From assembly GCF_000092125.1 (NCBI RefSeq), contig NC_014212.1:2938279-3002278 (forward strand): a DNA stretch of 64,000 nt, given 5' to 3'. Below the pieces are notes generated by a model. That model worked only from the letters and a program-made list of their open reading frames with translations. It searched no databases and was not told where the DNA came from. The position numbers and the translations under genes were made by a program. The DNA comes from Allomeiothermus silvanus DSM 9946 (GTDB taxonomy: Bacteria; Deinococcota; Deinococci; Deinococcales; Thermaceae). Positions 1 through 64,000 of this stretch are shown one piece after another (position 1 is the first letter of the stretch; each line of letters begins with the position of its first letter).

Positions 1-1
1 C

Positions 2-178
2 TACTACCTCGGACCCGCCTGGCACAACTGGCCTCCCGGAGCCGACCAGGCTACCTGGCCCTACGCGTTCCACGCCTTCTTCAAAGGGCTTTTGTACCAG
101 ATAGCCTTTAGCGACCCCCGCAAAGCAGCCCTGCTCCCCGGGGCCGAGTCCGAACCCAGCGCTGGAGGCCCGCTCTAA
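2..178 (+). CDS. C-terminal end of an unidentified protein (5' partial)
   Basis: An open frame enters from the left edge and ends at TAA 176-178, giving 58 residues rich in aromatic amino acids (YYLGPAWHNWPPG near the start, then FHAFFKGLLYQIAF). The tail is low-complexity (AESEPSAGGPL). GC-rich third positions fit real coding. I do not recognise the family from this fragment. It converges on the minus-strand gene ending at 194, leaving 15 bp between the two stops. Confidence 0.5.
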   Translation, partial: YYLGPAWHNWPPGADQATWPYAFHAFFKGLLYQIAFSDPRKAALLPGAESEPSAGGPL

Positions 179-193
179 GGTTCCTGGCCAACC

Positions 194-700
194 CTACTTG
201 GAGACCCGTTTGGCGACAAACTCCACCGGGACGTGGCTCGAGTATCCCCCTACCGTCTGCAAGATAAACCTGATCTCGTCTTGGGAAACGGTGCCCCGGT
301 AGCGGTGCTCGACCTCTTTCCAGGGTTCGTCCCCCAGGCGTTCTTGGGTGCGGGTCACGAAGGTGAGCTTGTCGCCGCTCATCTTGCCGTCCAGGATGCC
401 CCGCTTGGCCTGCAAAAAGGAAGCGGTGCCGATCACCTCGTTGTCCTCGAGCCGGAACACGAAGGTCTCGGTGTGCTTGTCTCCCCAATCGTACGTGACC
501 TCCCCCTGCCAGGTCCCGCCGATATCCACGCTGGGCAGAGCTTCCCCGCTCACGCTGGCAGAGCTACCCGTGACCTTATCCCACAAGTCCACGATGGAAC
601 CCAAATTTCCGGCCACCCCGCCAACCCCGGCGATCGCCGCCACGATGGCAATTCCGTAGCGGCGGAGCTTGGCAAAACGCTTGTTCGATTTCATCGCCAT
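194..700 (-). CDS. hypothetical membrane-anchored protein
   Basis: This is a protein of about 168 residues with an unknown function. The start is taken at ATG 698-700 because a GGGGTG Shine-Dalgarno lies just before it; the frame stays open 12 codons further upstream. After a short basic N-terminus (MAMKSNKRFAKLRRYG) comes one hydrophobic, Ala/Gly/Ile-rich segment at about residues 13-30, which looks like an uncleaved signal anchor. The rest (IGGTWQGEVTYDW, then KHTETFVFRLEDNEVIG) looks like a beta-rich extracytoplasmic domain. No catalytic motif is visible. Confidence 0.65.
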   Translation of the reverse strand: MAMKSNKRFAKLRRYGIAIVAAIAGVGGVAGNLGSIVDLWDKVTGSSASVSGEALPSVDIGGTWQGEVTYDWGDKHTETFVFRLEDNEVIGTASFLQAKRGILDGKMSGDKLTFVTRTQERLGDEPWKEVEHRYRGTVSQDEIRFILQTVGGYSSHVPVEFVAKRVSK

Positions 701-819
701 AGTCACCCCGGAAAATATCTGCCTGGAGGGACGCACCGCTGAGGGTTTGCTCTAAGCTTCTTCAAGGTGAATAGGTCCGAGGGGGTGGCGCAACTTATAT
801 GCTAGCCTATCGCTCGGGC

Positions 820-1056
820 TCAGCCAAAGAGCAGGTCCAGCACGGTTCCCAGGTTGTCCTTACCCTCGAGGATTTCAGGGTTATAGATCTCGGTATAGCC
901 ACAGTTCTTGCAAGAAGCAGCGATAAAGACATTGTGCTCGATGTCGAACAGGCGAGATAGACCAGTGCCGGTGGCAGCGAAGCGCTTGACCTCGGCACCT
1001 TTGAACGCGCACTTGGGACAAATGAACCGCTCGGCTAGGGCCTCGTCGAGTTTCAT
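820..1056 (-). CDS. zinc-ribbon protein (DUF2082/PF09855-like)
   Basis: A 78-residue protein with two CxxC pairs, CPKC near residue 13 and CKNC near residue 50, separated by a beta-type stretch, which is a zinc-ribbon layout. The sequence around GTGLSRLFDIEHNVF and CKNCGYTEIYNPEIL matches the general pattern of the predicted nucleic-acid-binding Zn-ribbon family PF09855. The function is unknown. It is followed by the DUF402 gene's stop 68 bp upstream on the same strand, so the two may be co-transcribed. Confidence 0.75.
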   Translation of the reverse strand: MKLDEALAERFICPKCAFKGAEVKRFAATGTGLSRLFDIEHNVFIAASCKNCGYTEIYNPEILEGKDNLGTVLDLLFG

Positions 1057-1124
1057 GGTCTCAAGCCTAACCGAGGGGGTGTTATTTTGTCGTTACCACA
1101 CGGCAAACCCCATCCTCGAGTAGC

Positions 1125-1676
1125 TTATCGCTCGAGCCACTCCCTCCCCTCTCCCCGCGGCAAGACCGGCCAGCCCCCCGCGAGTACGAGCTGTTTGACC
1201 TCTTGAACGGCCCGAGTCGCCTGCTCGACCCACTCCGGTGGGTAGAGCCAACGCCTAGCCGCGAACTCCTCGGTGTCGAAGACCTGGCAGGTGTGGTCAG
1301 CCTTGCATTTGACATCCAGCTCGAGGTCATATTGCCAGATCCGTCCCGGTTCAAAGCGTGGGGGCGATTGGATGTTCCAGTAGTACTCGAGCACGTTTCC
1401 CTCGGCATCCAGGTCCGGCCCGCCGGAGTACCAACGCCCAACGAAAAAGGCCACGTAAGCTTGATGATCTACCCTCAGCACCCGGTTTTTGCTCTCGTGG
1501 TGGAACTCGAAGCCCAGGGGCATGTACACCAATACCCCTTCTTCCCGCACCTCCACCACCTCGGCCTCCCACCAGTAATGAAGACGATTTTCGGGGTATT
1601 TGTAGAATTCGATCCGTAAGTGATCCCTCGGCCTGTATGAAACGACCGCTGGGCTTCCGGCATCTTCGGTATTCAT
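1125..1676 (-). CDS. DUF402-family protein (possible nucleoside phosphatase or RNA-binding)
   Basis: A 183-residue protein. Start ATG 1674-1676 is chosen because GGGGAGGG lies 2-9 bases before it; an upstream ATG in frame lacks such a site and overlaps the terminator. The C-terminal half has the DUF402 pattern: a YYWNIQSPPRF strand, then YDLELDVKCKADHTC and VFDTEEFAAR, the acidic cluster expected to bind divalent metal. Known DUF402 members are nucleoside di/triphosphatases or RNA-associated FAU-1-like proteins. It begins just beyond the terminator of the ribosomal operon, so it either has its own promoter or is read at low level by read-through. Confidence 0.7.
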   Translation of the reverse strand: MNTEDAGSPAVVSYRPRDHLRIEFYKYPENRLHYWWEAEVVEVREEGVLVYMPLGFEFHHESKNRVLRVDHQAYVAFFVGRWYSGGPDLDAEGNVLEYYWNIQSPPRFEPGRIWQYDLELDVKCKADHTCQVFDTEEFAARRWLYPPEWVEQATRAVQEVKQLVLAGGWPVLPRGEGREWLER

Positions 1677-1699
1677 AAGCCCTCCCCGATCTTGCATGT

Positions 1700-1731
1700 A
1701 AAAAGCCCCCACCTGGGAAATCGGTGGGGGT
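1700..1731 (-). terminator. Rho-independent terminator of the ribosomal super-operon
   Basis: Read on the minus strand, CCCCCACC is followed by a 10-base loop, GGTGGGGG, then C and five Ts. The stem is eight perfect GC-rich pairs with an immediate T-run. It lies 16 bp after the rplQ stop codon, which fits the end of the str-S10-spc-alpha transcript. Confidence 0.85.
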
Positions 1732-1746
1732 CTGATCGGGCCGGCG

Positions 1747-2103
1747 CTAATCCACCAACTCGATCAGCGCAAGCGGGGTTCCATCCCCCCGGCGGGTCTG
1801 ATCCAGTTTGAGGACGCGGGTATAGCCACCGGAGCGGGCCGCGTACTTGGGTGCGATCTCGTCGAAGAGCTTGCGTACCAGGGCCGGGTCATGCAGGTCA
1901 CGGAGCACCAGACGACGGGCCGAGAGGTCACCCTTCTTGGCGACAGTGATAAGGTGTTCTACGAAGCCCCGCAGTTCCTTAGCCTTGGGCACGGTAGTGG
2001 TGATCCGACCATGCTCCAAGAGGCTCTTGGCCTGGTTGCGGGCTAGGGCCAGGCGGTGTGAAGAGTTGCGGTTGAGCTTTCTTCCAGAGTTGAGGTGGCG
2101 CAT
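1747..2103 (-). CDS. rplQ: 50S ribosomal protein L17
   Basis: 118 residues, the same length as Thermus thermophilus L17. It opens [17 protein letters not shown], the conserved start of the family, and keeps the basic helix [17 protein letters not shown] and the C-terminal GGYTRVLKL strand. L17 sits near the exit of the peptide tunnel on the large subunit. It is the last gene of the operon, 76 bp after rpoA, and is followed by a strong terminator. Confidence 0.97.
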
Positions 2104-2179
2104 GTTCTAACTCCTTAGCTTGTGGCTCGTGGCAAGTGGCTCGTGGCAAAAGTTCCAACTGGCTACAAGCCACCGGCCT

Positions 2180-3139
2180 TTAGGGTTTCATCTCCAACCC
2201 GTGCTGGGCCAGGATGTCTTTGATCTCTTGCAGGCTGCGCTCACCGATGCCCGGTACTTTCTTGAGTTCCCGCTCGGAGAGAGCCAAGAGGCTTTCCACG
2301 CTCTCGATGCCCTCCTCCTTGAGGTTGTGCAGTACCCGGGTGGTAAGCCCTAGGTCATCCAGGGTAAGACCGGTGGAAACCGCGGCCGCCGCGGGGGTCG
2401 CCGGGCTGGGAGCGGGAGCAGCAGCTACCGGGGCCGGCTTTTCCTTCTCCACCCGGATTACCGGGGACTGGTCGAAGAAGGAGAGTTGCTCGCGCAGAAT
2501 TGCCACCGATCGCTGGAGAACCTCCATTGGGGAAACCGAGCCATCGGTCCAGATGCGCAAGGTAAGCTTATCCAGGTCGGTACGCTGACCCAAGCGGGTG
2601 TCTTCTACCTGGAAGGCTACCCGGCGCACCGGGGAGAAAAGGGCATCCACGGGGATCGAGGAGATGCGGTCTTTGATGCCGTGCTTCTCGGCGGGCACGT
2701 AGCCCACACCCTCGTCCACCCGCACCTCCATCACCAGCCGGGCCCCCTCGCCGAGGGTCGCCAGGTACAGGTCGGGGTTCACCACCTCGGCGTCGGCAGG
2801 AACCTCGAGGTCACGGGCGTACACCGAGCGGGGTCCCTGGGCCCGCAGGGTAAGGGTCTTGGAACCGGGGGTGTGGAATTTCACCACCAGCTCTTTCAGG
2901 TTTAGGATGAGCTGCACTACGTCCTCTTTGACCCCGTTGATGGTCGAGAACTCGTGCAACACGTCCTCGATGTACACGCTGGTAACGGCGGTTCCAGGAA
3001 TCGAGGAGAGCAGAATGCGGCGAATGGGGTTGCCTAAAGTCACGCCGAAGCCCCGCTCGAGGGGCTCGAGCACGAACTCGCCGTAGTTGCCGTCCACCTT
3101 GGCGGTAAATACTGGGGCTTTGGTCTTGGTGGTTTCCAA
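2180..3139 (-). CDS. rpoA: RNA polymerase alpha subunit
   Basis: 319 residues, close to the 315 of Thermus. The N-terminal dimerisation domain carries the conserved EPLERGFGVTLGNPIRR. After an Ala/Pro-rich linker at about residues 236-256, the C-terminal domain (LTLDDLGLTTRVLHNL, VESLLALSERELKKVPGIG) has the helix-hairpin-helix that contacts UP elements and activators. The alpha dimer is the assembly platform for core polymerase. The gene has its own clear Shine-Dalgarno (GGAGGTCC) and is separated from rpsD by 109 bp containing a copy of a dispersed repeat. Confidence 0.97.
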   Translation of the reverse strand: METTKTKAPVFTAKVDGNYGEFVLEPLERGFGVTLGNPIRRILLSSIPGTAVTSVYIEDVLHEFSTINGVKEDVVQLILNLKELVVKFHTPGSKTLTLRAQGPRSVYARDLEVPADAEVVNPDLYLATLGEGARLVMEVRVDEGVGYVPAEKHGIKDRISSIPVDALFSPVRRVAFQVEDTRLGQRTDLDKLTLRIWTDGSVSPMEVLQRSVAILREQLSFFDQSPVIRVEKEKPAPVAAAPAPSPATPAAAAVSTGLTLDDLGLTTRVLHNLKEEGIESVESLLALSERELKKVPGIGERSLQEIKDILAQHGLEMKP

Positions 3140-3157
3140 AATCGGACCTCCTTCGGA

Positions 3158-3188
3158 GATGCTTCTTTCACCGCGAAGCGGGGTGGGG
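3158..3188 (+). repeat. dispersed GC-rich repeat, copy A
   Basis: GATGCTTCTTTCACCGCGAA followed by GCGGGGTGGGG. It differs from the copy at 34404-34435 by a single base over about 31 bases, far beyond chance. It lies in the rpsD-rpoA spacer, about 20 bases ahead of the rpoA start on the transcribed strand, so it is part of the operon mRNA. Confidence 0.75.
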
Positions 3189-3248
3189 TCTAGGGGTCAA
3201 GGGCAAAAGTTCTTGGCTCTAGCCTCTTGATGCTCGACCCTCGGCGCA

Positions 3249-3866
3249 TTACCTCGAGTAGAACTCGATCACCAGGTTCTCGTTCACCGGCAGGGCCAGG
3301 TCTTCGCGGTCCGGCAGACGCAGAAACTTGCCGCTCATGGTGGTGGGGTCGAACTCGAGCCAGCGGAAGGTCTTGCGGTTCTTGAAGCGCTCGATGTTCT
3401 CTTTGATGAAAGGGATATCCTGAGCCTTTTTGCTCACCGCGATGGTATCGCCTTGCTTGACCCGGTAACCGGCGATGTTAACCCGTTTGCCATTGACCAG
3501 GATGTGCCCATGGCGCACGAACTGCCGGGCTTGGCGGCGGGTGGAGGCAATCCCCAATCGGAAGACCACGTTGTCTAGCCTCGACTCGAGGAGTTGCAAA
3601 AACACCGTACCGGTTACACCCTTTTTCTTGGAGGCTTCCTCGAAGAGGTTGCGAAAAGAGCGCTCGCCCATGTCGTAGATGAAGCGCAGCTTCTGCTTCT
3701 CGCGCAGCCGCACCGCATAGTCAGAGGGGCGACGGGCGCGCTTTTGCCCATGCTGACCGGGGGCGTAGGGGCGGCGATCCAGGTACTTCTGGACTTTTTC
3801 GGTTTCGGCAATGTTGACGCCCAGCCGACGGGCGATCTTTACGATTGGACCACGGTAACGACCCAT
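3249..3866 (-). CDS. rpsD: 30S ribosomal protein S4 (zinc-free form)
   Basis: 205 residues. The core [20 protein letters not shown], the S4 RNA-binding domain ([35 protein letters not shown]) and the end [17 protein letters not shown] are nearly identical to Thermus. S4 nucleates small-subunit assembly on 16S rRNA and often represses its own operon. The N-terminus ([21 protein letters not shown]) has no cysteines, unlike the zinc-knuckle S4 of T. thermophilus. It is preceded by a 210-bp structured spacer. Confidence 0.97.
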
Positions 3867-3891
3867 TTTGCTTGAGACCTCCTATGTCTCT

Positions 3892-4039
3892 CGAGGTTTA
3901 TCCGCGGATAAATCCTCGCACGAACGGGTTCCCGCGCGGGTCATGATGAAACCGGGAACCCGAAGTTTCATCACAGCGGTGGAACATTGCTTCTTGCTTG
4001 GAAGGACTCCCAGGCTTAGCGGGTTCGAGCCCACGTTCC
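3892..4039 (-). promoter_or_regulatory. structured RNA upstream of rpsD, candidate S4-responsive leader
   Basis: The 210-bp spacer between rpsK and rpsD holds three strong stems on the transcribed strand. Element 1, 3981-4039, is closed by GGAAC/GTTCC and contains a T-arm-like hairpin (GGGTTCGAGCCC on the plus strand). Element 2, 3925-3962, has a perfect 9-bp stem CGGGTTCCC/GGGAACCCG. Element 3, 3892-3918, is CGAGG-A-TTTATCCGCGGATAAA-CCTCG, ending about 8 bases before the AGGAGGTC Shine-Dalgarno. Other gaps in this operon are mostly under 60 bp. S4 autoregulates its operon in E. coli and B. subtilis; that S4 binds here is inference. Confidence 0.55.
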
Positions 4040-4076
4040 AACAGAAATCCCTCTCAGCTAACAGCCAACTCTGGCA

Positions 4077-4475
4077 TTAAGCCGTCTTGCGGAACTTCTT
4101 GCGCGGGCGGCAGCCGTTATGCGGCACTGGGGTGTCATCCACGATGCTGCGCACCTGCAAACCCGAAGCCTGCAACGCGCGAATCGCTTGCTCGCGGCCC
4201 GCGCCGGTACCCCGCACTACCACTTCCACACTGGTCATGCCGAAGTTCTGGGCCTTCTTGGCCGCGTCCATAGCAGCAAGCTGAGCGGCGTAGGGGGTAC
4301 CCTTGCGGCTCCCCTTGTAGCCGATCACCCCGCCCGACGACCAGGTCACAGGGTTACCATCCGGGTCGGTAATGGTCACGATGGTGTTGTTGTAGGAGGC
4401 GTGGATAAAAGCCCGCCCCCCGGAAACCTGGCGTTTGGTCTTTTTCTTGCGGTTGGTTGTCTTCTTCTCAGCCAT
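4077..4475 (-). CDS. rpsK: 30S ribosomal protein S11
   Basis: 132 residues from ATG 4473-4475, which follows GAGGAGAG; an 8-codon upstream extension lacks a ribosome site and is not conserved. It contains the family core [17 protein letters not shown] and [10 protein letters not shown], and ends with the basic [14 protein letters not shown]11 lies on the platform of the small subunit near the E-site mRNA. Gene order rpsM-rpsK-rpsD-rpoA-rplQ is the standard alpha operon. Confidence 0.97.
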
Positions 4476-4561
4476 ACTCTCCTCGTTTCGGAGTATCAAC
4501 TGGCCGTTAAATGAGGTATACGCTCAAACGGCACTGCACTCTGGTGTTGTTGTACAACTCT

Positions 4562-4942
4562 TTACTTGCGGGGGGCTTTCTTTTTCCCGGCTACGGTCTT
4601 GCGGGGGCCTTTACGGCTACGGGCATTGGTGCGGGTACGCTGACCCCGAACCGGCAGACCCCGGCGATGGCGTAGACCGCGGTAGCAGCCGATGTCCATC
4701 AGGCGCTTGATGTTCCCGGCAATCTCGGCGCGCAGCTCACCCTCGAGCTTGTAGGTGTTCTCGATGTGCTCACGCAAACGCGCGACTTCGGCCTCCGAGA
4801 GATCTTTCACCCGGGTCGCGGGGTCTACGTTAGTGGCGGCGAGCGCCTCCTTAGCGCGGGACCAACCCACCCCAAAGATGTAGGTGAGGGCGACGTCTAC
4901 CCGCTTGTTACGGGGGATTTCCACTCCGGCGATACGAGCCAT
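4562..4942 (-). CDS. rpsM: 30S ribosomal protein S13
   Basis: 126 residues, matching Thermus S13. It begins [20 protein letters not shown] and ends with the conserved [20 protein letters not shown] followed by a Lys/Arg tail that reaches the P-site tRNA. A GGAGGA ribosome site precedes the ATG. It follows rpmJ by 20 bp. Confidence 0.97.
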
Positions 4943-4962
4943 GCTTCCTCCTTTCTAGGGCC

Positions 4963-5076
4963 TTAGCCCTGGCGTTGCTTGTGCTTGGGGTTGATGCAGA
5001 TCACGAAGACCCGCCCGTGGCGGCGAACCACCTTGCAGTTCTCACACATTTTCTTTACCGATGCACGCACTTTCAT
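4963..5076 (-). CDS. rpmJ: 50S ribosomal protein L36
   Basis: 37 residues starting [15 protein letters not shown] and ending [10 protein letters not shown], nearly the Thermus sequence. The zinc-binding set is complete: C11, C14, C27 and H32 (CENC...CINPKH). GGAGGA precedes the ATG at 5074-5076. L36 binds 23S rRNA near the base of the L7/L12 stalk. It sits between infA and rpsM as in most bacteria. Confidence 0.95.
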
Positions 5077-5163
5077 GTCTTCCTCCAAGACGTGTTTGCT
5101 TCGCAAAGCAACCGCCTTACGCCGTACGTCTTACGCTAGGGATAGGCAGCGTACGACGTATGG

Positions 5164-5382
5164 CTACTTCCGATAGACGATCCGACCCCGGCTCGGGTCA
5201 TAAGGGGTGATCTCCACTACCACCCGGTCCCCCGGCAGGATCCGGATATAGTGCATCCGCATCTTGCCTGAGATATAGGCCAGAATCTCTGGGCCGCTAT
5301 CCAGTTGCACCCGGAAGGTGGTGTTGGGCAAGGCCTCGGTGATGACGCCTTCCGCCCGAATGGTATCTTCCTTCTTCGCCAA
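5164..5382 (-). CDS. infA: translation initiation factor IF-1 (TTG start)
   Basis: 72 residues of OB fold: [20 protein letters not shown], then [20 protein letters not shown] and the conserved end [12 protein letters not shown]. The family begins M-A-K-x-x-D-T-I, which places the start at TTG 5380-5382, with AGGAGGG eight bases upstream; no ATG fits. IF-1 blocks the A site during initiation. The start is only 16 bp after the map stop. A weak TTG start would lower its translation relative to neighbouring genes. Confidence 0.95.
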
Positions 5383-5398
5383 GCCGACCCTCCTGTGA

Positions 5399-6196
5399 TC
5401 ACCGCGCGAGCACGCCGGGAGCAAACCTCGGGCTCCCTGTAAGAAGCCTCGGCCCCTCCTCGGTAACGGCTACGGTGTTTTCGTAGTGGGCGGCCAGGTT
5501 GCCTCTGCCGGCGGTGGCCGTCCAACCATCGGACAATATTACCAGATTTGTGGGGAAAAGGGTAACCATCGGCTCAAAGGCCAAGGTCATGCCGGGGCGG
5601 AGCTTGGCCCCCTTGCCCGGCTCGCCGTAGTTGAGCACCGAGGGATCCTCGTGGAGTTCGCGCCCCACCCCGTGCCCGCTCATCTCGCGCACAATCCATA
5701 GCCCGTGCTTTTTCTCCACGAACTCCTGCACGGCATGGGCCACATCGCCTAGGCGATTGCCGGGCTTTAGGTACTCGAGCCCCACCCAGAAAGCCTCCTC
5801 GGTGACCTGCATCAGCCGCTCGGCCTCGGGGCTTACCTTGCCGATGGCGTAGGTGCGGGCCATGTCGGTGGTGAAGCCCTGATAGGTAAACAAAAAGTCC
5901 ACCTTGAGCAGCTGGCCCTCCTGCAGGGGTTTCTTACTGGGGAGGCCATGCACCACCACGTCGTCTACGGACATACAGGTGGCGCTAGGAAAAGGAACGT
6001 TGCCCCCGGCCCGGTAGCCGATCTGGGGAGCCTGACCCCCTTTAGCGTGGATCGCCTCGAGCACGATCTGGTCAAGCTCATAGGTGCTCACGCCTGGGCG
6101 AATGTGGGCCTCTAAAAGAGCAAAGATCTCGGTGTGCAAGCGGCCCGTTTCGGCCATCCGCTCAAGTTCCCACTGGCTTTTGATGTTGATGGCCAT
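5399..6196 (-). CDS. map: methionine aminopeptidase, type I
   Basis: 265 residues of the pita-bread fold, removing initiator Met from nascent proteins. The five metal ligands are visible: Asp in KVDFLF, Asp in TTDMARTY, His in [13 protein letters not shown], Glu in AFEPMVTL and Glu in [10 protein letters not shown]. The substrate His lies in DVVVHGLP. The ATG overlaps the adk stop (TGATG), so translation is coupled. The order secY-adk-map-infA is typical of this operon. Confidence 0.96.
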
Positions 6197-6762
6197 CAGG
6201 AAAGAGCCCCCGTGATGCGCTTGTAGACCTCGTCGGGAGTACCCAAGCCTTCGATGTGACGCAGCGCCCCCGTGCTTTGGTAGTAGCTGACCAGCGGCTG
6301 GGTCTGCTGGGTGTAGACCTCCAGGCGGCGGCGGATGGTGGCCTCGTTATCATCGGAGCGGCCCTCCTTGTGGGCTCGCTCCAAGAGCCGCCGGATAAGC
6401 TCTTCCTGCTCTACATCCACCAGCAGTACGCCGCGTAGGCGGATACCGAGTTCGGCCAACAGCTTGTCGAGGGCACGGGCTTGAGCGATGGTGCGGGGGA
6501 AGCCGTCGAAGATCACCTGGGGGGCCTCGAGCCCGGCGAGTTCCTCACGCACCATCGCCAGGATCAGGTCGTCGGGGACCAAATCGCCCCGGTCCATGAT
6601 GGGCTTGGCAAGCTGACCCAGTTCGGTGTTCCCGGCTACGTGCTCGCGTAAAAGGTCCCCGGTGGAGAGCTTCTTATAGCCCAGCTCGGAAGCCAGGCGG
6701 GCCGCCTGGGTACCTTTACCGGCCCCCGGCGGCCCCAAAAAGATCACAGCGTCTCCTGCCAT
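6196..6762 (-). CDS. adk: adenylate kinase (short form)
   Basis: 188 residues. The P-loop FLGPPGAGKGTQAARL is at residues 8-23, followed by the NMP-binding STGDLLREHV and GFPRTIAQARAL. The LID is the short type: between LLVDVEQEELIRRLLER and NEATIRRRLEVY there is no four-Cys zinc insert. The enzyme interconverts ATP and AMP with two ADP. It lies one base after secY and overlaps map, so the three are translated as a unit. Confidence 0.96.
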   Translation of the reverse strand: MAGDAVIFLGPPGAGKGTQAARLASELGYKKLSTGDLLREHVAGNTELGQLAKPIMDRGDLVPDDLILAMVREELAGLEAPQVIFDGFPRTIAQARALDKLLAELGIRLRGVLLVDVEQEELIRRLLERAHKEGRSDDNEATIRRRLEVYTQQTQPLVSYYQSTGALRHIEGLGTPDEVYKRITGALS

Positions 6763-6763
6763 T

Positions 6764-8089
6764 TCAGAAGCGGCCCCGTCCGCGGATACGGCCTTTGGTC
6801 ATGAAGCCTTCGTAGTTCCTGAGCATCAGCTGGGATTCGATCTGGCGCAAAGTGTCGAGAGCCACCCCCACCACGATCAGCAGGCTGATGCCGGAGAAGT
6901 GGTAGGTGAGGGTGGTGACCCCGGTGAGGTTTTGCATCAGGTTGGGTAGCGCGGCCACTAATCCCAAGAACAAGGCTCCCCACAGGGTCAACCGGGAGAC
7001 GATGTGCTCGAGGAACTTCACCGTAGGCTCGCCGGGGCGAATGCCGGGGATAAACCCCCCGTACTCGCGCAAGTTCTCGGCGATGCGCCGGGGGTCAAAC
7101 TGCACGGCCGTGTAGACGTAGGTGAAGGCTACGATCAGGACCACCTCGATAATGAGCCCGGAGAGGTGGCGTGGGTTGAAGAAGTTGGCGATGGCCTGAA
7201 GGGTAGGGTTATCCACCGTGCCGGTGAAGAAGATGGGAATCTGGAGCAAAGCCGCCGCGAAGACGATCGGCACTACCCCTGCCGCATTGAGCTTGATGGG
7301 GATGTACGTAGCCTGCCCGCCAAAGACCTTGCGGCCCACCACCTTGCGCGCGTACTGCACAGGGATGCGCCGCTCAGACTGTTGCACCGCCGCCATCCCG
7401 GCGAAGGCGGCCACCACGAAGGCGAAGAAAAGGATCAAAGCGATCAGGTTGATCTCCCCGGTGCGCACTAGGCCGAAAGTCTGGATGATCTGAGGCAACC
7501 AGGAGGCTACGATCCCGCCCATGATGATCATGCTGGTTCCGTTGCCCACCCCGTACTCGGTGATGCGCTCAGCCAACCACAGCAAAATAGCAATCCCTGC
7601 AACCTGGGTCACCACCACCACTAGCCACAAGAAGGGCCCCGGCGACCAGCCGGGCAGCAAGAAAGACCCACTTTGTGAGCCCAAAAAGGTAGTGGCCAGG
7701 AAGAAGCCCTGTACCGCTCCCAAGGCAATACCTGCGACTCGGGTATATTGGTTGATGATCCGGCGACCCTCCTCACCCTCTTTTTGCAGCTTCTCAAAGG
7801 CCGGGACGATGGTCACCAGTAGCTGCATGATGATGGCCGCGGTGATATAGGGCATAATCCCCAGGGCAAAGATCGAGAAGCGCTCGAAGTTGCCGCCGGA
7901 AAAAAGGTTGATGATGCCCAGGGCACTGCCCGCGGGGTTGGTGTTGAGGAAGCTGATGATCTTGTCGTAGTCCACCCCGGGGGTGGGGATGAAGGTACCC
8001 AGGCGGTACAGGGCCAAGACGATCAGCGTGAAGATCACCCGAGAGCGCAGCTCGGGGATCAGCAGGGCGTCCCGGAAGGCCCGGAGCAT
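6764..8089 (-). CDS. secY: protein translocase subunit SecY
   Basis: 441 residues with ten predicted membrane helices, the channel of the Sec translocon. Start ATG 8087-8089 (MLRAFRDALLIPELRSR) matches Thermus SecY; a longer frame runs back into rplO. Signature stretches include FIPTPGVD, INLFSGGNFERFSIFALGI (plug and helix 2) and RRIPVQYARK in the cytosolic loop used for ribosome and SecA binding. It starts one base after the rplO stop, as usual for the spc operon. Confidence 0.97.
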   Translation of the reverse strand: MLRAFRDALLIPELRSRVIFTLIVLALYRLGTFIPTPGVDYDKIISFLNTNPAGSALGIINLFSGGNFERFSIFALGIMPYITAAIIMQLLVTIVPAFEKLQKEGEEGRRIINQYTRVAGIALGAVQGFFLATTFLGSQSGSFLLPGWSPGPFLWLVVVVTQVAGIAILLWLAERITEYGVGNGTSMIIMGGIVASWLPQIIQTFGLVRTGEINLIALILFFAFVVAAFAGMAAVQQSERRIPVQYARKVVGRKVFGGQATYIPIKLNAAGVVPIVFAAALLQIPIFFTGTVDNPTLQAIANFFNPRHLSGLIIEVVLIVAFTYVYTAVQFDPRRIAENLREYGGFIPGIRPGEPTVKFLEHIVSRLTLWGALFLGLVAALPNLMQNLTGVTTLTYHFSGISLLIVVGVALDTLRQIESQLMLRNYEGFMTKGRIRGRGRF

Positions 8090-8090
8090 C

Positions 8091-8582
8091 TTAGGCCTCC
8101 TCGGAGCCGGGCTCGGTGGAGCTAGGTGCAATGACTACGGCCTGACCTCCGGCAGCTTGGATCTTTTCGGCAGCCGCCTTGGAGAACTTGTGGGCCGAAA
8201 CCGTGAGGGCAGCGCTCAGCTCGCCCGAAGAGAGTACCTTTACCGGGTAGCCAGGGCGTACTAGGCCAGCCTGGGCTAACGCCTCGGGGGTGACCTCCCC
8301 ACTGTGGAAGCGCCCCGCGATAGCCCCCAGGTTCACCACTTGATACTCTACCCGGACGATCTCGCCGGGTTGTTGCCCCCGCATGCCGCGCTTGGGCAAG
8401 CGCATCAGCAACGTGGAACGTCCACCCTCGAAGCGGGCCGGGTTCTTAAGACCACCGGAGCGCGACTTTTGACCCTTATGGCCGCGACCCGCGGTCTTGC
8501 CGTGTCCGGAGCCGGGGCCGCGGGCCACGCGCTTTTTCTTCTTGTTGGCTCCGGGGTTGGGACGCAGATCGGAGAGTTTCAT
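8091..8582 (-). CDS. rplO: 50S ribosomal protein L15
   Basis: 163 residues. The long glycine/arginine-rich N-terminal arm ([20 protein letters not shown]) that penetrates 23S rRNA is intact, followed by the globular domain with [10 protein letters not shown]. The C-terminus carries an extra acidic tail ([11 protein letters not shown]). Its start overlaps the rpmD stop (TAATG), so translation is coupled. Confidence 0.97.
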
Positions 8583-8764
8583 TATTTGGCCTCCACGATA
8601 GTGACCAGGTGGGTCACCTTGCGCAGGTTGCCGCGCACCGCCGGGTTATCCGGCAGTTCCCGCTCGCGGTGCATTTTGGTAAGCCCCAACGCCTTCAAAG
8701 CATCCTTCTGATCCTTGGGGTAACCGATGGGGCTTTTGGTGAGCTTAACGCGAATGGTAGCCAT
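8582..8764 (-). CDS. rpmD: 50S ribosomal protein L30
   Basis: 60 residues, the usual length in this lineage. The sequence [20 protein letters not shown] is followed by the conserved [12 protein letters not shown]. It overlaps both neighbours by one base: rpsE stop and rpmD start at 8764, rpmD stop and rplO start at 8582. Confidence 0.96.
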
Positions 8765-9255
8765 CAGGCCACCTCCGGCTGGGCCGTTTGATCGGATTTG
8801 CGTAAACGCTTGACATCATCCCAGGTCTGCAGCTGGCGGAGCGCTTCCATGGTGGCATAGGCGATGTTGACCGGATTGCGCGAGCCGAGTTCCTTGGTGA
8901 GGATGTCAGTGACCCCGGCCAGCTCGAGAATCGCCCGCGGAACCGCACCGGCGATTACCCCGGTACCCGGAGCCGCCGGACGCAGCAGGATGGTAGAGGA
9001 GCCCCAGGTCACCTGGATCTCGTGGGGGATAGTGCCACCTTGCAGCGGGACTTCTACCAACCCCCGGCGGGCGTAGTTCTGGGCCTTCTGTACGGCCAGC
9101 GGTACTTCCTTAGCCTTGCCCAGCCCCAGCCCCACCCGGCCTTGGCGGTCTCCCACCACCACCAACGCACCAAAGCGGAAGCGGCGCCCTCCCTGGTAGG
9201 TTTTCGCGGTACGGCGCACCACGATCATCTTTTCTTCAAAATCGGTCTCGGGCAT
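8764..9255 (-). CDS. rpsE: 30S ribosomal protein S5
   Basis: 163 residues opening with the same [11 protein letters not shown] as Thermus S5. The double-stranded-RNA-binding fold ([19 protein letters not shown]) and the C-terminal domain ([19 protein letters not shown]) are complete. S5 contributes to decoding fidelity with S4. Start ATG 9253-9255 follows AAGGAG. Confidence 0.97.
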
Positions 9256-9265
9256 TCGCTACTCC

Positions 9266-9604
9266 TTAGAACTCTAAGCCGCCCTCACGGGCTCCTTCAG
9301 CTAAAGCCTTGACCCGGCCATGGTACTTGTAAGACCCCCGGTCAAAAACCACTTGGGTAATACCTTTGGCCTTGGCGGCCTCGGCCACGGCCTGGCCAAC
9401 CTTCTTGGCCACCTCGGTTTTATTGCCGCTGAGTCCCAGGGCCTTGCTCGAGGCGGCGGCCAGGGTGACCCCTCGGGTATCGTCGATGATCTGCGCGTAG
9501 ATGTGCTGCAAGCTGCGGAACACCGAGAGCCGGGGGCGGCCCGCGTTCCGCACCCGGTTACGCACCCGGTGCTTGCGGCGGTCAAAAGCGGTGAGCTTGG
9601 ACAT
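9266..9604 (-). CDS. rplR: 50S ribosomal protein L18
   Basis: 112 residues. The basic N-terminus ([19 protein letters not shown]) and the core [20 protein letters not shown] and [20 protein letters not shown] are diagnostic. L18 binds 5S rRNA in the central protuberance. It lies between rplF and rpsE with short gaps. Confidence 0.97.
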
Positions 9605-9615
9605 GCTTAACCCCC

Positions 9616-10158
9616 TTACTTGGTAGTACCGGCCTTGCCGGGCTTGAGCTTGATGGGCTCGTCGGCGTAGTAGATGCCTTTTTCGTGGTAGGCGCTAGGT
9701 TCACGCACGGCGCGTAAGTTGGCAGCGGTCTGGCCCACCAGTTGCTTATCAATACCCTTCACCAGGATCTTGGTCGGTTCGGGGACTTCAAAGGTGATGC
9801 CCGCTGGGGGCTCGACCACCACCGGGTGGCTGTACCCTACGGTGAGCTCGAGGTTCTTGCCGGTGAGCTTGGCCCGGTAACCAATGCCTTTGATCAGCAT
9901 CTCCCGGGTATAACCCTCGGAGACCCCCTTCACCGCGTTGGCTACCAGGGTCCGGGTCAATCCGTGCAGGCTCTTGTGGCGACGCTGCTCGCTGGGGCGC
10001 TCGACCTGCACCGAGCCGTTCTCTACCTTGACCTTCATCTCGGGGTCAATCGGCACGTTGAGTTCGCCCTTGGGGCCCTTGACTTTGACGGTGGCATAGG
10101 CCACCTCCACGTTCACGCCCTTAGGCAAGGTAATGGGTTGCTTACCGATGCGGCTCAT
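9616..10158 (-). CDS. rplF: 50S ribosomal protein L6
   Basis: 180 residues from ATG 10156-10158 ([19 protein letters not shown]), which overlaps the rpsH stop as TAATG. A GTG two codons upstream is less likely because the family starts MSRIG. Two L6 repeats are present, and the C-terminal signature PYHEKGIYY-type motif appears as [15 protein letters not shown]6 sits at the factor-binding site beside the sarcin-ricin loop. Confidence 0.96.
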
Positions 10159-10553
10159 TACCACACCTCGCAGATGAGTTCGCCGCCCACGCCCAGCTTG
10201 CGGGCTTCGCGGTCTACCAACACTCCCTTGGAAGTGGAGATGATAGCCATCCCCAAGCCCTTACGCACCACGGGAACCTGCCCCGCGGTGACGTACACGC
10301 GGCGCCCCGGACGGCTCACCCGCCGGATGTGCTGGATCACTTTCTCGCGGCGGGGGCCGTACTTGAGGGCAAGCCGCAAAACCGGTTTGCCCTCCACCTC
10401 CACCTTCTCGTAGCCCTTCAAGAAGCCCTCGCGTACCAAGATGCGGGCGATTTCCTCCTTGAAGCGGCTGGCCGGAACGTCCACGCTCTCCTTGTGCACG
10501 ATGAGCGCATTACGAATCCGGGTCAGCATGTCGGCAATCGGATCGCTGTTCAT
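10158..10553 (-). CDS. rpsH: 30S ribosomal protein S8
   Basis: 131 residues. It begins [18 protein letters not shown] and ends [20 protein letters not shown], the rRNA-contacting C-terminal domain. It is seven residues shorter than Thermus S8, losing a loop after [10 protein letters not shown]8 organises the central domain of 16S rRNA and in E. coli represses the spc operon. The 104-bp spacer upstream contains GCTTTTGGCCAAAGC, a short inverted repeat. Confidence 0.97.
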
Positions 10554-10657
10554 TGATCACTCTCCATTTATCGCTTTTGGCCAAAGCGCGGTATCGGAAG
10601 AAGCCATCCGACCGTACGCTTCGCTTAGGTCACACCTCGCTACAGCTACCTGCGACC

Positions 10658-10843
10658 TTACCAACTGGCCTTCCCTACGCCGGGGAGCTGGCCCTTGTGG
10701 GCTAGCTCGCGGATGCAGATGCGGCACAGGCCGAAGTAGCGGTAGACCGCACGGGGGCGGCCACAGCGCTCGCAACGGGTATAAGCCCGCACGCTGAACT
10801 TGGGCGTACGCTTGGCTTTGACAACCATCGAAGTTTTTGCCAT
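10658..10843 (-). CDS. rpsZ: 30S ribosomal protein S14 (zinc type)
   Basis: 61 residues with two CxxC pairs, RCERCGRP and LCRICIREL, so this is the short zinc-binding form of S14. It begins [16 protein letters not shown] and ends LPGVGKASW, as in Thermus. S14 lies in the head of the small subunit. The spacing to rplE is 36 bp. Some annotations name this gene rpsN. Confidence 0.96.
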
Positions 10844-10879
10844 GTTTCTCCTATCCGCCCGAAAGCGAACCTTTCTAGT

Positions 10880-11428
<549 letters not shown>

Positions 11429-11431
11429 CGT

Positions 11432-11773
11432 TTACCTCTTCTCCTGGGTGTCAAGCGACCCCTCACAGTGGACGCAGACACGGATCTTGCTGCCGTTCTC
11501 GAGCACCTTTTTACGAATGCGGGTGGGCTTGCCACAGCTCGGGCAGAGCGGGCGCACCTTGGAGGCGTGCAGCGGGGCCTCCTGTTCGGAGAAACCACCT
11601 TGCGGGCGCTGGGGGGTGGGGCGCACGGCCTTCTTGATGATGTTGACCCCCTCCACGATCACCGCCTGCTTGGAGGGCAGCACCGCCTTGACCTTGCCTT
11701 TTTCACCCTTGTGGGAGCCCGAGACCACCACCACGGTATCGCCCTTTTTGACGTGAATCTTGCTCTTTTCCAT
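11432..11773 (-). CDS. rplX: 50S ribosomal protein L24 with C-terminal zinc ribbon
   Basis: 113 residues from ATG 11771-11773 ([19 protein letters not shown]), a KOW-type SH3 fold that starts large-subunit assembly. After the core, [13 protein letters not shown] and RVCVHCEGS form a four-cysteine zinc ribbon, as in Thermus L24 and unlike E. coli. The upstream in-frame extension lies inside rplN and is rejected. Confidence 0.96.
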
Positions 11774-11780
11774 AGCTTCC

Positions 11781-12149
11781 TTACAAGACTTCGGGCGCAA
11801 GCGAGACGATCTTCATGAAGCCCTTTTCGCGCAGTTCACGGGCCACCGGCCCAAAAACGCGGGTACCGCGGGGCTCCATCTGGTTGTTTATGATCACCGC
11901 AGCGTTGGTGTCGAAGCGGATGGCCGAGCCGTCAGGGCGCTTGACCTCCTTGGTGGTGCGTACCACCACTGCCTTGACCACCTCGCCCTCCTTGACCATG
12001 CCCCGCGGGATAGCTTCTTTGACTGAAGCCACGATGATGTCGCCCACGCTGGCATATTTGCGGTTCGAACCGCCCATCACCCGGATACAGGCGATCCGGC
12101 GGGCTCCGGTGTTATCGGCTACCTCCAGTTGGGTCTCCTGCTGGATCAT
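11781..12149 (-). CDS. rplN: 50S ribosomal protein L14
   Basis: 122 residues, the standard length. It has [19 protein letters not shown] at the start and the conserved [20 protein letters not shown]14 faces the small subunit and forms an intersubunit bridge. Its start overlaps the rpsQ stop as ATGA. Confidence 0.97.
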
Positions 12150-12439
12150 GCTCCACCCCTTTCCTTACGCAGCAGGTAGCGCTCGACTAAGTCTAAGCGG
12201 CCTTCCTCGAGCCGCCTCACCACCCGAAAGCGCTTTCTGGCCGACATCGGGCGGGACTCGATGATCTCCACAACGTCACCGGTCTTATACTGGTCGGTTT
12301 CGTCATGGGCAAGGTACTTCTTGGACTGCTTGATGACCTTGCCGTAGAGGGGGTGCTGCATCTGGCGCTCGACCAAGACGGTGACGGTTTTGGCCGCCTT
12401 GTCGCTCACCACCACACCAGTTAGGGTCTTCTTCGGCAT
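12146..12439 (-). CDS. rpsQ: 30S ribosomal protein S17
   Basis: 97 residues. The OB-fold core reads [20 protein letters not shown], then [18 protein letters not shown] and the signature [13 protein letters not shown]. The C-terminal basic helix is longer than in E. coli, as in Thermus. S17 binds the lower body of 16S rRNA. It lies two bases after rpmC. Confidence 0.97.
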
Positions 12440-12440
12440 G

Positions 12441-12615
12441 CTATTTCCTCTTTTCCCCGAGCACCGTCAGAAGCCGCGCGATCTCGGTCTTGGTCTCGCG
12501 GATGCGGTGATTTTTGTCGAGCTGTCCGATCGAGGCCTGGAAGCGCAGTTCCATCAGCTCCTTCTTGCGGGCCTGTACCTCGCGGTCAAGTTCCGCTACC
12601 GATAGTTTGCGCATC

Positions 12616-12629
<14 letters not shown>
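12441..12629 (-). CDS. rpmC: 50S ribosomal protein L29
   Basis: 62 residues if translation starts at ATG 12627-12629 (MKLSEMRKL, the family start). Another in-frame ATG three codons upstream (MPTMKL) is possible. The two-helix hairpin with [20 protein letters not shown] is diagnostic. The gene overlaps the end of rplP by 14 bp, so initiation probably depends on ribosomes finishing rplP. L29 lies at the tunnel exit. Confidence 0.94.
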
Positions 12630-13041
<412 letters not shown>

Positions 13042-13044
13042 GGC

Positions 13045-13797
13045 TTACTCCTCCTTGGCGCCGCGCTCAGTGCGCTGTACCCGCACAGCGGGGCGGCGGC
13101 GCTTAGGACGGCCCTCTCCCTCACCCTTGGGGGCGGCAGGTCGGGCCGCAGCAGCGGCCTTTTTGGAGCCGATCTGCTCACCCATAAAGACGTACACCTT
13201 TACGCCCAACGAGCCGTAGGTGGTCTCGGCCCGAGCAGTCCCATAGTCGAGATTGGCGCGCAGGGTGTGCAAGGGCACCCGGCCCTCGGCGGCCCACTCG
13301 GTGCGGGCCTGCTCGGCCCCGCCGATGCGGCCACTGACTACGATCTTGGCTCCCAGCGCCCCCGACTCACGGATGCGCTGTACAGCCTGCTTGATAGCCC
13401 GCCGCACTGCGAAGCGGCGCTCGATCTGCTCGGCTACTCGCTGGGCTACCAACGGTGCAGAGAGGTTGGGGTTGCCTACCTCTTGTACGTTCAACGCCAC
13501 CGTCTTGCCGGGGAACTTGTTTTGCAGAGTTTCGCGCAGGCGCTTGATGGTTTCCCCACCACGCCCGATCACCACCCCAGGCTTAGCGGCATACACCGTG
13601 ACGGCTACGTTGTCGGCAGCGCGCTCGATGTCGATGCGCGCCAGACCCGCCGGGGCCAACTCCTTCTCGATGAGGCTACGGATCTGGCGGTCTTGAATCA
13701 AAAGCTTGCTGTAGTCTTTCTTGCCAGCGTACCAGCGGGACTCCCACTCGCGGGTGATCCCCAAGCGCAGGCCGACGGGGTTGATTTTATTTCCCAT
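13045..13797 (-). CDS. rpsC: 30S ribosomal protein S3
   Basis: 250 residues from ATG 13795-13797 ([20 protein letters not shown]), the universal S3 start, inside the last codons of rplV with a GGGGGA site. The KH domain motif [17 protein letters not shown] and the second domain ([20 protein letters not shown]) are intact. It has an Ala/Pro/Lys-rich C-terminal tail of about 45 residues ([20 protein letters not shown]), slightly longer than in Thermus. S3 forms part of the mRNA entry helicase site. Confidence 0.96.
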
Positions 13798-14128
13798 TCT
13801 TTTCCCCCACGATGATAGTGATGTGACTGGTCTTCTTCCGAATGATGTCAGCCCGACCGCGTGCACGGGGCAGCACCCGCTTGAAGACCATACCCTCATC
13901 CACATAAGCAGCCTTGACGAAGAGGGAGTCCTCTAGCAAATCCAGGTTGTTAATGGCATTAGCGGCAGCCGAGTTAAGCACCTTGGCGATGGGGGCCGAG
14001 CCGCGGTGGGGGGTAAACTTGAGGATGGCACGGGCCTCCTCGAGCCCCTTACCGCGAATCATATCGACCACCAACCGAGCCTTGCGCGGGGAGATGCGGA
14101 TGTTTTTAGCAACAGCTTTGGCTTCCAT
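13787..14128 (-). CDS. rplV: 50S ribosomal protein L22
   Basis: 113 residues. [20 protein letters not shown] and the tunnel-lining hairpin near [20 protein letters not shown] are present. L22 lines the narrow part of the exit tunnel and is a site of macrolide resistance; no loop deletion is seen here. Its 3' end overlaps rpsC by 11 bp. Confidence 0.97.
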
Positions 14129-14136
14129 CCCTCACC

Positions 14137-14421
14137 TCACTTCTTGGCCGCGGTGGCCTTGCCCTCTTTGTTGTGGCCCCGGTAGTTGCGGGTGGGGGCG
14201 AACTCGCCCAGCTTGTGCCCCACCATCTGTTCGGTGATGTACACCGGGACGTGCTGTTTGCCGTTATAGACCGCGAGGGTGTGGCCGATCATCTCCGGGA
14301 CGATGGTGCTACGGCGGCTCCAGGTTTTGATGACCCGCTTCTCGCCCTTGGAGTTCATGGCCTCCACCTTCTCGATCAGGTGATCATCTACAAAGACACC
14401 TTTTTTCAAGCTACGTGGCAT
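14137..14421 (-). CDS. rpsS: 30S ribosomal protein S19
   Basis: 94 residues. [19 protein letters not shown], the [20 protein letters not shown] core and [15 protein letters not shown] are universal S19 signatures. S19 sits in the head near S13. It lies between rplB and rplV with gaps of nine and eight bases. Confidence 0.97.
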
Positions 14422-14430
14422 GGTTTACCT

Positions 14431-15258
14431 CTACTTCCGGCGCGAGACAATGAAGCGGCTAGAGGGCTTTCTCTTCCCTCGGGTCTTGCGGCCCTTGGTC
14501 TGCCAACCCCAGGGCGAGGCGGGTGGGCGGCCACGCGGAGCCCGGCCCTCACCCCCACCGTGGGGGTGATCTACCGGGTTCATGACCGTACCCCGAACGT
14601 GGGGCTTGCGGCCTTTCCAGCGGCTGCGTCCCGCTTTGCCAATCTGGATGTTCTTGTGATCGGCATTGCCCACGGCGCCGATGGTGGCATAGCTCTCGGC
14701 ATGAACGCGGCGCAGTTCCCCTGAAGGGAGGCGCAAGATCACGTAATCGGCCTCGCGGCCTTGTACCTGGACGCTAGTCCCAGCACTACGGGCCAACTTG
14801 GCGCCCTTGCCGGGCTCGAGCTCCACCGAGTGGATCACCGTACCGACCGGGATGAAGCGGAGCGGCAAAGCATTACCCGGCGCGATGGGGGCTTCCGGCC
14901 CGCTTTGTACCTGAGTACCTACCTGTAGGCCGTCGGGGGCGATGATATAGCGCTTCTCGCCGTCGGCGTAAAAGAGCAGGGCGATGCGGGCCGAGCGGTT
15001 AGGGTCATACTCAATCGCGTTCACCTTGGCGGGGATCCCGGCCTTGTCGCGGCGACAGAAGTCGATCAGCCGGTAGCGGCGCTTGTGTCCGCCCCCGCGG
15101 AATCGGCTGGTGGTGCGGCCCTGGTTGTTGCGCCCGCCGGTCTTCTTGATCGGCTTGAGCAAGGAGCGCTCCGGCTTATCCTTGGTGATCTCAGAGAAGT
15201 CCGCCACCGTGGTAAACCGGCGGGTCGGGGTATAGGGTCGAAACTTCTTTACTGGCAT
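14431..15258 (-). CDS. rplB: 50S ribosomal protein L2
   Basis: 275 residues. [14 protein letters not shown] is in the N-terminal domain. The C-terminal [18 protein letters not shown] carries the His implicated in peptidyl transferase-centre structure. L2 joins the subunits through bridge B7b. It is preceded by a 179-bp spacer with a strong hairpin, unusual for this tightly packed operon. Confidence 0.97.
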
Positions 15259-15379
15259 TCACTTACCTCCCACCTGATACGGGCTAACCGAGCCGCCCTG
15301 CTTCCAAGTGGATTTTGGCCCCTTCATCGTTACCGGCCAGTGCCGGAACGCTCGGTCTCGAGGCGTTAGGGGGTCATCA

Positions 15380-15424
15380 GTAGGTAGTGGGAAGGCTTGG
15401 CTTTTCCTACACCCCACCATCTAC
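15380..15424 (-). promoter_or_regulatory. 12-bp stem-loop in the rplW-rplB spacer
   Basis: On the transcribed strand GTAGATGGTGGG (15424-15413) pairs with CCCACTACCTAC (15391-15380) with a single mismatch and one G-U pair, enclosing a 21-base loop that itself contains AGG/CCT. No T-run follows, so it is not a simple terminator. It begins 13 bp after the rplW stop in the 179-bp gap before rplB. A role in processing, mRNA stability or autoregulation (for example by L4 or L2) is inference. Confidence 0.5.
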
Positions 15425-15437
15425 CCACCCCTCCCTC

Positions 15438-15728
15438 TTAGATCAAGCCCTCCAGGGCTTCGATCTTTTGCCCAGCCTGCACGGTCACGATCGCCTTTTT
15501 GCGATCGGCGCGCTTGCCACTAAACCGGCCCAGGCGTTTGTCTTTGCCCAGGGTGTTCATCACGTTGACCGCCACCACCTTGACCCGAAAAGCCGCCTCG
15601 ACCGCGTTCTTGATCTCAGTCTTGGTGGAGTCCGGGTGCACCCAGAAAGTGTAACGGCCCTCGGCGAAGCCCGAGTAGGCTTTCTCCGAAAGGGCCGGTG
15701 CGAGGATGATGTCATACGGGGTTTTCAT
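15438..15728 (-). CDS. rplW: 50S ribosomal protein L23
   Basis: 96 residues from ATG 15726-15728 ([20 protein letters not shown]), which overlaps the rplD stop by 4 bp. Conserved YTFWVHPDSTKTEIKNAVE and VNVMNTLGKDKRLGRFSGKR are present. L23 is the docking site for trigger factor and SRP at the tunnel exit. A longer upstream frame lies inside rplD and is rejected. Confidence 0.96.
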   Translation of the reverse strand: MKTPYDIILAPALSEKAYSGFAEGRYTFWVHPDSTKTEIKNAVEAAFRVKVVAVNVMNTLGKDKRLGRFSGKRADRKKAIVTVQAGQKIEALEGLI

Positions 15729-16360
15729 GCCTCTCCCCCTTTGCCTTGGGAGGCCAGCCGGGCCTGAGCCGCTTCCCAAGCCGGCATATCCAGCACCAAC
15801 CACTCCTGCCTAAGGATGTCGTAGACGTTGAGGCCCTCGGGAGCCAGGGTGCGGACCCAGGGCAGGTTGCGCGCGGCACGGCGTACCAACTCGTTCGCGG
15901 TGACCAGCAACACGGTCTGTGAACCGTCTAGGCCTGCGCCGGTGGCCCAAGCCAAGAACTCCTTGGTCTTGCCGTTCACCCCCTCAAAGCCCTCGGCGAT
16001 GAGAAGCTTGCCGTCTTTAGCCCGATCGGCCAGGGCCATGGCGAGGCCCAGCTTGCGCACCTTTTTAGGCAACGTGTAGGAGTAGTCCCGCGGCTGGGGC
16101 CCAAAGACCGTGCCGCCACCTACAAAGATAGGGGCCCCGTAATCACCGTGGCGGGCCCGACCGGTGTGCTTTTGGCTATACATCTTTTTGGTGGTGAAGT
16201 TCACCATGCCGCGGGTCTTGGTGGCGGCAGTCCCAGCCCGGCGCTTGGCCATCTGCCACTTGACCACCTCGTAGAGCACGTGGGGGTTGACCTCGGGCAG
16301 GGTGGCCTCGAGGTCGCGGGCCTTCTGACCCTTAGCGGAGAGCACAGAAAGGGTAACCAT
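15725..16360 (-). CDS. rplD: 50S ribosomal protein L4
   Basis: 211 residues. The extended loop that reaches the tunnel ([20 protein letters not shown], then [20 protein letters not shown]) is intact. In E. coli L4 represses the S10 operon transcriptionally and translationally. The start overlaps the rplC stop as TAATG. Confidence 0.97.
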
Positions 16361-16998
16361 TATTTACCACCCCCTTGCTTCGCGGGGGTCCGCACGGTCT
16401 CGCGCACTACCACCAAGGTGCCATTGGCTCCAGGAACCGCGCCCTTTACCAGGATCAGGTTTTCCTCGGGAACCACATCCACCACCTCGAGGTTTTGCAC
16501 CGTCACCCGTTCGCCGCCCATCCGTCCGGCCATCTTCTTGCCCTTGTAGACCCGGCCCGGGGTCTTGCGGTTGCCGATGGAGCCAGGATGGCGGTGTACC
16601 TTGTGCGCACCGTGGGTAGCGTTCCCACCGGCGAAGTTCCAGCGTTTCATCACGCCCTGGAAGCCCCGACCCTTGGAGGTGCCGGTCACATCTACCTTCT
16701 CGCCCGCCGCGAAGATCTCCACGGTTACGGTGTCACCTTCCGGGCTGAAGCCCCGAATCTCCTTGAGGTAACGTACTGGCTCCACCCCGGCTTTAGCAAA
16801 GTGTCCCTTCAAGGGTTTATTGACCCGCTGGGCCTTTTGCGGGCGGAAGCCGAGTTGCACCGCCTCGTAACCATCCTTATCCGGGGTACGGCGCTGGACC
16901 ACCGGGCAAGGCCCGGCCAGGATCACCGTCACCGGCACGGCCCGGTCGTTTTTCCAGACCTGGGTCATCCCTATTTTGGTGCCGAGAATCCCCTTCAT
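16360..16998 (-). CDS. rplC: 50S ribosomal protein L3
   Basis: 212 residues. [19 protein letters not shown], the [20 protein letters not shown] core and the W-finger region [19 protein letters not shown] are diagnostic. L3 nucleates large-subunit assembly and approaches the peptidyl transferase centre. It overlaps rpsJ by 4 bp (ATGA). Confidence 0.97.
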
Positions 16999-17312
16999 GA
17001 TCTACCTGCCACGGTTTTGATCTCGATCTCGACCCCGGTGGGGAGGTCGAGGGTCATCAGGCTCTCGATGGTCTTGCGGTTGGGGTTGTTGATGTCCACC
17101 AAACGGTTATGGGTCCGTAGCTCGAAGTGCTCACGGCTGTCCTTGTGCTTGAAAGGGCCGCGCAGCACGGTAAAGCGGCGAACCCGGGTGGGCAAGGGCA
17201 CCGGACCACTCACCTGGGCACCGGTGCGGCGGGCCGTCTCTACGATCTTGGCCGCTGAGGCGTCCAGGCTCTTGTGGTCGAAGCCCCGTAACTTGATGCG
17301 GATCTTGGGCAT
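16995..17312 (-). CDS. rpsJ: 30S ribosomal protein S10
   Basis: 105 residues, as in Thermus. [20 protein letters not shown], then [20 protein letters not shown] and [16 protein letters not shown] are universal. S10 is also the antitermination factor NusE. It follows tuf by only 13 bp, so the str and S10 operons are physically fused here. Confidence 0.97.
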
Positions 17313-17325
17313 TCTCCCTCGCCTC

Positions 17326-18543
17326 CTACTCCAAGATTTTGGTCACGACGCCAGCGCCGACGGTACGTCCACCTTCACGGATCGCGAAGCGCAGACCTTC
17401 CTCCAGGGCAATGGGTTTGATCAGCTGCACGGTGAAGGTGATGTTATCCCCCGGCATCACCATCTCCACCCCCGCCGGCAGCGTCACATCCCCCGTCACG
17501 TCGGTGGTGCGGAAGTAAAACTGCGGACGGTACCCCGTGAAAAACCCCGTGTGCCGTCCCCCTTCCTCCTTCTTCAGCACGTACACCGACGCCTCAAACT
17601 TGGTGTGCGGGGTGATGCTCCCAGGCTTCGCCAGCACCTGCCCCCGCTCCACCTCTTCCCGGCTCACCCCACGCAGCAGCAGCCCTACGTTGTCCCCCGC
17701 TATCCCCTCGTTCAGGGTCTTGCGGTGCATCTCCACCCCCGTCACCACCGTCTTCTTGGTGTCGGTCAGGCCCACAATCTCCACTTCCTCCCCTACCTTG
17801 ATCTTCCCCCGCTCGATCCTCCCCGTCGCTACCGTTCCCCGCCCGGTGATCGTGAAAACATCCTCCACCGGCATCAGGAACGGCTTATCCACATCCCGCT
17901 GCGGCGTGGGTATGTACGCGTCGATCGCATCCAGCAACTCCCAGATCCGATCCACCCACTCGTTCTCCCCGCGCTGCGTCTTGGGATGGGCCTGCATATG
18001 TTCCAACGCCTTCAGCGCTGAACCCCGGATGATCGGCGTATCGTCCCCGGGAAATTCATACTGCGACAGCAGATCCCGCACCTCCATCTCCACCAAGTCC
18101 AACAGCTCGGCGTCGTCCACCATGTCCACCTTGTTCAGGAACACCACGATGTACGGCACCCCTACCTGCCGTGCCAGCAATATATGTTCCCGGGTCTGCG
18201 GCATCGGTCCGTCCGCCGCCGATACCACCAATATCGCCCCGTCCATCTGTGCCGCACCCGTGATCATGTTCTTCACATAATCCGCGTGCCCAGGACAGTC
18301 CACGTGTGAATAGTGCCGCTTCTCCGTCTCGTACTCCACGTGCGCCGTGTTGATCGTGATCCCCCGCGCCTTCTCCTCCGGCGCCTTGTCGATCTGGTCG
18401 TACGCCTGTACCTCGATGCTGGGGTTCGCCGCCGCCGCTACAAACGTGATCGCCGCCGTTAGCGTGGTCTTCCCGTGGTCCACGTGACCAATCGTCCCTA
18501 CGTTCACGTGTGGCTTCGTCCTCTCAAATACGCCCTTCGCCAT
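17326..18543 (-). CDS. tuf: elongation factor Tu
   Basis: 405 residues from ATG 18541-18543 ([20 protein letters not shown]) with GGAGAG before it. G motifs: [18 protein letters not shown] and NKVDMVDD. The Thermus-type insertion of about ten residues ([14 protein letters not shown]) is present. EF-Tu delivers aminoacyl-tRNA to the ribosome. Codon use differs from the flanking genes: threonine is mostly ACG and glycine often GGG up to about position 17440, while the last 110 bp and the neighbours prefer ACC. Confidence 0.97.
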
Positions 18544-18565
18544 GATTCTCTCCTTACACACGCAT

Positions 18566-18590
18566 GCGGGCGCTTTAGGCAAGCGCCCGC
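18566..18590 (-). other. 10-bp perfect hairpin between fusA and tuf
   Basis: GCGGGCGCTT and AAGCGCCCGC pair perfectly around a five-base loop. It sits in the 57-bp fusA-tuf gap, ending about 12 bases before the tuf Shine-Dalgarno GGAGAG. On the minus strand no T-run follows, so full termination is unlikely. It could block 3'-5' decay of upstream mRNA or set the EF-G to EF-Tu ratio; this is inference. Confidence 0.6.
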
Positions 18591-18600
18591 GTCAAAAGTC

Positions 18601-20688
18601 TCACTGGCCTTTGACCAACTTTTCCTGGATGTTCTTGGGAACTTCAGCGTAGTGATCGAAGAACATCACGAAGGAAGCCCGGCCCTGGGTCTTGGAACGC
18701 AGATCGGTGGCGTAACCAAACATCTCCGCTAGCGGTACGTACGCCCGCACGATCTGGGCATTGCCGCGAGGTTCCATTCCTAGGATCTGGCCGCGGCGGC
18801 TGTTGAGGTCACCGATCACATCGCCCAGGTAGTCCTCAGGGGTAGTCACCTCGACCCGCATGATGGGCTCGAGTATTGCGCTCCCACCCTTTTGCACAGC
18901 CTCCTTGATGGCCATCGAACCGGCAATCTTGAAGGCCATCTCGCTGGAGTCCACCTCGTGGTAGCTGCCATCGTACAGCGTGACTTTGACATCCACGATG
19001 GGGAAACCCACCAAGGGCCCGGATTGCATCGCTTCCTCAATGCCTTTTTGCACGGCGGGGATGTACTCTTTGGGGATCACCCCGCCCACGATGGCGTTGA
19101 CGAACTCAAAGCCCGATCCGCGCGGCAGGGGCTCAGCTTTGATCTTGACGTGACCGTACTGGCCACGACCGCCTGACTGACGGACGAACTTGCCCTCCAC
19201 GTCCACCGCTTTGGTGATGGTCTCGCGGTAGGCCACCTGGGGCTCACCCACGTTGGCCTCAACCTTGAATTCGCGCTTGAGGCGATCCACGATGATCTCT
19301 AGGTGCAGCTCACCCATCCCGGAGATGATGGTCTGGCCGGTCTCGGGGTGGGTGGAAACCCGGAAGGTGGGGTCTTCTTCAGCCAAGCGGGCCAGGCCTT
19401 GGGAGAGCTTGTCCTGGTCGGCCTTGGTTTTGGGCTCGATGGCGATGTCGATCACCGGGTCAGGAACCTCGATGGACTCGAGGATCACCGGCTGGTCGCC
19501 GTCACCCACCAAGGTATCGCCGGTGATGGTGTCTTTAAGGCCCACTACCGCACCCAGGTCTCCGGCCCGCAGGATCTCCACTTCTTCGCGGTGGTTGGCG
19601 TGCATCTTGAGGAGACGGGCTACCCGCTCCTTGCGGCCTTTGGTCGTGTTTTGCACATACGAGCCGCTGGTCATAGTGCCCGAGTAGATGCGCACGAAGG
19701 TCAACCGGCCTACGTACGGATCAGCCATGATCTTGAAGGCCAAGGCCGCCAGCGGGCCCTCGGGGTCGGCAGGGCGCTCGACCTCTTCGCCATCCGCGGT
19801 CTTACCTTTGACCGGGGGGATGTCGAGCGGGGAGGGCAGGTAATCCACCACCGCGTCGAGCACCAACTGCACCCCCTTGTTCTTGAGCGAGGAGCCCAAG
19901 AACACCGGGAAGATCTGCATGGCGATGGTGCCCTTGCGGATCGCCGCCACCAGTTCGGCCTCAGAGGGCGGCTCTCCCTCGAGGTACTTCATCATGATGT
20001 TCTCGTCGAAGTCAGCGGCGACCTGGATCAACTCGTCATGCCACTTGCGGGCTTCCTCGAGGTACTCGGCAGGGATCTCGCCGACCTTGATGTCGGTACC
20101 CAGGTCGTTGCCGTAGGTATAGGCCTTCATGCGCAGCAAGTCGATGATGCCGTGGAAGGTGTCTTCCCGACCCATCGGAAGCTGCATCAGCACCGGCCGA
20201 GCCCCCAGCCGCTCCTTCATGGAGTTGACGGTGAGCCAGATATCGGCTCCGGTCTTGTCCATCTTGTTGGCGAAGGCTATGCGGGGGACCCGGTACTTGT
20301 CCGCCTGACGCCATACCGTCTCGGACTGAGGCTCCACCCCCTGGCTGCCGTCGAAGACCGCCACCGCACCGTCCAGCACCCGCATGGAGCGCTCGACTTC
20401 GATGGTGAAATCTACGTGGCCGGGGGTATCGATGATGTTGATGGTGTACTCGGCGTTGTTGTGCTTCCACACCGCGGTGGTGGCGGCGGCGGTGATGGTG
20501 ATGCCCCGCTCGCGCTCTTGCTCCATCCAGTCCATGGTGGCAGCACCCTCGTGCACCTCACCGATCTTGTGGATGCGGCCGGTGTAGTAGAGGATGCGCT
20601 CGGTAGTGGTGGTCTTCCCCGCGTCGATGTGGGCGGCGATGCCGATGTTACGAACTTTGGTTAGATCGTAGCCAGTCTTGACGGCCAT
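18601..20688 (-). CDS. fusA: elongation factor G
   Basis: 695 residues from ATG 20686-20688 ([20 protein letters not shown]), matching the Thermus start; GGTGG inside the rpsG end serves as ribosome site. G motifs: [30 protein letters not shown] and NKMDKTG. Domain IV ([20 protein letters not shown]) and domain V ([20 protein letters not shown]) are complete. EF-G drives translocation and, with RRF, ribosome recycling. Confidence 0.97.
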
Positions 20689-20690
20689 AG

Positions 20691-21161
20691 TTACCACCGG
20701 TAGTGGGCGTAGGCTCGGTTGGCTTCGGCCATGCGCTCCACATCTTCTTTCTTCTTCACAGCCCCGCCCTTGCCTTCGGCGGCCTCGAGCAGCTCCGCGG
20801 CGAGGCGGGCAGCAGCTCCGCGCTCGGGGCGCCCCTCGGCAGCGTTAGAGATCCAGCGCAGGGCCAAGGTCTGCTGGCGGCGGGGGGAGACCTCTACCGG
20901 AACCTGGTAGTTGGCCCCGCCCACCCGGCGGCTGCGCACCTCGACCCGGGGGCGCACGTTATCCACGGCCTGACGGAAGACCTTGAGGGGCTCCTGGCCG
21001 CTTTTCTCCTGAATGATCTTGCAGGCATCGTAAAAGATACGGGCCGCCAGGTTTTTCTTGCCCTCGCGCATGATGCGGTTGATAAAGGCCGAAACCACCA
21101 CGTCCCCATACACCAGGTCTGGGCTCAGAGGGCGCACTTCTGCTTGTCTTCTGCGCGACAT
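20691..21161 (-). CDS. rpsG: 30S ribosomal protein S7
   Basis: 156 residues, as in Thermus. [20 protein letters not shown] at the start, [20 protein letters not shown] in the middle and [13 protein letters not shown] at the end are diagnostic. S7 nucleates the 3' domain of 16S rRNA; in E. coli it represses the str operon. It lies eight bases after rpsL. Confidence 0.97.
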
Positions 21162-21169
21162 ACTCTCTC

Positions 21170-21574
21170 CTACTTCTTCTTGCCCGCAGCAGCCTTGGCG
21201 TCGCCCTTGGGCTTCTTGGCCCCGTACTTGCTGCGGCTTTTCTTGCGGTCTTTGACGCCCTGGGTGTCGAAGACCCCGCGCACGATGTGGTAGCGCACCC
21301 CGGGCAGGTCCTTCACACGCCCGCCCCGGATCAGCACCACGCTGTGCTCCTGGAGGTTGTGACCCTCGCCGGGGATGTAAGCGGTCACCTCGTACTGGCT
21401 CGAGAGCCGCACCTTGGCAACCTTACGCAAGGCCGAGTTGGGCTTTTTGGGGGTCACGGTACGTACCACCGTGCATACCCCCCGGCGGAAGGGACTCCCC
21501 TTCAAAGCGGGCACTTTGCTCTTCTTGATGACCGGAGCACGACCCTTGCGTAGCAGTTGGTTGATCGTTGGCAG
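21170..21574 (-). CDS. rpsL: 30S ribosomal protein S12 (apparent CTG start)
   Basis: 134 residues if translation starts where the family does, P-T-I-N-Q. The codon before PTINQ is CTG at 21572-21574, eight bases after AAAGGAG. Other in-frame candidates are GTG 21581-21583, which overlaps the Shine-Dalgarno, and upstream TTG codons that would add unconserved residues. Lysines in [11 protein letters not shown] and [11 protein letters not shown] are wild type, so no streptomycin-resistance change is seen. It is the first gene of the super-operon. Confidence 0.92.
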
Positions 21575-21862
21575 TGTAACCACTCCTTTCAACAATTTCG
21601 GCTTCAAGCCAAACCCCGCACCTTGCGCTCGGGGGATGCTGCTTCGGGCCTTGGGCCTTCAGAGCAGATGCACAAGGATGGCCTTGTGCGCGTTGCGCTC
21701 GGTGCGGGGTTTCCCGGCGAGAGGCGATCCAGAGCGGTTTAGGCTCCGATTTCGCCCCTGGATTCTCAAGAATCGCTGTCGGTGCTCCGACTTGCGCGGG
21801 TTGTCCGCCCAGCGCAACCGATGGAACCTCAGGGCTAGGGGCTAGCCTTGAGGCGACGCAAC
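21575..21862 (-). promoter_or_regulatory. long structured 5' leader of the str operon
   Basis: About 290 nt separate the promoter from rpsL, and no convincing gene lies in it. A perfect 12-bp stem, AAACCCCGCACC (21611-21622) with GGTGCGGGGTTT (21701-21712), closes an arm of 102 nt. Inside is the perfect hairpin GCACAAGG/CCTTGTGC (21670-21689) and a duplicated TTGCGCTCGG. A further 6-bp hairpin GATTCT/AGAATC lies at 21761-21774. The arm ends about 20 bases before the AAAGGAG of rpsL. Regulation by a ribosomal protein of the operon is plausible but unproven. Confidence 0.6.
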
Positions 21863-21868
21863 CCTGAA

Positions 21869-21897
21869 AGTATACAGGGGCGCTACGTCTTAAGCAA
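21869..21897 (-). promoter_or_regulatory. sigma-70-type promoter of the str-S10-spc-alpha operon
   Basis: On the minus strand TTGCTT (21897-21892), a 17-base spacer, then TATACT (21874-21869). Both hexamers are near consensus and the spacing is optimal. Transcription would begin near 21862. The IS481-type inverted repeat begins only 17 bp upstream of the -35 box, so any native upstream activating sequence has been replaced by transposon DNA. Confidence 0.85.
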
Positions 21898-21999
21898 GGG
21901 GTTGTAATCGGTCAACACATTTGAGACTCTTTGAGGAACCGACTCCTCTTGCATCTTAGCCAAAAACTCCAGCGGAGCAAGACCCCCCAGGGCCATGTG
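21883..21999 (-). pseudogene. detached C-terminal fragment of IS481-type transposase
   Basis: The minus strand encodes MALGGLAPLEFLAKMQEESV then PQRVSNVLT, the normal end of an IS481/IS3-type integrase after the RRPHMA motif. It was separated from the main gene at 23180-24163 by insertion of the element at 22000-23188. The frame runs past the transposon's left inverted repeat and stops at TAG 21883-21885, inside the spacer of the str promoter. Confidence 0.8.
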
Positions 22000-22040
22000 C
22001 AGACTTGACCGATATACAGCCCTTGGGGTAGAGAAAGATC

Positions 22041-23176
22041 ATGACTCTGCGCCAGGCGCTATCTCAGGTCCCGGACCCCCGGGCCCACAACCGGCGGTAC
22101 CCCCTGTGGGGCCTTCTGGCCCTCATCCTGGTGGCCTTCCTGAGCCGCGTGGACTCCCTGCGCGGCGTGGAACGCTTTGCCCGCGCCAACCCCCACCTCT
22201 TGCCCCACCTGGGCCTGCGCAAGGCCCCAGGCCACACCGCCATCACCCTTCTCCTTCACCGCCTGGATCCTGAGAAGCTCCAGGCGGCCCTTGGCCAGGT
22301 CTTCCCCGAAGCCGACCTTGGGGAGGTCCTGGTGGTGGACGGGAAGCACCTGCGGGGAAGCGGCAAGGGGAAAAGCCCCCAGGTCAAGCTGGTGGAGGTC
22401 CTGGCCCTGCACCTCCATACCACCCTGGCCCAGGCCCGGGCGGAAGGGAGGGAGGAGAAGGCCTTCCTGGAGCTTCTGGACCGTTTGGAGGCGAGGGAGC
22501 TGGAGGGCAAGGTGGTGGTGGGGGACGCGGGGTACCTGTACCCTGAGGTGGCGGCCCGGGTGCGGAAAAAAGGGGGGACTATCTCTTGGTCCTGAAGGGG
22601 AACCAGGAGGAGCTTTTGTCCTGGGCCCTGGAGGTGTTCAAGGGGATGGCGGGAAGGCGTCTTCCCGGGGAGACGGAGGCGACCTGGAGTGGGGTGCGGG
22701 ACGGGGAGGTGTGGGAGACGGAGGCGACCTGGAGTGGGGTGCGGGACGGGGAGGTGTGGACCTACCGGGTTTGGGCTTCCCCCTACCTGCCGGAAGAGGT
22801 GCGGGCCTTCCCTGGGGCCAGGCAGGTGGTGCGGCTTTGGCGGGAGGTGAGGCACAAGGGGACGGGGGAGGTGCGGCGGACGGTGAGCTACGCCCTCACC
22901 AGCCTGGGGCCGGAGGTAGCGGACGCAAAGCGGCTGGGGAGCCTGTTGCTTTCCCGATGGGAGGTGGAGAACCGATCGTTTTGGGTGCGGGACGTGTGCT
23001 TTGGGGAGGATGCCTGTCAGGTGCGGGGGGTGGGGGCGTGGGTGCTAGCGGTGCTGCGGGCCTTCCTGGTCTCCATGCTTCACCGAGAGGGGGTGAGGGA
23101 GAAGAAGGCAGCCCTAGAAATCTTCTCCTTCAACCCCCTCTCCGCCCTGCGCTTCCTGGGGCTCTATGCGGCATAG
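22041..23176 (+). pseudogene. ISAs1-family transposase with a -1 frame change
   Basis: The first part (22041 to about 22575) reads MTLRQALSQVPDPRAHNRRY and LVVDGKHLRGSGKGK, the ISAs1 (DDE_Tnp_1-associated) N-terminus and first catalytic Asp. At AAAAAAGGGGGG (22566-22577) the frame stops within 20 codons, but a -1 shift continues as DYLLVLKGNQEELL and ends with ISAs1-type RWEVENRSFWVRDVCFGED at 23176. Either a mutation, or slippage on the A6G6 run that yields full-length protein. A 45-bp tandem duplication lies downstream. Confidence 0.8.
22670..22759 (+). repeat. perfect 45-bp tandem duplication inside transposase
   Basis: Bases 22670-22714 are repeated exactly at 22715-22759, adding a second copy of ETEATWSGVRDGEVW in frame. 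The perfection of the repeat implies a recent slippage event. It lies between the second and third catalytic regions of the transposase. Confidence 0.95.
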
Positions 23177-23179
23177 CGG

Positions 23180-24163
23180 TCAAGTCTGGGCCATGTGAGG
23201 CCTTCGGCGGTTGTAGTAGTCCAGGTAGGTATCCAGCTCTGCCTGCAGCTCGCTGAGCGGGGTGGGCAAAGGCCGGGTGTAGAACTCCTCCTTGAAGGTC
23301 CGCTGCATCCGCTCCACGTGACCATTGAGTTTAGGACTCCTCGGCGGTAGCACAAACAAGGCAATCCCCAGAGCACAGCAGGCCTCCTCAAACTCGGCCA
23401 TGAACTCGCTGCCCCCATCCACCTGGATGGCCCGGATGGGAAAAGGGGCCCTGGCCAGAAGCAAGGACAAGAACCCCTCAGAAAGCTTAGCCGTGGCCCG
23501 GCTGTGCACCTCCGCCAGGACAAACCGGCTATGGAGGTCAATCGCCGAGAAGTGCTTGACCATGCTTCCCGGTCCTAAGGTCAGGGTGAGGGTGTCCACC
23601 TGGACCAGGTCCCCAGGAGCCCTGGCCTCGTATCCTCGGGGCTTCCTTTTGGCGTAGGGCCGGTTTACCCTTCGCTTTAGCTTCCCTCTTTGAGTCCGGG
23701 CCAGGTAGCCGGCCACGCTCTCGATACGTCGGTGCTTCTCCAGGTAGGCCAGGATGCGCCCCACCGTGCGTTCGCTCATCTGGAAACCCTCCTTGCGGAG
23801 GGTAAGCCAGATGGACCAGCGTCCCCAGGTGGGGTTTTCCTTGCGGAGAGTTTCTATTCTAATGAGCAGCCCTGGGGTCCAGTGGACCTTTGTGCGCAGG
23901 TGCTTAGGGCGGCGGGAGCGGGGTTTGAGTCCAGCCAGGCCCTTTTCTTTTAGGGCTTTTTGCCAGCGGTGGTAGGTGGCCCGGCTGATCCCGACCAGGT
24001 CCTGGATCTCCTTCCAGCTCTTTTTACTTTCACGCAGGGCTTTGACCAGTCGGAGCTTGCGCAGACGTTCCTGGACCTCTGGGTCGCTTGCGTTGGCCTC
24101 GGCCAGCCTCTGTGCTTGTCTAGCGCCTCTCCATATCTCTCGGCCAACGGTGGTAAACTGCAC
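23180..24163 (-). pseudogene. IS481-type transposase, C-terminus cut off by an ISAs1-type insertion
   Basis: 327 codons on the minus strand. An N-terminal helix-turn-helix (WKEIQDLVGISRATYHRWQK) is followed by the rve integrase core: Asp in DLVQVDTLTL, Asp in AIQVDGGSEF and Glu in LNGHVERMQRTFKEEF. The last native residues are RRRPHMA; the next codons (QT stop) belong to the inserted element's inverted repeat. The catalytic triad is intact, but about 30 C-terminal residues are displaced to 21883-21999. Confidence 0.85.
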
Positions 24164-24212
24164 CTGGGGAACCTCCTTTCCTGGTCGGTTCCCCTCTTTT
24201 TATCCCAGCTAG

Positions 24213-25298
24213 GACTTACGCAGTTGGCTGAAGGATGTGGAGGGGATGGGCGAGATAACTTCGTATTGCCTCGCGAACAATGGACGCCTTGGCCTCGTAC
24301 CAGCTCACCCCCCTGCGCAGCCGGTAGACCTCCAGCCGGAGGAAGGCCCGCAAAGCCAGGAGGAGGTGCCGCAGGATGGAGACCGCCTTCCTCACCTGGG
24401 CCCGCTCCACCCCACAGCACTGCTTGAGCCCCCGATGGTACACTTCGATCCCCCATCCTTGCCGCTCTAACTCCGCCCGCTTCTCTTCGCTCATCCCCAG
24501 ATGGTTCGTGGCCCAGTACTCCGCCTCCCCGTCCTTGGAGAGCGTTCGGAACACCCTCACGAACCCAAAACCCCGAAGATGAACCACCCTCCCCTCCCCA
24601 GGGATTTCCACCTCACGGATGGGTACATTTCCCTTCCCCTCCGGGTTGACCAGGCGGTTGCCCTTCAGCCGCGTCAGAAACCGCCAGCCAAAGCTGACTA
24701 TGGCCTTGAGGTTCTCCAAGCTGGCATACCAGCTGTCCATCAGGACATATTCCGGCTGAAACCCCCGCTCCTTCGCTTTCTGGAGCATGGTCTGAAAGTG
24801 GTCGTTTTTGCTCTTCCCATCCTGGGGCTTGTCGTAGACCCGAAAGTCGCAGGGGATCAGGGCCTGCCCCTCCGTCCACAGCAGGGTCATGAGGGCGATG
24901 CCCCTAACCACCCTTTGGTGTTTGCCGCTCCAGTGGTAACTCACCAGATCCATGTCCCGAGCGTAGGGCTTATCCAGGGTGGTGTCGTCCAGGATCAGCA
25001 GCCCCTCCCTGAGCTTCACGAAGGCCTTGGCCTCCTGCCACAGCGCCGCCGTGTCGGGCGGCTGTCTTTGCAGCAGGCGGGTAAAGGCATCATGGGCGGG
25101 AGGGCTCTTCTCCTTTGGACTACAGCGAGCGGCCTCGGTACAGGTGAAGACCCGCTGAGCGGCGATGAGAAAGTGGATGTAGTCCAGGTCATCGCACTTC
25201 GGTGGGTTCATGGGCATCACCCCCTTTGGAGAAGCTTGGCTAAGCACTCTCCTCCTAGCACACAGAAGAATGTCCAGTCAACTGCAACTGCGTAACTC
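24213..25298 (-). mobile_element. IS701-type insertion sequence, 1086 bp
   Basis: The left end GACTTACGCAGTTG (24213-24226) and the reversed right end GAGTTACGCAGTTG (25298-25285) match at 13 of 14 bases. The left flank is CTAG (24209-24212) and the right flank CTAC (25299-25302), close to the four-base YTAG target known for IS701 elements with one base changed. It sits in the upstream region of the IS481-type transposase, separating that gene from its own right end. Confidence 0.75.
24216..25217 (-). CDS. DDE transposase, IS701/IS4-like
   Basis: 333 residues from ATG 25215-25217 (MPMNPPKCDDLDYIHFL), preceded by AAAGGGGGTG. Candidate catalytic residues: Asp in LLILDDTTLDKPYARDM, Asp in YVLMDSWYASLEN and Glu in GIEVYHRGLKQCCGVE. 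The YHWSGKHQRVVRGI segment is typical of this transposase group. The reading frame is complete; its stop codon lies inside the left inverted repeat. It may be active. Confidence 0.8.
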   Translation of the reverse strand: MPMNPPKCDDLDYIHFLIAAQRVFTCTEAARCSPKEKSPPAHDAFTRLLQRQPPDTAALWQEAKAFVKLREGLLILDDTTLDKPYARDMDLVSYHWSGKHQRVVRGIALMTLLWTEGQALIPCDFRVYDKPQDGKSKNDHFQTMLQKAKERGFQPEYVLMDSWYASLENLKAIVSFGWRFLTRLKGNRLVNPEGKGNVPIREVEIPGEGRVVHLRGFGFVRVFRTLSKDGEAEYWATNHLGMSEEKRAELERQGWGIEVYHRGLKQCCGVERAQVRKAVSILRHLLLALRAFLRLEVYRLRRGVSWYEAKASIVREAIRSYLAHPLHILQPTA

Positions 25299-25352
25299 CT
25301 ACCAGCTTAGAGTCTCACATGTGTTTGTCCGGGTTCAGCCATCTGAGAGTAG

Positions 25353-25370
25353 ATCCACCAATCGGTGGAT
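25353..25370. other. hairpin and AT palindrome between the IS nest and the dioxygenase-like gene
   Basis: ATCCACC-AATC-GGTGGAT is a perfect 7-bp stem, followed at 25373-25384 by the 12-bp palindrome AAAAACGTTTTT. Read on the minus strand the T-rich half precedes the stem, so this is not a standard terminator for the gene ending at 25417. The rest of 25326-25416 holds nothing recognisable. Confidence 0.4.
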
Positions 25371-25416
25371 ATAAAAACGTTTTTCCGTAGCGAGCCGGGA
25401 TAGCCCAACCTGCCCG

Positions 25417-26334
25417 TTAGCGGCGAGCAGCCTGGCTGATGTAGGTACTTTCGAAGATCTTGTCGGCGTTTCCTGCCTCGAAGCCCTCCCGGCGATGCTC
25501 GCGGGTGATCGCCTCCTTAGGCAGGTGCGCGTATTGCGGCAGCACCCCCCGCTCAGCAAACTCCACGTAAGAGCCAGGAATCAAATGCTTTTCGCCCCCG
25601 GCAAACTCAGCCTCGATCATCCTGGCCACGGTGGAGCTTTGCAGTAGGAGGCCATCGGGGCTCTTCTTGATCTTCCCGCCCGCATCGTTGAGGCGGAATC
25701 CATGAGCCTCCAGGAAGTCGTTATAGCGGGCCAGATCGTCGTAAGGCTCGGGGAGGTTATGCACTGAAACCGTGTAGTGATTGAGGTAGTAGCGGTTATA
25801 GATCACCCAGGCGGCATACTCGCTTTCGGCCTCGAGCCGTTTGTAGTCGGCATAGGTGGGCAAGCGCCACAGGGCCCGGTGCAAGAAAGCGTCCACCTCC
25901 TGCCAGTTGTCGAGGTCGAGGGTGTCCACGGGGTCGGCTTTTACCTCGTCGGTGTAGGAGGTAATGATACGCTGCGCCTCCTCCGAGAGGTCGGTTACGC
26001 GCAGCTCGCTGATGAAGATGCGGGGAAAGCCAGGATCAGGGGGAGCATACCAGTGGGCGTTGAGCTTTTTGGCCCCAAAGTAGTAGCGGTCGCGGCGCTG
26101 GTAGCCGTAGTGGAGAAAGATCTTCTCCAGCGAGCGGATGCCGAGCTGCGGTACCCCCATGGTGCGAAAGGCGATGTGATCGTTTTCGATGTCTTCCGCC
26201 CGGGCGATCATCCCCTCCTGCACCATCGCCCGGAGGATCCCTGCCACATCGGGAACCCGCTCCTGGTAGCGCCGCATAAGACCGGCCAACACAAGCTCGA
26301 GGGTCTCCAACCGGGAATGCATAACAGTCTGCAT
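25417..26334 (-). CDS. 2-oxoadipate dioxygenase/decarboxylase-like protein (DUF1338, HglS family)
   Basis: 305 residues. The family (DUF1338, vicinal-oxygen-chelate-like fold) is an Fe(II) enzyme converting 2-oxoadipate to 2-hydroxyglutarate in lysine catabolism. Candidate ligands are visible: H53 in ENDHIAFRTMG, H186 in YLNHYTVSVHNL and E258 in SYVEFAERG. It is shorter than the Pseudomonas enzyme (about 460 aa), so substrate assignment is tentative. A TCCCTAT/TAGGGA inverted repeat sits just upstream of the start and could be an operator. Confidence 0.75.
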   Translation of the reverse strand: MQTVMHSRLETLELVLAGLMRRYQERVPDVAGILRAMVQEGMIARAEDIENDHIAFRTMGVPQLGIRSLEKIFLHYGYQRRDRYYFGAKKLNAHWYAPPDPGFPRIFISELRVTDLSEEAQRIITSYTDEVKADPVDTLDLDNWQEVDAFLHRALWRLPTYADYKRLEAESEYAAWVIYNRYYLNHYTVSVHNLPEPYDDLARYNDFLEAHGFRLNDAGGKIKKSPDGLLLQSSTVARMIEAEFAGGEKHLIPGSYVEFAERGVLPQYAHLPKEAITREHRREGFEAGNADKIFESTYISQAARR

Positions 26335-26365
26335 GGCTGCATTATTCCCTATTAGGGATGAAACG

Positions 26366-26391
26366 CGAAAGGGGGCGGTGAGCCCGCCCCT
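26366..26391 (-). terminator. terminator after the LEA-like gene
   Basis: On the minus strand GGGGCGGG, a short loop, and CCGCCCCC are followed by TTTCG. It lies 45 bp after the stop of the gene at 26437 and before the start of the next gene. The T-run is short, so efficiency is uncertain. Confidence 0.6.
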
Positions 26392-26436
26392 GGAGAAACC
26401 TAAACGTTGCCTACAGCGCCAGAGTACAAGTCTGCT

Positions 26437-26832
26437 TCAAGCTTTTTTCTCGTCGTCCTTGCCCAACCGGTCCCGCACCGACTCGACCGTATCCTGGGCC
26501 TTGTCTTTGGCCTGCTCGGCCAAATCCTTGACCGCACCGCCCAGGCCGCCCTTGGCTTCCACGTAGTTCCCAACCTGATCCTTGGCCTGCTCAAAACGCT
26601 CCCTGGCTTCCTCGGCCAGGTTACGGGCTATGCTGCCGATGCCCCCTTGGGCATCGATCTGCTCTCGAACCTCCTCAACCTTATCCTTAGCCTGCTCGAC
26701 CACGCCCTCCACACGGTCCTTGAGGCCTTCAACCATCTTGCCCAGATTGCCCAGCAACCCGCTGGCCGCTTCCTTGGTCTTATCCACAGCTTCCTCAGCC
26801 TCTTCGGCCACGTTTGGCTTATCTTCGTTCAT
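26437..26832 (-). CDS. LEA-like hydrophilic protein
   Basis: 131 residues, strongly charged, with no cysteines and repeated amphipathic 11-mer-like units (VEGVVEQAKDKVEEVREQI, ERFEQAKDQVGNYVEAKGG, DLAEQAKDKAQDTVESV). Such helices resemble group 3 LEA and similar stress proteins that protect membranes or proteins during drying. No signal peptide. AGGGG lies about 8 bases before the ATG. Assignment is by composition and repeats only. Confidence 0.65.
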   Translation of the reverse strand: MNEDKPNVAEEAEEAVDKTKEAASGLLGNLGKMVEGLKDRVEGVVEQAKDKVEEVREQIDAQGGIGSIARNLAEEARERFEQAKDQVGNYVEAKGGLGGAVKDLAEQAKDKAQDTVESVRDRLGKDDEKKA

Positions 26833-26915
26833 GGCTAGCCCCTTCCACTATTTGGATTCCGTCTTCGATAGGCGGTAAGGTGAGTATACCCCCTGCAGGG
26901 CTGGGAGCCAGAAGC

Positions 26916-27557
26916 TTAGTTCTTCAACGCCCAGCGCACGTCCTGAACCATCCGCTGGGTTTCAGCGGGTTTGCCGTTGCCGTAGATGAGCCGCAGTGCC
27001 CCCTTAGGATCGATCAGGTAGGTGCTAGCGGTGTGGTCGACGTTGTACTGCTTAGCGGACTTAATCTCGCTTTTTTGGTAGAAAACCCCGTAGGGCTTAG
27101 CCACCTCGGCGATTTGTTGGGGGGTCCCGGTGAGCCCAATAAAGCTGGAATCGAAGAAGGTCACATACTTGTCGAGTACCTCCGGGGTATCGCGCTCCGG
27201 GTCTACCGAGATCATGACCACCTGCACCCGGCGGCGCTCCTCGGGGGTGAGGGCCTGATAGACTTTTTTCAGCTCAAGTAAGGTTGTGGGGCAGACATCC
27301 GGGCAGTTGACGAAGCCAAAAAAGATGAGCACCACCTTGCCCCGCTGCGAGGAGAGCCGGAAGGGCTTTCCCTTGTTGTCCGTGAGGGTAAAGTCGTAGG
27401 CCGCTCGAGGGTTCAAAAGCGGGGTTCCATAAGGCTGATAGGGGTTAGCAAAGCGGGTATAGGCCAGATAGCCCAGACCAGCCAACAGCAGCACCAGCAA
27501 CCCCGGCAGCCATACATTGCGCCGACGGGCCGGAGGCAAGGGGGTAGGTTCAGCCAT
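26916..27557 (-). CDS. SCO1/SenC-type copper chaperone
   Basis: 213 residues. One N-terminal membrane anchor (about 14-33, LPGLLVLLLAGLGYLAY) is followed by a thioredoxin fold. Copper ligands are C85 and C89 in NCPDVCP and H175 in YNVDHTASTY. The family loads the CuA site of cytochrome c oxidase on the outer face of the membrane, which fits an aerobic thermophile. It diverges from the small membrane protein at 27644. Confidence 0.93.
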   Translation of the reverse strand: MAEPTPLPPARRRNVWLPGLLVLLLAGLGYLAYTRFANPYQPYGTPLLNPRAAYDFTLTDNKGKPFRLSSQRGKVVLIFFGFVNCPDVCPTTLLELKKVYQALTPEERRRVQVVMISVDPERDTPEVLDKYVTFFDSSFIGLTGTPQQIAEVAKPYGVFYQKSEIKSAKQYNVDHTASTYLIDPKGALRLIYGNGKPAETQRMVQDVRWALKN

Positions 27558-27643
27558 ATCAAGAACACCATAACAAAGCCTGAGGAGAGGAATGTCACCC
27601 TTGGAGGGTTCTTGGGTGGGGCTCCGGCATAAACTAAGTCGGT

Positions 27644-28120
27644 ATGCGGCGGGGTATGGAGGTACGCTGGGCGGCGTTCTTGCTAGCGCTCCCTTTTTTT
27701 CTGCAGCTTCTGGGATTTGGCAACACGCCGCTAGGGGGTGGGCTTTGTGGAGAGTTGTTCCGTGGCCGGGAGACCCCGTTGGCCTTCCAGGGTGCGGGGT
27801 TCTGGTACGCCCTAGCCTTCATGATGCTCCTGCTGGGCCAGCTCGGGTACGCTGGGCTACTGGTGTTAGCGGGGTTCCTCGAGCTTCCCTCCCCCTGGCT
27901 ACGCAGCGTCTACCGGATTGGCGCGTACTATGCTGCTGGAATGACCCTGCTGTTCATCGTGACCCGTACCACCGGCCTGCCGGTCCCGGCCCCGCAGGGT
28001 TGGGTCCTGGGCGACGTGGCCCGGATAGACTTCCTGGGGCTCTTGGGAGTCGGGCTCACCCTAGCCGGCGGAATCCTGCTGTGGGGGATCTCACGGCACA
28101 ACACCCCACAGCCATCGTGA
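27644..28120 (+). CDS. small multi-pass membrane protein
   Basis: 158 residues with four hydrophobic segments: about 8-24, 52-80, 92-108 and 130-150. There is a short basic N-terminus and a polar tail (GISRHNTPQPS). No conserved motif is recognised. Divergent from the SCO1-type gene, so a role around respiration is possible but not shown. An alternative start is ATG at codon 5. Confidence 0.55.
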   Translation: MRRGMEVRWAAFLLALPFFLQLLGFGNTPLGGGLCGELFRGRETPLAFQGAGFWYALAFMMLLLGQLGYAGLLVLAGFLELPSPWLRSVYRIGAYYAAGMTLLFIVTRTTGLPVPAPQGWVLGDVARIDFLGLLGVGLTLAGGILLWGISRHNTPQPS

Positions 28121-28151
28121 GCACAGAACCCAAAAGGGCTAATCTGATTCT

Positions 28152-28739
28152 ATGGAGCGTCTACTGGAAGTTATGCGCCGCCTGCGGGGTCCGGGCGGCT
28201 GCCCCTGGGACAAGGAACAGACCCACCTGAGCCTGCGCCCCTACATGCTCGAGGAGGCCGCCGAAGCAGTAGATGCCATGACCGCAGGCGACATGCCCCA
28301 CCTCGCCGAGGAATTGGGCGACGTGCTCTTGCAGGTGGCTTTCCATAGCGTAATCGCCGAGGAGGCTGGCAGTTTCACTTATCCACAGGTCGAGCGGCTT
28401 ATTGTGGATAAGCTGATCCGCCGTCATCCGCATGTCTTTGGCGACGTGCAAGCCGATACCCCTGAGCAGGTCGCGGCGAACTGGCAGGCCATCAAGGCCA
28501 AAGAAAGCAAGGCCCCCCGGTCTATCTGTGACGAGGTACCCCGCAGCTTGGGGGCTTTGGCCCGGGCTACGGAGTTGCAAAAAAAGCTTGGAACCCCCGC
28601 GTATTCAGAAGCTGAGGTAATCGAGGCGCTGCACCAGGGCAACCTGGCGGAAGCGCTGTGGCGGATGGTGGCCTTGTGTCGAAGAGAGCAGGCTCACCCC
28701 GAGATCTTGTTGCGTGAGCGCTGCGAGAAAGCGTGCTAG
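28152..28739 (+). CDS. mazG: MazG-type nucleoside triphosphate pyrophosphohydrolase
   Basis: 195 residues. The N-terminal MazG domain is typical: LRGPGGCPWDKEQTHLSLRP, then the metal-binding EEAAEAVDA and HLAEELGDVLLQV. It hydrolyses NTPs to NMP and pyrophosphate, cleaning the nucleotide pool. The second MazG domain of the usual 250-residue protein is short and eroded (ARATELQKKLGTPAYSEAEV onwards), so it may be a one-domain form. The Nudix gene follows 13 bp later. Confidence 0.9.
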   Translation: MERLLEVMRRLRGPGGCPWDKEQTHLSLRPYMLEEAAEAVDAMTAGDMPHLAEELGDVLLQVAFHSVIAEEAGSFTYPQVERLIVDKLIRRHPHVFGDVQADTPEQVAANWQAIKAKESKAPRSICDEVPRSLGALARATELQKKLGTPAYSEAEVIEALHQGNLAEALWRMVALCRREQAHPEILLRERCEKAC

Positions 28740-28752
28740 CCCTCGCACAGGT

Positions 28753-29334
28753 ATGAGACCCGAAACCCTCAAAGCCATCGTCCGCCGCCCGCCCCGCGCG
28801 CTGGAGCTACCCCAAGGCTTCGTAGACGCCGCCGTGCTGATTCCCGTATGGGAAGGACGGCTGCTCTTCACCGTCCGCAGCGCCGACCTGCCGCACCACG
28901 CCGCCCAGGTGAGCTTCCCCGGCGGGCGCTGCGACGAGGGGGAAACCCCCGAGCAGGCCGCGTTGCGCGAGGCCTGGGAAGAGGTAGGGCTCAGGGCCGA
29001 TCTGGTCGAGATCCTGGGCCACTTAGACCCCACCTTCTCCCCTTTCGGTTTCCGGATCTTTCCCCTGCTGGCGCAGCTCAGAGAAGAACCCCAGCTCAGG
29101 CCCAACCCGCTCGAGGTGAGCGAGATCCTCTGGGTGCCGGTCGAGGAGTTGTTGCAGGTTCCGGCCTACGCCGAGGAGCGGGTAACCCCACCGCCCGAGG
29201 GGGCACTTGCAGCCCCGCCCGGTGTGATCAGACGCCGGGTCTGGCACTACCCCTGGCGTGGCTACGATATCTGGGGAGTGACCGGGAACATCGTCCACGA
29301 CTTTCTCGAGCGGATCAAACAGACGCAGCTGTAA
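28753..29334 (+). CDS. Nudix hydrolase, CoA pyrophosphatase-like
   Basis: 193 residues from ATG 28753 (MRPETLKAIVRRPPRALELP). The Nudix box GGRCDEGETPEQAALREAWE runs into EVGL with all Glu residues. The preceding QVSFPGG (UPF0035-type extension) points to the NudL/CoA diphosphatase branch. Together with mazG it forms a small nucleotide-sanitising pair. Confidence 0.85.
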   Translation: MRPETLKAIVRRPPRALELPQGFVDAAVLIPVWEGRLLFTVRSADLPHHAAQVSFPGGRCDEGETPEQAALREAWEEVGLRADLVEILGHLDPTFSPFGFRIFPLLAQLREEPQLRPNPLEVSEILWVPVEELLQVPAYAEERVTPPPEGALAAPPGVIRRRVWHYPWRGYDIWGVTGNIVHDFLERIKQTQL

Positions 29335-29414
29335 GCCATACCTCTTTGCAAAGTCAGCCATCAAAGCAACACCAAATCCAACTGACCGAGCGCTCGAGGA
29401 GCTAAAGTAAGGCC

Positions 29415-29918
29415 ATGAGAGCCATCGGGATTCTGCTGGAGGATTACTTCGACGAGCGCGAGGTGGTCTACCCTTACTACCGGGTGCAAGAAGCCGGCTT
29501 CCAGCCGCTCATGATCGGCCCCAAACCGGGCCTCTACCACGGCAAAACCCCCTTCACCTTTGAGGCTACCGTTGCCGCCAGCGCGGTCAAAGCCGGGGAT
29601 TTGGCGGGCCTAATCGTGCCAGGCGGATTCGCCCCGGACCGGATTCGGCGGAGCGAAGCCATGGTGCAGCTGATCCGCGAGATTGACCGCGCCCAAAAAC
29701 CCCTGGGGGCTATCTGCCACGCAGGCTGGGCGCTCATCAGCGCCGGAGTGGTCAGGGGCCGCAGGCTCACCGGGTTCAGCTCGATCCGCATAGACCTCGA
29801 GAATGCCGGGGCGCTCTACCAGGAAGAACGGGTCGTGACCGAAGGCCACCTGGTCACCGCCCAACACGCCGACGACCTGCCGGCCTTCATGCAGGCTTTC
29901 CTCTCGCGCTTCAACTGA
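29415..29918 (+). CDS. PfpI/DJ-1 family protein
   Basis: 167 residues of the class I glutamine-amidotransferase-like fold. The nucleophile-elbow Cys is in GAICHAGWALISAG, with an acidic residue near the start (GILLEDYFDE) and VTAQHADDLPAFMQ at the end, as in PfpI proteases and YhbO/YajL-like stress proteins. The reaction (peptidase or glyoxalase/deglycase-like) cannot be told from sequence. Confidence 0.85.
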   Translation: MRAIGILLEDYFDEREVVYPYYRVQEAGFQPLMIGPKPGLYHGKTPFTFEATVAASAVKAGDLAGLIVPGGFAPDRIRRSEAMVQLIREIDRAQKPLGAICHAGWALISAGVVRGRRLTGFSSIRIDLENAGALYQEERVVTEGHLVTAQHADDLPAFMQAFLSRFN

Positions 29919-30031
29919 TACCAAAAATTGAGGATAGGCTGGCGCAGCCGCCGCGCCGTGCGGTAAGGCGACGATTCCCCCAGGAAACGGACTGCCTGGA
30001 TCGTTGGCGTAAGACGTACGCCGTTCGACCT

Positions 30032-31387
30032 TTAGGCGAACACCTCATCCAGCGAATCCGCGAGGATGCTCAGCATCTCGTCCACCTCGGCCTCGGTGAT
30101 GATCAGGGGCGGGGATATGGCTATTCCGGTGTCGTTGCAGCGTACGATGAGCCCCCGCTTACGAGTGGCGGCCTGGAGCTTTGCACCGATGCCTTGGGAG
30201 GGGGCAAAGCTTTTCTTGGTGGATTTATCCTCGACCACCTCGACCAAAGCCATCAAGCCCTTGCCGCGCACGTCGCCGACGTTGGGGTGATCGAGCAGGC
30301 GCTCGAGGCCGCGTAGGAGCTGTTCTCCCCGCAAAGCGGCGTTCTCCCATAGCCGTTCGCGCTCGAGGATAGCGATATTGGCCAGCCCCACCGCACAGGC
30401 CACCGGGTGCCCGGAGTAAGTGAAGCCGTGCATGAACATCCGGTCCGGCCTCGAGACCACCGCGTACACCTCCGGGGTCACGCCCACCCCGCCCAGCGGC
30501 ACATAGCCCGAGGTGACCCCCTTGGCGAAGCTGGTGATGTCGGCTTGAAAGCCATAGGTCTCCTGAGCAAACATCTTCCCGGTGCGCCCGAAGCCGGTGA
30601 TCACCTCATCGGCGATGAGCAGGATCTGGTGCTTCTTCAGGATTTGCGGGATGACCTGCCAGTAGCCCTCCGGCGGGGGAACCAAGCCCCCCGCTCCTTG
30701 CACTGGCTCGGCGATGAAGGCCGCGATGGTCTCGGGGCCTTCGCGCCCGATGGTCTGTTCGAGTTCCTGCGCCAGCATGGCCACAAAATCACTCTCCGAG
30801 AGGCCCGGGTTGTTGCGGTAAGCGTAGGGGGCGCTAACGTGGAGGAAACCCGGCGGCAGCGGCCCAAAGTCGGCATGGTAGGCCGGCATCCCGGTCGCGG
30901 CCAAAGCTCCCATGGCGATCCCGTGATAGGCCATGCGCCTCGAGATGATCTTGGTCTTCTGCGGCTGGCCCGAAAGCGCCCAGTAGTAGCGAGCGATCTT
31001 GATAGCGGTTTCGTTGGACTCGGCCCCGCCCGAGGTGAACTGGAAGTGCGAGTGGTGCGGCAGGAGTTCGGAGAGCTTCGCCGCCAGTTCGATGGCCGGA
31101 GGGGTCGCCATCCCGAAGAAAGTGGGCTGGAAAGCCAGCCGCCGCATCTGCTCCGCTGCGACCTCAGCCAGCTCGCTCCGCCCGTGTCCCACGTTCACGT
31201 TCCATAGCCCCGCGAAGCCGTCCAAGTACCACTTCCCGCCGGCGTCCTTGACCCGGCTACCTTTCCCCTCTACCATCACCAGCGGGCCGGTCTGGCTGTG
31301 GCGGTAAAGGTTGGTGACAGGGTGGAAGAGGTGGGCCAGGTCTTGCTCGATGAGTTTTTCAGTGTTGTACTCGAGGGTCTGCGCCAT
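30032..31387 (-). CDS. class III aminotransferase (omega-aminotransferase)
   Basis: 451 residues, PLP-dependent fold type I. PLP contacts are visible: SGGAESNETAIK (119-130), the Asp of LLIADEVITGFGRTG at D260, and the Schiff-base lysine K289 in TSFAKGVTSGY. The closest families act on beta-alanine, putrescine, taurine or GABA with pyruvate as acceptor. Neighbours do not settle the substrate. The MFS gene ends 37 bp upstream on the same strand, so they may be co-transcribed. Confidence 0.88.
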   Translation of the reverse strand: MAQTLEYNTEKLIEQDLAHLFHPVTNLYRHSQTGPLVMVEGKGSRVKDAGGKWYLDGFAGLWNVNVGHGRSELAEVAAEQMRRLAFQPTFFGMATPPAIELAAKLSELLPHHSHFQFTSGGAESNETAIKIARYYWALSGQPQKTKIISRRMAYHGIAMGALAATGMPAYHADFGPLPPGFLHVSAPYAYRNNPGLSESDFVAMLAQELEQTIGREGPETIAAFIAEPVQGAGGLVPPPEGYWQVIPQILKKHQILLIADEVITGFGRTGKMFAQETYGFQADITSFAKGVTSGYVPLGGVGVTPEVYAVVSRPDRMFMHGFTYSGHPVACAVGLANIAILERERLWENAALRGEQLLRGLERLLDHPNVGDVRGKGLMALVEVVEDKSTKKSFAPSQGIGAKLQAATRKRGLIVRCNDTGIAISPPLIITEAEVDEMLSILADSLDEVFA

Positions 31388-31424
31388 AGATGCTAACGAT
31401 TGTATCCCTCAACCCGTACTGCTC

Positions 31425-32591
31425 CTACAGCATAGTGGGTCTAGATACCCGCTCCGGCACGAAGAGCGTCATCAGCAAAATCCCGACCGGAAGCAGGGTC
31501 AACAGGGTCATGGTGCTATGTAGCCCAAAGGCATCGGCGAAGCCGCCTAAGGCCGCCACCCCCAACCCGGTCGCCCCATACGAAGTCCCCAGCGAAAGCC
31601 CCGAGGCCAACCCTATGTTGTTAGGCATAGCTTCCTGGATCATCACCACGATGATCGGCCAAGCCGCGCTCAGGCAGGCCCCGGCGAAGCCGATGGCGAC
31701 CATTCGCAAGATTCCTTCGGTGTGCAAAAAGAGGTAGAGGGTTCCCAAGGCCAATACCATCGTCGTCGCCATCGTTGTGCGGCGCCCGAAGCGATCCGCG
31801 AGCAAGCCGCCGCTCAAGGTTCCGGCGGCCCCGCAGATGGCGAGCAGGGTAACCAGGAAGGCTGCACCCTCTTTCGACAGAGTTCCGGTCTCGTGGAAGT
31901 ACAGCGGGATGAAGGCTTGCAACCCGGACATCACCGTACTGCGCAGGGTAATGAGGAGCATCAAAAAAGCCACCAAGCCAAAAGCGATGCCTGCCTCCCG
32001 GCTCCCCACCACCCTGGCCTTCTTGGGTATATCCTGGCGGATCGTGCGCCACTGGCTCCATAAAGCCAGCAGGCCCAAGGTGGTCGGGATGAGCATCAAG
32101 AGCGCCCCGGGCTTGCCCAGGCGCTCAACCAGCAACGTCGCGATGATCGGCCCCAGGGCAAAGCCGATGTTTCCCCCGGAGAAAAAGAACGAGGTTCCGC
32201 TGGCGACTTTCTCGGCGCTCACCGCGCGCACCCTCGAGAGCGCCTCCGGGTGAAAGGCCGCTGAGCCGATACCAGAGAGGACCACCGCCGCAATCACCAA
32301 GCCGTAGCTGGGCAAAAACAAAACCGAGGCCATCGCCACCCCACATAGCAGACAACCTGCCCAGACCATCCACTGGTACGATCTGTGATCGCCCAGGATG
32401 CCGAAGAGCGGCTGGGCGATGGCAATGATGATGTTATTGGCGGTGATGATGGCGGCAGCGGTGGCGTAGCTTAGGTGAAAATGCGCCAACAGAATCGGAA
32501 GCAGCACCACCAGCGAACCGGTCTGCATGTCCACACTGATATGAGCCAGGGTGACAGCAGCGATGCTAGGGCGATGAGGCTGGGCAAACAT
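31425..32591 (-). CDS. MFS transporter, fosmidomycin-resistance (Fsr)-like
   Basis: 388 residues with twelve predicted membrane helices. The Fsr-type signature VLSGIGSAAFHPEALSRVRA and the start AAVTLAHISVDMQTGSLVVL are seen, as is the MFS motif A between helices 2 and 3 (FGILGDHRSYQ). Probable drug or metabolite exporter driven by protons; the substrate is unknown. Confidence 0.82.
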   Translation of the reverse strand: MFAQPHRPSIAAVTLAHISVDMQTGSLVVLLPILLAHFHLSYATAAAIITANNIIIAIAQPLFGILGDHRSYQWMVWAGCLLCGVAMASVLFLPSYGLVIAAVVLSGIGSAAFHPEALSRVRAVSAEKVASGTSFFFSGGNIGFALGPIIATLLVERLGKPGALLMLIPTTLGLLALWSQWRTIRQDIPKKARVVGSREAGIAFGLVAFLMLLITLRSTVMSGLQAFIPLYFHETGTLSKEGAAFLVTLLAICGAAGTLSGGLLADRFGRRTTMATTMVLALGTLYLFLHTEGILRMVAIGFAGACLSAAWPIIVVMIQEAMPNNIGLASGLSLGTSYGATGLGVAALGGFADAFGLHSTMTLLTLLPVGILLMTLFVPERVSRPTML

Positions 32592-32692
32592 AAGCCCAAC
32601 TATAGCGTTCTCTGCGAACCCGGGACGACCCAGCAGGAGAGGACCGTAACGAATAGCCGCTCGGCCCGTGGTGGCAATAGCTAAAAGTTAGG

Positions 32693-32714
32693 CCCCTCTC
32701 CCAGGGGAAAGGGG
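32693..32714 (-). terminator. terminator after the gene ending at 32738
   Basis: On the minus strand CCCCTTTCCC, a two-base loop, and GGGAGAGGGG form a nine-pair stem with one mismatch, followed by CCTAACTTTTAGC. It is 24 bp past the stop codon. The T-run is delayed and broken, so efficiency is moderate. Confidence 0.5.
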
Positions 32715-32737
32715 CTCCTCAAGGCCTATACCCTGCA

Positions 32738-33082
32738 TTAAGCCGCGAGTTTGAAGTTCGCAGCCAGCACCCCCGGCAGGTCACGGATGCGGTTGAGGAG
32801 GGCCTCGAGCCCTTCTCGGCTCTGCTCTTGGACTACCACGATAGCCTCACTCGAGCCCGCCAGAGCGTCAGCCTTGACCACGCCGGGCAGGCGGCGCAGG
32901 TTGCGCCGCACAGCCTTAGGGCGAATGCAGGAGACAAACACGTAGGCCGAAACGCTGGGTTGGCCACTCTGACGGGTGCTGCGAAGCAAGGCGTGGGTGC
33001 GGGCTTCGCGCTGAAGCTCTTCGGCTTTGCGTTTAGCCTCCGCCAGCTGATCTGCCGCGTTCGGATTCATCGAGTTCCACAT
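32738..33082 (-). CDS. small protein with Lrp/AsnC ligand-binding-like (ACT/RAM) fold
   Basis: 114 residues. An N-terminal charged helix (DQLAEAKRKAEELQREARTH) precedes a beta-alpha-beta domain, VSAYVFVSCIRPKAVRRNLR ... LPGVVKADALAGSSEAIVVV, resembling the stand-alone RAM domain of Lrp-type regulators. No DNA-binding domain is present. AGGAGG lies about 8 bases before ATG 33080-33082. Function unknown. Confidence 0.55.
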   Translation of the reverse strand: MWNSMNPNAADQLAEAKRKAEELQREARTHALLRSTRQSGQPSVSAYVFVSCIRPKAVRRNLRRLPGVVKADALAGSSEAIVVVQEQSREGLEALLNRIRDLPGVLAANFKLAA

Positions 33083-33215
33083 CTTCCCTACCTCCTATAC
33101 CCCAACCCTGGGCCTTACCCCAAGGGACAGAGCCAAGCAATACCCTCGCTGAACCCCCGTTTGGAATTCCACGCCAAAGCCTTGGGGGGTTTCAGAGCAG
33201 TTCGTAGCCCCCCAG

Positions 33216-33506
33216 CTATCCGGCCTTGGGCAAAGGCTCGAGGTTGACGATACGGGCGAAGATTTTGGCAAGGGCGCTTCGCGGGTAGTAGGCGGCCCGA
33301 TAAGCTGAGATGGCCTCGAGCCAGGCGTTAGCGAGAACCTGGGCGCGAGGGCTCAGCCGGGGCAAATGCTCGTTGATTTCAGCCTCCAAAGCCTCCAGCC
33401 CTAACATCCCCCGACGGTTATCAAGCTCAATCAGCGCATTCAAAACCTCACTCGGGTGCACCTTTCCCCGGCCCAGACTTCGCCACACCGCAGGGTTATC
33501 CCTCAT
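33216..33506 (-). CDS. small unknown protein with a DdrO-type operator at its promoter
   Basis: 96 residues from ATG 33504-33506 (MRDNPAVWRSLGRGKVHPSE), preceded by AAAGGAGGCGAAA. The sequence is helical and charged (VLNALIELDNRRGMLGLEAL, AWLEAISAYRAAYYPRSALA), with no cysteines, signal or known motif. It is transcribed divergently from the ddrO-like gene, and a 17-bp palindrome lies directly against its ribosome-binding site. I infer control by that repressor and induction on DNA damage. A GGGGGG/CCCCCC stem at 33181-33215 follows its stop. Confidence 0.7.
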   Translation of the reverse strand: MRDNPAVWRSLGRGKVHPSEVLNALIELDNRRGMLGLEALEAEINEHLPRLSPRAQVLANAWLEAISAYRAAYYPRSALAKIFARIVNLEPLPKAG

Positions 33507-33520
33507 ATTTTCGCCTCCTT

Positions 33521-33537
33521 TTATGATGTTAACATAA
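33521..33537. promoter_or_regulatory. RDRM-like palindrome, site 1
   Basis: TTATGATGTTAACATAA fits the 17-bp radiation/desiccation response motif I recall for Deinococcus DdrO (TTATGTYATTRACATAA): both TTATG and CATAA arms are exact. It begins right beside the Shine-Dalgarno of the minus-strand gene ending at 33216. I find this pattern only here and at 33570 in the window. Confidence 0.75.
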
Positions 33538-33569
33538 TGATATGCGGATGGCAATACCCCGTCGGGCCA

Positions 33570-33586
33570 TTATGGCTTGACCATAA
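33570..33586. promoter_or_regulatory. RDRM-like palindrome, site 2, over the ddrO promoter
   Basis: TTATGGCTTGACCATAA is a 17-bp palindrome with exact TTATG and CATAA arms. It contains the presumed -35 box TTGACC (33577-33582) of the ddrO-like gene, so a bound repressor would block RNA polymerase. This arrangement implies autoregulation. Confidence 0.75.
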
Positions 33587-33605
33587 ACCCATTCTGCGCT
33601 AAGCT
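33577..33605 (+). promoter_or_regulatory. promoter of the ddrO-like gene
   Basis: TTGACC (33577-33582), a 17-base spacer and TAAGCT (33600-33605). The -35 is near consensus and the -10 keeps TA and the final T. With a start near 33612 the transcript would be leaderless or nearly so, because the ATG is at 33615; leaderless mRNAs are common in the Deinococcus-Thermus group. No Shine-Dalgarno precedes the ATG. Confidence 0.6.
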
Positions 33606-33614
33606 GACCTCAAT

Positions 33615-34007
33615 ATGACACTAGCAGAACGCCTCAGAGAACTTCGCAGTGAGCGCGGTTGGCGGCTCAAGGACTTATCCGAGCAGAGCGGGCTTTCCGT
33701 CCCCTACCTTTCCGACCTCGAGCGGGGCCGCACCAACCCCAGCCTGGAGACCCTCAATACCCTGGCCCGAACCTATGCTATGAGTGTCCAGGACTTGCTC
33801 GAGCCCACTGACTTCGCCGGAGAACGCACCCCAGCGGCTCTTCCCAAGGGCCTGGCTGAACTCCTGGCCGACCCCATTCTGGGCAAGGAGATCACTCCCG
33901 ACTGGCAAAAAACCCTCTCGCGTATCGAGCTGCGCGGCAAACGGCCTCAGTCCAAGCGCGACTGGTACGAAATTTTCCTCCATCTGCGGCGGGTTTTGGA
34001 AGGCTGA
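33615..34007 (+). CDS. ddrO: DdrO-like XRE-family repressor
   Basis: 130 residues. The N-terminal helix-turn-helix ([40 protein letters not shown]) and the C-terminal [20 protein letters not shown] closely match Deinococcus DdrO as I remember it, over the whole length. DdrO represses DNA-damage genes until the metallopeptidase IrrE cuts it; the reported site in D. deserti DdrO is Leu106-Arg107, and this protein also has L106-R107. An IrrE-like gene lies 785 bp downstream, and two operator-like palindromes lie upstream. Confidence 0.88.
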
Positions 34008-34072
34008 GCAGATAGGGGCGACGGTTGACGCAGTCCCTGCACAAGCAGTGGCGTAGCTTCGTCGAGAAGTCT

Positions 34073-34097
34073 GTTTCGCCGAGCGGAGCGAGGGGGG
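34073..34097 (+). repeat. dispersed GC-rich repeat, copy B
   Basis: GTTTCGCCGAGCGGAGCGAG followed by a G-run. It shares the TTTCGCCGAGCG...AGCGAGGGG core with copies at 34441-34468 and 37411-37436. It lies in the 159-bp gap between the ddrO-like gene and the next gene, preceded by AGCTTCGTCGAGAAG, which may be part of the element. Confidence 0.65.
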
Positions 34098-34166
34098 CTG
34101 CTGGTGTCTTGGCTATGTTGGCTACATGACCAACCAACCCGTAAACGAGCGGCACAATAAGGGGCA

Positions 34167-34724
34167 ATGGAAGAGCCCTTCCCGGCCAGCGCCTCCGGTT
34201 TTTACGTGGTGGGCCTCGAGGTTCGCACCAGCAAAGCCTTAGAGGACGACCCTCAGACCGCCCGCGTACCGGCTTTGTGGGAACGCTTTGGGCGGGAGAA
34301 CCTGGCCGAGCAAATCCCCCGCAGACTGGCCAAAGGTCATCCTTTCTGTGTGTACTTCGACTACCAGTACCCTGCCGAAACGTCTTTTCGCCAAGCGCCG
34401 CGAGATGCTTCTTTCGCCGCGAAGCGGGGTGGGGAGGCGTATTTTCGCCGAGCGCAGCGAGGGGTGGCTTATTCGGTGGTACTGGGTTACCAAGTCCCCA
34501 GCCTCGAGGACGTACCCCCCGGCCTGCGGGGCCTTTATGTCCCAGGTGGGAAGTATCTGGTTTTTTCTACCGAGCCGCAAAAGCTAGCCCAGGCGTGGAC
34601 GGATATCCAGAATTACTTCACCCAGCCCGGCAAGCCTCAAAGGGCGTTTACTTATGATTACGAAGAGTATTTTTGCCAAAACGCTCCTTGTGACGAGGTG
34701 CGGATTTACGTCGCGCTATGCTGA
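34167..34724 (+). CDS. effector-binding (GyrI/Cass2-like) protein carrying an inserted repeat
   Basis: 185 residues. The flanking parts match the integron Cass2/AraC effector-binding fold: FYVVGLEVRTSKALEDDPQT, ALWERFGRENL at the start, and YSVVLGYQVPSLEDVPPGLR, GLYVPGGKYLVF later. Such proteins bind small amphipathic molecules. Between the two halves, residues of about 73-100 (RQAPRDASFAAKRGGEAYF, RRAQRG) are encoded by tandem copies of the dispersed repeat, read in frame without a stop. It lies between the ddrO-like and irrE-like genes. Confidence 0.7.
   Translation: MEEPFPASASGFYVVGLEVRTSKALEDDPQTARVPALWERFGRENLAEQIPRRLAKGHPFCVYFDYQYPAETSFRQAPRDASFAAKRGGEAYFRRAQRGVAYSVVLGYQVPSLEDVPPGLRGLYVPGGKYLVFSTEPQKLAQAWTDIQNYFTQPGKPQRAFTYDYEEYFCQNAPCDEVRIYVALC
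34383..34468 (+). repeat. dispersed GC-rich repeat, tandem copies C1-C3 inside a gene
   Basis: Three adjacent variants: TCTTTTCGCCAAGCGCCGCG (from 34383), GATGCTTCTTTCGCCGCGAA with GCGGGGTGGGGA (34404-34435), and ATTTTCGCCGAGCGCAGCGA with GGGGTGGC (34441-34468). The second is almost identical to the copy at 3158-3188. All keep the host gene's frame open. Confidence 0.75.
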
Positions 34725-34792
34725 AGTTGAGGCACGGAAATGGATGGTTCTGCTTAAGAAGCAGGGGCTCTCAGAAACTCCAGGAGTAGGAG

Positions 34793-35500
34793 ATGCTACG
34801 GGCTAAAGTGCGCGAACTCGCGCGAGATTACCGTAAGGCAAACGCCCCCCTTACCCCAGAGCGGCTTGCTAAGGGCATCGGGGCCAGCTTCGAGATCGCT
34901 CCCATCCCCACCGACGGGATGTTCGACTTCGACCGAGGGCGCATCCTCATTGCCGAAGGGCAATCGCTCAAACGCCAACGCTTCACCCTAGCCCACGAGG
35001 TAATGCACTACCTGATCCGCCACGACGAGAACTTGCTCTCGGACATGCACGAGGAGTACGCGGGAGACGAGTTCGAGGAGACCCTCGAGGCCTTGTGCAA
35101 CCTGGGGGCGGCGGAGATGCTGCTGCCTAGCGAGAACGTAAAGGCCACCCTAGCGAAGAAGGGGCTACGGGCCAAGCTTATCCCTGACCTGGCCGAAACC
35201 CACCAGGTCTCGGAGGAGGTCGCGGCCATCGCCCTCACCGACCAGGCCGCCCACGTTCTAGCGGTGATCGCCGGAGGGCGCCCTTTGAAGGTGCTGTTCT
35301 CGAGCCGCAGCGAGTTCTTCCCGGCCCGCCCGGCCAAAAACGCCGAGGTTCCCAAGGATCACGCCCTGGCCCTGACCCTCGCCACCGGGCTCCCCTTCCA
35401 GGGGGAGGCTCCCCTTCCCAAACACCAGCGCCCCTTTTTGCTCGATGCCTACGCCAAAGGAGGGCGGGTTTACGGAATCTATCGGACTAAGCCAAACTGA
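34793..35500 (+). CDS. irrE: IrrE/ImmA-like zinc metallopeptidase
   Basis: 235 residues. The gluzincin motif HEVMH is at 68-72 in RFTLAHEVMHYLI, with a third ligand likely E99 in EALCNLGAAEMLLP, the usual ExxxN...LLxP arrangement of COG2856. A helical HTH-like region follows (IPDLAETHQVSEEVAAIAL) and then a C-terminal domain of about 80 residues. Deinococcus IrrE (PprI) is longer (about 280-330 aa). In that genus it cleaves DdrO after radiation or oxidative stress. The nearby DdrO-like gene and palindromes support the same job here. AGTAGGAG precedes the ATG. Confidence 0.85.
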   Translation: MLRAKVRELARDYRKANAPLTPERLAKGIGASFEIAPIPTDGMFDFDRGRILIAEGQSLKRQRFTLAHEVMHYLIRHDENLLSDMHEEYAGDEFEETLEALCNLGAAEMLLPSENVKATLAKKGLRAKLIPDLAETHQVSEEVAAIALTDQAAHVLAVIAGGRPLKVLFSSRSEFFPARPAKNAEVPKDHALALTLATGLPFQGEAPLPKHQRPFLLDAYAKGGRVYGIYRTKPN

Positions 35501-35521
35501 GTACACTCGATATACCGAACC

Positions 35522-35971
35522 ATGGCCACCCCTCCTAAACACCCCCTCCCCACCGTAGCCGCCCTGGTGAGCGGCCCGTCGGGGCGGGTGCTCCTGGTTC
35601 GCACCACCAAGTGGAGGGGGCTATGGGGCGTCCCCGGCGGGAAGATCGAGTGGGGAGAGCCGCTCGAGGCCGCCCTGCGGCGCGAACTGCGCGAGGAGGT
35701 GGGGCTCGAGCTTCACGATATCCGGCTGGCGCTGGTGCAAGAGGCCATCTTCGACCCCCAGTTTTACCAACCGATGCACTTCATCTTCTTCAACTACTAC
35801 GCCCGGAGCGAATCTGAGGAGGTCACCCCAAACGAGGAAATCGCCGAGTGGGTTTGGGTTGAGCCGGAGGGAGCTTTGAAATACCCTCTTAACACCTTTA
35901 CCCAAGTTTTGCTGAAAGACTACCTGTCGGTGGGGGCTCACCCCTATCGCGAGGGTGGCCTTTCCAGTTAG
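35522..35971 (+). CDS. Nudix hydrolase (MutT-like)
   Basis: 149 residues. The Nudix box GKIEWGEPLEAALRRELREE runs into VGLEL with the REEVGL helix intact. The strand before it (VLLVRTTKWRGLWGVPGG) and the tail (FFNYYARSESEEVTPNEEIA) fit the ADP-ribose/NTP pyrophosphatase type. It starts 21 bp after the irrE-like gene and may be co-transcribed; a nucleotide-pool role alongside a damage switch would make sense. Confidence 0.85.
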   Translation: MATPPKHPLPTVAALVSGPSGRVLLVRTTKWRGLWGVPGGKIEWGEPLEAALRRELREEVGLELHDIRLALVQEAIFDPQFYQPMHFIFFNYYARSESEEVTPNEEIAEWVWVEPEGALKYPLNTFTQVLLKDYLSVGAHPYREGGLSS

Positions 35972-35981
35972 GGTAGAGGGG

Positions 35982-36689
35982 ATGCGCCGCACTGCTTTGG
36001 TCACGGGTTCCGCCAAGGGAATCGGCAAGGCGATTTTGCTGGCTTTGGCCCGCGAAGGCTTTGACGTGGCGGTGCATTACAAAAATAGCGAACTCGAGGC
36101 CGAAACCACCCGCCAAGAGGCGGAGGCCTTGGGGGTGCGCTCGATCAAACTCCAGGCCGACGTGACCCAACCCGAGGAGGCCCAGCGGCTGGTGAGCGCC
36201 GCTGCATCCGAGCTGGGGGGTTTGCACGTACTCGTAAATAACGTGGGCGATTACCTCAAGACGCCCATCGAAAAGTGCAGCCTCCAGGAGTGGCAGCGGA
36301 TGCTCGACAGCAACCTCAATGCGACCTTCTACGTGACCCAAGCCGCCATCCCCCACATGGTCAGGGCAGGCTTTGGGCGGGTGGTGAACATCGGCTTCGC
36401 CGGGGCCCAGAACCTACTAGCCCGGCCTGGTATTACCGCCTATGTGATTGCCAAGACCGGGGTGATTCTCTACAGTAAGGCCCTGGCCAAACGGCTCGCG
36501 CGCCAGGGCATAACGGTCAACGTGGTCTCGCCGGGAATCGCGGAAAACTCGATCTCTAAACCGATCGAGGAGATCCCTATGGGCCGCCTGGCCGATCTGG
36601 AAGAACTCGCGCGCGCGGTGCTCTTCTTCGTGCGGGAGGGATATGTCACTGGTCAGGTTATCGAGGTTTCGGGTGGATGGAATCTATAA
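35982..36689 (+). CDS. short-chain dehydrogenase/reductase (FabG-like)
   Basis: 235 residues from ATG 35982 (MRRTALVTGSAKGIGKAI) with GAGGGG just before. NAD(P) motif TGSAKGIG, the NNVGD strand, and the catalytic YxxxK as AYVIAKTG. The Ser of the triad is not in its usual place: NIGFAGAQN stands where I-S-S is typical, so catalysis may be altered. Ends with GQVIEVSGGWNL, as in 3-oxoacyl-ACP reductases. It lies just ahead of folE, so a pteridine reductase role is possible. Confidence 0.85.
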   Translation: MRRTALVTGSAKGIGKAILLALAREGFDVAVHYKNSELEAETTRQEAEALGVRSIKLQADVTQPEEAQRLVSAAASELGGLHVLVNNVGDYLKTPIEKCSLQEWQRMLDSNLNATFYVTQAAIPHMVRAGFGRVVNIGFAGAQNLLARPGITAYVIAKTGVILYSKALAKRLARQGITVNVVSPGIAENSISKPIEEIPMGRLADLEELARAVLFFVREGYVTGQVIEVSGGWNL

Positions 36690-36771
36690 TGACACCCCCA
36701 GGGTCACCCGGGTTATATCTGGTGTCCAATTATTGTCTAAGTTACGGTGAAGATTGAGCCGGAGGAGCAGC

Positions 36772-37377
36772 ATGAAGCGCATGATCGAAGTCGAAGACAC
36801 GGGCTTGGTCTTCCCCTGCGAAACCGATGTGGATCGCCTGGCCTCTCTGGGCCGGGAGTGGCTCGAGATCATCGGGGAGAACCCTGAGCGCGAGGGGCTG
36901 CGCAAGACCCCCGAACGCATGGCGAAAGCCTGGGCGTTCTTGACCCGGGGCTACTGCCAGAACCTCGAGGAGATTATCAATGGAGCGATCTTTCAGGGGG
37001 AGGGCAGTGAGATGGTGGTGGTCAAGGGGATCGAGTTTTACTCGATGTGCGAGCATCACCTGCTGCCCTTCTTCGGCAAGGTGCATATCGGCTATATCCC
37101 TAATGGGAAGATCCTGGGGCTTTCCAAGTTTGGTCGCATCACCGATATGTTTGCCCGCCGCCTGCAGGTGCAAGAACGGCTGGCTGCCCAGATCGCCGAT
37201 GCCATCGTGGAGGTGCTCGAGCCTCAAGGGGTAGGCGTGGTGATCGAAGGGGTCCACCTGTGCATGATGATGCGCGGGGTAGAGAAACAGCACTCGAGCA
37301 CTACTACCAGCGCGGTAAGGGGGGTCTTCCGCGATGACCCCAGGACCCGCGAGGAGTTCATGAGCCTGATCCACTGA
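36772..37377 (+). CDS. folE: GTP cyclohydrolase I
   Basis: 201 residues from ATG 36772, six bases after GGAGGA. It converts GTP to dihydroneopterin triphosphate, the first step of folate synthesis. Zinc ligands are the Cys and His of [20 protein letters not shown] and the Cys of [27 protein letters not shown] and the C-terminal [13 protein letters not shown] are family signatures. Confidence 0.95.
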
Positions 37378-37806
37378 ACCATGTATCCCCGTCGCCACGG
37401 CGAGGTGTAGTTTCGCCGAGCGCAGCGAGGGGTGGCGAGATCCGGGGAATTATAGCCTCCCACACTCTCCTCTTCTCTAAACCGACAACGAAGAAGCCCG
37501 TTGTTTTGAGGTCTGCTCTGAGACTAGGGCGGTTGGCGTAACGGCCGCAGCGGATCACTCACCCGATACAGCAGCTACGCTGCAAGGCTGGGTTGGTTTT
37601 TCGTAAACCCGAAAGGCGCTGATCGGCCAACATAGAGTCCTTCCGTTGTATCAGAAACTAGACTTTCCAACCGCAAAACCACCTCCTAGCTCGAGGGTTT
37701 TCCTATTGCCGTGACCCCCCTCGTTACCTGAGTGTTGCGCCTACCAATCGGGGGTCAAACCAGCGTAACGATTCTCACAAGTACCGTGGGTATGGGCCTA
37801 GAGAGG
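37378..37806. other. intergenic region before the exopolysaccharide locus
   Basis: This is the gene-free stretch after folE. It holds a copy of the dispersed repeat at 37411-37436, flanked by CGCCAC (37393-37398) and GTGGCG that could pair into a branched stem, and a small hairpin GGGTT/AACCC near 37585-37607. I see no tRNA or small RNA gene. Confidence 0.5.
37411..37436 (+). repeat. dispersed GC-rich repeat, copy D
   Basis: TTTCGCCGAGCGCAGCGAGG followed by GGTGGC, identical over 25 bases to the copy at 34443-34468. It lies 33 bp after the folE stop codon. Confidence 0.75.
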
Positions 37807-37840
37807 CTTAACGGGGAGTTAACGGCCCAAGCCCTATGGT
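37807..37840 (+). promoter_or_regulatory. exopolysaccharide promoter 1: paired 7-mers and -10 box
   Basis: CTTAACG (37807-37813), four bases, GTTAACG (37818-37824), exactly ten bases, then TATGGT (37835-37840) as -10. The start codon of the first glycosyltransferase is at 37869. The same layout recurs at 50343 and 55134. No -35 consensus is present at the right distance, as expected for an activator-dependent promoter. Confidence 0.65.
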
Positions 37841-37868
37841 TATCCTCGTATACCTGGTCGAGGTGACT

Positions 37869-38903
37869 ATGCTGCCTGATAAGCTCTCCCACACTGCATT
37901 TGCAACGGAAAAACCTGTGATCCTGGCGCTTATTCCGGCCTACAACGAGGAACGTTTCATTGCCAGCGTAGTGCTCGAGACCAAAAAATATGCCACCCAC
38001 GTGATCGTAGTGGACGACGGCTCCAGCGACCGCACCGCCGAATTGGCGCTAGCCGCCGGAGCGCAGGTAGTAGGGCAGCCTAAAAACATGGGCAAGGCCC
38101 AGGCTTTGAACGCGGGCTTTCGGGCCGCCCGGCTCTTGAACCCCGACGTGGTGGTCTGCCTGGACGGCGACGCCCAACACGACCCGGTAGACATTCCCCA
38201 GGTGATCAGGCCGATCCTCGAGGGCCAGGCCGATGTGGTAATCGGCTCGCGCTTCCTGGGCCGCAAGAGCAAGATTCCCGGCTGGCGCATCGTCGGCCAA
38301 CACACCCTGACCCTGGTCACCAACCTTGCCTCAGGTATCAAAACCACCGACAGCCAGTCGGGGTTCCGGGCTTTCTCGCCCTTGGCCCTCAAGGCCCTGC
38401 GCTTCCACACCGCGGGCCTCTCGGTGGAGTCGGAGATGCAGTTCACCATCCAGCAGGCTGGGCTGCGGGTCGCCGAGGTACCGATCTCGGTTTCCTACAT
38501 GGACGGCAACAAGCGCAACCCAGTAGTCCAGGCCCTGCAAATCCTCGATGCCATCCTTAGCTTGGTGGCCCGGCGACGGCCTCTGCTCTTCTTCGGGTTT
38601 CCAGGCTTACTCTGTGCTGGTCTGGGCATTCTGGTGGGGCTACGGGTGGTACAGACCGTTACCGCAGGAGGCGAAGTCCCGCTAGGTAGCGCAGTGCTGG
38701 CCGATCTTTTATTGGTCGGCGGGATGATCTTGGGCCTAGCCGGGGTGATGCTCCACTCCATCCACCACTTTGTCACCCAGGTGCGGCGCGAGGTACGCGA
38801 CGTAGTCGAGACATCGCTCCGCGGCGACAGCCGGGAGACCGGCCAAGCCCGGCCGTTGGAAACCCAGGAAATCCCTCCGGCCAAGAAGGAACAGCTCGCT
38901 TAG
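37869..38903 (+). CDS. family 2 glycosyltransferase with C-terminal membrane segments
   Basis: 344 residues from ATG 37869 (MLPDKLSHTAF), with GAGGTG before it. GT-A fold motifs: ILALIPAYNEERFIASVV, VVDDGSSDRTAEL, NMGKAQALNAGFRAA and the metal-binding LDGDAQHDP. After the catalytic domain come two hydrophobic segments (about 243-261 and 276-298), as in polyprenyl-phosphate sugar synthases. It probably charges undecaprenyl phosphate or starts a chain at the cytoplasmic face. First gene of unit 1 of the polysaccharide locus. Confidence 0.88.
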   Translation: MLPDKLSHTAFATEKPVILALIPAYNEERFIASVVLETKKYATHVIVVDDGSSDRTAELALAAGAQVVGQPKNMGKAQALNAGFRAARLLNPDVVVCLDGDAQHDPVDIPQVIRPILEGQADVVIGSRFLGRKSKIPGWRIVGQHTLTLVTNLASGIKTTDSQSGFRAFSPLALKALRFHTAGLSVESEMQFTIQQAGLRVAEVPISVSYMDGNKRNPVVQALQILDAILSLVARRRPLLFFGFPGLLCAGLGILVGLRVVQTVTAGGEVPLGSAVLADLLLVGGMILGLAGVMLHSIHHFVTQVRREVRDVVETSLRGDSRETGQARPLETQEIPPAKKEQLA

Positions 38904-38919
38904 TCGGCGAGTCGGCGGA

Positions 38920-40056
38920 ATGTGGTCGGGAGAATCCAGCCTGACCCCCGCGGATAACTCTATGATCGAACCCAACCCCCAGCCCGAACCCATCCTTGCG
39001 CCCCAAGCAGGCCCGGTGCCCGAGCTGAGTGTGGTCCTGGTCTCGTACGAAAGCCGCACAGACCTCGAGCGCCTCCTTCCCACTGTCTTTACTCAGGGTT
39101 TGGAGCTAGAGGTGCTGGTAGTAGACAACCATCCCGGCGACGGAACCGCCGACTGGCTGCGGATAGCCTACCCCTCCGTCCGGGTCATCCCTCGCCCTGA
39201 CAACCCCGGCTACGCGGGAGGAAACAATACCGGGATCACCGAAGCCAGGAGCCGTTACGTCTTGATTTTGAACCCCGATACCGAACTCCACCCCGGAGCC
39301 CTGGGGGTTCTGCTCGAGGCCATTCGGGCCCACCCCCAGGCCCTCATCGGGGCTAAGCTGCTGAATCCGGATGGCACGGTAAACGCTGCAGGAAACCAGA
39401 TGCACTACTCGGGTATCACCACCTGCCGGGGTCTGCTCGCCCCCGCCGAGCGCCACCGAGGGCTCGAGCCGGTTCCGCTTCTTTCGGGCGCAGCCTTGAT
39501 TGCCGCCAAAGAAACCTGGGTCGAGCTGGGGGGCTTTGACGAGGATTACTGGATGTATCTCGAGGACACTGACCTCTCGCTGCGGGCTAGGCTGCGTGGG
39601 TATCCCTTGTTGTGTGCCAACGATGCCCTCATCACCCACCACTACCGGCTGGGGATGAATTCCCGGAAGTTCTACTACCTCGAGCGCAATCGTCTTCTCA
39701 CCCTCTGCAAGGTCTACCAGGAGCGCACCCTGCGCCAGATGGCCCCGGCCCTCCTCCTCACCGAGTTCGCCACCTGGGGCTTCGCCCTCCTGAAAGGCCC
39801 TGCCTACCTGGCTGCCCGCTGGCGGGGCTATACCTGGCTGTACCGCAACCGCGAGCGCATCCGGCAGAAGCGGGCCGAGGTGCAAAAGACCCGGGTGATC
39901 CCCGATGCAACTTTGCTCGAGGACGCCCTCACCCACCTGCCCTTCGAGCAACTTACCAACCCCCCTTTAGCTGGACTCCTAGACCGTCTGACCCGCCCGC
40001 TCTACGCCCTTTTGCGTCCCCGGATGGATAAGTCGGGTCTGGGGAGGGCAGCATGA
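38920..40056 (+). CDS. family 2 glycosyltransferase, rhamnosyltransferase-like
   Basis: 378 residues. The start could be ATG 38920 (GGCGGA before it) or ATG 38962. Motifs are those of WbbL/rhamnosyltransferase types: LSVVLVSYESRTDLERLL, NPGYAGGNNTGI, LILNPDTELHPGAL and FDEDYWMYLEDTDLSLRARL. Soluble or peripheral. Overlaps the next gene by 4 bp (ATGA). Confidence 0.88.
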   Translation: MWSGESSLTPADNSMIEPNPQPEPILAPQAGPVPELSVVLVSYESRTDLERLLPTVFTQGLELEVLVVDNHPGDGTADWLRIAYPSVRVIPRPDNPGYAGGNNTGITEARSRYVLILNPDTELHPGALGVLLEAIRAHPQALIGAKLLNPDGTVNAAGNQMHYSGITTCRGLLAPAERHRGLEPVPLLSGAALIAAKETWVELGGFDEDYWMYLEDTDLSLRARLRGYPLLCANDALITHHYRLGMNSRKFYYLERNRLLTLCKVYQERTLRQMAPALLLTEFATWGFALLKGPAYLAARWRGYTWLYRNRERIRQKRAEVQKTRVIPDATLLEDALTHLPFEQLTNPPLAGLLDRLTRPLYALLRPRMDKSGLGRAA

Positions 40057-41276
40057 ACGAAACGCTGGTTACCCCACCTAGCTGGTCAGCTCTCCCCCGA
40101 CCCCTGCGCATCGCCCACGTCACCGCGACGTTTCCCCCCTACTGGGCTGGAACCGGCAACGTCGCTTATCACAACGCCCGACTCATGCATGAACGGGGGC
40201 ACCACATCACGGTGTTCACCGCCCAGACCTCCGGCGAGAAGTATATTTCGCCGCCAAGCGGGGTGGCCCTGACCTTCCCCTTCCGGGTAGTGCGGCTTCC
40301 CGCCCCGTTTCGGCTGGGGAACGCCCCCTTTACGCCGGGGCTGCCATCCAGGCTCCAGGGCTTCGACCTGATCCACCTGCACTACCCCTACATCTTTGGA
40401 GCCGAACTGGCCTGGCTGGCTTCTCGGCTCTACCGTACCCCACTCCTTTTCACCTACCACAACCGCTTGCAAGAGCACACCCCGGTCAAACGAGAACTCT
40501 TCGGGCTCTACAACGCGCTCATCGAGCCGCTGATCTTCTTGAGCGCAAGCCGCATCCTGGCCGTGCGCAAAGAACACCTGCTAGCCCAGCACCCGGGTTT
40601 GCGCAAAGACCCACGGGTGCGGGAAGCCTCCAACGGGGTGGACACAAGGCTTTTTAGCCCCGGCGATCCCCTCGAGGCCCGCCGAGCGCTGGGTGTTTCC
40701 GCGCAGACCCCGGTAGCCCTCTTCGTGGGAGCACTCGACCCCGCCCATCGCTTCAAGAACGTGGACGGCCTGATCCGGGCCTTCGCCCGGGTGAGGGTTC
40801 CCGCCGCTGAGCTTTGGGTCGTCGGGGAGGGCGGGTTGCGGGCGGAACTCGAGGGTTTGGCGGGTCAACTCGGCCTGAAAGAGCGGGTGCGCTTCCTGGG
40901 AAAGCGCACCCCCGACGAACTCCCCGCCCTCTACCGCGCTGCCGACGTGAGCGTGCTGCCCTCAACCGGGGTGGAGTCGTTTGGCCTGGTGTTGATCGAA
41001 TCGCTGGCCTGCGCTACCCCGGTGATCGCCTCGGCCTTGCCAGGCGTACGGACCCTGGTCACGGACGGGGTAGACGGGCACCTGGTCGCACCGGGGGACG
41101 AATTAGCCCTGGCGGAGGCCCTCGAACTGCGCCTCCGCGAGCGCAAAGCGGGCCAAGCGATGGGCCAAAAGGGCCGCGAGAAGGTGCTGCGGCTATATGA
41201 CTGGGAAGTGATCGGTGAGCAACTAGAGCACCTATACCGTGAGGTGGTGAGCGAATGGAGCTTGAGGTTCAGCTAA
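40053..41276 (+). CDS. family 4 glycosyltransferase
   Basis: 407 residues of GT-B fold: IAHVTATFPPYWAGTGNVAY at the N-terminus, donor-site signature TPDELPALYRAADVSVLPST and GVESFGLVLIESLACATPVI (the E-x7-E motif). A copy of the dispersed repeat encodes about residues 62-72 (GEKYISPPSGVA), in a loop after HHITVFTAQTS. Confidence 0.9.
   Translation: MNETLVTPPSWSALPRPLRIAHVTATFPPYWAGTGNVAYHNARLMHERGHHITVFTAQTSGEKYISPPSGVALTFPFRVVRLPAPFRLGNAPFTPGLPSRLQGFDLIHLHYPYIFGAELAWLASRLYRTPLLFTYHNRLQEHTPVKRELFGLYNALIEPLIFLSASRILAVRKEHLLAQHPGLRKDPRVREASNGVDTRLFSPGDPLEARRALGVSAQTPVALFVGALDPAHRFKNVDGLIRAFARVRVPAAELWVVGEGGLRAELEGLAGQLGLKERVRFLGKRTPDELPALYRAADVSVLPSTGVESFGLVLIESLACATPVIASALPGVRTLVTDGVDGHLVAPGDELALAEALELRLRERKAGQAMGQKGREKVLRLYDWEVIGEQLEHLYREVVSEWSLRFS
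40236..40267 (+). repeat. dispersed GC-rich repeat, copy E, inside a glycosyltransferase gene
   Basis: GAGAAGTATATTTCGCCGCC followed by AAGCGGGGTGGC. It is more diverged than the other copies but keeps TTTCGCCGC..AAGCGGGGTGG. It is translated in frame in the N-terminal domain of the host protein. Confidence 0.55.
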
Positions 41277-41755
41277 ATCCCCTGCCGGGCTTTCCCGCCT
41301 TGGAAGGGGCACACGAGTTGGCCTGGTCGTATCTGCTCGATGCGATCTTTGCCGATGCCTATCACGCTGGGGTTCGTCGGCTACAGGTGGTGCTACCCCA
41401 CCCTGATTTGCGGGAAGGGGTGGAGTTGCGCTCCCGGCTCACCCCTCCATCGGGGGACAACACCGCCCTAGCCTTGCTAGCCCCCGCCCCCCTAGGCAAA
41501 GCCGCGCGGACCTACACGCTCGAGTTCGGCCTCTTGGCCCCGGCTAGCCTACGCCGGACGCAACCGGTCCGCCCCGGCAAGGAACCTGAGCAACGCCTGT
41601 ACATCTATACGCTGCGCTCCAAGCTGGCGGGCCTGGGAATGCGGCTGCCTAGCCCGGCGGCTTCGGATCGGGCCTGGCGGAGGGTAAGGCAGGGCTTTGC
41701 CAGCCCCCAACCTACCCCGAGCTTTTACCGGCTACTCATCTGGGGGTCGGCGTGA
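41255..41755 (+). CDS. unknown protein of the polysaccharide locus
   Basis: 166 residues, overlapping the previous gene by 22 bp and the next by 4 bp, so translation is coupled on both sides. No membrane segment, signal or motif is recognised. The sequence alternates beta-type strands (MELEVQLNPLPGFP, RRLQVVLPHPDLREGVELR, TYTLEFGLLAPASL). It has no cysteine. The tight operon position suggests a role tied to the flanking glycosyltransferase and toroid-fold protein. Confidence 0.6.
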   Translation: MELEVQLNPLPGFPALEGAHELAWSYLLDAIFADAYHAGVRRLQVVLPHPDLREGVELRSRLTPPSGDNTALALLAPAPLGKAARTYTLEFGLLAPASLRRTQPVRPGKEPEQRLYIYTLRSKLAGLGMRLPSPAASDRAWRRVRQGFASPQPTPSFYRLLIWGSA

Positions 41756-43011
41756 ACCCGACCCTGACCCACCCCACCCCGAAGCCCCAGGAGCAGATCG
41801 CGCAGGCCCTGGCGAACCTCGAGGCCTGGCTCGAGACCATGCGCCAGCCGGGTGGCTATGGCGGCCCGGTATGCCACTGGTGGCAACACCGGCTGCGCTA
41901 CACTGGGCCCGGCCACGACTGGCGCTACGAGGGAATCCTGGTCGGATACTTCCAACTATGGCAAAAAACCGGTGACCGGTACTACCGGGAAAAGTTGAAC
42001 CGCGCCGCCTTTGACCTTCTCGAAGGGCAGCTGCCGGATGGGCGTTACCTTGCCTCACGCTTCGAGCTGAACCCCGGCACCCTCGGCACCCCCCACGAGG
42101 CCGCCGCCACCTTGGGGCTGCTGCTGGCTCTACCGGGGTTGGATGACCCCGAACGGGCGCTGGCCGCGGCGGGGCGCAACCTCGATAACCTCATCGCCCA
42201 ACTGTACCTACCGGAGGAAAAGGCTTACCGCGACCGGGTGCCTAACAAGCTGGCGACCCTGGCCCAAGCCCTCTTGGCCTACGCCGAGGCCACCCAGCAG
42301 GAACAGTACTTGCCCTACGCCACACGGGCGCTCGAGCAGGCCCTCCGCTACCAAGTCCAGGAGGGGCCACTAGCCGGGGCCATCCACCAATACGCCCCCA
42401 CCTCCGACCGCGGCGACGGGCGGTTCTTCCCCTACTACCAAAGCCGTTGCATCCCCCCGTTGGTGGAAGGGGCGCGGGTCCTGGGCGAGCCGCGCTATGG
42501 GCAAGCGGCCCGGCAGACCCTGGGCTTTATCGAGCGTACCCGCCAAACCGACGGCGGCTGGCCGATGGTCTTATACGCCAAAGGAAAGAGCATCGAGCGG
42601 CCCCGCTGGATCGCCGCCAACGCCGATGTACTGCTGGCGTACCGGGCGCTGGGTGAACCCTTGCCCGAAGCAGCGCTCGACCGCCTGCTCCAGGCCCAGC
42701 TCAAAAGCGGGGGCTTCCCCACCGCCTATGGTTTTGGCAACGATAAACTCTCTCCCCACGATCTCATCCCGGTGGCGGGCTGGAACGACAAGGTGTTCCG
42801 CCTGCTCGCTGAATTGCTGCCCAAACCCGCCGCCCTGCCCGCCCCCCAGGTGGGTCTGACCGAGGTCGAGGTTTGGGTGGGCAACACCCCGGCCTGGCTG
42901 TGCGAGAACACCCAAGCCCTAATTGTCCAGACCAGAGGGGAAGTGCTCTATGCCTGGCGCAAGGGCGAGCCTTGGGCGCGGATAGTGGACCCACGGCTGG
43001 ACGTGCGATGA
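41752..43011 (+). CDS. predicted alpha/alpha-toroid protein, possible polysaccharide-processing enzyme
   Basis: 419 residues starting GTG 41752. Repeating helical hairpins with aromatic/Gly turns (GYFQLWQKTGDRYYREKLNR, LLAYAEATQQEQYLPYATRA, GQAARQTLGFIERTRQTDGG) resemble the six-hairpin or prenyltransferase-type toroid of uronyl hydrolases, lyases and epimerases. There is no signal peptide, so it acts in the cytoplasm. Conserved polar spots include DWRYEG and APTSDRGDGRFFPYYQ. Exact activity unknown. Confidence 0.6.
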   Translation: MNPTLTHPTPKPQEQIAQALANLEAWLETMRQPGGYGGPVCHWWQHRLRYTGPGHDWRYEGILVGYFQLWQKTGDRYYREKLNRAAFDLLEGQLPDGRYLASRFELNPGTLGTPHEAAATLGLLLALPGLDDPERALAAAGRNLDNLIAQLYLPEEKAYRDRVPNKLATLAQALLAYAEATQQEQYLPYATRALEQALRYQVQEGPLAGAIHQYAPTSDRGDGRFFPYYQSRCIPPLVEGARVLGEPRYGQAARQTLGFIERTRQTDGGWPMVLYAKGKSIERPRWIAANADVLLAYRALGEPLPEAALDRLLQAQLKSGGFPTAYGFGNDKLSPHDLIPVAGWNDKVFRLLAELLPKPAALPAPQVGLTEVEVWVGNTPAWLCENTQALIVQTRGEVLYAWRKGEPWARIVDPRLDVR

Positions 43012-43021
43012 GGAGACATCG

Positions 43022-44020
43022 ATGCAAGCGGTGACGATCGAGCCCCAAACCCCCACCCTCCCGCCCTTCACGGCATTGGTGGCCGCTTGGAACGAGGGGG
43101 AAAACCTCGAGGCCCATATACGCTCTTTCCGGGCCTTGCGCTGGCCGGGGGCGCAGCTCGTGCTGTGCGCGGGGGGGAAGGACGGCACTTACCAGCGGGC
43201 CTTGGCGCTGGCGGGCGATGACGTGATCGTGCTCGAGCAAAAGCCGGGCATGGGCAAGCAGCGGGCCTTGCGCGAAGCCCTCAAGCACGCCCGCCACGAC
43301 CTGATCTTCCTCACCGACGCGGACTGCCACTACGACCGGCAGAGCCTCGAGGCCCTGCTAGGCCCTCTGGCCGAAGGCCGTTACCAGGCTGCTACCGGGG
43401 GCTCGAGGCCCCTCACCCGGCAGGCCGGAAACGCGCTGGCGGAGTACCAGGGAGCCCGTGACGCACGCTACTTCGACCAAGCGGGGCCCGACTCCGCTGG
43501 CTTGCTGGGCCGCAACGCTGCCCTCACCCGTGAAGCCTTGCGACAGGCCGGGGACTTATCCGAAGACGTAGCCACCGGCACCGACTACCATCTGGCCAAG
43601 AAACTGCTCGAGGCCGGGATAAAGATCGCCTATGTCAAGGAGAGCCGGGTGGAAAGCGAGTACCCCGACACCCTTGCCAGCTATCTAAGCCGCCAGCGGC
43701 GCTGGATCAAAAATCTAGCGGTGCACGACTCCCAGAAAAACCGCCCTGAACTCCTCAAGAGCGCAGGGTTAGCGGTGGGCTCTCTCTTGGGGCTGGTAGG
43801 CTTGCTGTTCGCTTTGAACGGGCTCACCGTGCTTTTGTGCGCCCCGTTCATGCTGGCTATGGCTTCGCGCTACCGCGATCTGATCTATGCGGCGCAGATG
43901 GGGGAAGCGCTCAGCCTGAAGACCTATCTGGCTGTGCCCTACTTCACCCTGCTCGATCAGATCGCGGTGCTAGGGGCTTTGTGGGACCTGCGCGACCCCG
44001 AGCGGCGCACACGCTGGTAG
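43022..44020 (+). CDS. membrane-bound family 2 glycosyltransferase (processive type)
   Basis: 332 residues. FTALVAAWNEGENLEAHIRS, the DxD in FLTDADCHYDRQ, the acceptor ED-type region TGTDYHLAKKL and SRQRRWIKNLA (QxxRW) place it with cellulose/hyaluronan-synthase-like enzymes. The last 90 residues hold two or three hydrophobic segments (GLAVGSLLGLVGLLFALNGL). It could extend the backbone of the polymer. Confidence 0.88.
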   Translation: MQAVTIEPQTPTLPPFTALVAAWNEGENLEAHIRSFRALRWPGAQLVLCAGGKDGTYQRALALAGDDVIVLEQKPGMGKQRALREALKHARHDLIFLTDADCHYDRQSLEALLGPLAEGRYQAATGGSRPLTRQAGNALAEYQGARDARYFDQAGPDSAGLLGRNAALTREALRQAGDLSEDVATGTDYHLAKKLLEAGIKIAYVKESRVESEYPDTLASYLSRQRRWIKNLAVHDSQKNRPELLKSAGLAVGSLLGLVGLLFALNGLTVLLCAPFMLAMASRYRDLIYAAQMGEALSLKTYLAVPYFTLLDQIAVLGALWDLRDPERRTRW

Positions 44021-44038
44021 GCCAGGAGGAGAACCCCT

Positions 44039-45193
44039 ATGTTGACTATGAGCCCTGCTAACACCCTATCCGCCCAACCCCGCAAACCCCGTTATGTGAT
44101 GGTCTCGAGCGAGGTGCGGCGGGACCTCGAGCAACCCCTCGAGCACTTTCAGCAGCTCGAGGTTTACCACCTCTACAACCGCGCCCCCTGGAACGACCTA
44201 CGCCCGGAGGACTTTGGCCCCCGCTCACGCCGCTTCGGCTCACCGCTTTCGCTCTTCGTGGAGCTTTACCGCATTAAGCCCGAGATCATCCAGGGCCCCG
44301 AACCCTTTAGCGCTTTGATGTTTCCCTTCCTCTGCGCGGTGTTTTTGTACCTCCTCCTGAACCCCCGGACCAAACTGGTCACGGCTAGCCTCGAGGCCAT
44401 CCCGCTGGAGAAGAAATACCCCTTTTTCCTGGTCTGGCCTTTTCGCGTGGTGCTCCCTTTGTGGTTCCGCCGGGCGGCGATCATCTTTTACCTGGAAGGA
44501 GGGGCCAAGGCCAACCTCGAGAAGTACGGCGCTCCCAAAGGGAAGCTGGTACACCACCTCTATGGCTCATGGGGGGTAGACCAGCGGGAGTTCAAGCCGG
44601 AAGGGCCGAAGGTTACGTACGCCAAGCCCTGGCCGGTGATTCTCAACGTGGGCCGGATGGTGCCCTTGAAAGGGGCGCACATTCTGATCGAAGCCTACAA
44701 GAAGCTGCGTGACCAGGGGCTCGAGGCCATTCTAGCCCTAGTGGGCGACGGCCCCGAGCGGGCCAAGCTGGAGGCCCAAGCGGAAGCGACCGGCTACGGC
44801 GAGGACATCATCTTCCACGGCACTATCAAGCACGCCGACCTAGCCAATTATCTGCGTGGAGCAGACATCTTCGTGATGCCCAGCATCAGCGGCAAGATCT
44901 GGACCCAGCAGCTCTCCTCGGCTACCTGGCACGCCATGGCCTGCGGGCTGCCGGTGGTGGTCAGCGATATCGGACGGATGGCCGAGTTCACCCCACCGGA
45001 GGCGGGCTTCTTGGTACCCGAGCGCGATCCCGACGCCCTGGCCGAAGCCTTGGCCAAGTTGCTGCGCGACCCTGATCTGCTCCGCCGGATGAGCGAAGGG
45101 GCCCTCAATTACGCTCGCGAACGCTTCAACGACGCCCAGAACATCCGCCGCGTCGAGGAGATGATCCTGGAAAGAAGCGGGTGGAACCGCTAA
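44039..45193 (+). CDS. family 4 glycosyltransferase
   Basis: 384 residues. N-terminal domain with a hydrophobic stretch (ALMFPFLCAVFLYLLLNP) that may lie on the membrane. C-terminal donor domain: ILNVGRMVPLKGAHILIEAY, NYLRGADIFVMPSISGK and GLPVVVSDIGRMAEF. The usual E-x7-E is replaced here by TQQLSSATWHAMACG, so donor handling may differ. AGGAGGAG precedes the ATG. Confidence 0.85.
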   Translation: MLTMSPANTLSAQPRKPRYVMVSSEVRRDLEQPLEHFQQLEVYHLYNRAPWNDLRPEDFGPRSRRFGSPLSLFVELYRIKPEIIQGPEPFSALMFPFLCAVFLYLLLNPRTKLVTASLEAIPLEKKYPFFLVWPFRVVLPLWFRRAAIIFYLEGGAKANLEKYGAPKGKLVHHLYGSWGVDQREFKPEGPKVTYAKPWPVILNVGRMVPLKGAHILIEAYKKLRDQGLEAILALVGDGPERAKLEAQAEATGYGEDIIFHGTIKHADLANYLRGADIFVMPSISGKIWTQQLSSATWHAMACGLPVVVSDIGRMAEFTPPEAGFLVPERDPDALAEALAKLLRDPDLLRRMSEGALNYARERFNDAQNIRRVEEMILERSGWNR

Positions 45194-45203
45194 CGAGGTA
45201 GCT

Positions 45204-45641
45204 ATGAGTGAAACCATGGATGCTCCCAAACCCGCCCGCCTGGAAGATATCCGGCTGATCGAACTGCCCAAGATCCCCGATCCTAGGGGCAACCTCACCT
45301 TTATCGAGGGACGCCGCCACATTCCCTTTGACATTCAGCGGGTCTTCTATCTGTACGACGTGCCGGGCGGTGAGTCGCGCGGAGGGCACGCCCTCAAGAC
45401 CACCGAGCAATTCATCATCGCTGCCTCGGGGAGCTTCTCGGTGGTGCTGGACTCCGGCACTACCCGCCAGCGTTTCGTGCTGAACCGCAGCTACTACGGC
45501 CTGTATGTCCCCCCCATGATCTGGCGCGAACTCGAGGATTTCTCCTCGGGCGCAGTGTGCCTGGTGCTGGCCTCGGCTCCTTACAGCGAGGCCGACTATT
45601 ACCGGGAGTACGCTGATTTCAAACAAGCCATCAAGCGATAG
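45204..45641 (+). CDS. dTDP-4-keto-6-deoxyhexose 3,4-ketoisomerase (FdtA/QdtA-like cupin)
   Basis: 145 residues. The WxcM-type cupin reads [20 protein letters not shown], then [20 protein letters not shown] with the catalytic-region His, and [12 protein letters not shown]. This enzyme moves the keto group from C4 to C3, preparing amination. The DegT aminotransferase follows ten bases after its stop, making the classical pair for dTDP-3-amino-3,6-dideoxy sugars. The dTDP-glucose synthase and dehydratase are not in the window. Confidence 0.88.
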
Positions 45642-45651
45642 AAGGAGCGAC

Positions 45652-46776
45652 ATGAACGTACCTTTTCTGGATTTGCGGGCGGCTTACCTCGAGCTGAAAG
45701 GCGAACTCGACGAGGCCGTACTGCGGGTGCTGGATAGTGGCTGGTACATCCTGGGAAGGGAGGTCGAAGCTTTCGAAGAGGAGTACGCCGCTTACGTAGG
45801 GGCGGGCCACTGCGTGGGCGTGGCCAATGGCTTAGATGCCCTGATCCTAGCCTTAAGGGCCATGGGGATCGGCCCCGGCCAGGAGGTGATCGTCCCCTCC
45901 AACACCTACATCGCCACCTGGCTGGCAGTCTCCTACGTGGGGGCCACCCCGGTTCCGGTCGAACCCGACGAGAAGACCTACACCCTCGACCCATCCCGCA
46001 TCGAAGCCGCCCTCACCGAGCGCACACGGGCGATTCTCCCGGTCCACCTCTACGGCCTCCCTGCCGATATGGACCCTATCCTCGAGATCGCCCGCAAGCA
46101 TCGGCTGTGGGTGCTCGAGGATGGGGCACAGTCGCAAGGAGCCCGCTACAAGGGAGAGCGCATAGGCCATCACGGCGACGCAGTGGCCTGGAGCTTCTAC
46201 CCCGGCAAGAACCTGGGAGCTTTGGGCGACGCCGGAGCGGTCACCACCGATAACCCCGAGTTAGCCGAGCGGATCCGGGTGCTCAGGAACTACGGCTCGA
46301 GGGTCAAATACGTCAACGAGGTGCAAGGGGTCAATAGCCGCCTAGACCCCATCCACGCGGCGGCTTTACGGGTCAAGCTCAAGTATCTCGACCTCTGGAA
46401 CGCCCGCCGCCAACAGATCGCCGGGTATTACCTGGAGGCCTTGGAGGGTACCGGGCTCACCCTGCCCTACCCGCCCGAGTGGGCCGAGCACGTCTGGCAC
46501 ATCTTCGCGGTGCTCCACCCCGAACGCGATCTGTTGCAACAGCACCTCCAGCAACAGGGCATCGGTACCTTGATCCACTACCCCATCCCGCCGCATCTCC
46601 AGGCTGCCTACCGCGAACTAGGCTACGGGGAGGGGGCTTTCCCCATCAGCGAGCGGATCCACCGCCAAGAGCTTTCGCTGCCGATGGGGCCCCACCTCAC
46701 CCAAGAGCAGGCCGAGCGGGTGGTGGAGGCGGTGCGGAACTTTGCTCTGAGCGCTCGGGGGGCGGGGTTTCGCTGA
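45652..46776 (+). CDS. DegT/DnrJ sugar aminotransferase (FdtB/QdtB-like)
   Basis: 374 residues, PLP fold type I. The Schiff-base lysine is K186 in [16 protein letters not shown], and [15 protein letters not shown] holds the PLP-ring Asp. Members acting at C3 occur next to FdtA/QdtA-type isomerases. The predicted product is TDP-3-amino-3,6-dideoxyhexose; an acetyltransferase is not seen nearby. AAGGAG lies seven bases before the ATG. Confidence 0.9.
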
Positions 46777-46796
46777 CCCAAGAGAGGAAGGGTTTG

Positions 46797-47918
46797 ATGC
46801 AGATAGCCAAGACCAAGCCTGCTATCCCCCGCCCGCTGGTGCTGGCGGTGCCGGGGCTCGAGAGCGGCCGCCCCCAAAGCGGGGTGGGTCGGGTCTTCGC
46901 CAGCCTCCAGGAGGCTTGGGGCGAACGGGTGCGCCTGGTGGGGGCCAGCCTGGAGGCTCCGAACCTGCCGCTGCTGCGCAGCCTGCCCCGCCGAGTACAC
47001 CCGAGCGAGCGGGCCGACTGGGTCTTTCTACCCCGCACGATGGGGGCCACCGCTTTGCACAACACCGGGGGGATCCCGGGCCTGGTAGTTGTGCACGACC
47101 TGGGCCTGCTGGACATGGCCTTCTCCGGGGACCGACCGGTGGACGGGTGGAGCCATCGGGTGCAGCTGGCCCACTTCCGCGCGCTGAGGCACGCCACCCG
47201 CATCGTCACGGTCTCGTACTTCACGCGGGAGCGGCTCTTGCACCACTTCCCCCAGCTTGCCCAGCGGGTGGCGGTGGTCCCCAACGGGGTGAGTGAGACC
47301 TTTCTCAACTACCGCCGCTGCCGGGAGGAGGCCCTCGAGCGGCTGCGCCAAAGCGTCTTTGGCGTATGCGGAGAGCCTCTGCTGCTTTACGTAGGTTCCG
47401 AGAGCCCGCGCAAGAACCTGCCCCTGCTCTTCGCCGTGCTGCGGGTACTCAAAGAGCGTCACCCCAAGATCCAGTTGCTCAAGATCGGCGCACCCGACCA
47501 CCCCCGCTTCCGCCAGGAGATGCTCGAGTCCCTACGGGTAGCAAGGCTCGAGCTGGGCCGAGACGTACTCCTCGTGGAAGGCGCGAGCGACGATCTGTTG
47601 CTGGATGCCTACCGCGCCGCCAACGTGCTGGTCTCGACCAGCCTTTACGAGGGGTTTGGCCTCCCGGCGCTCGAGGCACTCGCCGTGGGAACCCCAGTGG
47701 TGGTGACGAACCGGGCTTCCTTTCCTGAGGTGGTGGGAGGTCTGGGAGCCACGGTGGAGCCCCAGGTGGACGCCTTCGCCGGGGAGCTCGAGGCCCTGCT
47801 ACATAACCCTCCGGGCGAGGCCTGGCGCACCGCCGCGCGAGCGCACGCCGCCCGCTTTTCCTGGTCATCCAGCGCCGAGAAGTACCTGGAGATTTTGCAA
47901 GGAGGTACCAGTGCCTAA
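46797..47918 (+). CDS. family 4 glycosyltransferase
   Basis: 373 residues from ATG 46797 (MQIAKTKPAIPRPLVLAVPG), with AGGAAGGG upstream. C-terminal signatures LLYVGSESPRKNLPLLFAVL, ANVLVSTSLYEGFGLPALEA and LAVGTPVVVTNRASFPEVVG, like mannosyltransferases of the WbaZ/MtfB sort. A longer open frame upstream lies antisense-like inside the aminotransferase gene and is not real. Confidence 0.9.
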   Translation: MQIAKTKPAIPRPLVLAVPGLESGRPQSGVGRVFASLQEAWGERVRLVGASLEAPNLPLLRSLPRRVHPSERADWVFLPRTMGATALHNTGGIPGLVVVHDLGLLDMAFSGDRPVDGWSHRVQLAHFRALRHATRIVTVSYFTRERLLHHFPQLAQRVAVVPNGVSETFLNYRRCREEALERLRQSVFGVCGEPLLLYVGSESPRKNLPLLFAVLRVLKERHPKIQLLKIGAPDHPRFRQEMLESLRVARLELGRDVLLVEGASDDLLLDAYRAANVLVSTSLYEGFGLPALEALAVGTPVVVTNRASFPEVVGGLGATVEPQVDAFAGELEALLHNPPGEAWRTAARAHAARFSWSSSAEKYLEILQGGTSA

Positions 47919-48909
47919 AGTCAGCATCCTTACGCTCTCTTACAACAAAGGCCCCTTTCTGGCCGAGTGTCTGGAGAGCGTGCTAGCCCAGACCTACCCA
48001 GACTGGGAGTGCATCGTGGTGGACGACGGCTCCACCGACAACACCTGGGAGGTGGCCCAGGCCTACGCGGCTAAGGACCCCCGCATCAAGGCCTATCACA
48101 AGGAGAACTGGGGTTATGCCGGGCTGGCCGCGACGCACAACTTCGCCCTCGAGCGCGCCAGCGGTGCACTCATCGCCATCCTGGACGGGGACGACCTTTG
48201 GCCCCCCGAACGGCTCGCCCACCAGGTGCCGGTGCACGATGACCCTGAGGTGGTGCTCTCGTATGGTCAGTTCGTCTTTTTGACCCCTGAGGGCCATCGA
48301 CCCGGCGCCACCCCACCCTTTCGGGGTAGTGTTCCCACCAGCGAGTTCCTCAAGCGGCTGCTCGTTCACCAGGCCGAGTGCATCAACGTCACCCTGATGA
48401 TGTCGCGCAAAGCCCTCGAAGCAGTGGGGAACTTCCACCAGGACGGCTCCAACTTCGCCGATATGCCTACCAACCTGCGTCTGGCCATGCTGCCGGGCAA
48501 GGTGGTCTATATTCCTAAGACACTGGGGATTTGGCGGCAGCACGCCGTGCAGGCCACCCGCACGGTGGGGGCGCAGGTGGCTGAGTACAACCTGATGCTT
48601 TGCCTGCGGACCCTACTCGACTTACCTCCCGAGCAGCGCAAAGCTATTGGGCTCGAGGCTGCCGACATCTTACGGGCGCGGTATCCGATGATCGCCGATG
48701 CCTACTTCGCCGCTACCCGGGGAGCTTTGCTACGCCGTGATGTGAACTTGGCCCGCAAGTTAGCCCATCAGCTTTGGTTCTACGGAGGTCCCAAGCGCAA
48801 GCTCCAGGCGCTCTACGCCCGCTGGGCTGCGCCTTTGGGCCTGACCTACGAACCCATCCTGCGCTTCATTGACCAGGCGCAAGGTGGAATGATCAGGAGG
48901 AATGCATGA
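47911..48909 (+). CDS. family 2 glycosyltransferase
   Basis: 332 residues from GTG 47911, with AGGAGG before it and an 8-bp overlap with the previous gene. MPKVSILTLSYNKGPFLAEC, VVDDGSTDNTWEV and AILDGDDLWPPERL are classic GT-A motifs. Very like the enzyme at 58921, which shares the DDGSxDNTWEVA string, so the two are probably duplicates. Confidence 0.9.
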   Translation: MPKVSILTLSYNKGPFLAECLESVLAQTYPDWECIVVDDGSTDNTWEVAQAYAAKDPRIKAYHKENWGYAGLAATHNFALERASGALIAILDGDDLWPPERLAHQVPVHDDPEVVLSYGQFVFLTPEGHRPGATPPFRGSVPTSEFLKRLLVHQAECINVTLMMSRKALEAVGNFHQDGSNFADMPTNLRLAMLPGKVVYIPKTLGIWRQHAVQATRTVGAQVAEYNLMLCLRTLLDLPPEQRKAIGLEAADILRARYPMIADAYFAATRGALLRRDVNLARKLAHQLWFYGGPKRKLQALYARWAAPLGLTYEPILRFIDQAQGGMIRRNA

Positions 48910-50147
48910 AAAAACGGCATTTATGTTCGGTAATCACCTTGCTCGCACTTGGCTCGGCCGCTTTCGCGTTTGGCCCGGAAGATGCCTATAAGTACCAAGA
49001 CCCCCGGATCCCCCCCTTGAAAGCGCAGGTAGACGCCGCTGCCCAAAGTCTGCAAAACGCCCAGACCGGGCTTGGAGGCTCACTCACGCTAAAACCCGGC
49101 TACACTATCCCCGGCCCGGGCAATACCTCCGATACTCCGGGATTCGGCCTAGGGGGTACTAAGGCTGAACTCTCCTGGGGACCAGACCCGGTGACCATCG
49201 GTCGGGCTCTGCGTGACCTCGAGCGCTCCCGGCGGGACTATTACCGCACCGTGGTGGGTTCCACCGAAGGGGCCCTCATCGCCCATGCCCGGCTGCTGCG
49301 ATTCCAAAACGAAGTCGCCCAGCGGGAGGCCCGGCTCAAAGCTTCTCAGGCCAACCTGGCCGAGCTACAGAAAAAGCCCGATACGTCTGCCGACCAGCTC
49401 GAGCGGGCGCGGGGCGACCTGAGCTTCCGTCAGCTCGACTTGCAGCGGTTTCAGCTCGAGTTACAGCAAGCCCGTGATGCCGCCGCGAGCTTCGGCTTGA
49501 GCGGCGACGCTGAGCCACGCACCTTACGCTTCGCTATCCCTCAGGTTCGGGTCGAGGATACGCCCGCTTACAAGCTGGCCCTGGCCGAGTTGCAGCTGGC
49601 CCGGGCCGAGGCCCAAAGGGAGAACTTGGCTTACCTCAACCGGCTCTCCCTAGGCGTGACCTACACCAGCTCACAAGTAGAAACCGGACTTACTGTAGGA
49701 TTCGCGCGGGGAATTCCTTCCGTAGGAGCCAGCGCCGAGCTCAAAACCAGCAGCGGTACAAAGATCTCCATCGGGCTCGAGGCGAATATCCCCTTGGAGG
49801 CCTTCCTGGGGGGCAGCGCTCAGAGCGCTCAGGCCAACGTGCGGCTGCGCGAACTGGACTTGGAGAGTACCCGCCAAAGTCTAGCCGCTCAGCTCCGGGC
49901 AGCACAGGCGAGTATCGCCCTGGCCGAGCAAGGGCTGGCTTCGGCAGAAACCTCGCTGGCCAGCGAGACCCGCTTCTTACAGCAGAGCGAAGCCGACTTC
50001 AAAGCCGGAAAAATCTCCGAGCAGGAATACCTGAGCCGGCTGGGCGACGCCCGCGCCATGGCTGACTACGCCCGAGCGTGGGAAGATTACATCCGTAGCG
50101 TAGGGGATTACCTGGAGTTGGTAGGCGGAACCTGGCAGACCCGCTAG
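48906..50147 (+). CDS. TolC-family outer membrane protein
   Basis: 413 residues with a signal peptide (MKKRHLCSVITLLALGSAAF, cleavage near AFA-FG). Long coiled-coil helices rich in Ala, Glu and Arg (LRFQNEVAQREARLKASQAN; SIALAEQGLASAETSLASE) flank beta-type strands (LSLGVTYTSSQVETGLTVGF, ISIGLEANIPLEAFLGG), repeated twice, as in TolC/OMF proteins. The ATG overlaps the previous stop. As the last gene of unit 1 it could be the outer membrane exit for the polymer. Confidence 0.75.
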   Translation: MKKRHLCSVITLLALGSAAFAFGPEDAYKYQDPRIPPLKAQVDAAAQSLQNAQTGLGGSLTLKPGYTIPGPGNTSDTPGFGLGGTKAELSWGPDPVTIGRALRDLERSRRDYYRTVVGSTEGALIAHARLLRFQNEVAQREARLKASQANLAELQKKPDTSADQLERARGDLSFRQLDLQRFQLELQQARDAAASFGLSGDAEPRTLRFAIPQVRVEDTPAYKLALAELQLARAEAQRENLAYLNRLSLGVTYTSSQVETGLTVGFARGIPSVGASAELKTSSGTKISIGLEANIPLEAFLGGSAQSAQANVRLRELDLESTRQSLAAQLRAAQASIALAEQGLASAETSLASETRFLQQSEADFKAGKISEQEYLSRLGDARAMADYARAWEDYIRSVGDYLELVGGTWQTR

Positions 50148-50192
50148 GGATTATCCGCCCGCTCTTCACTGCCTTTGTCGGCTGAACCGCGC

Positions 50193-50225
50193 GCCCGGGC
50201 TCCACCCACGAGCCCGGGCTTTTCT
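50193..50225 (+). terminator. Rho-independent terminator of exopolysaccharide unit 1
   Basis: GCCCGGGCT, a nine-base loop, AGCCCGGGC then TTTTCT. Nine perfect pairs and a T-run, 46 bp after the TolC-like gene. Confidence 0.88.
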
Positions 50226-50342
50226 CGCTTCTCGCGCTCAACCCCTGTTACGAAAGGTGTGATGCTGGCGTAGCCCATTCATGACCGGCTCATAGATAAG
50301 GTTACCGCAGTGCAATTTTCACTTCCAGGGCGCTTTTTTCTT

Positions 50343-50376
50343 CATCACGGGGGGTTAACGCGAAACCCTTTAGCTT
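50343..50376 (+). promoter_or_regulatory. exopolysaccharide promoter 2: paired 7-mers and -10 box
   Basis: CATCACG (50343-50349), four bases, GTTAACG (50354-50360), ten bases, then TAGCTT (50371-50376). The gene starts at 50434 after AAGGGGGTTGCC. The spacing is identical to the sites at 37807 and 55134. Confidence 0.6.
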
Positions 50377-50433
50377 GGACGCTAGAGCGCTTATGTCAAG
50401 ACACTTAGACAAATCAGGGCGAAGGGGGTTGCC

Positions 50434-51240
50434 ATGAAGGTCGCCATCCTGGCGGGAGGATCGGGCTCGAGGCTCTCCGAGGAGACCATGGTCAAGCCCA
50501 AACCCATGGTGGAGATCGGGAACATGCCCATCCTGTGGCATATCATGCGCCACTATGCCCACTACGGGTTCACCGATTTCGTAATTGCTCTAGGATACAA
50601 GGGCGAATATATCAAGAAGTGGTTTAGCGACTATGCAGCCCTCTCAGGCAACATAACCTTCCATCTGGGCAAGGGCACCGTGGAAGTGGAGAGCCCGGAA
50701 CTCCTGGACTGGAAGGTCGAGTTGATTGATACCGGGCTCAAGACCCAGACCGCAGGCCGGATCAAGCGGCTACGCCCCTACCTAGGCGAAGGAACTTTCT
50801 TCATGACCTTTGGGGACGGGGTCTCGACCGTTAACCTATGGCAGCAGCTCGAGTTCCACCGCCGTCAGGGCAAGCTCGCTACCATCACCGCCGTCCACCC
50901 CCCGGCCCGTTTTGGGCAACTCATCTTGGAGAACGATCAGGTGCTCGAATTCACCGAAAAACCCCTCGACCAGAGCTGGATCAACGGTGGCTTCTTTGTA
51001 ATGGAACCCGGCGTGTTCGACTACATCGAGGGGGATCAGACCGATCTCAAGGAGACGCTCGAGCGACTCGCCGCTGACCGGCAACTCGCAGCCTACAAGC
51101 ACGAAGGCTTCTGGCAACCCATGGACGCCCTGCGCGATAAAACCTACCTGGAGTCCCTTTGGGAAAGCGGAAAAGCCCCTTGGAAGGTCTGGGATGAATC
51201 CGCCCGTGCGCTCGAGGGTAAAGTCTTTGGCCAGGTGTGA
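50434..51240 (+). CDS. rfbF: glucose-1-phosphate cytidylyltransferase (RfbF-like)
   Basis: 268 residues. Nucleotidyltransferase motif MKVAILAGGSGSRLSEETMV, then KPKPMVEIGNMPILWHIMRH and FMTFGDGVSTVNL, characteristic of the CDP-glucose-forming enzyme. It makes CDP-glucose from CTP and glucose-1-phosphate, the entry to CDP-deoxysugars. It leads unit 2 with an epimerase/dehydratase and two C-methyltransferase-like genes. Confidence 0.92.
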   Translation: MKVAILAGGSGSRLSEETMVKPKPMVEIGNMPILWHIMRHYAHYGFTDFVIALGYKGEYIKKWFSDYAALSGNITFHLGKGTVEVESPELLDWKVELIDTGLKTQTAGRIKRLRPYLGEGTFFMTFGDGVSTVNLWQQLEFHRRQGKLATITAVHPPARFGQLILENDQVLEFTEKPLDQSWINGGFFVMEPGVFDYIEGDQTDLKETLERLAADRQLAAYKHEGFWQPMDALRDKTYLESLWESGKAPWKVWDESARALEGKVFGQV

Positions 51241-51279
51241 GATGAGGCGATCGTTGGGGCATCTCACCAGGAGAATAGC

Positions 51280-52320
51280 GTGAAAGTACTCGTCACAGGC
51301 CATAACGGCTACATCGGTACGGTGTTGGTGCCCTTCCTGCAAAACGCTGGGCACGAGGTGGTCGGGCTTGATAACCACCTTTACGCAGGCTGCCATCTAT
51401 ACGCCGAGCCCGCTCCGGTCCGCGAACTACACCTCGATGTACGTGAGGTCACCCCCGACCACCTGCTGGGCTTCGACGCGGTGATTCACCTAGCCGGTAT
51501 CTCCAACGACCCCATCGGCGACCTCAAGCCTGAGGCTACCTACGACATCAACCATCTCGCTACCCTGCGCCTGGCTCACGCCGCCAAACGGGCCGGCGCG
51601 ACCCGCTTCCTGTTCGCCTCCTCGTGTAGCACCTATGGGGCCGCTGGGGACGCACCGCTCGATGAAACCGCCCCCTTCAACCCGGTGACCGCTTACGGGT
51701 TTTCCAAAGTCTACTCCGAACGAGACCTGGCCCTGCTGGCCGATGCCGACTTTAGTCCCACCTACTTGCGTAACGCCACGGCCTTCGGGGTATCACCCCG
51801 GCTACGCGCAGACATCGTGGTGAACAACCTGGTGGGCTACGCCTACACTACCGGCGAGGTGCTGATCAAGTCCGATGGCACCCCCTGGCGGCCCCTGGTA
51901 CACGTCGAGGACATCAGCCGAGCTTTTTTGGCGCTTCTGGAAGCCCCCCGTGACCTGGTACATAACGAAGCTTTCAACATCGGGATGAACAGCGAGAATT
52001 ATCGGGTGCGGGAGATCGCCGATATGGTAGCTGCAGTGGTGCCGGGCAGCAAGGTCATCTACGCGCCAGGGGCTAGCCCCGATATCCGCAACTACCGGGT
52101 CAACTTTGACAAGATCCACCACATGATCCGCGCTTTCCAACCCCGCTGGACGGTAGGCATGGGAATCGAAGAACTCTACGAAGCCTATAGGTCTAGCCAG
52201 CTCACCCTCCAGGACTTTACTAGCTCGCGTTTTATCCGCATCCGCCGGATCAAGGAGCTGCAAGCTGAGGGGCGGCTGGATGAAGACCTGCGCTGGCGGG
52301 TAGCTCTAGGCGCGGCCTAA
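51280..52320 (+). CDS. NAD-dependent sugar epimerase/dehydratase
   Basis: 346 residues from GTG 51280 with AGGAG upstream. Extended SDR: nucleotide motif [25 protein letters not shown] and the catalytic YGFSK in [14 protein letters not shown]. It probably acts on the CDP-sugar made by the preceding gene. A dedicated CDP-glucose 4,6-dehydratase (RfbG) is not present, so this protein, or one elsewhere, must supply that step. Confidence 0.82.
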
Positions 52321-52436
52321 ACGAAGTGAGGGGGTTTGAATGCAACCTTATCTGCCGCTTATTGAAGTACATATCCCATGGCCGCAAAAAAGGCTGAAGC
52401 GACGAGGCTCCTTTAGAAACGTTGCAGGAGGCAAGC

Positions 52437-53684
52437 ATGGCTAAGGTGACCCATTGTCGTTCCTGCGGCTCGAGCGAGCTGGTGTCCTTCTTGAGCCTGG
52501 GGCGCATGCCGATTATCAACAACCTGATTACCGACCTCGACGTCGACGAGCCGCGCTATCCGCTCGAGGTCGCCTTCTGCAAGCGCTGCACTTTGGTACA
52601 ACTCACCGAGGAGCTTCCCGCCGAAGTTATCTTCAACGCCGATTATCCTTACTACTCTTCTTATGCCGATGCCCTTTTGGAGCACTCCCGCCGCCATGTG
52701 GAAAAGCTCATCGCCGAGCGCAACTTAGGGCCTACTAGCCAGGTTGTCGAGCTCGCCAGCAACGACGGATACCTGTTGCAATATTTCAAGGCCGCCGGGG
52801 TTCCGGTGCTGGGTGTTGACCCTGCCCCCGGCCCGGCCCGGGTAGCTCAGGAAGAAGGAATCCCTACCTTGGTGGAGTTCTTCAACCCCAAGCTGGCCAA
52901 CCGGCTGGTAGCCAAGGGAATCCAGGCCGACGTGATCCTGGCCAACAACGTACTCGCGCACATTCCCGATCTCAACGGTTTCGTGGAAGGAATCGCCATT
53001 TTGCTCAAGGAGACCGGCATCGCCACCATCGAGAACCCCTATGTGCGGGACCTGGTGGAGCAGCGTCAGTTCGACACCATATACCACGAGCACTACTGCT
53101 ACCACTCGGTAACTGGTATCAACAACCTGATGAAGCGTCATGGCCTCACCCTCTTCAGGGTCGAACACTATCCCATCCACGGCGGCAGCCTGCGCTACCA
53201 CGTGGGCAAAAACGTGACGGTGGAACCCTCGGTGCACGCTTACCTCGAGGAGGAGCATCGCATCGGGATGGACCGGCCCGAGTACTACCTCGAGTTCGGT
53301 TCCCGCGCGGCTGCCGTGCGCGAGGCCTTGCTGGCCCTCTTGATGGAACTCCGCGCCCAGGGCAAGCGGATCGCCGCCTACGGGGCTGCCGCCAAGGGAG
53401 CCATCATGCTCAATTACGCGGGGATCGGTCCTGAGATCATCCAGTTCGTCGCCGATAGAAACCCCCACAAGCAGGGAAAGTATCTGCCCGGGGTGCGCAT
53501 CCCCATCAGCCCCCCTGAACGCATCCTGGAGGAGCAGCCAGATTATCTGCTGGTCCTGATCTGGAACTTAAAGGACGAGGTGATGCGCCAGCAGGCCGAG
53601 TTTGCCCGGCGGGGCGGCAAATTCATCGTGGCGATTCCCTACCCGGAAATCTTGCAAGGGGAGAGCGCGTTTGTCAGTAGGTGA
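52437..53684 (+). CDS. sugar C-methyltransferase (TylC3/NovU type)
   Basis: 415 residues from ATG 52437, with GCAGGAGGC upstream. Order: an N-terminal zinc-binding domain (CRSCGSSELVSF and CKRCTLVQLT), an SAM fold (VVELASNDGYLLQYFKAAGV), and the C-terminal Methyltransf_14 part (GKRIAAYGAAAKGAIMLNYA). Relatives add a branch methyl to a 4-keto-6-deoxy nucleotide sugar. EHYCYHSV holds the expected catalytic Tyr/His region. Confidence 0.88.
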   Translation: MAKVTHCRSCGSSELVSFLSLGRMPIINNLITDLDVDEPRYPLEVAFCKRCTLVQLTEELPAEVIFNADYPYYSSYADALLEHSRRHVEKLIAERNLGPTSQVVELASNDGYLLQYFKAAGVPVLGVDPAPGPARVAQEEGIPTLVEFFNPKLANRLVAKGIQADVILANNVLAHIPDLNGFVEGIAILLKETGIATIENPYVRDLVEQRQFDTIYHEHYCYHSVTGINNLMKRHGLTLFRVEHYPIHGGSLRYHVGKNVTVEPSVHAYLEEEHRIGMDRPEYYLEFGSRAAAVREALLALLMELRAQGKRIAAYGAAAKGAIMLNYAGIGPEIIQFVADRNPHKQGKYLPGVRIPISPPERILEEQPDYLLVLIWNLKDEVMRQQAEFARRGGKFIVAIPYPEILQGESAFVSR

Positions 53685-53795
53685 GATTTGCCATCGCGCG
53701 CTAGGGCAAAGTATGGCCCAGGGCTTCCTGCTTTGCTGAGCCGTAGCGAATCCATCATCAACCGACAGGATGGGCAGCCTGGGACTCGAGTACCC

Positions 53796-54971
53796 GTGAA
53801 AATACCAAACTCTACAACTTGTCTAGCCTGCGGAAGTGCGAGGCTCGAGTCCTTTTACCAAGTAAGTCAGATCCCAGTCCATTCAGGAGTATTGGTCAAA
53901 AGCCGAGCGGAAGCCCTGGCTTTCCCCCGAGGTGACCTCGAGCTGGCTTTTTGTTCGATGTGCGGCTTTATCCAGAATCGGCTTTTCGCCCCTGAGCGCC
54001 TGGACTACTCCGTAGGCTACCAGGAGACCCAGGGATTCTCCCCTACCTTTACCGGCTGGGCCAAGCGGCTCATCCAGCAGTTAATAGAACGGTATGGGGT
54101 GCAGGAACAGACCGTGCTCGAGATAGGGTGTGGCAAGGGGGAGTTTCTGGCTGAGCTTTGCCAGGCAGGGAAGAACCGGGGGATCGGGATTGACCCCGGG
54201 CTGGCCCTCGAGCACCCTTCCCATTCGGGGCAGATCCAATGGATCGGTGGGGTTTACGAGGATCACACCGAGCGTACCCGTGAGGCCCAGACAGTGCTAT
54301 GCCGTCATACCCTCGAGCACATTGCTCCGGTAGGGGCATTTATAGGGCGAATCCGCGCTGCCATCCCCCCCCAGGCCTTGCTGTTTTTGGAAGTCCCTGA
54401 TACCTGCCGCATCTTGGAAGAAAAAGCCTTCTGGGATATCTACTACGAGCACTGTTCCTACTTCACCCAGGGTTCGCTCGGCAGGTTACTACGGGCACAG
54501 GGCTTTAAAGTGCTGGAAAACCGCCGCGACTACGGGGATCAATATGTACTGGCGTTTGCCCGAGCTGACCAAGCCAACCAAGCCTTCCCCGAAGAGAACG
54601 ACCTCGAGGGGCTAAATCGCCTCGTTCGAGCGTTCAAAGCTGCGGCTCCAGCAGCAATCCAGGATTGGCGCAACCGGCTCGAGGCCTGGCACCAGGCAGG
54701 TAAACGAGTAGTGCTATGGGCCGCCAGTTCCAAATCGGTGGCTTTTCTGACTAGCCTGGCGGTGAGCGAAGAAGTGGCTTACGCCGTGGATATCAATCCC
54801 TACAAGCGTGGCCACTACCTGCCGGGCAGCGGACATCCGGTGGTGGGGCCGGATGACCTCGAGCAAGCCCCCCCTGACGTGGTGTTGGTAATGAACTCCA
54901 TCTACACCGAGGAAATCCGTCGGGATTTAGCCCGGAGGGGACTCCAGCCCGAGTTGGTGCCCTTGCGATAA
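53796..54971 (+). CDS. second C-methyltransferase-like protein
   Basis: 391 residues if it starts at GTG 53796 (VKIPNSTTC); the Shine-Dalgarno is weak and the frame is open back to 53688. Same three-part layout as its neighbour: CLACGSARLESF and CSMCGFIQNRL, VLEIGCGKGEFLAELC, and KRVVLWAASSKSVAFLTSLA. YYEHCSYFTQGSLGRLL matches the EHYCY region but with altered residues. Sequence similarity to the gene at 52437 suggests old divergence, perhaps a different sugar or methyl position. Confidence 0.82.
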   Translation: MKIPNSTTCLACGSARLESFYQVSQIPVHSGVLVKSRAEALAFPRGDLELAFCSMCGFIQNRLFAPERLDYSVGYQETQGFSPTFTGWAKRLIQQLIERYGVQEQTVLEIGCGKGEFLAELCQAGKNRGIGIDPGLALEHPSHSGQIQWIGGVYEDHTERTREAQTVLCRHTLEHIAPVGAFIGRIRAAIPPQALLFLEVPDTCRILEEKAFWDIYYEHCSYFTQGSLGRLLRAQGFKVLENRRDYGDQYVLAFARADQANQAFPEENDLEGLNRLVRAFKAAAPAAIQDWRNRLEAWHQAGKRVVLWAASSKSVAFLTSLAVSEEVAYAVDINPYKRGHYLPGSGHPVVGPDDLEQAPPDVVLVMNSIYTEEIRRDLARRGLQPELVPLR

Positions 54972-55133
54972 AGTACCCTCCACTGCGGTCTTTACAAAAA
55001 GCGCGCCCCGGAGTGTCGACGTAAGAGCTATATCCGTTAAGCCCCCCGTGACCCCTGCGTATCCCTTGGTGAACCGCTCAAAATCGGGCGTCACGTAAGC
55101 AAATTTGTCGCGTCAGAAGGGAAAAAACCCCGA
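54972..55133. other. intergenic region before exopolysaccharide unit 3
   Basis: No gene is seen, and no convincing terminator follows the methyltransferase gene. The right end leads directly into the paired promoter motif at 55134. Confidence 0.4.
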
Positions 55134-55167
55134 GTTAACGTAGGCATAACGCCCCTACCGCTAGGCT
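55134..55167 (+). promoter_or_regulatory. exopolysaccharide promoter 3: paired 7-mers and -10 box
   Basis: GTTAACG (55134-55140), four bases, CATAACG (55145-55151), ten bases, then TAGGCT (55162-55167). The first gene starts at 55239. Same 7-4-7-10 spacing as at 37807 and 50343. Confidence 0.65.
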
Positions 55168-55238
55168 TATGCTGCGGGTCCGAGTAGACACTGCCTTTGC
55201 CCTCTCGAGCCAAGCCCGCGCAAAGCGAGGCCCGTTGC

Positions 55239-56228
55239 ATGAAGCCTATCCAACCTACGATCAGCATATTGATGGCTACTTATAACTATGCCCGCTTCCT
55301 GCCCACCGCTATCGAGAGCGTGCTGGCCCAGGAAATGGAAGCGTTCGAGTTGATTATCGGGGATAACGCCTCTGAGGATGCCACCCCGGAGATCGTCGCC
55401 GAGTACGCCGCTCGTGACCCTCGCATCAAACCTTTTCGCAACCCTACCAACCTTGGCATTGTGGAAAACTTCAACCGCTGCTTCCTCAGCATGAGTCCAC
55501 AAAGCCGCTACTTTATCCTGCTTCCCGCCGATGACTGGTGGACCCCGCAAACCCTCAGGCGTTTGCTAGAAGTCGCGCAAGCTCACCCCGAGGTGGCTAT
55601 AGTGCACGCCGATGCCTACCGCACCGACGAGGCTTGCCGGGTGCTCAACCGGTATAGCGAGTTCATGGGGCACCACCTGCCGGAAGGGCTGCACCAGGCG
55701 GTGTCTTTGTTGATGCGCGCCGATTACATCCCAGCCCAATCCGCTTTGGTCAATAGGAAATTCATTCAGGAGGAACCCCCTTTTGATACCGAGTTGCGCT
55801 TTGTACATGACATACATCTTTGGTTACGTCTGCTTCTGCGGGGCCATACCGCTTACTATCTGGCCGAACCGCTGGCATACATCCGCAAGCACGCGGCAGC
55901 ACTCACCACCGAAGCCAATATTGAACCCCGTCTGAGAGAGGAGGTACGGATGTTCGAGAAGCTGGCCCCCCTCACCCCTCCTAGGCTCGAGCCTGCGCGC
56001 CAGGAAGCCTGGGCGAATCGATTGGCCGCCTTGAGCTTTCATCTTCTAGGGGCTTCGAAAATCGAAGAGGCTCGAGCTTTGCTTCAGAAAACTGCACAGG
56101 TCAGCCCTCGAGCCCGACTCGATCTGATCGCAGCCCGCTGGATCGCCGCGCTTCCTCTTCCCAAGAATATCCGCTCCCAACTCTGGAATCTGGCTTGGGG
56201 CACCGCCCAGGTCATGCGGAGGGCCTAG
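55239..56228 (+). CDS. family 2 glycosyltransferase
   Basis: 329 residues from ATG 55239 (MKPIQPTISILMATYNYARF). Motifs: IIGDNASEDATPEIVAEYAA, NPTNLGIVENFNRCFL and the metal site LLPADDWWTPQTL (DDW in place of DxD). The C-terminal 100 residues are helical, TPR-like (ALSFHLLGASKIEEARALLQ). Similar in layout to the protein at 59874, including the final RSQLWNLAW/RAQLWYLAL. Confidence 0.88.
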   Translation: MKPIQPTISILMATYNYARFLPTAIESVLAQEMEAFELIIGDNASEDATPEIVAEYAARDPRIKPFRNPTNLGIVENFNRCFLSMSPQSRYFILLPADDWWTPQTLRRLLEVAQAHPEVAIVHADAYRTDEACRVLNRYSEFMGHHLPEGLHQAVSLLMRADYIPAQSALVNRKFIQEEPPFDTELRFVHDIHLWLRLLLRGHTAYYLAEPLAYIRKHAAALTTEANIEPRLREEVRMFEKLAPLTPPRLEPARQEAWANRLAALSFHLLGASKIEEARALLQKTAQVSPRARLDLIAARWIAALPLPKNIRSQLWNLAWGTAQVMRRA

Positions 56229-58928
56229 ATGCTCACCAAAGCGGTGCGCAATGGGCTATGGAACGCGGTCAGCACCCTGGCCTCGGCTCTCACCGGCATC
56301 ATGGTCTCGGTGATCGTGATCCGCACCCTGGATACTCAGGCGTACGGCGAGGTTAGCTACTTTGCCTGGCTGGCCGGACTTCTGAGCGCGCTGGGAGTGT
56401 TGGCCTTTCCGACGGCGCTCACCCGTTTCATCTCCGAACTCCGCGGCCAGGGACGTCCCCGGGAAGGGGAAGCGCTGGCGGCTTGGGTGAGTCGGGGCCT
56501 GTTGACGTTGAATGCCCTTATCGGGCTGGCATTGCTCGTGTGGGCCTGGCGCAGCCCTTATCCCCTTTCCCTATACTTGACCATCATCGCACCGCTGCCA
56601 TTTTTGAACGCCCTGAGCCGACTCCTCACCTCGAGTTTTTGGGGCAACGAGGAATACCGTCCTGCTGCAATCAGCCTGGTACTGGCCTCTTTCGTACAGC
56701 TCGGAATTGCTGCGGCAGCGGCTTTACTGCACTGGGGTAAGCCGGGCTTCTTGCTGGCGCTTTTGTCGTTGAGCGCAATCGGCTCGATCAGCCTGTTTTT
56801 CTATGCCTTACGCAAAGGCACCCAGCGGCACTTATTCCGATTGCAACCAGGTCCTACCCATGCCACGGTGTTGCTGTACCTGGCCTTTAGCTTCCCTATG
56901 ATCCTTCACACCATCTTCGAGATGATCGTCTGGCAGCGCTCGGAGGTTTACTTTTTGGCCCAGCTTTCCACCCAGGCCCAAATTGGCTTCTATAGTCTGG
57001 CGTTCACCATCTACAGCCTTTGCGTGGGCATGGGGTATGCCCTGGTAGGGGGTTTCTTCCCGGCCATCGCCCGTGACTTTGGTGCTGGGGACTGGGTACG
57101 GGTGCGGGAGAAGATCGCCCAGGGAGTAGTTCTGATCACACTCTTCGCCACCCCTCTATCCTTCGGCGCCCTCACCATGCTGGGCACGGTTATCTATTGG
57201 CTGTACGGGGTAAAAATGTTCCCCTCGGTTCCGGTAGCCCAAATCCTCTTCCTTGGGCTCATCCCCAGCTTGTTGGTAACGGTTACCGGCCTCACCCTAG
57301 GGGCCATCCGCCGCCCCTGGGCTACAATCCCTTTAGGCTTTGCTGCCTCGGCGCTCAACATCGGCTTAGATTACTTGCTCATCCCTCAATACGAAGCCAT
57401 CGGCGCGGCATTTGCCAACACTGGCTCCCAGGTGTTTTATACGCTGGGGGCGTACTGGGTACTCTTGCGGGTCATCGGGGTCACAGGCAGGCTATATCTG
57501 CCTTGGATATCTCTAGGTACCATCGTGTTCCTGGGGTTTATCACCACTTATCTGATACCCCACTGGCTGGTGGGGCGCGGCCTGGACTGGCTGGCTATCC
57601 CCGTAGCTGGCGTGCTCTACCTGGGGGCGGTGTGGCGCCTTGGTTACGTACGCGTTTTGCAGGAGCGTGAGGGGTATCGGGTACTACACATCTTGGGAAA
57701 CCGAGTCCTCCCCAAAAACCCTGATGCTGAGGGAACCAGCGGCGTGGTGCGGGCAGCCTTGGAGATCGCCCGGGCACAAGCCCACCAGGGGTATGAGGTC
57801 TGGGCGGCTGCGGTGGGCAAGGAAGCCTGGGAACATGAGTGGCAGGGGGTGCGCCTAGTTTCGCTGCGAAGCGCCAACATACCGGTGCTGCGCCTGGCAG
57901 GGCGCGAGCTAGACCTGCGGGTTCATCTGCCCTTTGTGCGGCTTTGTCTCCTCGAGGCCTTTGATATCGTACACACCCACCTCTACGACTACGTGCGGGG
58001 TTTGCGGGCTAGAGCCAGGGTCATTCACTTTCACGGCGACCCCCTCACCCAGGTATACCAAGGGCAAAGCCCGGCACTGAAACCGGGAGACTTCCGTCTG
58101 GTAGCCCGGCACAGCCAAGCCCAAGTAGGGGTGAGCCGCTTCATCACCCGCCAGCTCCAGCGGGGTTTCAGCCGGTATGGCTTAGAGGGCCAGGTGTACT
58201 GCGTATACAACGGAGTAGACACCGAGCGCTTTCATCCGCATCGCTATCTCGGGCAAAGGCACGCGCTACGACAGGAATGGGGTATAGCCGAGGAAGAAAC
58301 AGTATTTCTATTCGTGGGGGCCATTGTGCTCGAGAAGGGGGTGATCCACTTGGCTCGGGCCTTCTCCCGGCTCTCCCAGCGCCACCCTAAGGTCCATTTG
58401 GTGCTGGCCGGCAGCAGCAAGCTGTGGGGTTCCCAGCTTTCGGATCACGATCCGCACCAAGCCTATGTCGAGGGGGTACGCCGCAGCCTAGAGGGAAGCA
58501 ACGCCCACTTCTTGGGTAGTCTCTCTCCCGCCCAAATCCCCGCCGTCTACGCAGCTGTTGATGTGATAGTCATCCCTTCGGTGATGGAGGAGGCTTTTGC
58601 CCTGGTGGCTCTGGAGGCTATGGCCTCAGGAAAGCCCGTCATCGCCTCAGCTACAGGAGGGCTGCCCGAGGTGGTGCGGCCAGAAGCCGGGCTGCTGGTT
58701 CCTCCAGGAGACGAAGCCGCCCTCGAGGCGGCGATGCTCGCCCTGGCCGAAGACCCTCTGGCCCGTCAATCGCGCGGCCTAGCCGCCCGTGAAATCACCC
58801 TCGGATTCACCTGGGCCCACGCCGTAGAGAGGCTCGAGCAGGTCTACCGAGCCGCATTGCAACGCCACCACCCCCCAAGCCGCTTGGCCGAGGCACCCTA
58901 CCCCGAGGAGGCCCGAACCCATGCCTGA
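56229..58928 (+). CDS. polysaccharide flippase (Wzx-like) fused to a family 4 glycosyltransferase
   Basis: 899 residues in one open frame. Residues 1 to about 475 form 12-14 membrane helices of the MATE/Wzx type (MLTKAVRNGLWNAVSTLASA start, RTLDTQAYGEVSYFAWLAGL, and the lipid-exporter-like repeats). From about 480 a complete GT4 enzyme follows: GYRVLHILGNRVLPKNPDAE, HIVHTHLYDY-type acceptor strand (DIVHTHLYDY), FLFVGAIVLEKGVIHLARAF, and VIPSVMEEAFALVALEAMAS. The flippase would move lipid-linked units across the membrane. The fusion places a sugar transferase on its cytoplasmic C-terminus. Confidence 0.88.
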   Translation: MLTKAVRNGLWNAVSTLASALTGIMVSVIVIRTLDTQAYGEVSYFAWLAGLLSALGVLAFPTALTRFISELRGQGRPREGEALAAWVSRGLLTLNALIGLALLVWAWRSPYPLSLYLTIIAPLPFLNALSRLLTSSFWGNEEYRPAAISLVLASFVQLGIAAAAALLHWGKPGFLLALLSLSAIGSISLFFYALRKGTQRHLFRLQPGPTHATVLLYLAFSFPMILHTIFEMIVWQRSEVYFLAQLSTQAQIGFYSLAFTIYSLCVGMGYALVGGFFPAIARDFGAGDWVRVREKIAQGVVLITLFATPLSFGALTMLGTVIYWLYGVKMFPSVPVAQILFLGLIPSLLVTVTGLTLGAIRRPWATIPLGFAASALNIGLDYLLIPQYEAIGAAFANTGSQVFYTLGAYWVLLRVIGVTGRLYLPWISLGTIVFLGFITTYLIPHWLVGRGLDWLAIPVAGVLYLGAVWRLGYVRVLQEREGYRVLHILGNRVLPKNPDAEGTSGVVRAALEIARAQAHQGYEVWAAAVGKEAWEHEWQGVRLVSLRSANIPVLRLAGRELDLRVHLPFVRLCLLEAFDIVHTHLYDYVRGLRARARVIHFHGDPLTQVYQGQSPALKPGDFRLVARHSQAQVGVSRFITRQLQRGFSRYGLEGQVYCVYNGVDTERFHPHRYLGQRHALRQEWGIAEEETVFLFVGAIVLEKGVIHLARAFSRLSQRHPKVHLVLAGSSKLWGSQLSDHDPHQAYVEGVRRSLEGSNAHFLGSLSPAQIPAVYAAVDVIVIPSVMEEAFALVALEAMASGKPVIASATGGLPEVVRPEAGLLVPPGDEAALEAAMLALAEDPLARQSRGLAAREITLGFTWAHAVERLEQVYRAALQRHHPPSRLAEAPYPEEARTHA

Positions 58929-59865
58929 GCCAGTCCAAGTCAGCATCCTCATCGCCACTTACAACCGTGCTAGCCTGCTAACGCAGAGCCTCTCGAGCAT
59001 ACTGGGCCAGACCTATCCCCATTGGGAAGTCGTCCTGGTGGACGACGGATCAAGCGATAACACCTGGGAGGTGGCCTGCGCGTTCGCCACCCGCGATGCC
59101 CGGATCCGCCCCTTGCACCAGGAACACCGCGGTTTAGCCCATTTCGCCGAGACCTATAACTTTGCCCTAGCCCAGGCCAAGGGATCGGTCATCGCGATGA
59201 TGGACGATGACGACCTGTGGCTTCCCGAACGCCTGGCCAAGCACCTCCCCTTTCACCTGGCCGGGGGCTATGCCCTCAGTTTTGCCCAATGCCAAGCAGT
59301 AGACGAAAAAACCCAACCCCTGGAGCAGCAACTCTACCCGGTGCTCAATCCCGCTACCGACTTGTACGTCGCTTTGCTCCGAGGCGAGTACTGGATTCCT
59401 ACCATCACCACCCTCATCTCCCGCACCCGGCTGGAAGCTGCCGGAGGGTTTCAGCAACGCCCGTACCTGCCCGCCTATGACTACCCTACTTGGCTGGCGG
59501 TGGGAGAGCCGATGGGGTTTTTACCGCTTAATCTGGCGCTGCGGCGGATTCACTCTCCACAGCAGATCACCAATAAATCTGCCCTCGAGCTAGCGCTCGG
59601 CGCTTATCGGCATGCAATCGAAGTAGCTGAGCGCAGCGGCTTTCCCAAGGCGCGGCTGCTCTCTGAGAACCGCCGCAACAACCTCGCCCACGCATACCAC
59701 CTGGCCGCTGCTCAGGCAGGCAACGAAGGGAAGTTTGGCCAAGCCTTGGACTACTGCCGGGAGATTGCCTGGCTGGGGCGGCCCTACCTGTTTGCCCGCT
59801 GCCTGGCCATGCTTACCTATAAGTTCGGGCAGCGCACCCTGCGCTACGCCGCCAGTCTGGTATAG
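58921..59865 (+). CDS. family 2 glycosyltransferase
   Basis: 314 residues, overlapping the fusion gene by 8 bp. VSILIATYNRASLLTQSLSS, VLVDDGSSDNTWEVACAFAT and AMMDDDDLWLPERLAKHLPF. Closely similar to the enzyme at 47911 in the first half. The C-terminal part is helical. Confidence 0.9.
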   Translation: MPEPVQVSILIATYNRASLLTQSLSSILGQTYPHWEVVLVDDGSSDNTWEVACAFATRDARIRPLHQEHRGLAHFAETYNFALAQAKGSVIAMMDDDDLWLPERLAKHLPFHLAGGYALSFAQCQAVDEKTQPLEQQLYPVLNPATDLYVALLRGEYWIPTITTLISRTRLEAAGGFQQRPYLPAYDYPTWLAVGEPMGFLPLNLALRRIHSPQQITNKSALELALGAYRHAIEVAERSGFPKARLLSENRRNNLAHAYHLAAAQAGNEGKFGQALDYCREIAWLGRPYLFARCLAMLTYKFGQRTLRYAASLV

Positions 59866-59873
59866 GAGGGGGT

Positions 59874-61007
59874 ATGGCGGGTCCATCGGTTAGCGTTTTG
59901 ATGCCAACCTACAAGCACCAGGCCTACATCGCCCAGGCCATCGAGAGCGTGTTGGCGCAGCGCTTTGATGATTTTGAGCTCGTCATCACCGATGACAATT
60001 CCCCCGACCAGACCTACGCCATAGCCGAAGCTTACGCCCGTAAAGACCCCCGGGTGCGGGTTTTCCGAAACCCTCAAAACCTAGGCCTAGCCGCCAACTA
60101 TACCCGCTGCTTTCAAAACGCCCACCCTGGAAGCAGGTATTTTATCATTCTTCCATCAGATGACTGGTGGATGCCGGAAACACTGGAAGTCTTGGTTGCT
60201 ACCGCCGAGCAAAATCCCCAGGCCACCTTTGTGCACGCGGATGGCTACAAGGTAAAAGAAGACGGGCTGGTGCCCTACCTCAGCATCTTCCGGCACCTGC
60301 CCCCCCAGGGGCTACACTGCGGCCTGCGCGAGCTGTATCTGAACAACTACATCATGGTGCAAACCACCCTGGTGCGGCGAGGCCTCTTCCAACGCTTCCA
60401 CTGCCATCCCTTTCTATTTGACCCGGACTACGTATTTGTGTCCGATTACGAACTGTGGCTGGAGTTGCTAGGGCGAGGAGCCCAAGCCTACTACCTGCCC
60501 CGTCTGCTGGCTTATTTCCGGGAGCACCCGGAGTCGCACACCATCCCCAAACACATCCTGCCGCGCATGATCGAGGAGGTCGCCATGTTCCAGGAAAAGC
60601 TTCCCCCGAGTACGCCACCAGACCTCGACCCCTACCGCCACCAGGCCGTGGTGGGCCGCTTGGCGGCGATCGGCTTTTTGTACCTGGAAGCCAAGGAGCC
60701 AGCCAAAGCCCAGCCTTACCTGGAACGTGCCGCCCGCGAGAGCCCCAAGCTACGATGGGACGTCATGATCGCACGAATGATAAGCCGGTTGCCAATGCCT
60801 AAGAGCGTCCGGGCACAGCTTTGGTATTTAGCCTTAGAAGCCGTCGGGGTCGAGCCTGGCATGAGAATCAGCACCACCTTTCTCCGGCGCTGGGGTCAGG
60901 AAAATATGACCATCATCACCGCCCTGGTCAATGACCCCACTCTGGCTACCCGGGCCTTGCAAGATGCCATTCCGCCCTTGCTATACCTCTTTGGAGGATC
61001 GCGATGA
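59874..61007 (+). CDS. family 2 glycosyltransferase
   Basis: 377 residues. VSVLMPTYKHQAYIAQAIES, VITDDNSPDQTYAIAEAYAR, NPQNLGLAANYTRCF and IILPSDDWWMPETL. It shares DDWW and the C-terminal helical tail with the gene at 55239 but is about 48 residues longer. The last codons overlap the next gene (ATGA). Confidence 0.9.
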   Translation: MAGPSVSVLMPTYKHQAYIAQAIESVLAQRFDDFELVITDDNSPDQTYAIAEAYARKDPRVRVFRNPQNLGLAANYTRCFQNAHPGSRYFIILPSDDWWMPETLEVLVATAEQNPQATFVHADGYKVKEDGLVPYLSIFRHLPPQGLHCGLRELYLNNYIMVQTTLVRRGLFQRFHCHPFLFDPDYVFVSDYELWLELLGRGAQAYYLPRLLAYFREHPESHTIPKHILPRMIEEVAMFQEKLPPSTPPDLDPYRHQAVVGRLAAIGFLYLEAKEPAKAQPYLERAARESPKLRWDVMIARMISRLPMPKSVRAQLWYLALEAVGVEPGMRISTTFLRRWGQENMTIITALVNDPTLATRALQDAIPPLLYLFGGSR

Positions 61008-63355
61008 AGTACTTTAGCCTGCTGGCATGGTTCGCTATAACTCTTGCAACGAGCGCTTTCGCCGAGACCGCCACCTGGCAAGGGACAATCGCCGGAGTAC
61101 CGGCCTGGGTAACAGTAGTAAGCCCCAACCCCATTCCCGCGGGCGTGCGCGGCCAACCCTGGTGGCGTTGGGGCAACACCCAGACCGATGCGTATGTTTT
61201 CGCTTTTGAAACTCCGCAAAATTCTCGCATGGCGTTGATCTTCGCTAAGACCGGCGATACCCCCGAGGCCCGCCTGTACTTGAAAGCCTGGGGGGCGCAG
61301 CCCATCGCCTTTCGCCTGCAAGCAGACCACCTCGAGCTGACCGACCCCCCTAACCCCGTCCTCACCTTGCGCCCTCAAGGGGGGGGCTGGTTCGTAAACG
61401 GCAAGCCCAACTACCGGCTCACGGTACTCGAGGACGGCCTGGACTGCGACCAGCAGGTAGACCCTGATGGCCAAATCGACATCGAGATCACCGTAGGCAC
61501 CGATGCCCAGGGAGATCCCTTGTGGCAGACCAACCGCCGCCGCCCAGAGGCCGACCCCTACCAAACCACCCGCGGCTGCGAGCGCTTTGGGGCCAATCTG
61601 CGGGCTCAGCCCGAGCTAGCTTTCAAGGTAGCTCCCTCCATCATGCCCACCTTCCCCTTTCTGGGTATCGGACGCGAATCCCCCGACTGGTTCGAGCAAA
61701 ACCCTAATCCGCTGTACCTTGATCTGCGCAACTACACCTTCCGTTTCAGCCCATTCCCGGGCTTTCAAAATGGCGGCATGTACGCCATCAACTCCAGCAC
61801 CTACCCGCCCAAGGTATCCTTTGAGTCACCTTTTGCCTTTTACAACTTCGACCCGGCTACCCGCTACGCTCACCTAGTCGTACGCGGAAGCCGTTTTCCA
61901 GCGGGGGTGCCCTTTGGTCCCGAACCCTACAGACTCGAGCGCACCACCTTCCGTTACTCCTGGAAAACCGATAACCCCACCGTTTGGCGCTACGGGCTGC
62001 ATCTAGCTGGCTTTTATCCCTATCAGGAGACCTATCAGATCGGTGGGCAAAAGTTTACCGCCCCTTCCCCAGCTAACCTAACCCGCTTCGTAGTAGGCCA
62101 GAAATGGCCGATGATCTCCTTCGTCGAAGCCACCCAGGGCTACCCCGGCTCGGAAGGCATCTACTTCTATAGCGCCCAGGCCAACGAACACTGGAACTGG
62201 CTCTCCGGCACCAGCGACGAACCCATCGCGGAACTCGAATCCCCTTATCTACCTAAGGACGATTCCCTGGTGCGCACCTCCGACCGGGCCCTCCCTCCAG
62301 GATTTAGGGGCGAGTACAGCGCAAGCTATTTCCGTGTCCCCCAGCTTTACCTGAGCCCGATTGACCAGCGCGTCCACCTGAGCTGGGCCCAGGGGGGCTT
62401 GTGGAATCTAGGGGATGGCCGGGTACTCCGCACCCACAGCCTCCAAGCCGGGCCCAATGTAGACAGTTGGATCCTGGAGCGTCCAGCTACTGCCCCACCC
62501 TCTCCCCCTCCAAGCACGAAACCCTCTCCCCAAGAGGACACCCCTCGGGCCTACCCGGGCAAGCTCGAGCAGGCTTTGTATGCTCTCAGCGGTTACCTGC
62601 TCTACAGCGGCCCTGACGGCGTAGAGCTACGGCAGGCTAGCTACCAGCTGCAAGCTTTCTCCCTCGATCCCCCCGCCGACCGGGCCAGCTGGCAAGTCTT
62701 CCGCCAACGCATCGCCCCGTTTGCAGGGCGCGACCCGCGCAACCTACGAGCCTGGCTGCAGGCTTTTCCCGGCGCCAGTCTAAACCTGCCGGGCGCCCAG
62801 CTAAGTCAAGTGAGGGCAGTCCCGAGTGGATTTCAGATGGTGCTGAGTACCCCTCGCCCTGTCGGGACGGCGCTAGGCCTGCCTAACCTTCCCGCGGGAA
62901 CCCATCTGCTGCGCTATAACGCGGCCAGCCGTACTTGGAGCCGCCGCCAAGCGGAGACTCCTAAGCTTCAGGGTAGGCTCGAGGCCAAAGATGCGCGGCA
63001 ATTTGAGCCGGCCCGGTTCCGGCTCAGCCTGGAGAACCAGGGCAGCCTCGATTACATAGGGCCCGCCGAGCTATGGGTGGGCAACGAATTGGTAAAAGCC
63101 TGGAGGGGACTCATCGTTCCGGGGGTGGGCCGGTGGTCTGAGGAGTTGGCTTTCTCTCCCCGCGGGAGGGGTTATCAGCCGGTTAGGCTGGTGCTGGGGA
63201 AAAACACCCTCGAGCTCGCTCCGGTCTTTATCACCCCTAACCAACGGGAGGGTATACGACAAGAGTTTAGCGCGAATCCGATGGCTCTGATCCTGCTAGT
63301 GGTGTTCCTCGCCGGAGGGCTTTTGGGTCTATGGCGCGCGTGGAGATGGGTATGA
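61004..63355 (+). CDS. large exported protein with C-terminal membrane anchor
   Basis: 783 residues. A signal peptide (MKYFSLLAWFAITLATSAFA, cut before ETATW) is followed by a long Trp/Tyr/Pro-rich extracellular region. At about 487-510 there is a Pro/Ser linker (ATAPPSPPPSTKPSPQEDTP), then a beta-rich part (RFRLSLENQGSLDYIGPAEL) and a final membrane helix (ALILLVVFLAGGLLGLWRAW). No catalytic motif is recognised. Position suggests a polymer-binding or export function at the cell surface. Confidence 0.7.
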   Translation: MKYFSLLAWFAITLATSAFAETATWQGTIAGVPAWVTVVSPNPIPAGVRGQPWWRWGNTQTDAYVFAFETPQNSRMALIFAKTGDTPEARLYLKAWGAQPIAFRLQADHLELTDPPNPVLTLRPQGGGWFVNGKPNYRLTVLEDGLDCDQQVDPDGQIDIEITVGTDAQGDPLWQTNRRRPEADPYQTTRGCERFGANLRAQPELAFKVAPSIMPTFPFLGIGRESPDWFEQNPNPLYLDLRNYTFRFSPFPGFQNGGMYAINSSTYPPKVSFESPFAFYNFDPATRYAHLVVRGSRFPAGVPFGPEPYRLERTTFRYSWKTDNPTVWRYGLHLAGFYPYQETYQIGGQKFTAPSPANLTRFVVGQKWPMISFVEATQGYPGSEGIYFYSAQANEHWNWLSGTSDEPIAELESPYLPKDDSLVRTSDRALPPGFRGEYSASYFRVPQLYLSPIDQRVHLSWAQGGLWNLGDGRVLRTHSLQAGPNVDSWILERPATAPPSPPPSTKPSPQEDTPRAYPGKLEQALYALSGYLLYSGPDGVELRQASYQLQAFSLDPPADRASWQVFRQRIAPFAGRDPRNLRAWLQAFPGASLNLPGAQLSQVRAVPSGFQMVLSTPRPVGTALGLPNLPAGTHLLRYNAASRTWSRRQAETPKLQGRLEAKDARQFEPARFRLSLENQGSLDYIGPAELWVGNELVKAWRGLIVPGVGRWSEELAFSPRGRGYQPVRLVLGKNTLELAPVFITPNQREGIRQEFSANPMALILLVVFLAGGLLGLWRAWRWV

Positions 63356-63368
63356 ACCGGAGGCAGCA

Positions 63369-64000
63369 ATGACCCCAAGCCGCAGAGATATCCAGCCAGC
63401 CCAGCCTTCAGCAAAGGCCAGGCCACACCCCCTGCAAGAAAGCCAGCTCTCGGCGTTCTGGTTGATCGCAGCAGTCGGGCTTTGCTTCGGTTTGTATTTT
63501 GTGTTGCGTTACGGCGGCCGCTGGGGCGAGATCGACGGGGTGGCCTTCGCCGGAATCATTGCCCGCATGCAGCTTGAGGGCAGGATCGATTACGCCGGGG
63601 CGTACCCGCATGGGTACGCCTATGCCACCTGGGTCAACATGCTCTCTTACTTCACCGGGCGGCCCATCGGCGAGTTAATGCAGGTCTATACACCCATACT
63701 GGGCAATGTGTTCCTGGGGATTTTCGGCTTCGCCGCCTTCCGCCGCTGGCTTGGCTCGGATCGGCTGGGCCTGATCGCTGCTTCGACGCTGTTTCTGGTG
63801 CCAGAGCTAGTGTTTACCGTCTCTCGTGGCAACCACGAGAAGGTCACCGTCGCCCTTACCCTGCTGGCCTCGCTCAGTCTGCTGAAGGGCTTTATGGAAG
63901 CGCAAGCCCGCAACTGGGGGCTCTTCGCAGCTTGGGTGGCAGTCTATTATCTGGTGACCTTTAGCTTAGCTACGCTCAACGTCTTCTTCGGCTCGAGCTT
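63369..64000 (+). CDS. multi-pass membrane protein, 3' end outside the window (possible GT-C or polymerase)
   Basis: 210 residues are visible from ATG 63369 (MTPSRRDIQPAQPSAKARPH). A polar N-terminus is followed by hydrophobic segments (SAFWLIAAVGLCFGLYFVLR; LGNVFLGIFGFAAF; LIAASTLFLVPELVFTV; and a last one near the edge). An acidic site comes between helices 1 and 2: GGRWGEIDGVAFAGIIARMQ. This resembles GT-C membrane glycosyltransferases or O-antigen polymerases, which also have an acidic first loop. Identity unproven. Confidence 0.7.
   Translation, partial: MTPSRRDIQPAQPSAKARPHPLQESQLSAFWLIAAVGLCFGLYFVLRYGGRWGEIDGVAFAGIIARMQLEGRIDYAGAYPHGYAYATWVNMLSYFTGRPIGELMQVYTPILGNVFLGIFGFAAFRRWLGSDRLGLIAASTLFLVPELVFTVSRGNHEKVTVALTLLASLSLLKGFMEAQARNWGLFAAWVAVYYLVTFSLATLNVFFGSS

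Follow-up and report, generated by a model that had tools for sequence, protein, structure and literature searches.

Wzx flippases translocate units linked to undecaprenyl diphosphate and generally favor those that are complete; in the synthesis of surface polysaccharides, how a flippase recognizes the finished lipid-linked glycan has yet to be explained. The known members of the group, both WzxE and other PF01943 flippases and MurJ, stand alone, as do the GT4 glycosyltransferases HepE, PimB', BshA, and PglA. The protein that we describe herein has features in common with either group, namely the MOP fold and the Pfam cut-offs with the former and the GT-B fold and the EX7E motif with the latter. 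Unlike all of them, it combines both in one chain: its flippase carries a C-terminal GT4 domain, and this GT4 domain is thus tethered to the membrane and has an alanine or glycine in place of the donor-site arginine. A natural fusion of this kind names one specific GT4 enzyme as the partner of one specific flippase.

The best-described protein with a logic like that of the mechanism proposed below is MprF, the lysyl-phosphatidylglycerol synthase, in which a cytoplasmic lipid-modifying enzyme and a flippase share one chain (PMC8131360). MprF modifies phospholipids with amino acids. The fusion gave no MprF match by Pfam; MprF is also absent among the PDB matches listed, which is not by itself proof. 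The second system to consider is the pair of PelF, a GT4 enzyme, and PelG, a MOP-type protein. Like the fusion, PelF and PelG bring together an acting glycosyltransferase and a membrane exporter, and their genes lie side by side, but they are separate proteins (PMC7112168).

One reading frame for a flippase and a glycosyltransferase

The window, i.e., the whole stretch of DNA analyzed, comprises 64,000 nucleotides from Allomeiothermus silvanus DSM 9946, Allomeiothermus being the genus in which we take Meiothermus silvanus (M. silvanus) to be now classed. The first-pass annotation had proposed a natural fusion of a Wzx-type flippase with a GT4 glycosyltransferase, a reading that sequence, predicted structure, and conservation all support. 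The gene is made up of the following parts:

56229..58928, + strand: fused flippase-GT4 gene, 899 codons plus stop, ATG start (open reading frame and translation)
56229..57662, + strand: flippase domain, residues 1-478, with 14 transmembrane helices, N-in/C-in (Pfam, fold match, charge pattern)
57642..57677, + strand: junction, residues 472-483 (GYVRVLQEREGY) (alignment with split homologs; model)
57678..58868, + strand: GT4 (GT-B) glycosyltransferase domain, residues 484-880 (Pfam, fold match, motifs)
58869..58925, + strand: C-terminal tail, residues 881-899, disordered in the model (pLDDT <50 for 883-899)

The frame had been described as uninterrupted over 899 codons, holding a full flippase and a complete GT-B enzyme, and the open reading frame, Pfam, the structural model, and conservation all bear this out. 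Its ATG at 56229 directly abuts the stop codon of the upstream GT2 gene (0-nt gap), and the other two frames around the junction contain stops or no recognizable sequence. Both halves score over the curated Pfam cut-offs, the flippase half with Polysacc_synt (residues 6-282) and MurJ (242-420), the glycosyltransferase half with Glyco_transf_4 (504-667) and Glycos_transf_1 (678-854). The Polysacc_synt score (52.4 bits versus a cut-off of 28.2) makes the protein a member of PF01943. The MurJ equivalog TIGR01695 stayed below its cut-off (34.3 bits versus 235.55), as did the PelF model NF038011 for the glycosyltransferase domain (24.7 bits versus 100).

An AlphaFold2 model of the fusion, built on a 12-row alignment, reached a mean pLDDT of 83.9 and a pTM of 0.60, a value at which the placement of the flippase relative to the glycosyltransferase domain is weak and not trustworthy. 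Residues 2-480 match the structure of MurJ (470 residues, 3.5 Å, Z 33.3) and residues 2-417 that of WzxE (406 residues, 3.3 Å, Z 33.4), whereas residues about 482-880 match HepE (Z 38.6), PimB' (37.2), and BshA (36.9). The fold thus switches at 480-482, within a few residues of position 478, where the junction had originally been placed. In the model the last helix ends at 471-477 and the first glycosyltransferase strand spans 484-488, with some 12 residues and no added domain between them.

The flippase domain has the fold of the MOP superfamily. Hydropathy and the model agree on 14 helices, which settles the earlier estimate of 12 to 14 at its upper end, and the predicted loops hold 20 lysine or arginine residues on the inside versus 4 on the outside. 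Because of this helix number and the positive-inside charges, the glycosyltransferase domain is predicted to be cytoplasmic and to lie beside the membrane; nucleotide sugars are likewise cytoplasmic.

As for the catalytic residues, all seven relatives retain the EX7E motif (E788-x7-E796), and the EKG lysine of the fusion is intact. GT4 donor-phosphate sites usually hold the arginine of a GRxxxEKG motif. At that position (region of residues 694-708), seven of seven relatives have an alanine or glycine, and since fused and split forms do so alike, the substitution characterizes the subfamily and does not reflect damage from the fusion. On account of it, we consider glycosyltransferase activity of the GT4 domain likely, but not certain. 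The donor site may be built differently in this subfamily than in most GT4 enzymes.

Fused and split forms among relatives

Relatives were surveyed genome by genome in 111 Deinococcota genomes and a sample of 400 Chloroflexota genomes. A first genome scan with the fused alignment as query gave no matches, its peptide patterns probably being too specific, whereas a second one with the flippase alignment returned Calidithermus and one Chloroflexota MAG as carriers of the pair. No relatives of the fusion were found among viral contigs and plasmids.

Sought in relatives, the same fusion turned up in a second species of the genus (G001, L011), with a frame of 899 aa at 90% identity, and in a genome of another family of the order (G039, L012), with an open frame of 913 aa at 50% identity. 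Comparison of the two congeners yields dN/dS values of 0.10 (flippase), 0.17 (glycosyltransferase), and 0.13 (overall); both halves are therefore under purifying selection. The 14 codons of the junction differ at 6 synonymous and 3 non-synonymous sites. The flippase-GT4 fusion is natural, not a product of chance or error.

At an E-value below 1e-15, a flippase of this subfamily occurs in 4 of the 111 Deinococcota genomes. Three of them have the fusion, and the fourth, Calidithermus chliarophilus, has the flippase as a gene of its own. The Chloroflexota sample (n=400) holds three further flippases of the subfamily, two of them with the glycosyltransferase gene next in line. The split homologs in Calidithermus chliarophilus and the Chloroflexota represent the same two proteins (about 40-50% identical) in the same order as in the fusion, and the neighborhood of P2 and P3 (see below) is also the same in most of them. 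Unlike the fusion, they are encoded by two genes with an overlap of 4 nt. Four split genomes contain both genes, and in each of them the stop codon of the flippase and the start codon of the glycosyltransferase overlap by exactly these four nucleotides (NTGA), reading GTGA in Calidithermus and in one Chloroflexota genome (G312), ATGA in a second (G176), and TTGA in a third (G111). Such a stop/start overlap is the usual sign of translational coupling. A GTGA at the junction in M. silvanus (GCGTGAGGG) was considered as a remnant of the old overlap and dropped, as it is absent from the congener.

The split flippases end in tails of 12-20 aa past the last helix, and the split glycosyltransferases start two residues ahead of the conserved LH motif region ((V/I)(L/V)H). 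In the fused proteins the linker from LGY to the first glycosyltransferase strand measures 11 or 17 aa, about the length of a split tail, so that little beyond a stop and a start was gained or lost.

Fused and split sequences separate on unrooted trees with bootstrap values of 99 (flippase), 84 (glycosyltransferase), and 100 (both). Since split pairs occur in two phyla and the fused sequences lie on one side of the tree, a single fusion of a translationally coupled pair in the Thermales is the likeliest and simplest reading. The direction from split to fused, which an unrooted tree does not fix, we infer. If it is right, the fusion illustrates a route from a gene pair coupled over 4 nt to one protein. 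After the fusion, vertical descent would be combined with transfer or loss in the simplest reading, because Calidithermus is taxonomically nearer to M. silvanus than G039 is.

It had been anticipated that two separate genes with a stop near the junction in related genomes would betray a sequencing error here. Such genes do exist in Calidithermus and the Chloroflexota, but they imply no error: with the fused frame present in three genomes and the 4-nt overlap in all four split pairs, both states are real.

One 3,679-base contig (L054 of G500) carries a flippase of the subfamily without a GT4 gene downstream, while another contig of the same genome (L094) has the P2-P3 genes and a close GT4 homolog. 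A genome from the genus of Calidithermus (G002, L014/L095) contains P2 and P3, and one of its contigs ends inside the GT4 gene.

The polysaccharide locus and the families P2 and P3

The fusion gene is embedded among other glycosyltransferase genes and is followed by two conserved families that we call P2 and P3:

55197..56228, + strand: GT2 glycosyltransferase directly upstream (Pfam Glycos_transf_2, 1.5e-26)
58921..59865, + strand: GT2 glycosyltransferase downstream, its start overlapping the fusion end by 8 nt (Pfam Glycos_transf_2, 8.6e-30)
59874..61007, + strand: GT2 glycosyltransferase (Pfam Glycos_transf_2, 1.4e-32)
61004..63355, + strand: P2, 783 aa, with an N-terminal hydrophobic segment and a C-terminal transmembrane helix (conserved beside the pair); its start overlaps the preceding GT2 gene by 4 nt
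63369..63998, + strand: start of P3, a 538-aa polytopic membrane protein (alignment) that runs past the window to about 64985

From 37836 onward, the locus encodes many GT2 and GT4 enzymes, a DegT aminotransferase, an NAD-dependent epimerase, a glucose-1-phosphate cytidylyltransferase (over the equivalog cut-off), and two C-methyltransferase-type proteins. This set of enzymes fits a locus that makes a complex surface glycan and draws on a CDP-derived sugar.

P2 has no Pfam or NCBIfam match, and P3 has no informative one. P2 is probably exported. P3 has the invariant residues E54, D56, and RGxHEK in the alignment, and the invariant acidic residues in its first loop are the sole basis on which we infer that it may be GT-C-like; its structure prediction was poor (pLDDT 46), and a profile search of the PDB with P3 gave no usable match.

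Both families lie downstream of the flippase-GT4 pair in M. silvanus, G001, G039, Calidithermus, G111, and G176, and P3 is present in every genome found with the flippase-GT4 subfamily. P3 itself is distributed more widely (5 of 111 Deinococcota and 15 of 400 Chloroflexota genomes), and most of the other Chloroflexota P3 loci have P2 just upstream and lack a flippase of this subfamily. The P2-P3 module is thus wider than the flippase-GT4 pair, which is optional as its partner. For the fused protein, the locus points to these conserved, unannotated families as likely partners. P2 and P3 adjoin each other in the Thermales and in many Chloroflexota polysaccharide loci, and the P2 homolog of Calidithermus chliarophilus (L030/L041) has an open frame of 1401 aa versus about 800 elsewhere.

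The proposed role of the fusion and its counterparts elsewhere

In the reading that we favor, with a probability of roughly 0.6, the protein is a fusion of a coupled pair whose GT4 domain adds a late sugar and hands the unit to the attached flippase, in the service of a surface polysaccharide. The ancestor would have had adjacent flippase and GT4 genes with the 4-base NTGA overlap and coupled translation. In one Thermales lineage the overlap would then have been lost and the reading frame joined, yielding one inner-membrane protein of about 100 kDa whose GT4 domain is attached to the 14th helix at its cytoplasmic end. On the cytoplasmic face, this domain would extend a lipid-linked glycan, probably one carried on undecaprenyl, by a late or the last sugar, and the finished unit would pass straight to the attached flippase and be turned outward, for use by downstream membrane enzymes that may include P3. 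The substrate, the order of steps, the hand-over, the benefit of the tether, and the roles of P2 and P3 are the conjectural parts of this scheme, and equally conjectural are the link between unit completion and export and the fixed stoichiometry that the first-pass annotation had suggested. As a single thermophilic protein, the fusion lends itself to assays of both sugar addition and flipping at once, with the natural two-protein homologs as controls.

A serious rival, which we hold possible rather than probable, is a near-neutral fusion of the already coupled pair: the two proteins were co-translated and acted together, the joined frame was kept by drift, and the domains work as they do when separate. 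The junction would suit this, being free of any added domain and about as long as a split flippase tail, and so would the split relatives, which have the same gene order and the same P2/P3 neighbors without a fusion. Against drift speaks that the fusion persists between genomes of different families whose proteins are 50% identical, although the split state persists as well, and linkers of 11 and 17 aa make no strong constraint evident either way.

Somewhat more doubtful is a stricter version, in which synthesis and flipping are obligatorily linked. Here, the GT4 domain would channel its product into the flippase cavity and gate it, and the protein would, together with P2 and P3, form a separate glycan module of the Thermales and Chloroflexota.

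We regard a Pel-like, synthase-dependent export as improbable. The GT4 domain would then make a cytoplasmic polymer and the MOP domain export the growing chain, an arrangement that a fusion would suit well and that has a precedent in the pairing of PelF with PelG, which are required together (PMC7112168). However, the score against the PelF model (24.7 bits versus 100) is far too low, and the several other GT2 and GT4 enzymes of the locus fit the stepwise assembly of a complex unit. Less probable still is that internal initiation supplies a free GT4 enzyme next to the full fusion. An in-frame TTG is found at codon 477 in M. silvanus and G001, but no Shine-Dalgarno-like sequence was seen upstream of it, and G039 has no ATG, GTG, or TTG between codons 467 and 525, so that a separate glycosyltransferase start at the usual place is impossible there. 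Finally, a sequencing or assembly frameshift that fused two genes in silico, for which only the existence of relatives with two separate genes could be cited, is rejected as next to impossible, given that three genomes at 90% and 50% identity have the fused frame in common, that dN/dS is low across the junction, and that the genome of the paper-machine biofouler Meiothermus silvanus VI-R2 was finished by Sanger and 454 sequencing with Illumina polishing to <1 error in 100,000 bases (PMC3035272).

The hand-over from an attached GT4 domain, our preferred reading, can be set beside other cases in which flippases are joined to glycosyltransferases. That the two are normally separate, as the first-pass annotation had stated, holds for the Deinococcota: among the 85 PF01943 flippase matches in the 111 genomes, 82 are separate and only 3 fused. 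Four other Deinococcota flippases with open frames of 649-842 aa were set aside as separate genes with a spurious upstream open frame, mostly in GC-rich DNA. The statement does not extend to the Chloroflexota, where other flippase-glycosyltransferase fusions (Wzx-GT2 and YfhO-Wzx) occur.

The first of these is an 836-aa frame in G312 (L101:1441-3948), in which a Wzx flippase is followed by a C-terminal GT2 domain. It resembles our fusion in having flippase and then glycosyltransferase in one frame, but its partner is a GT2 (GT-A) enzyme, it was found in one genome, and its flippase falls outside the fusion's subfamily; it is an independent flippase-glycosyltransferase fusion. A Wzx-GT4 fusion, on the other hand, has no described case in the literature searched, although earlier database records of such an architecture are possible. 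A flippase fused to a glycosyltransferase is as such not unique.

The second type involves YfhO, a GT-C glycosyltransferase with which Gram-positive bacteria glycosylate teichoic acids (PMC8035078). Similar to our fusion, YfhO-Wzx proteins naturally join a flippase with a glycosyltransferase-type membrane protein. Their GT-C-type partner, however, is N-terminal and expected to act outside the cell, in contrast to the GT4 domain of the fusion, which is predicted to be cytoplasmic. No YfhO domain matched ahead of the fusion's flippase, whose own match starts at residue 2-6. Among the Chloroflexota matches listed, at least 32 have open frames of about 1225-1500 aa, and a YfhO-type region before the Wzx flippase was confirmed in the four that were scanned (L096:1356-5366, L097:856-4818, L100:3199-7266, and L106:3-4064). 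At about 1300-1400 aa, YfhO-Wzx proteins make up a common Chloroflexota family and a widespread fusion of a GT-C enzyme with a flippase.
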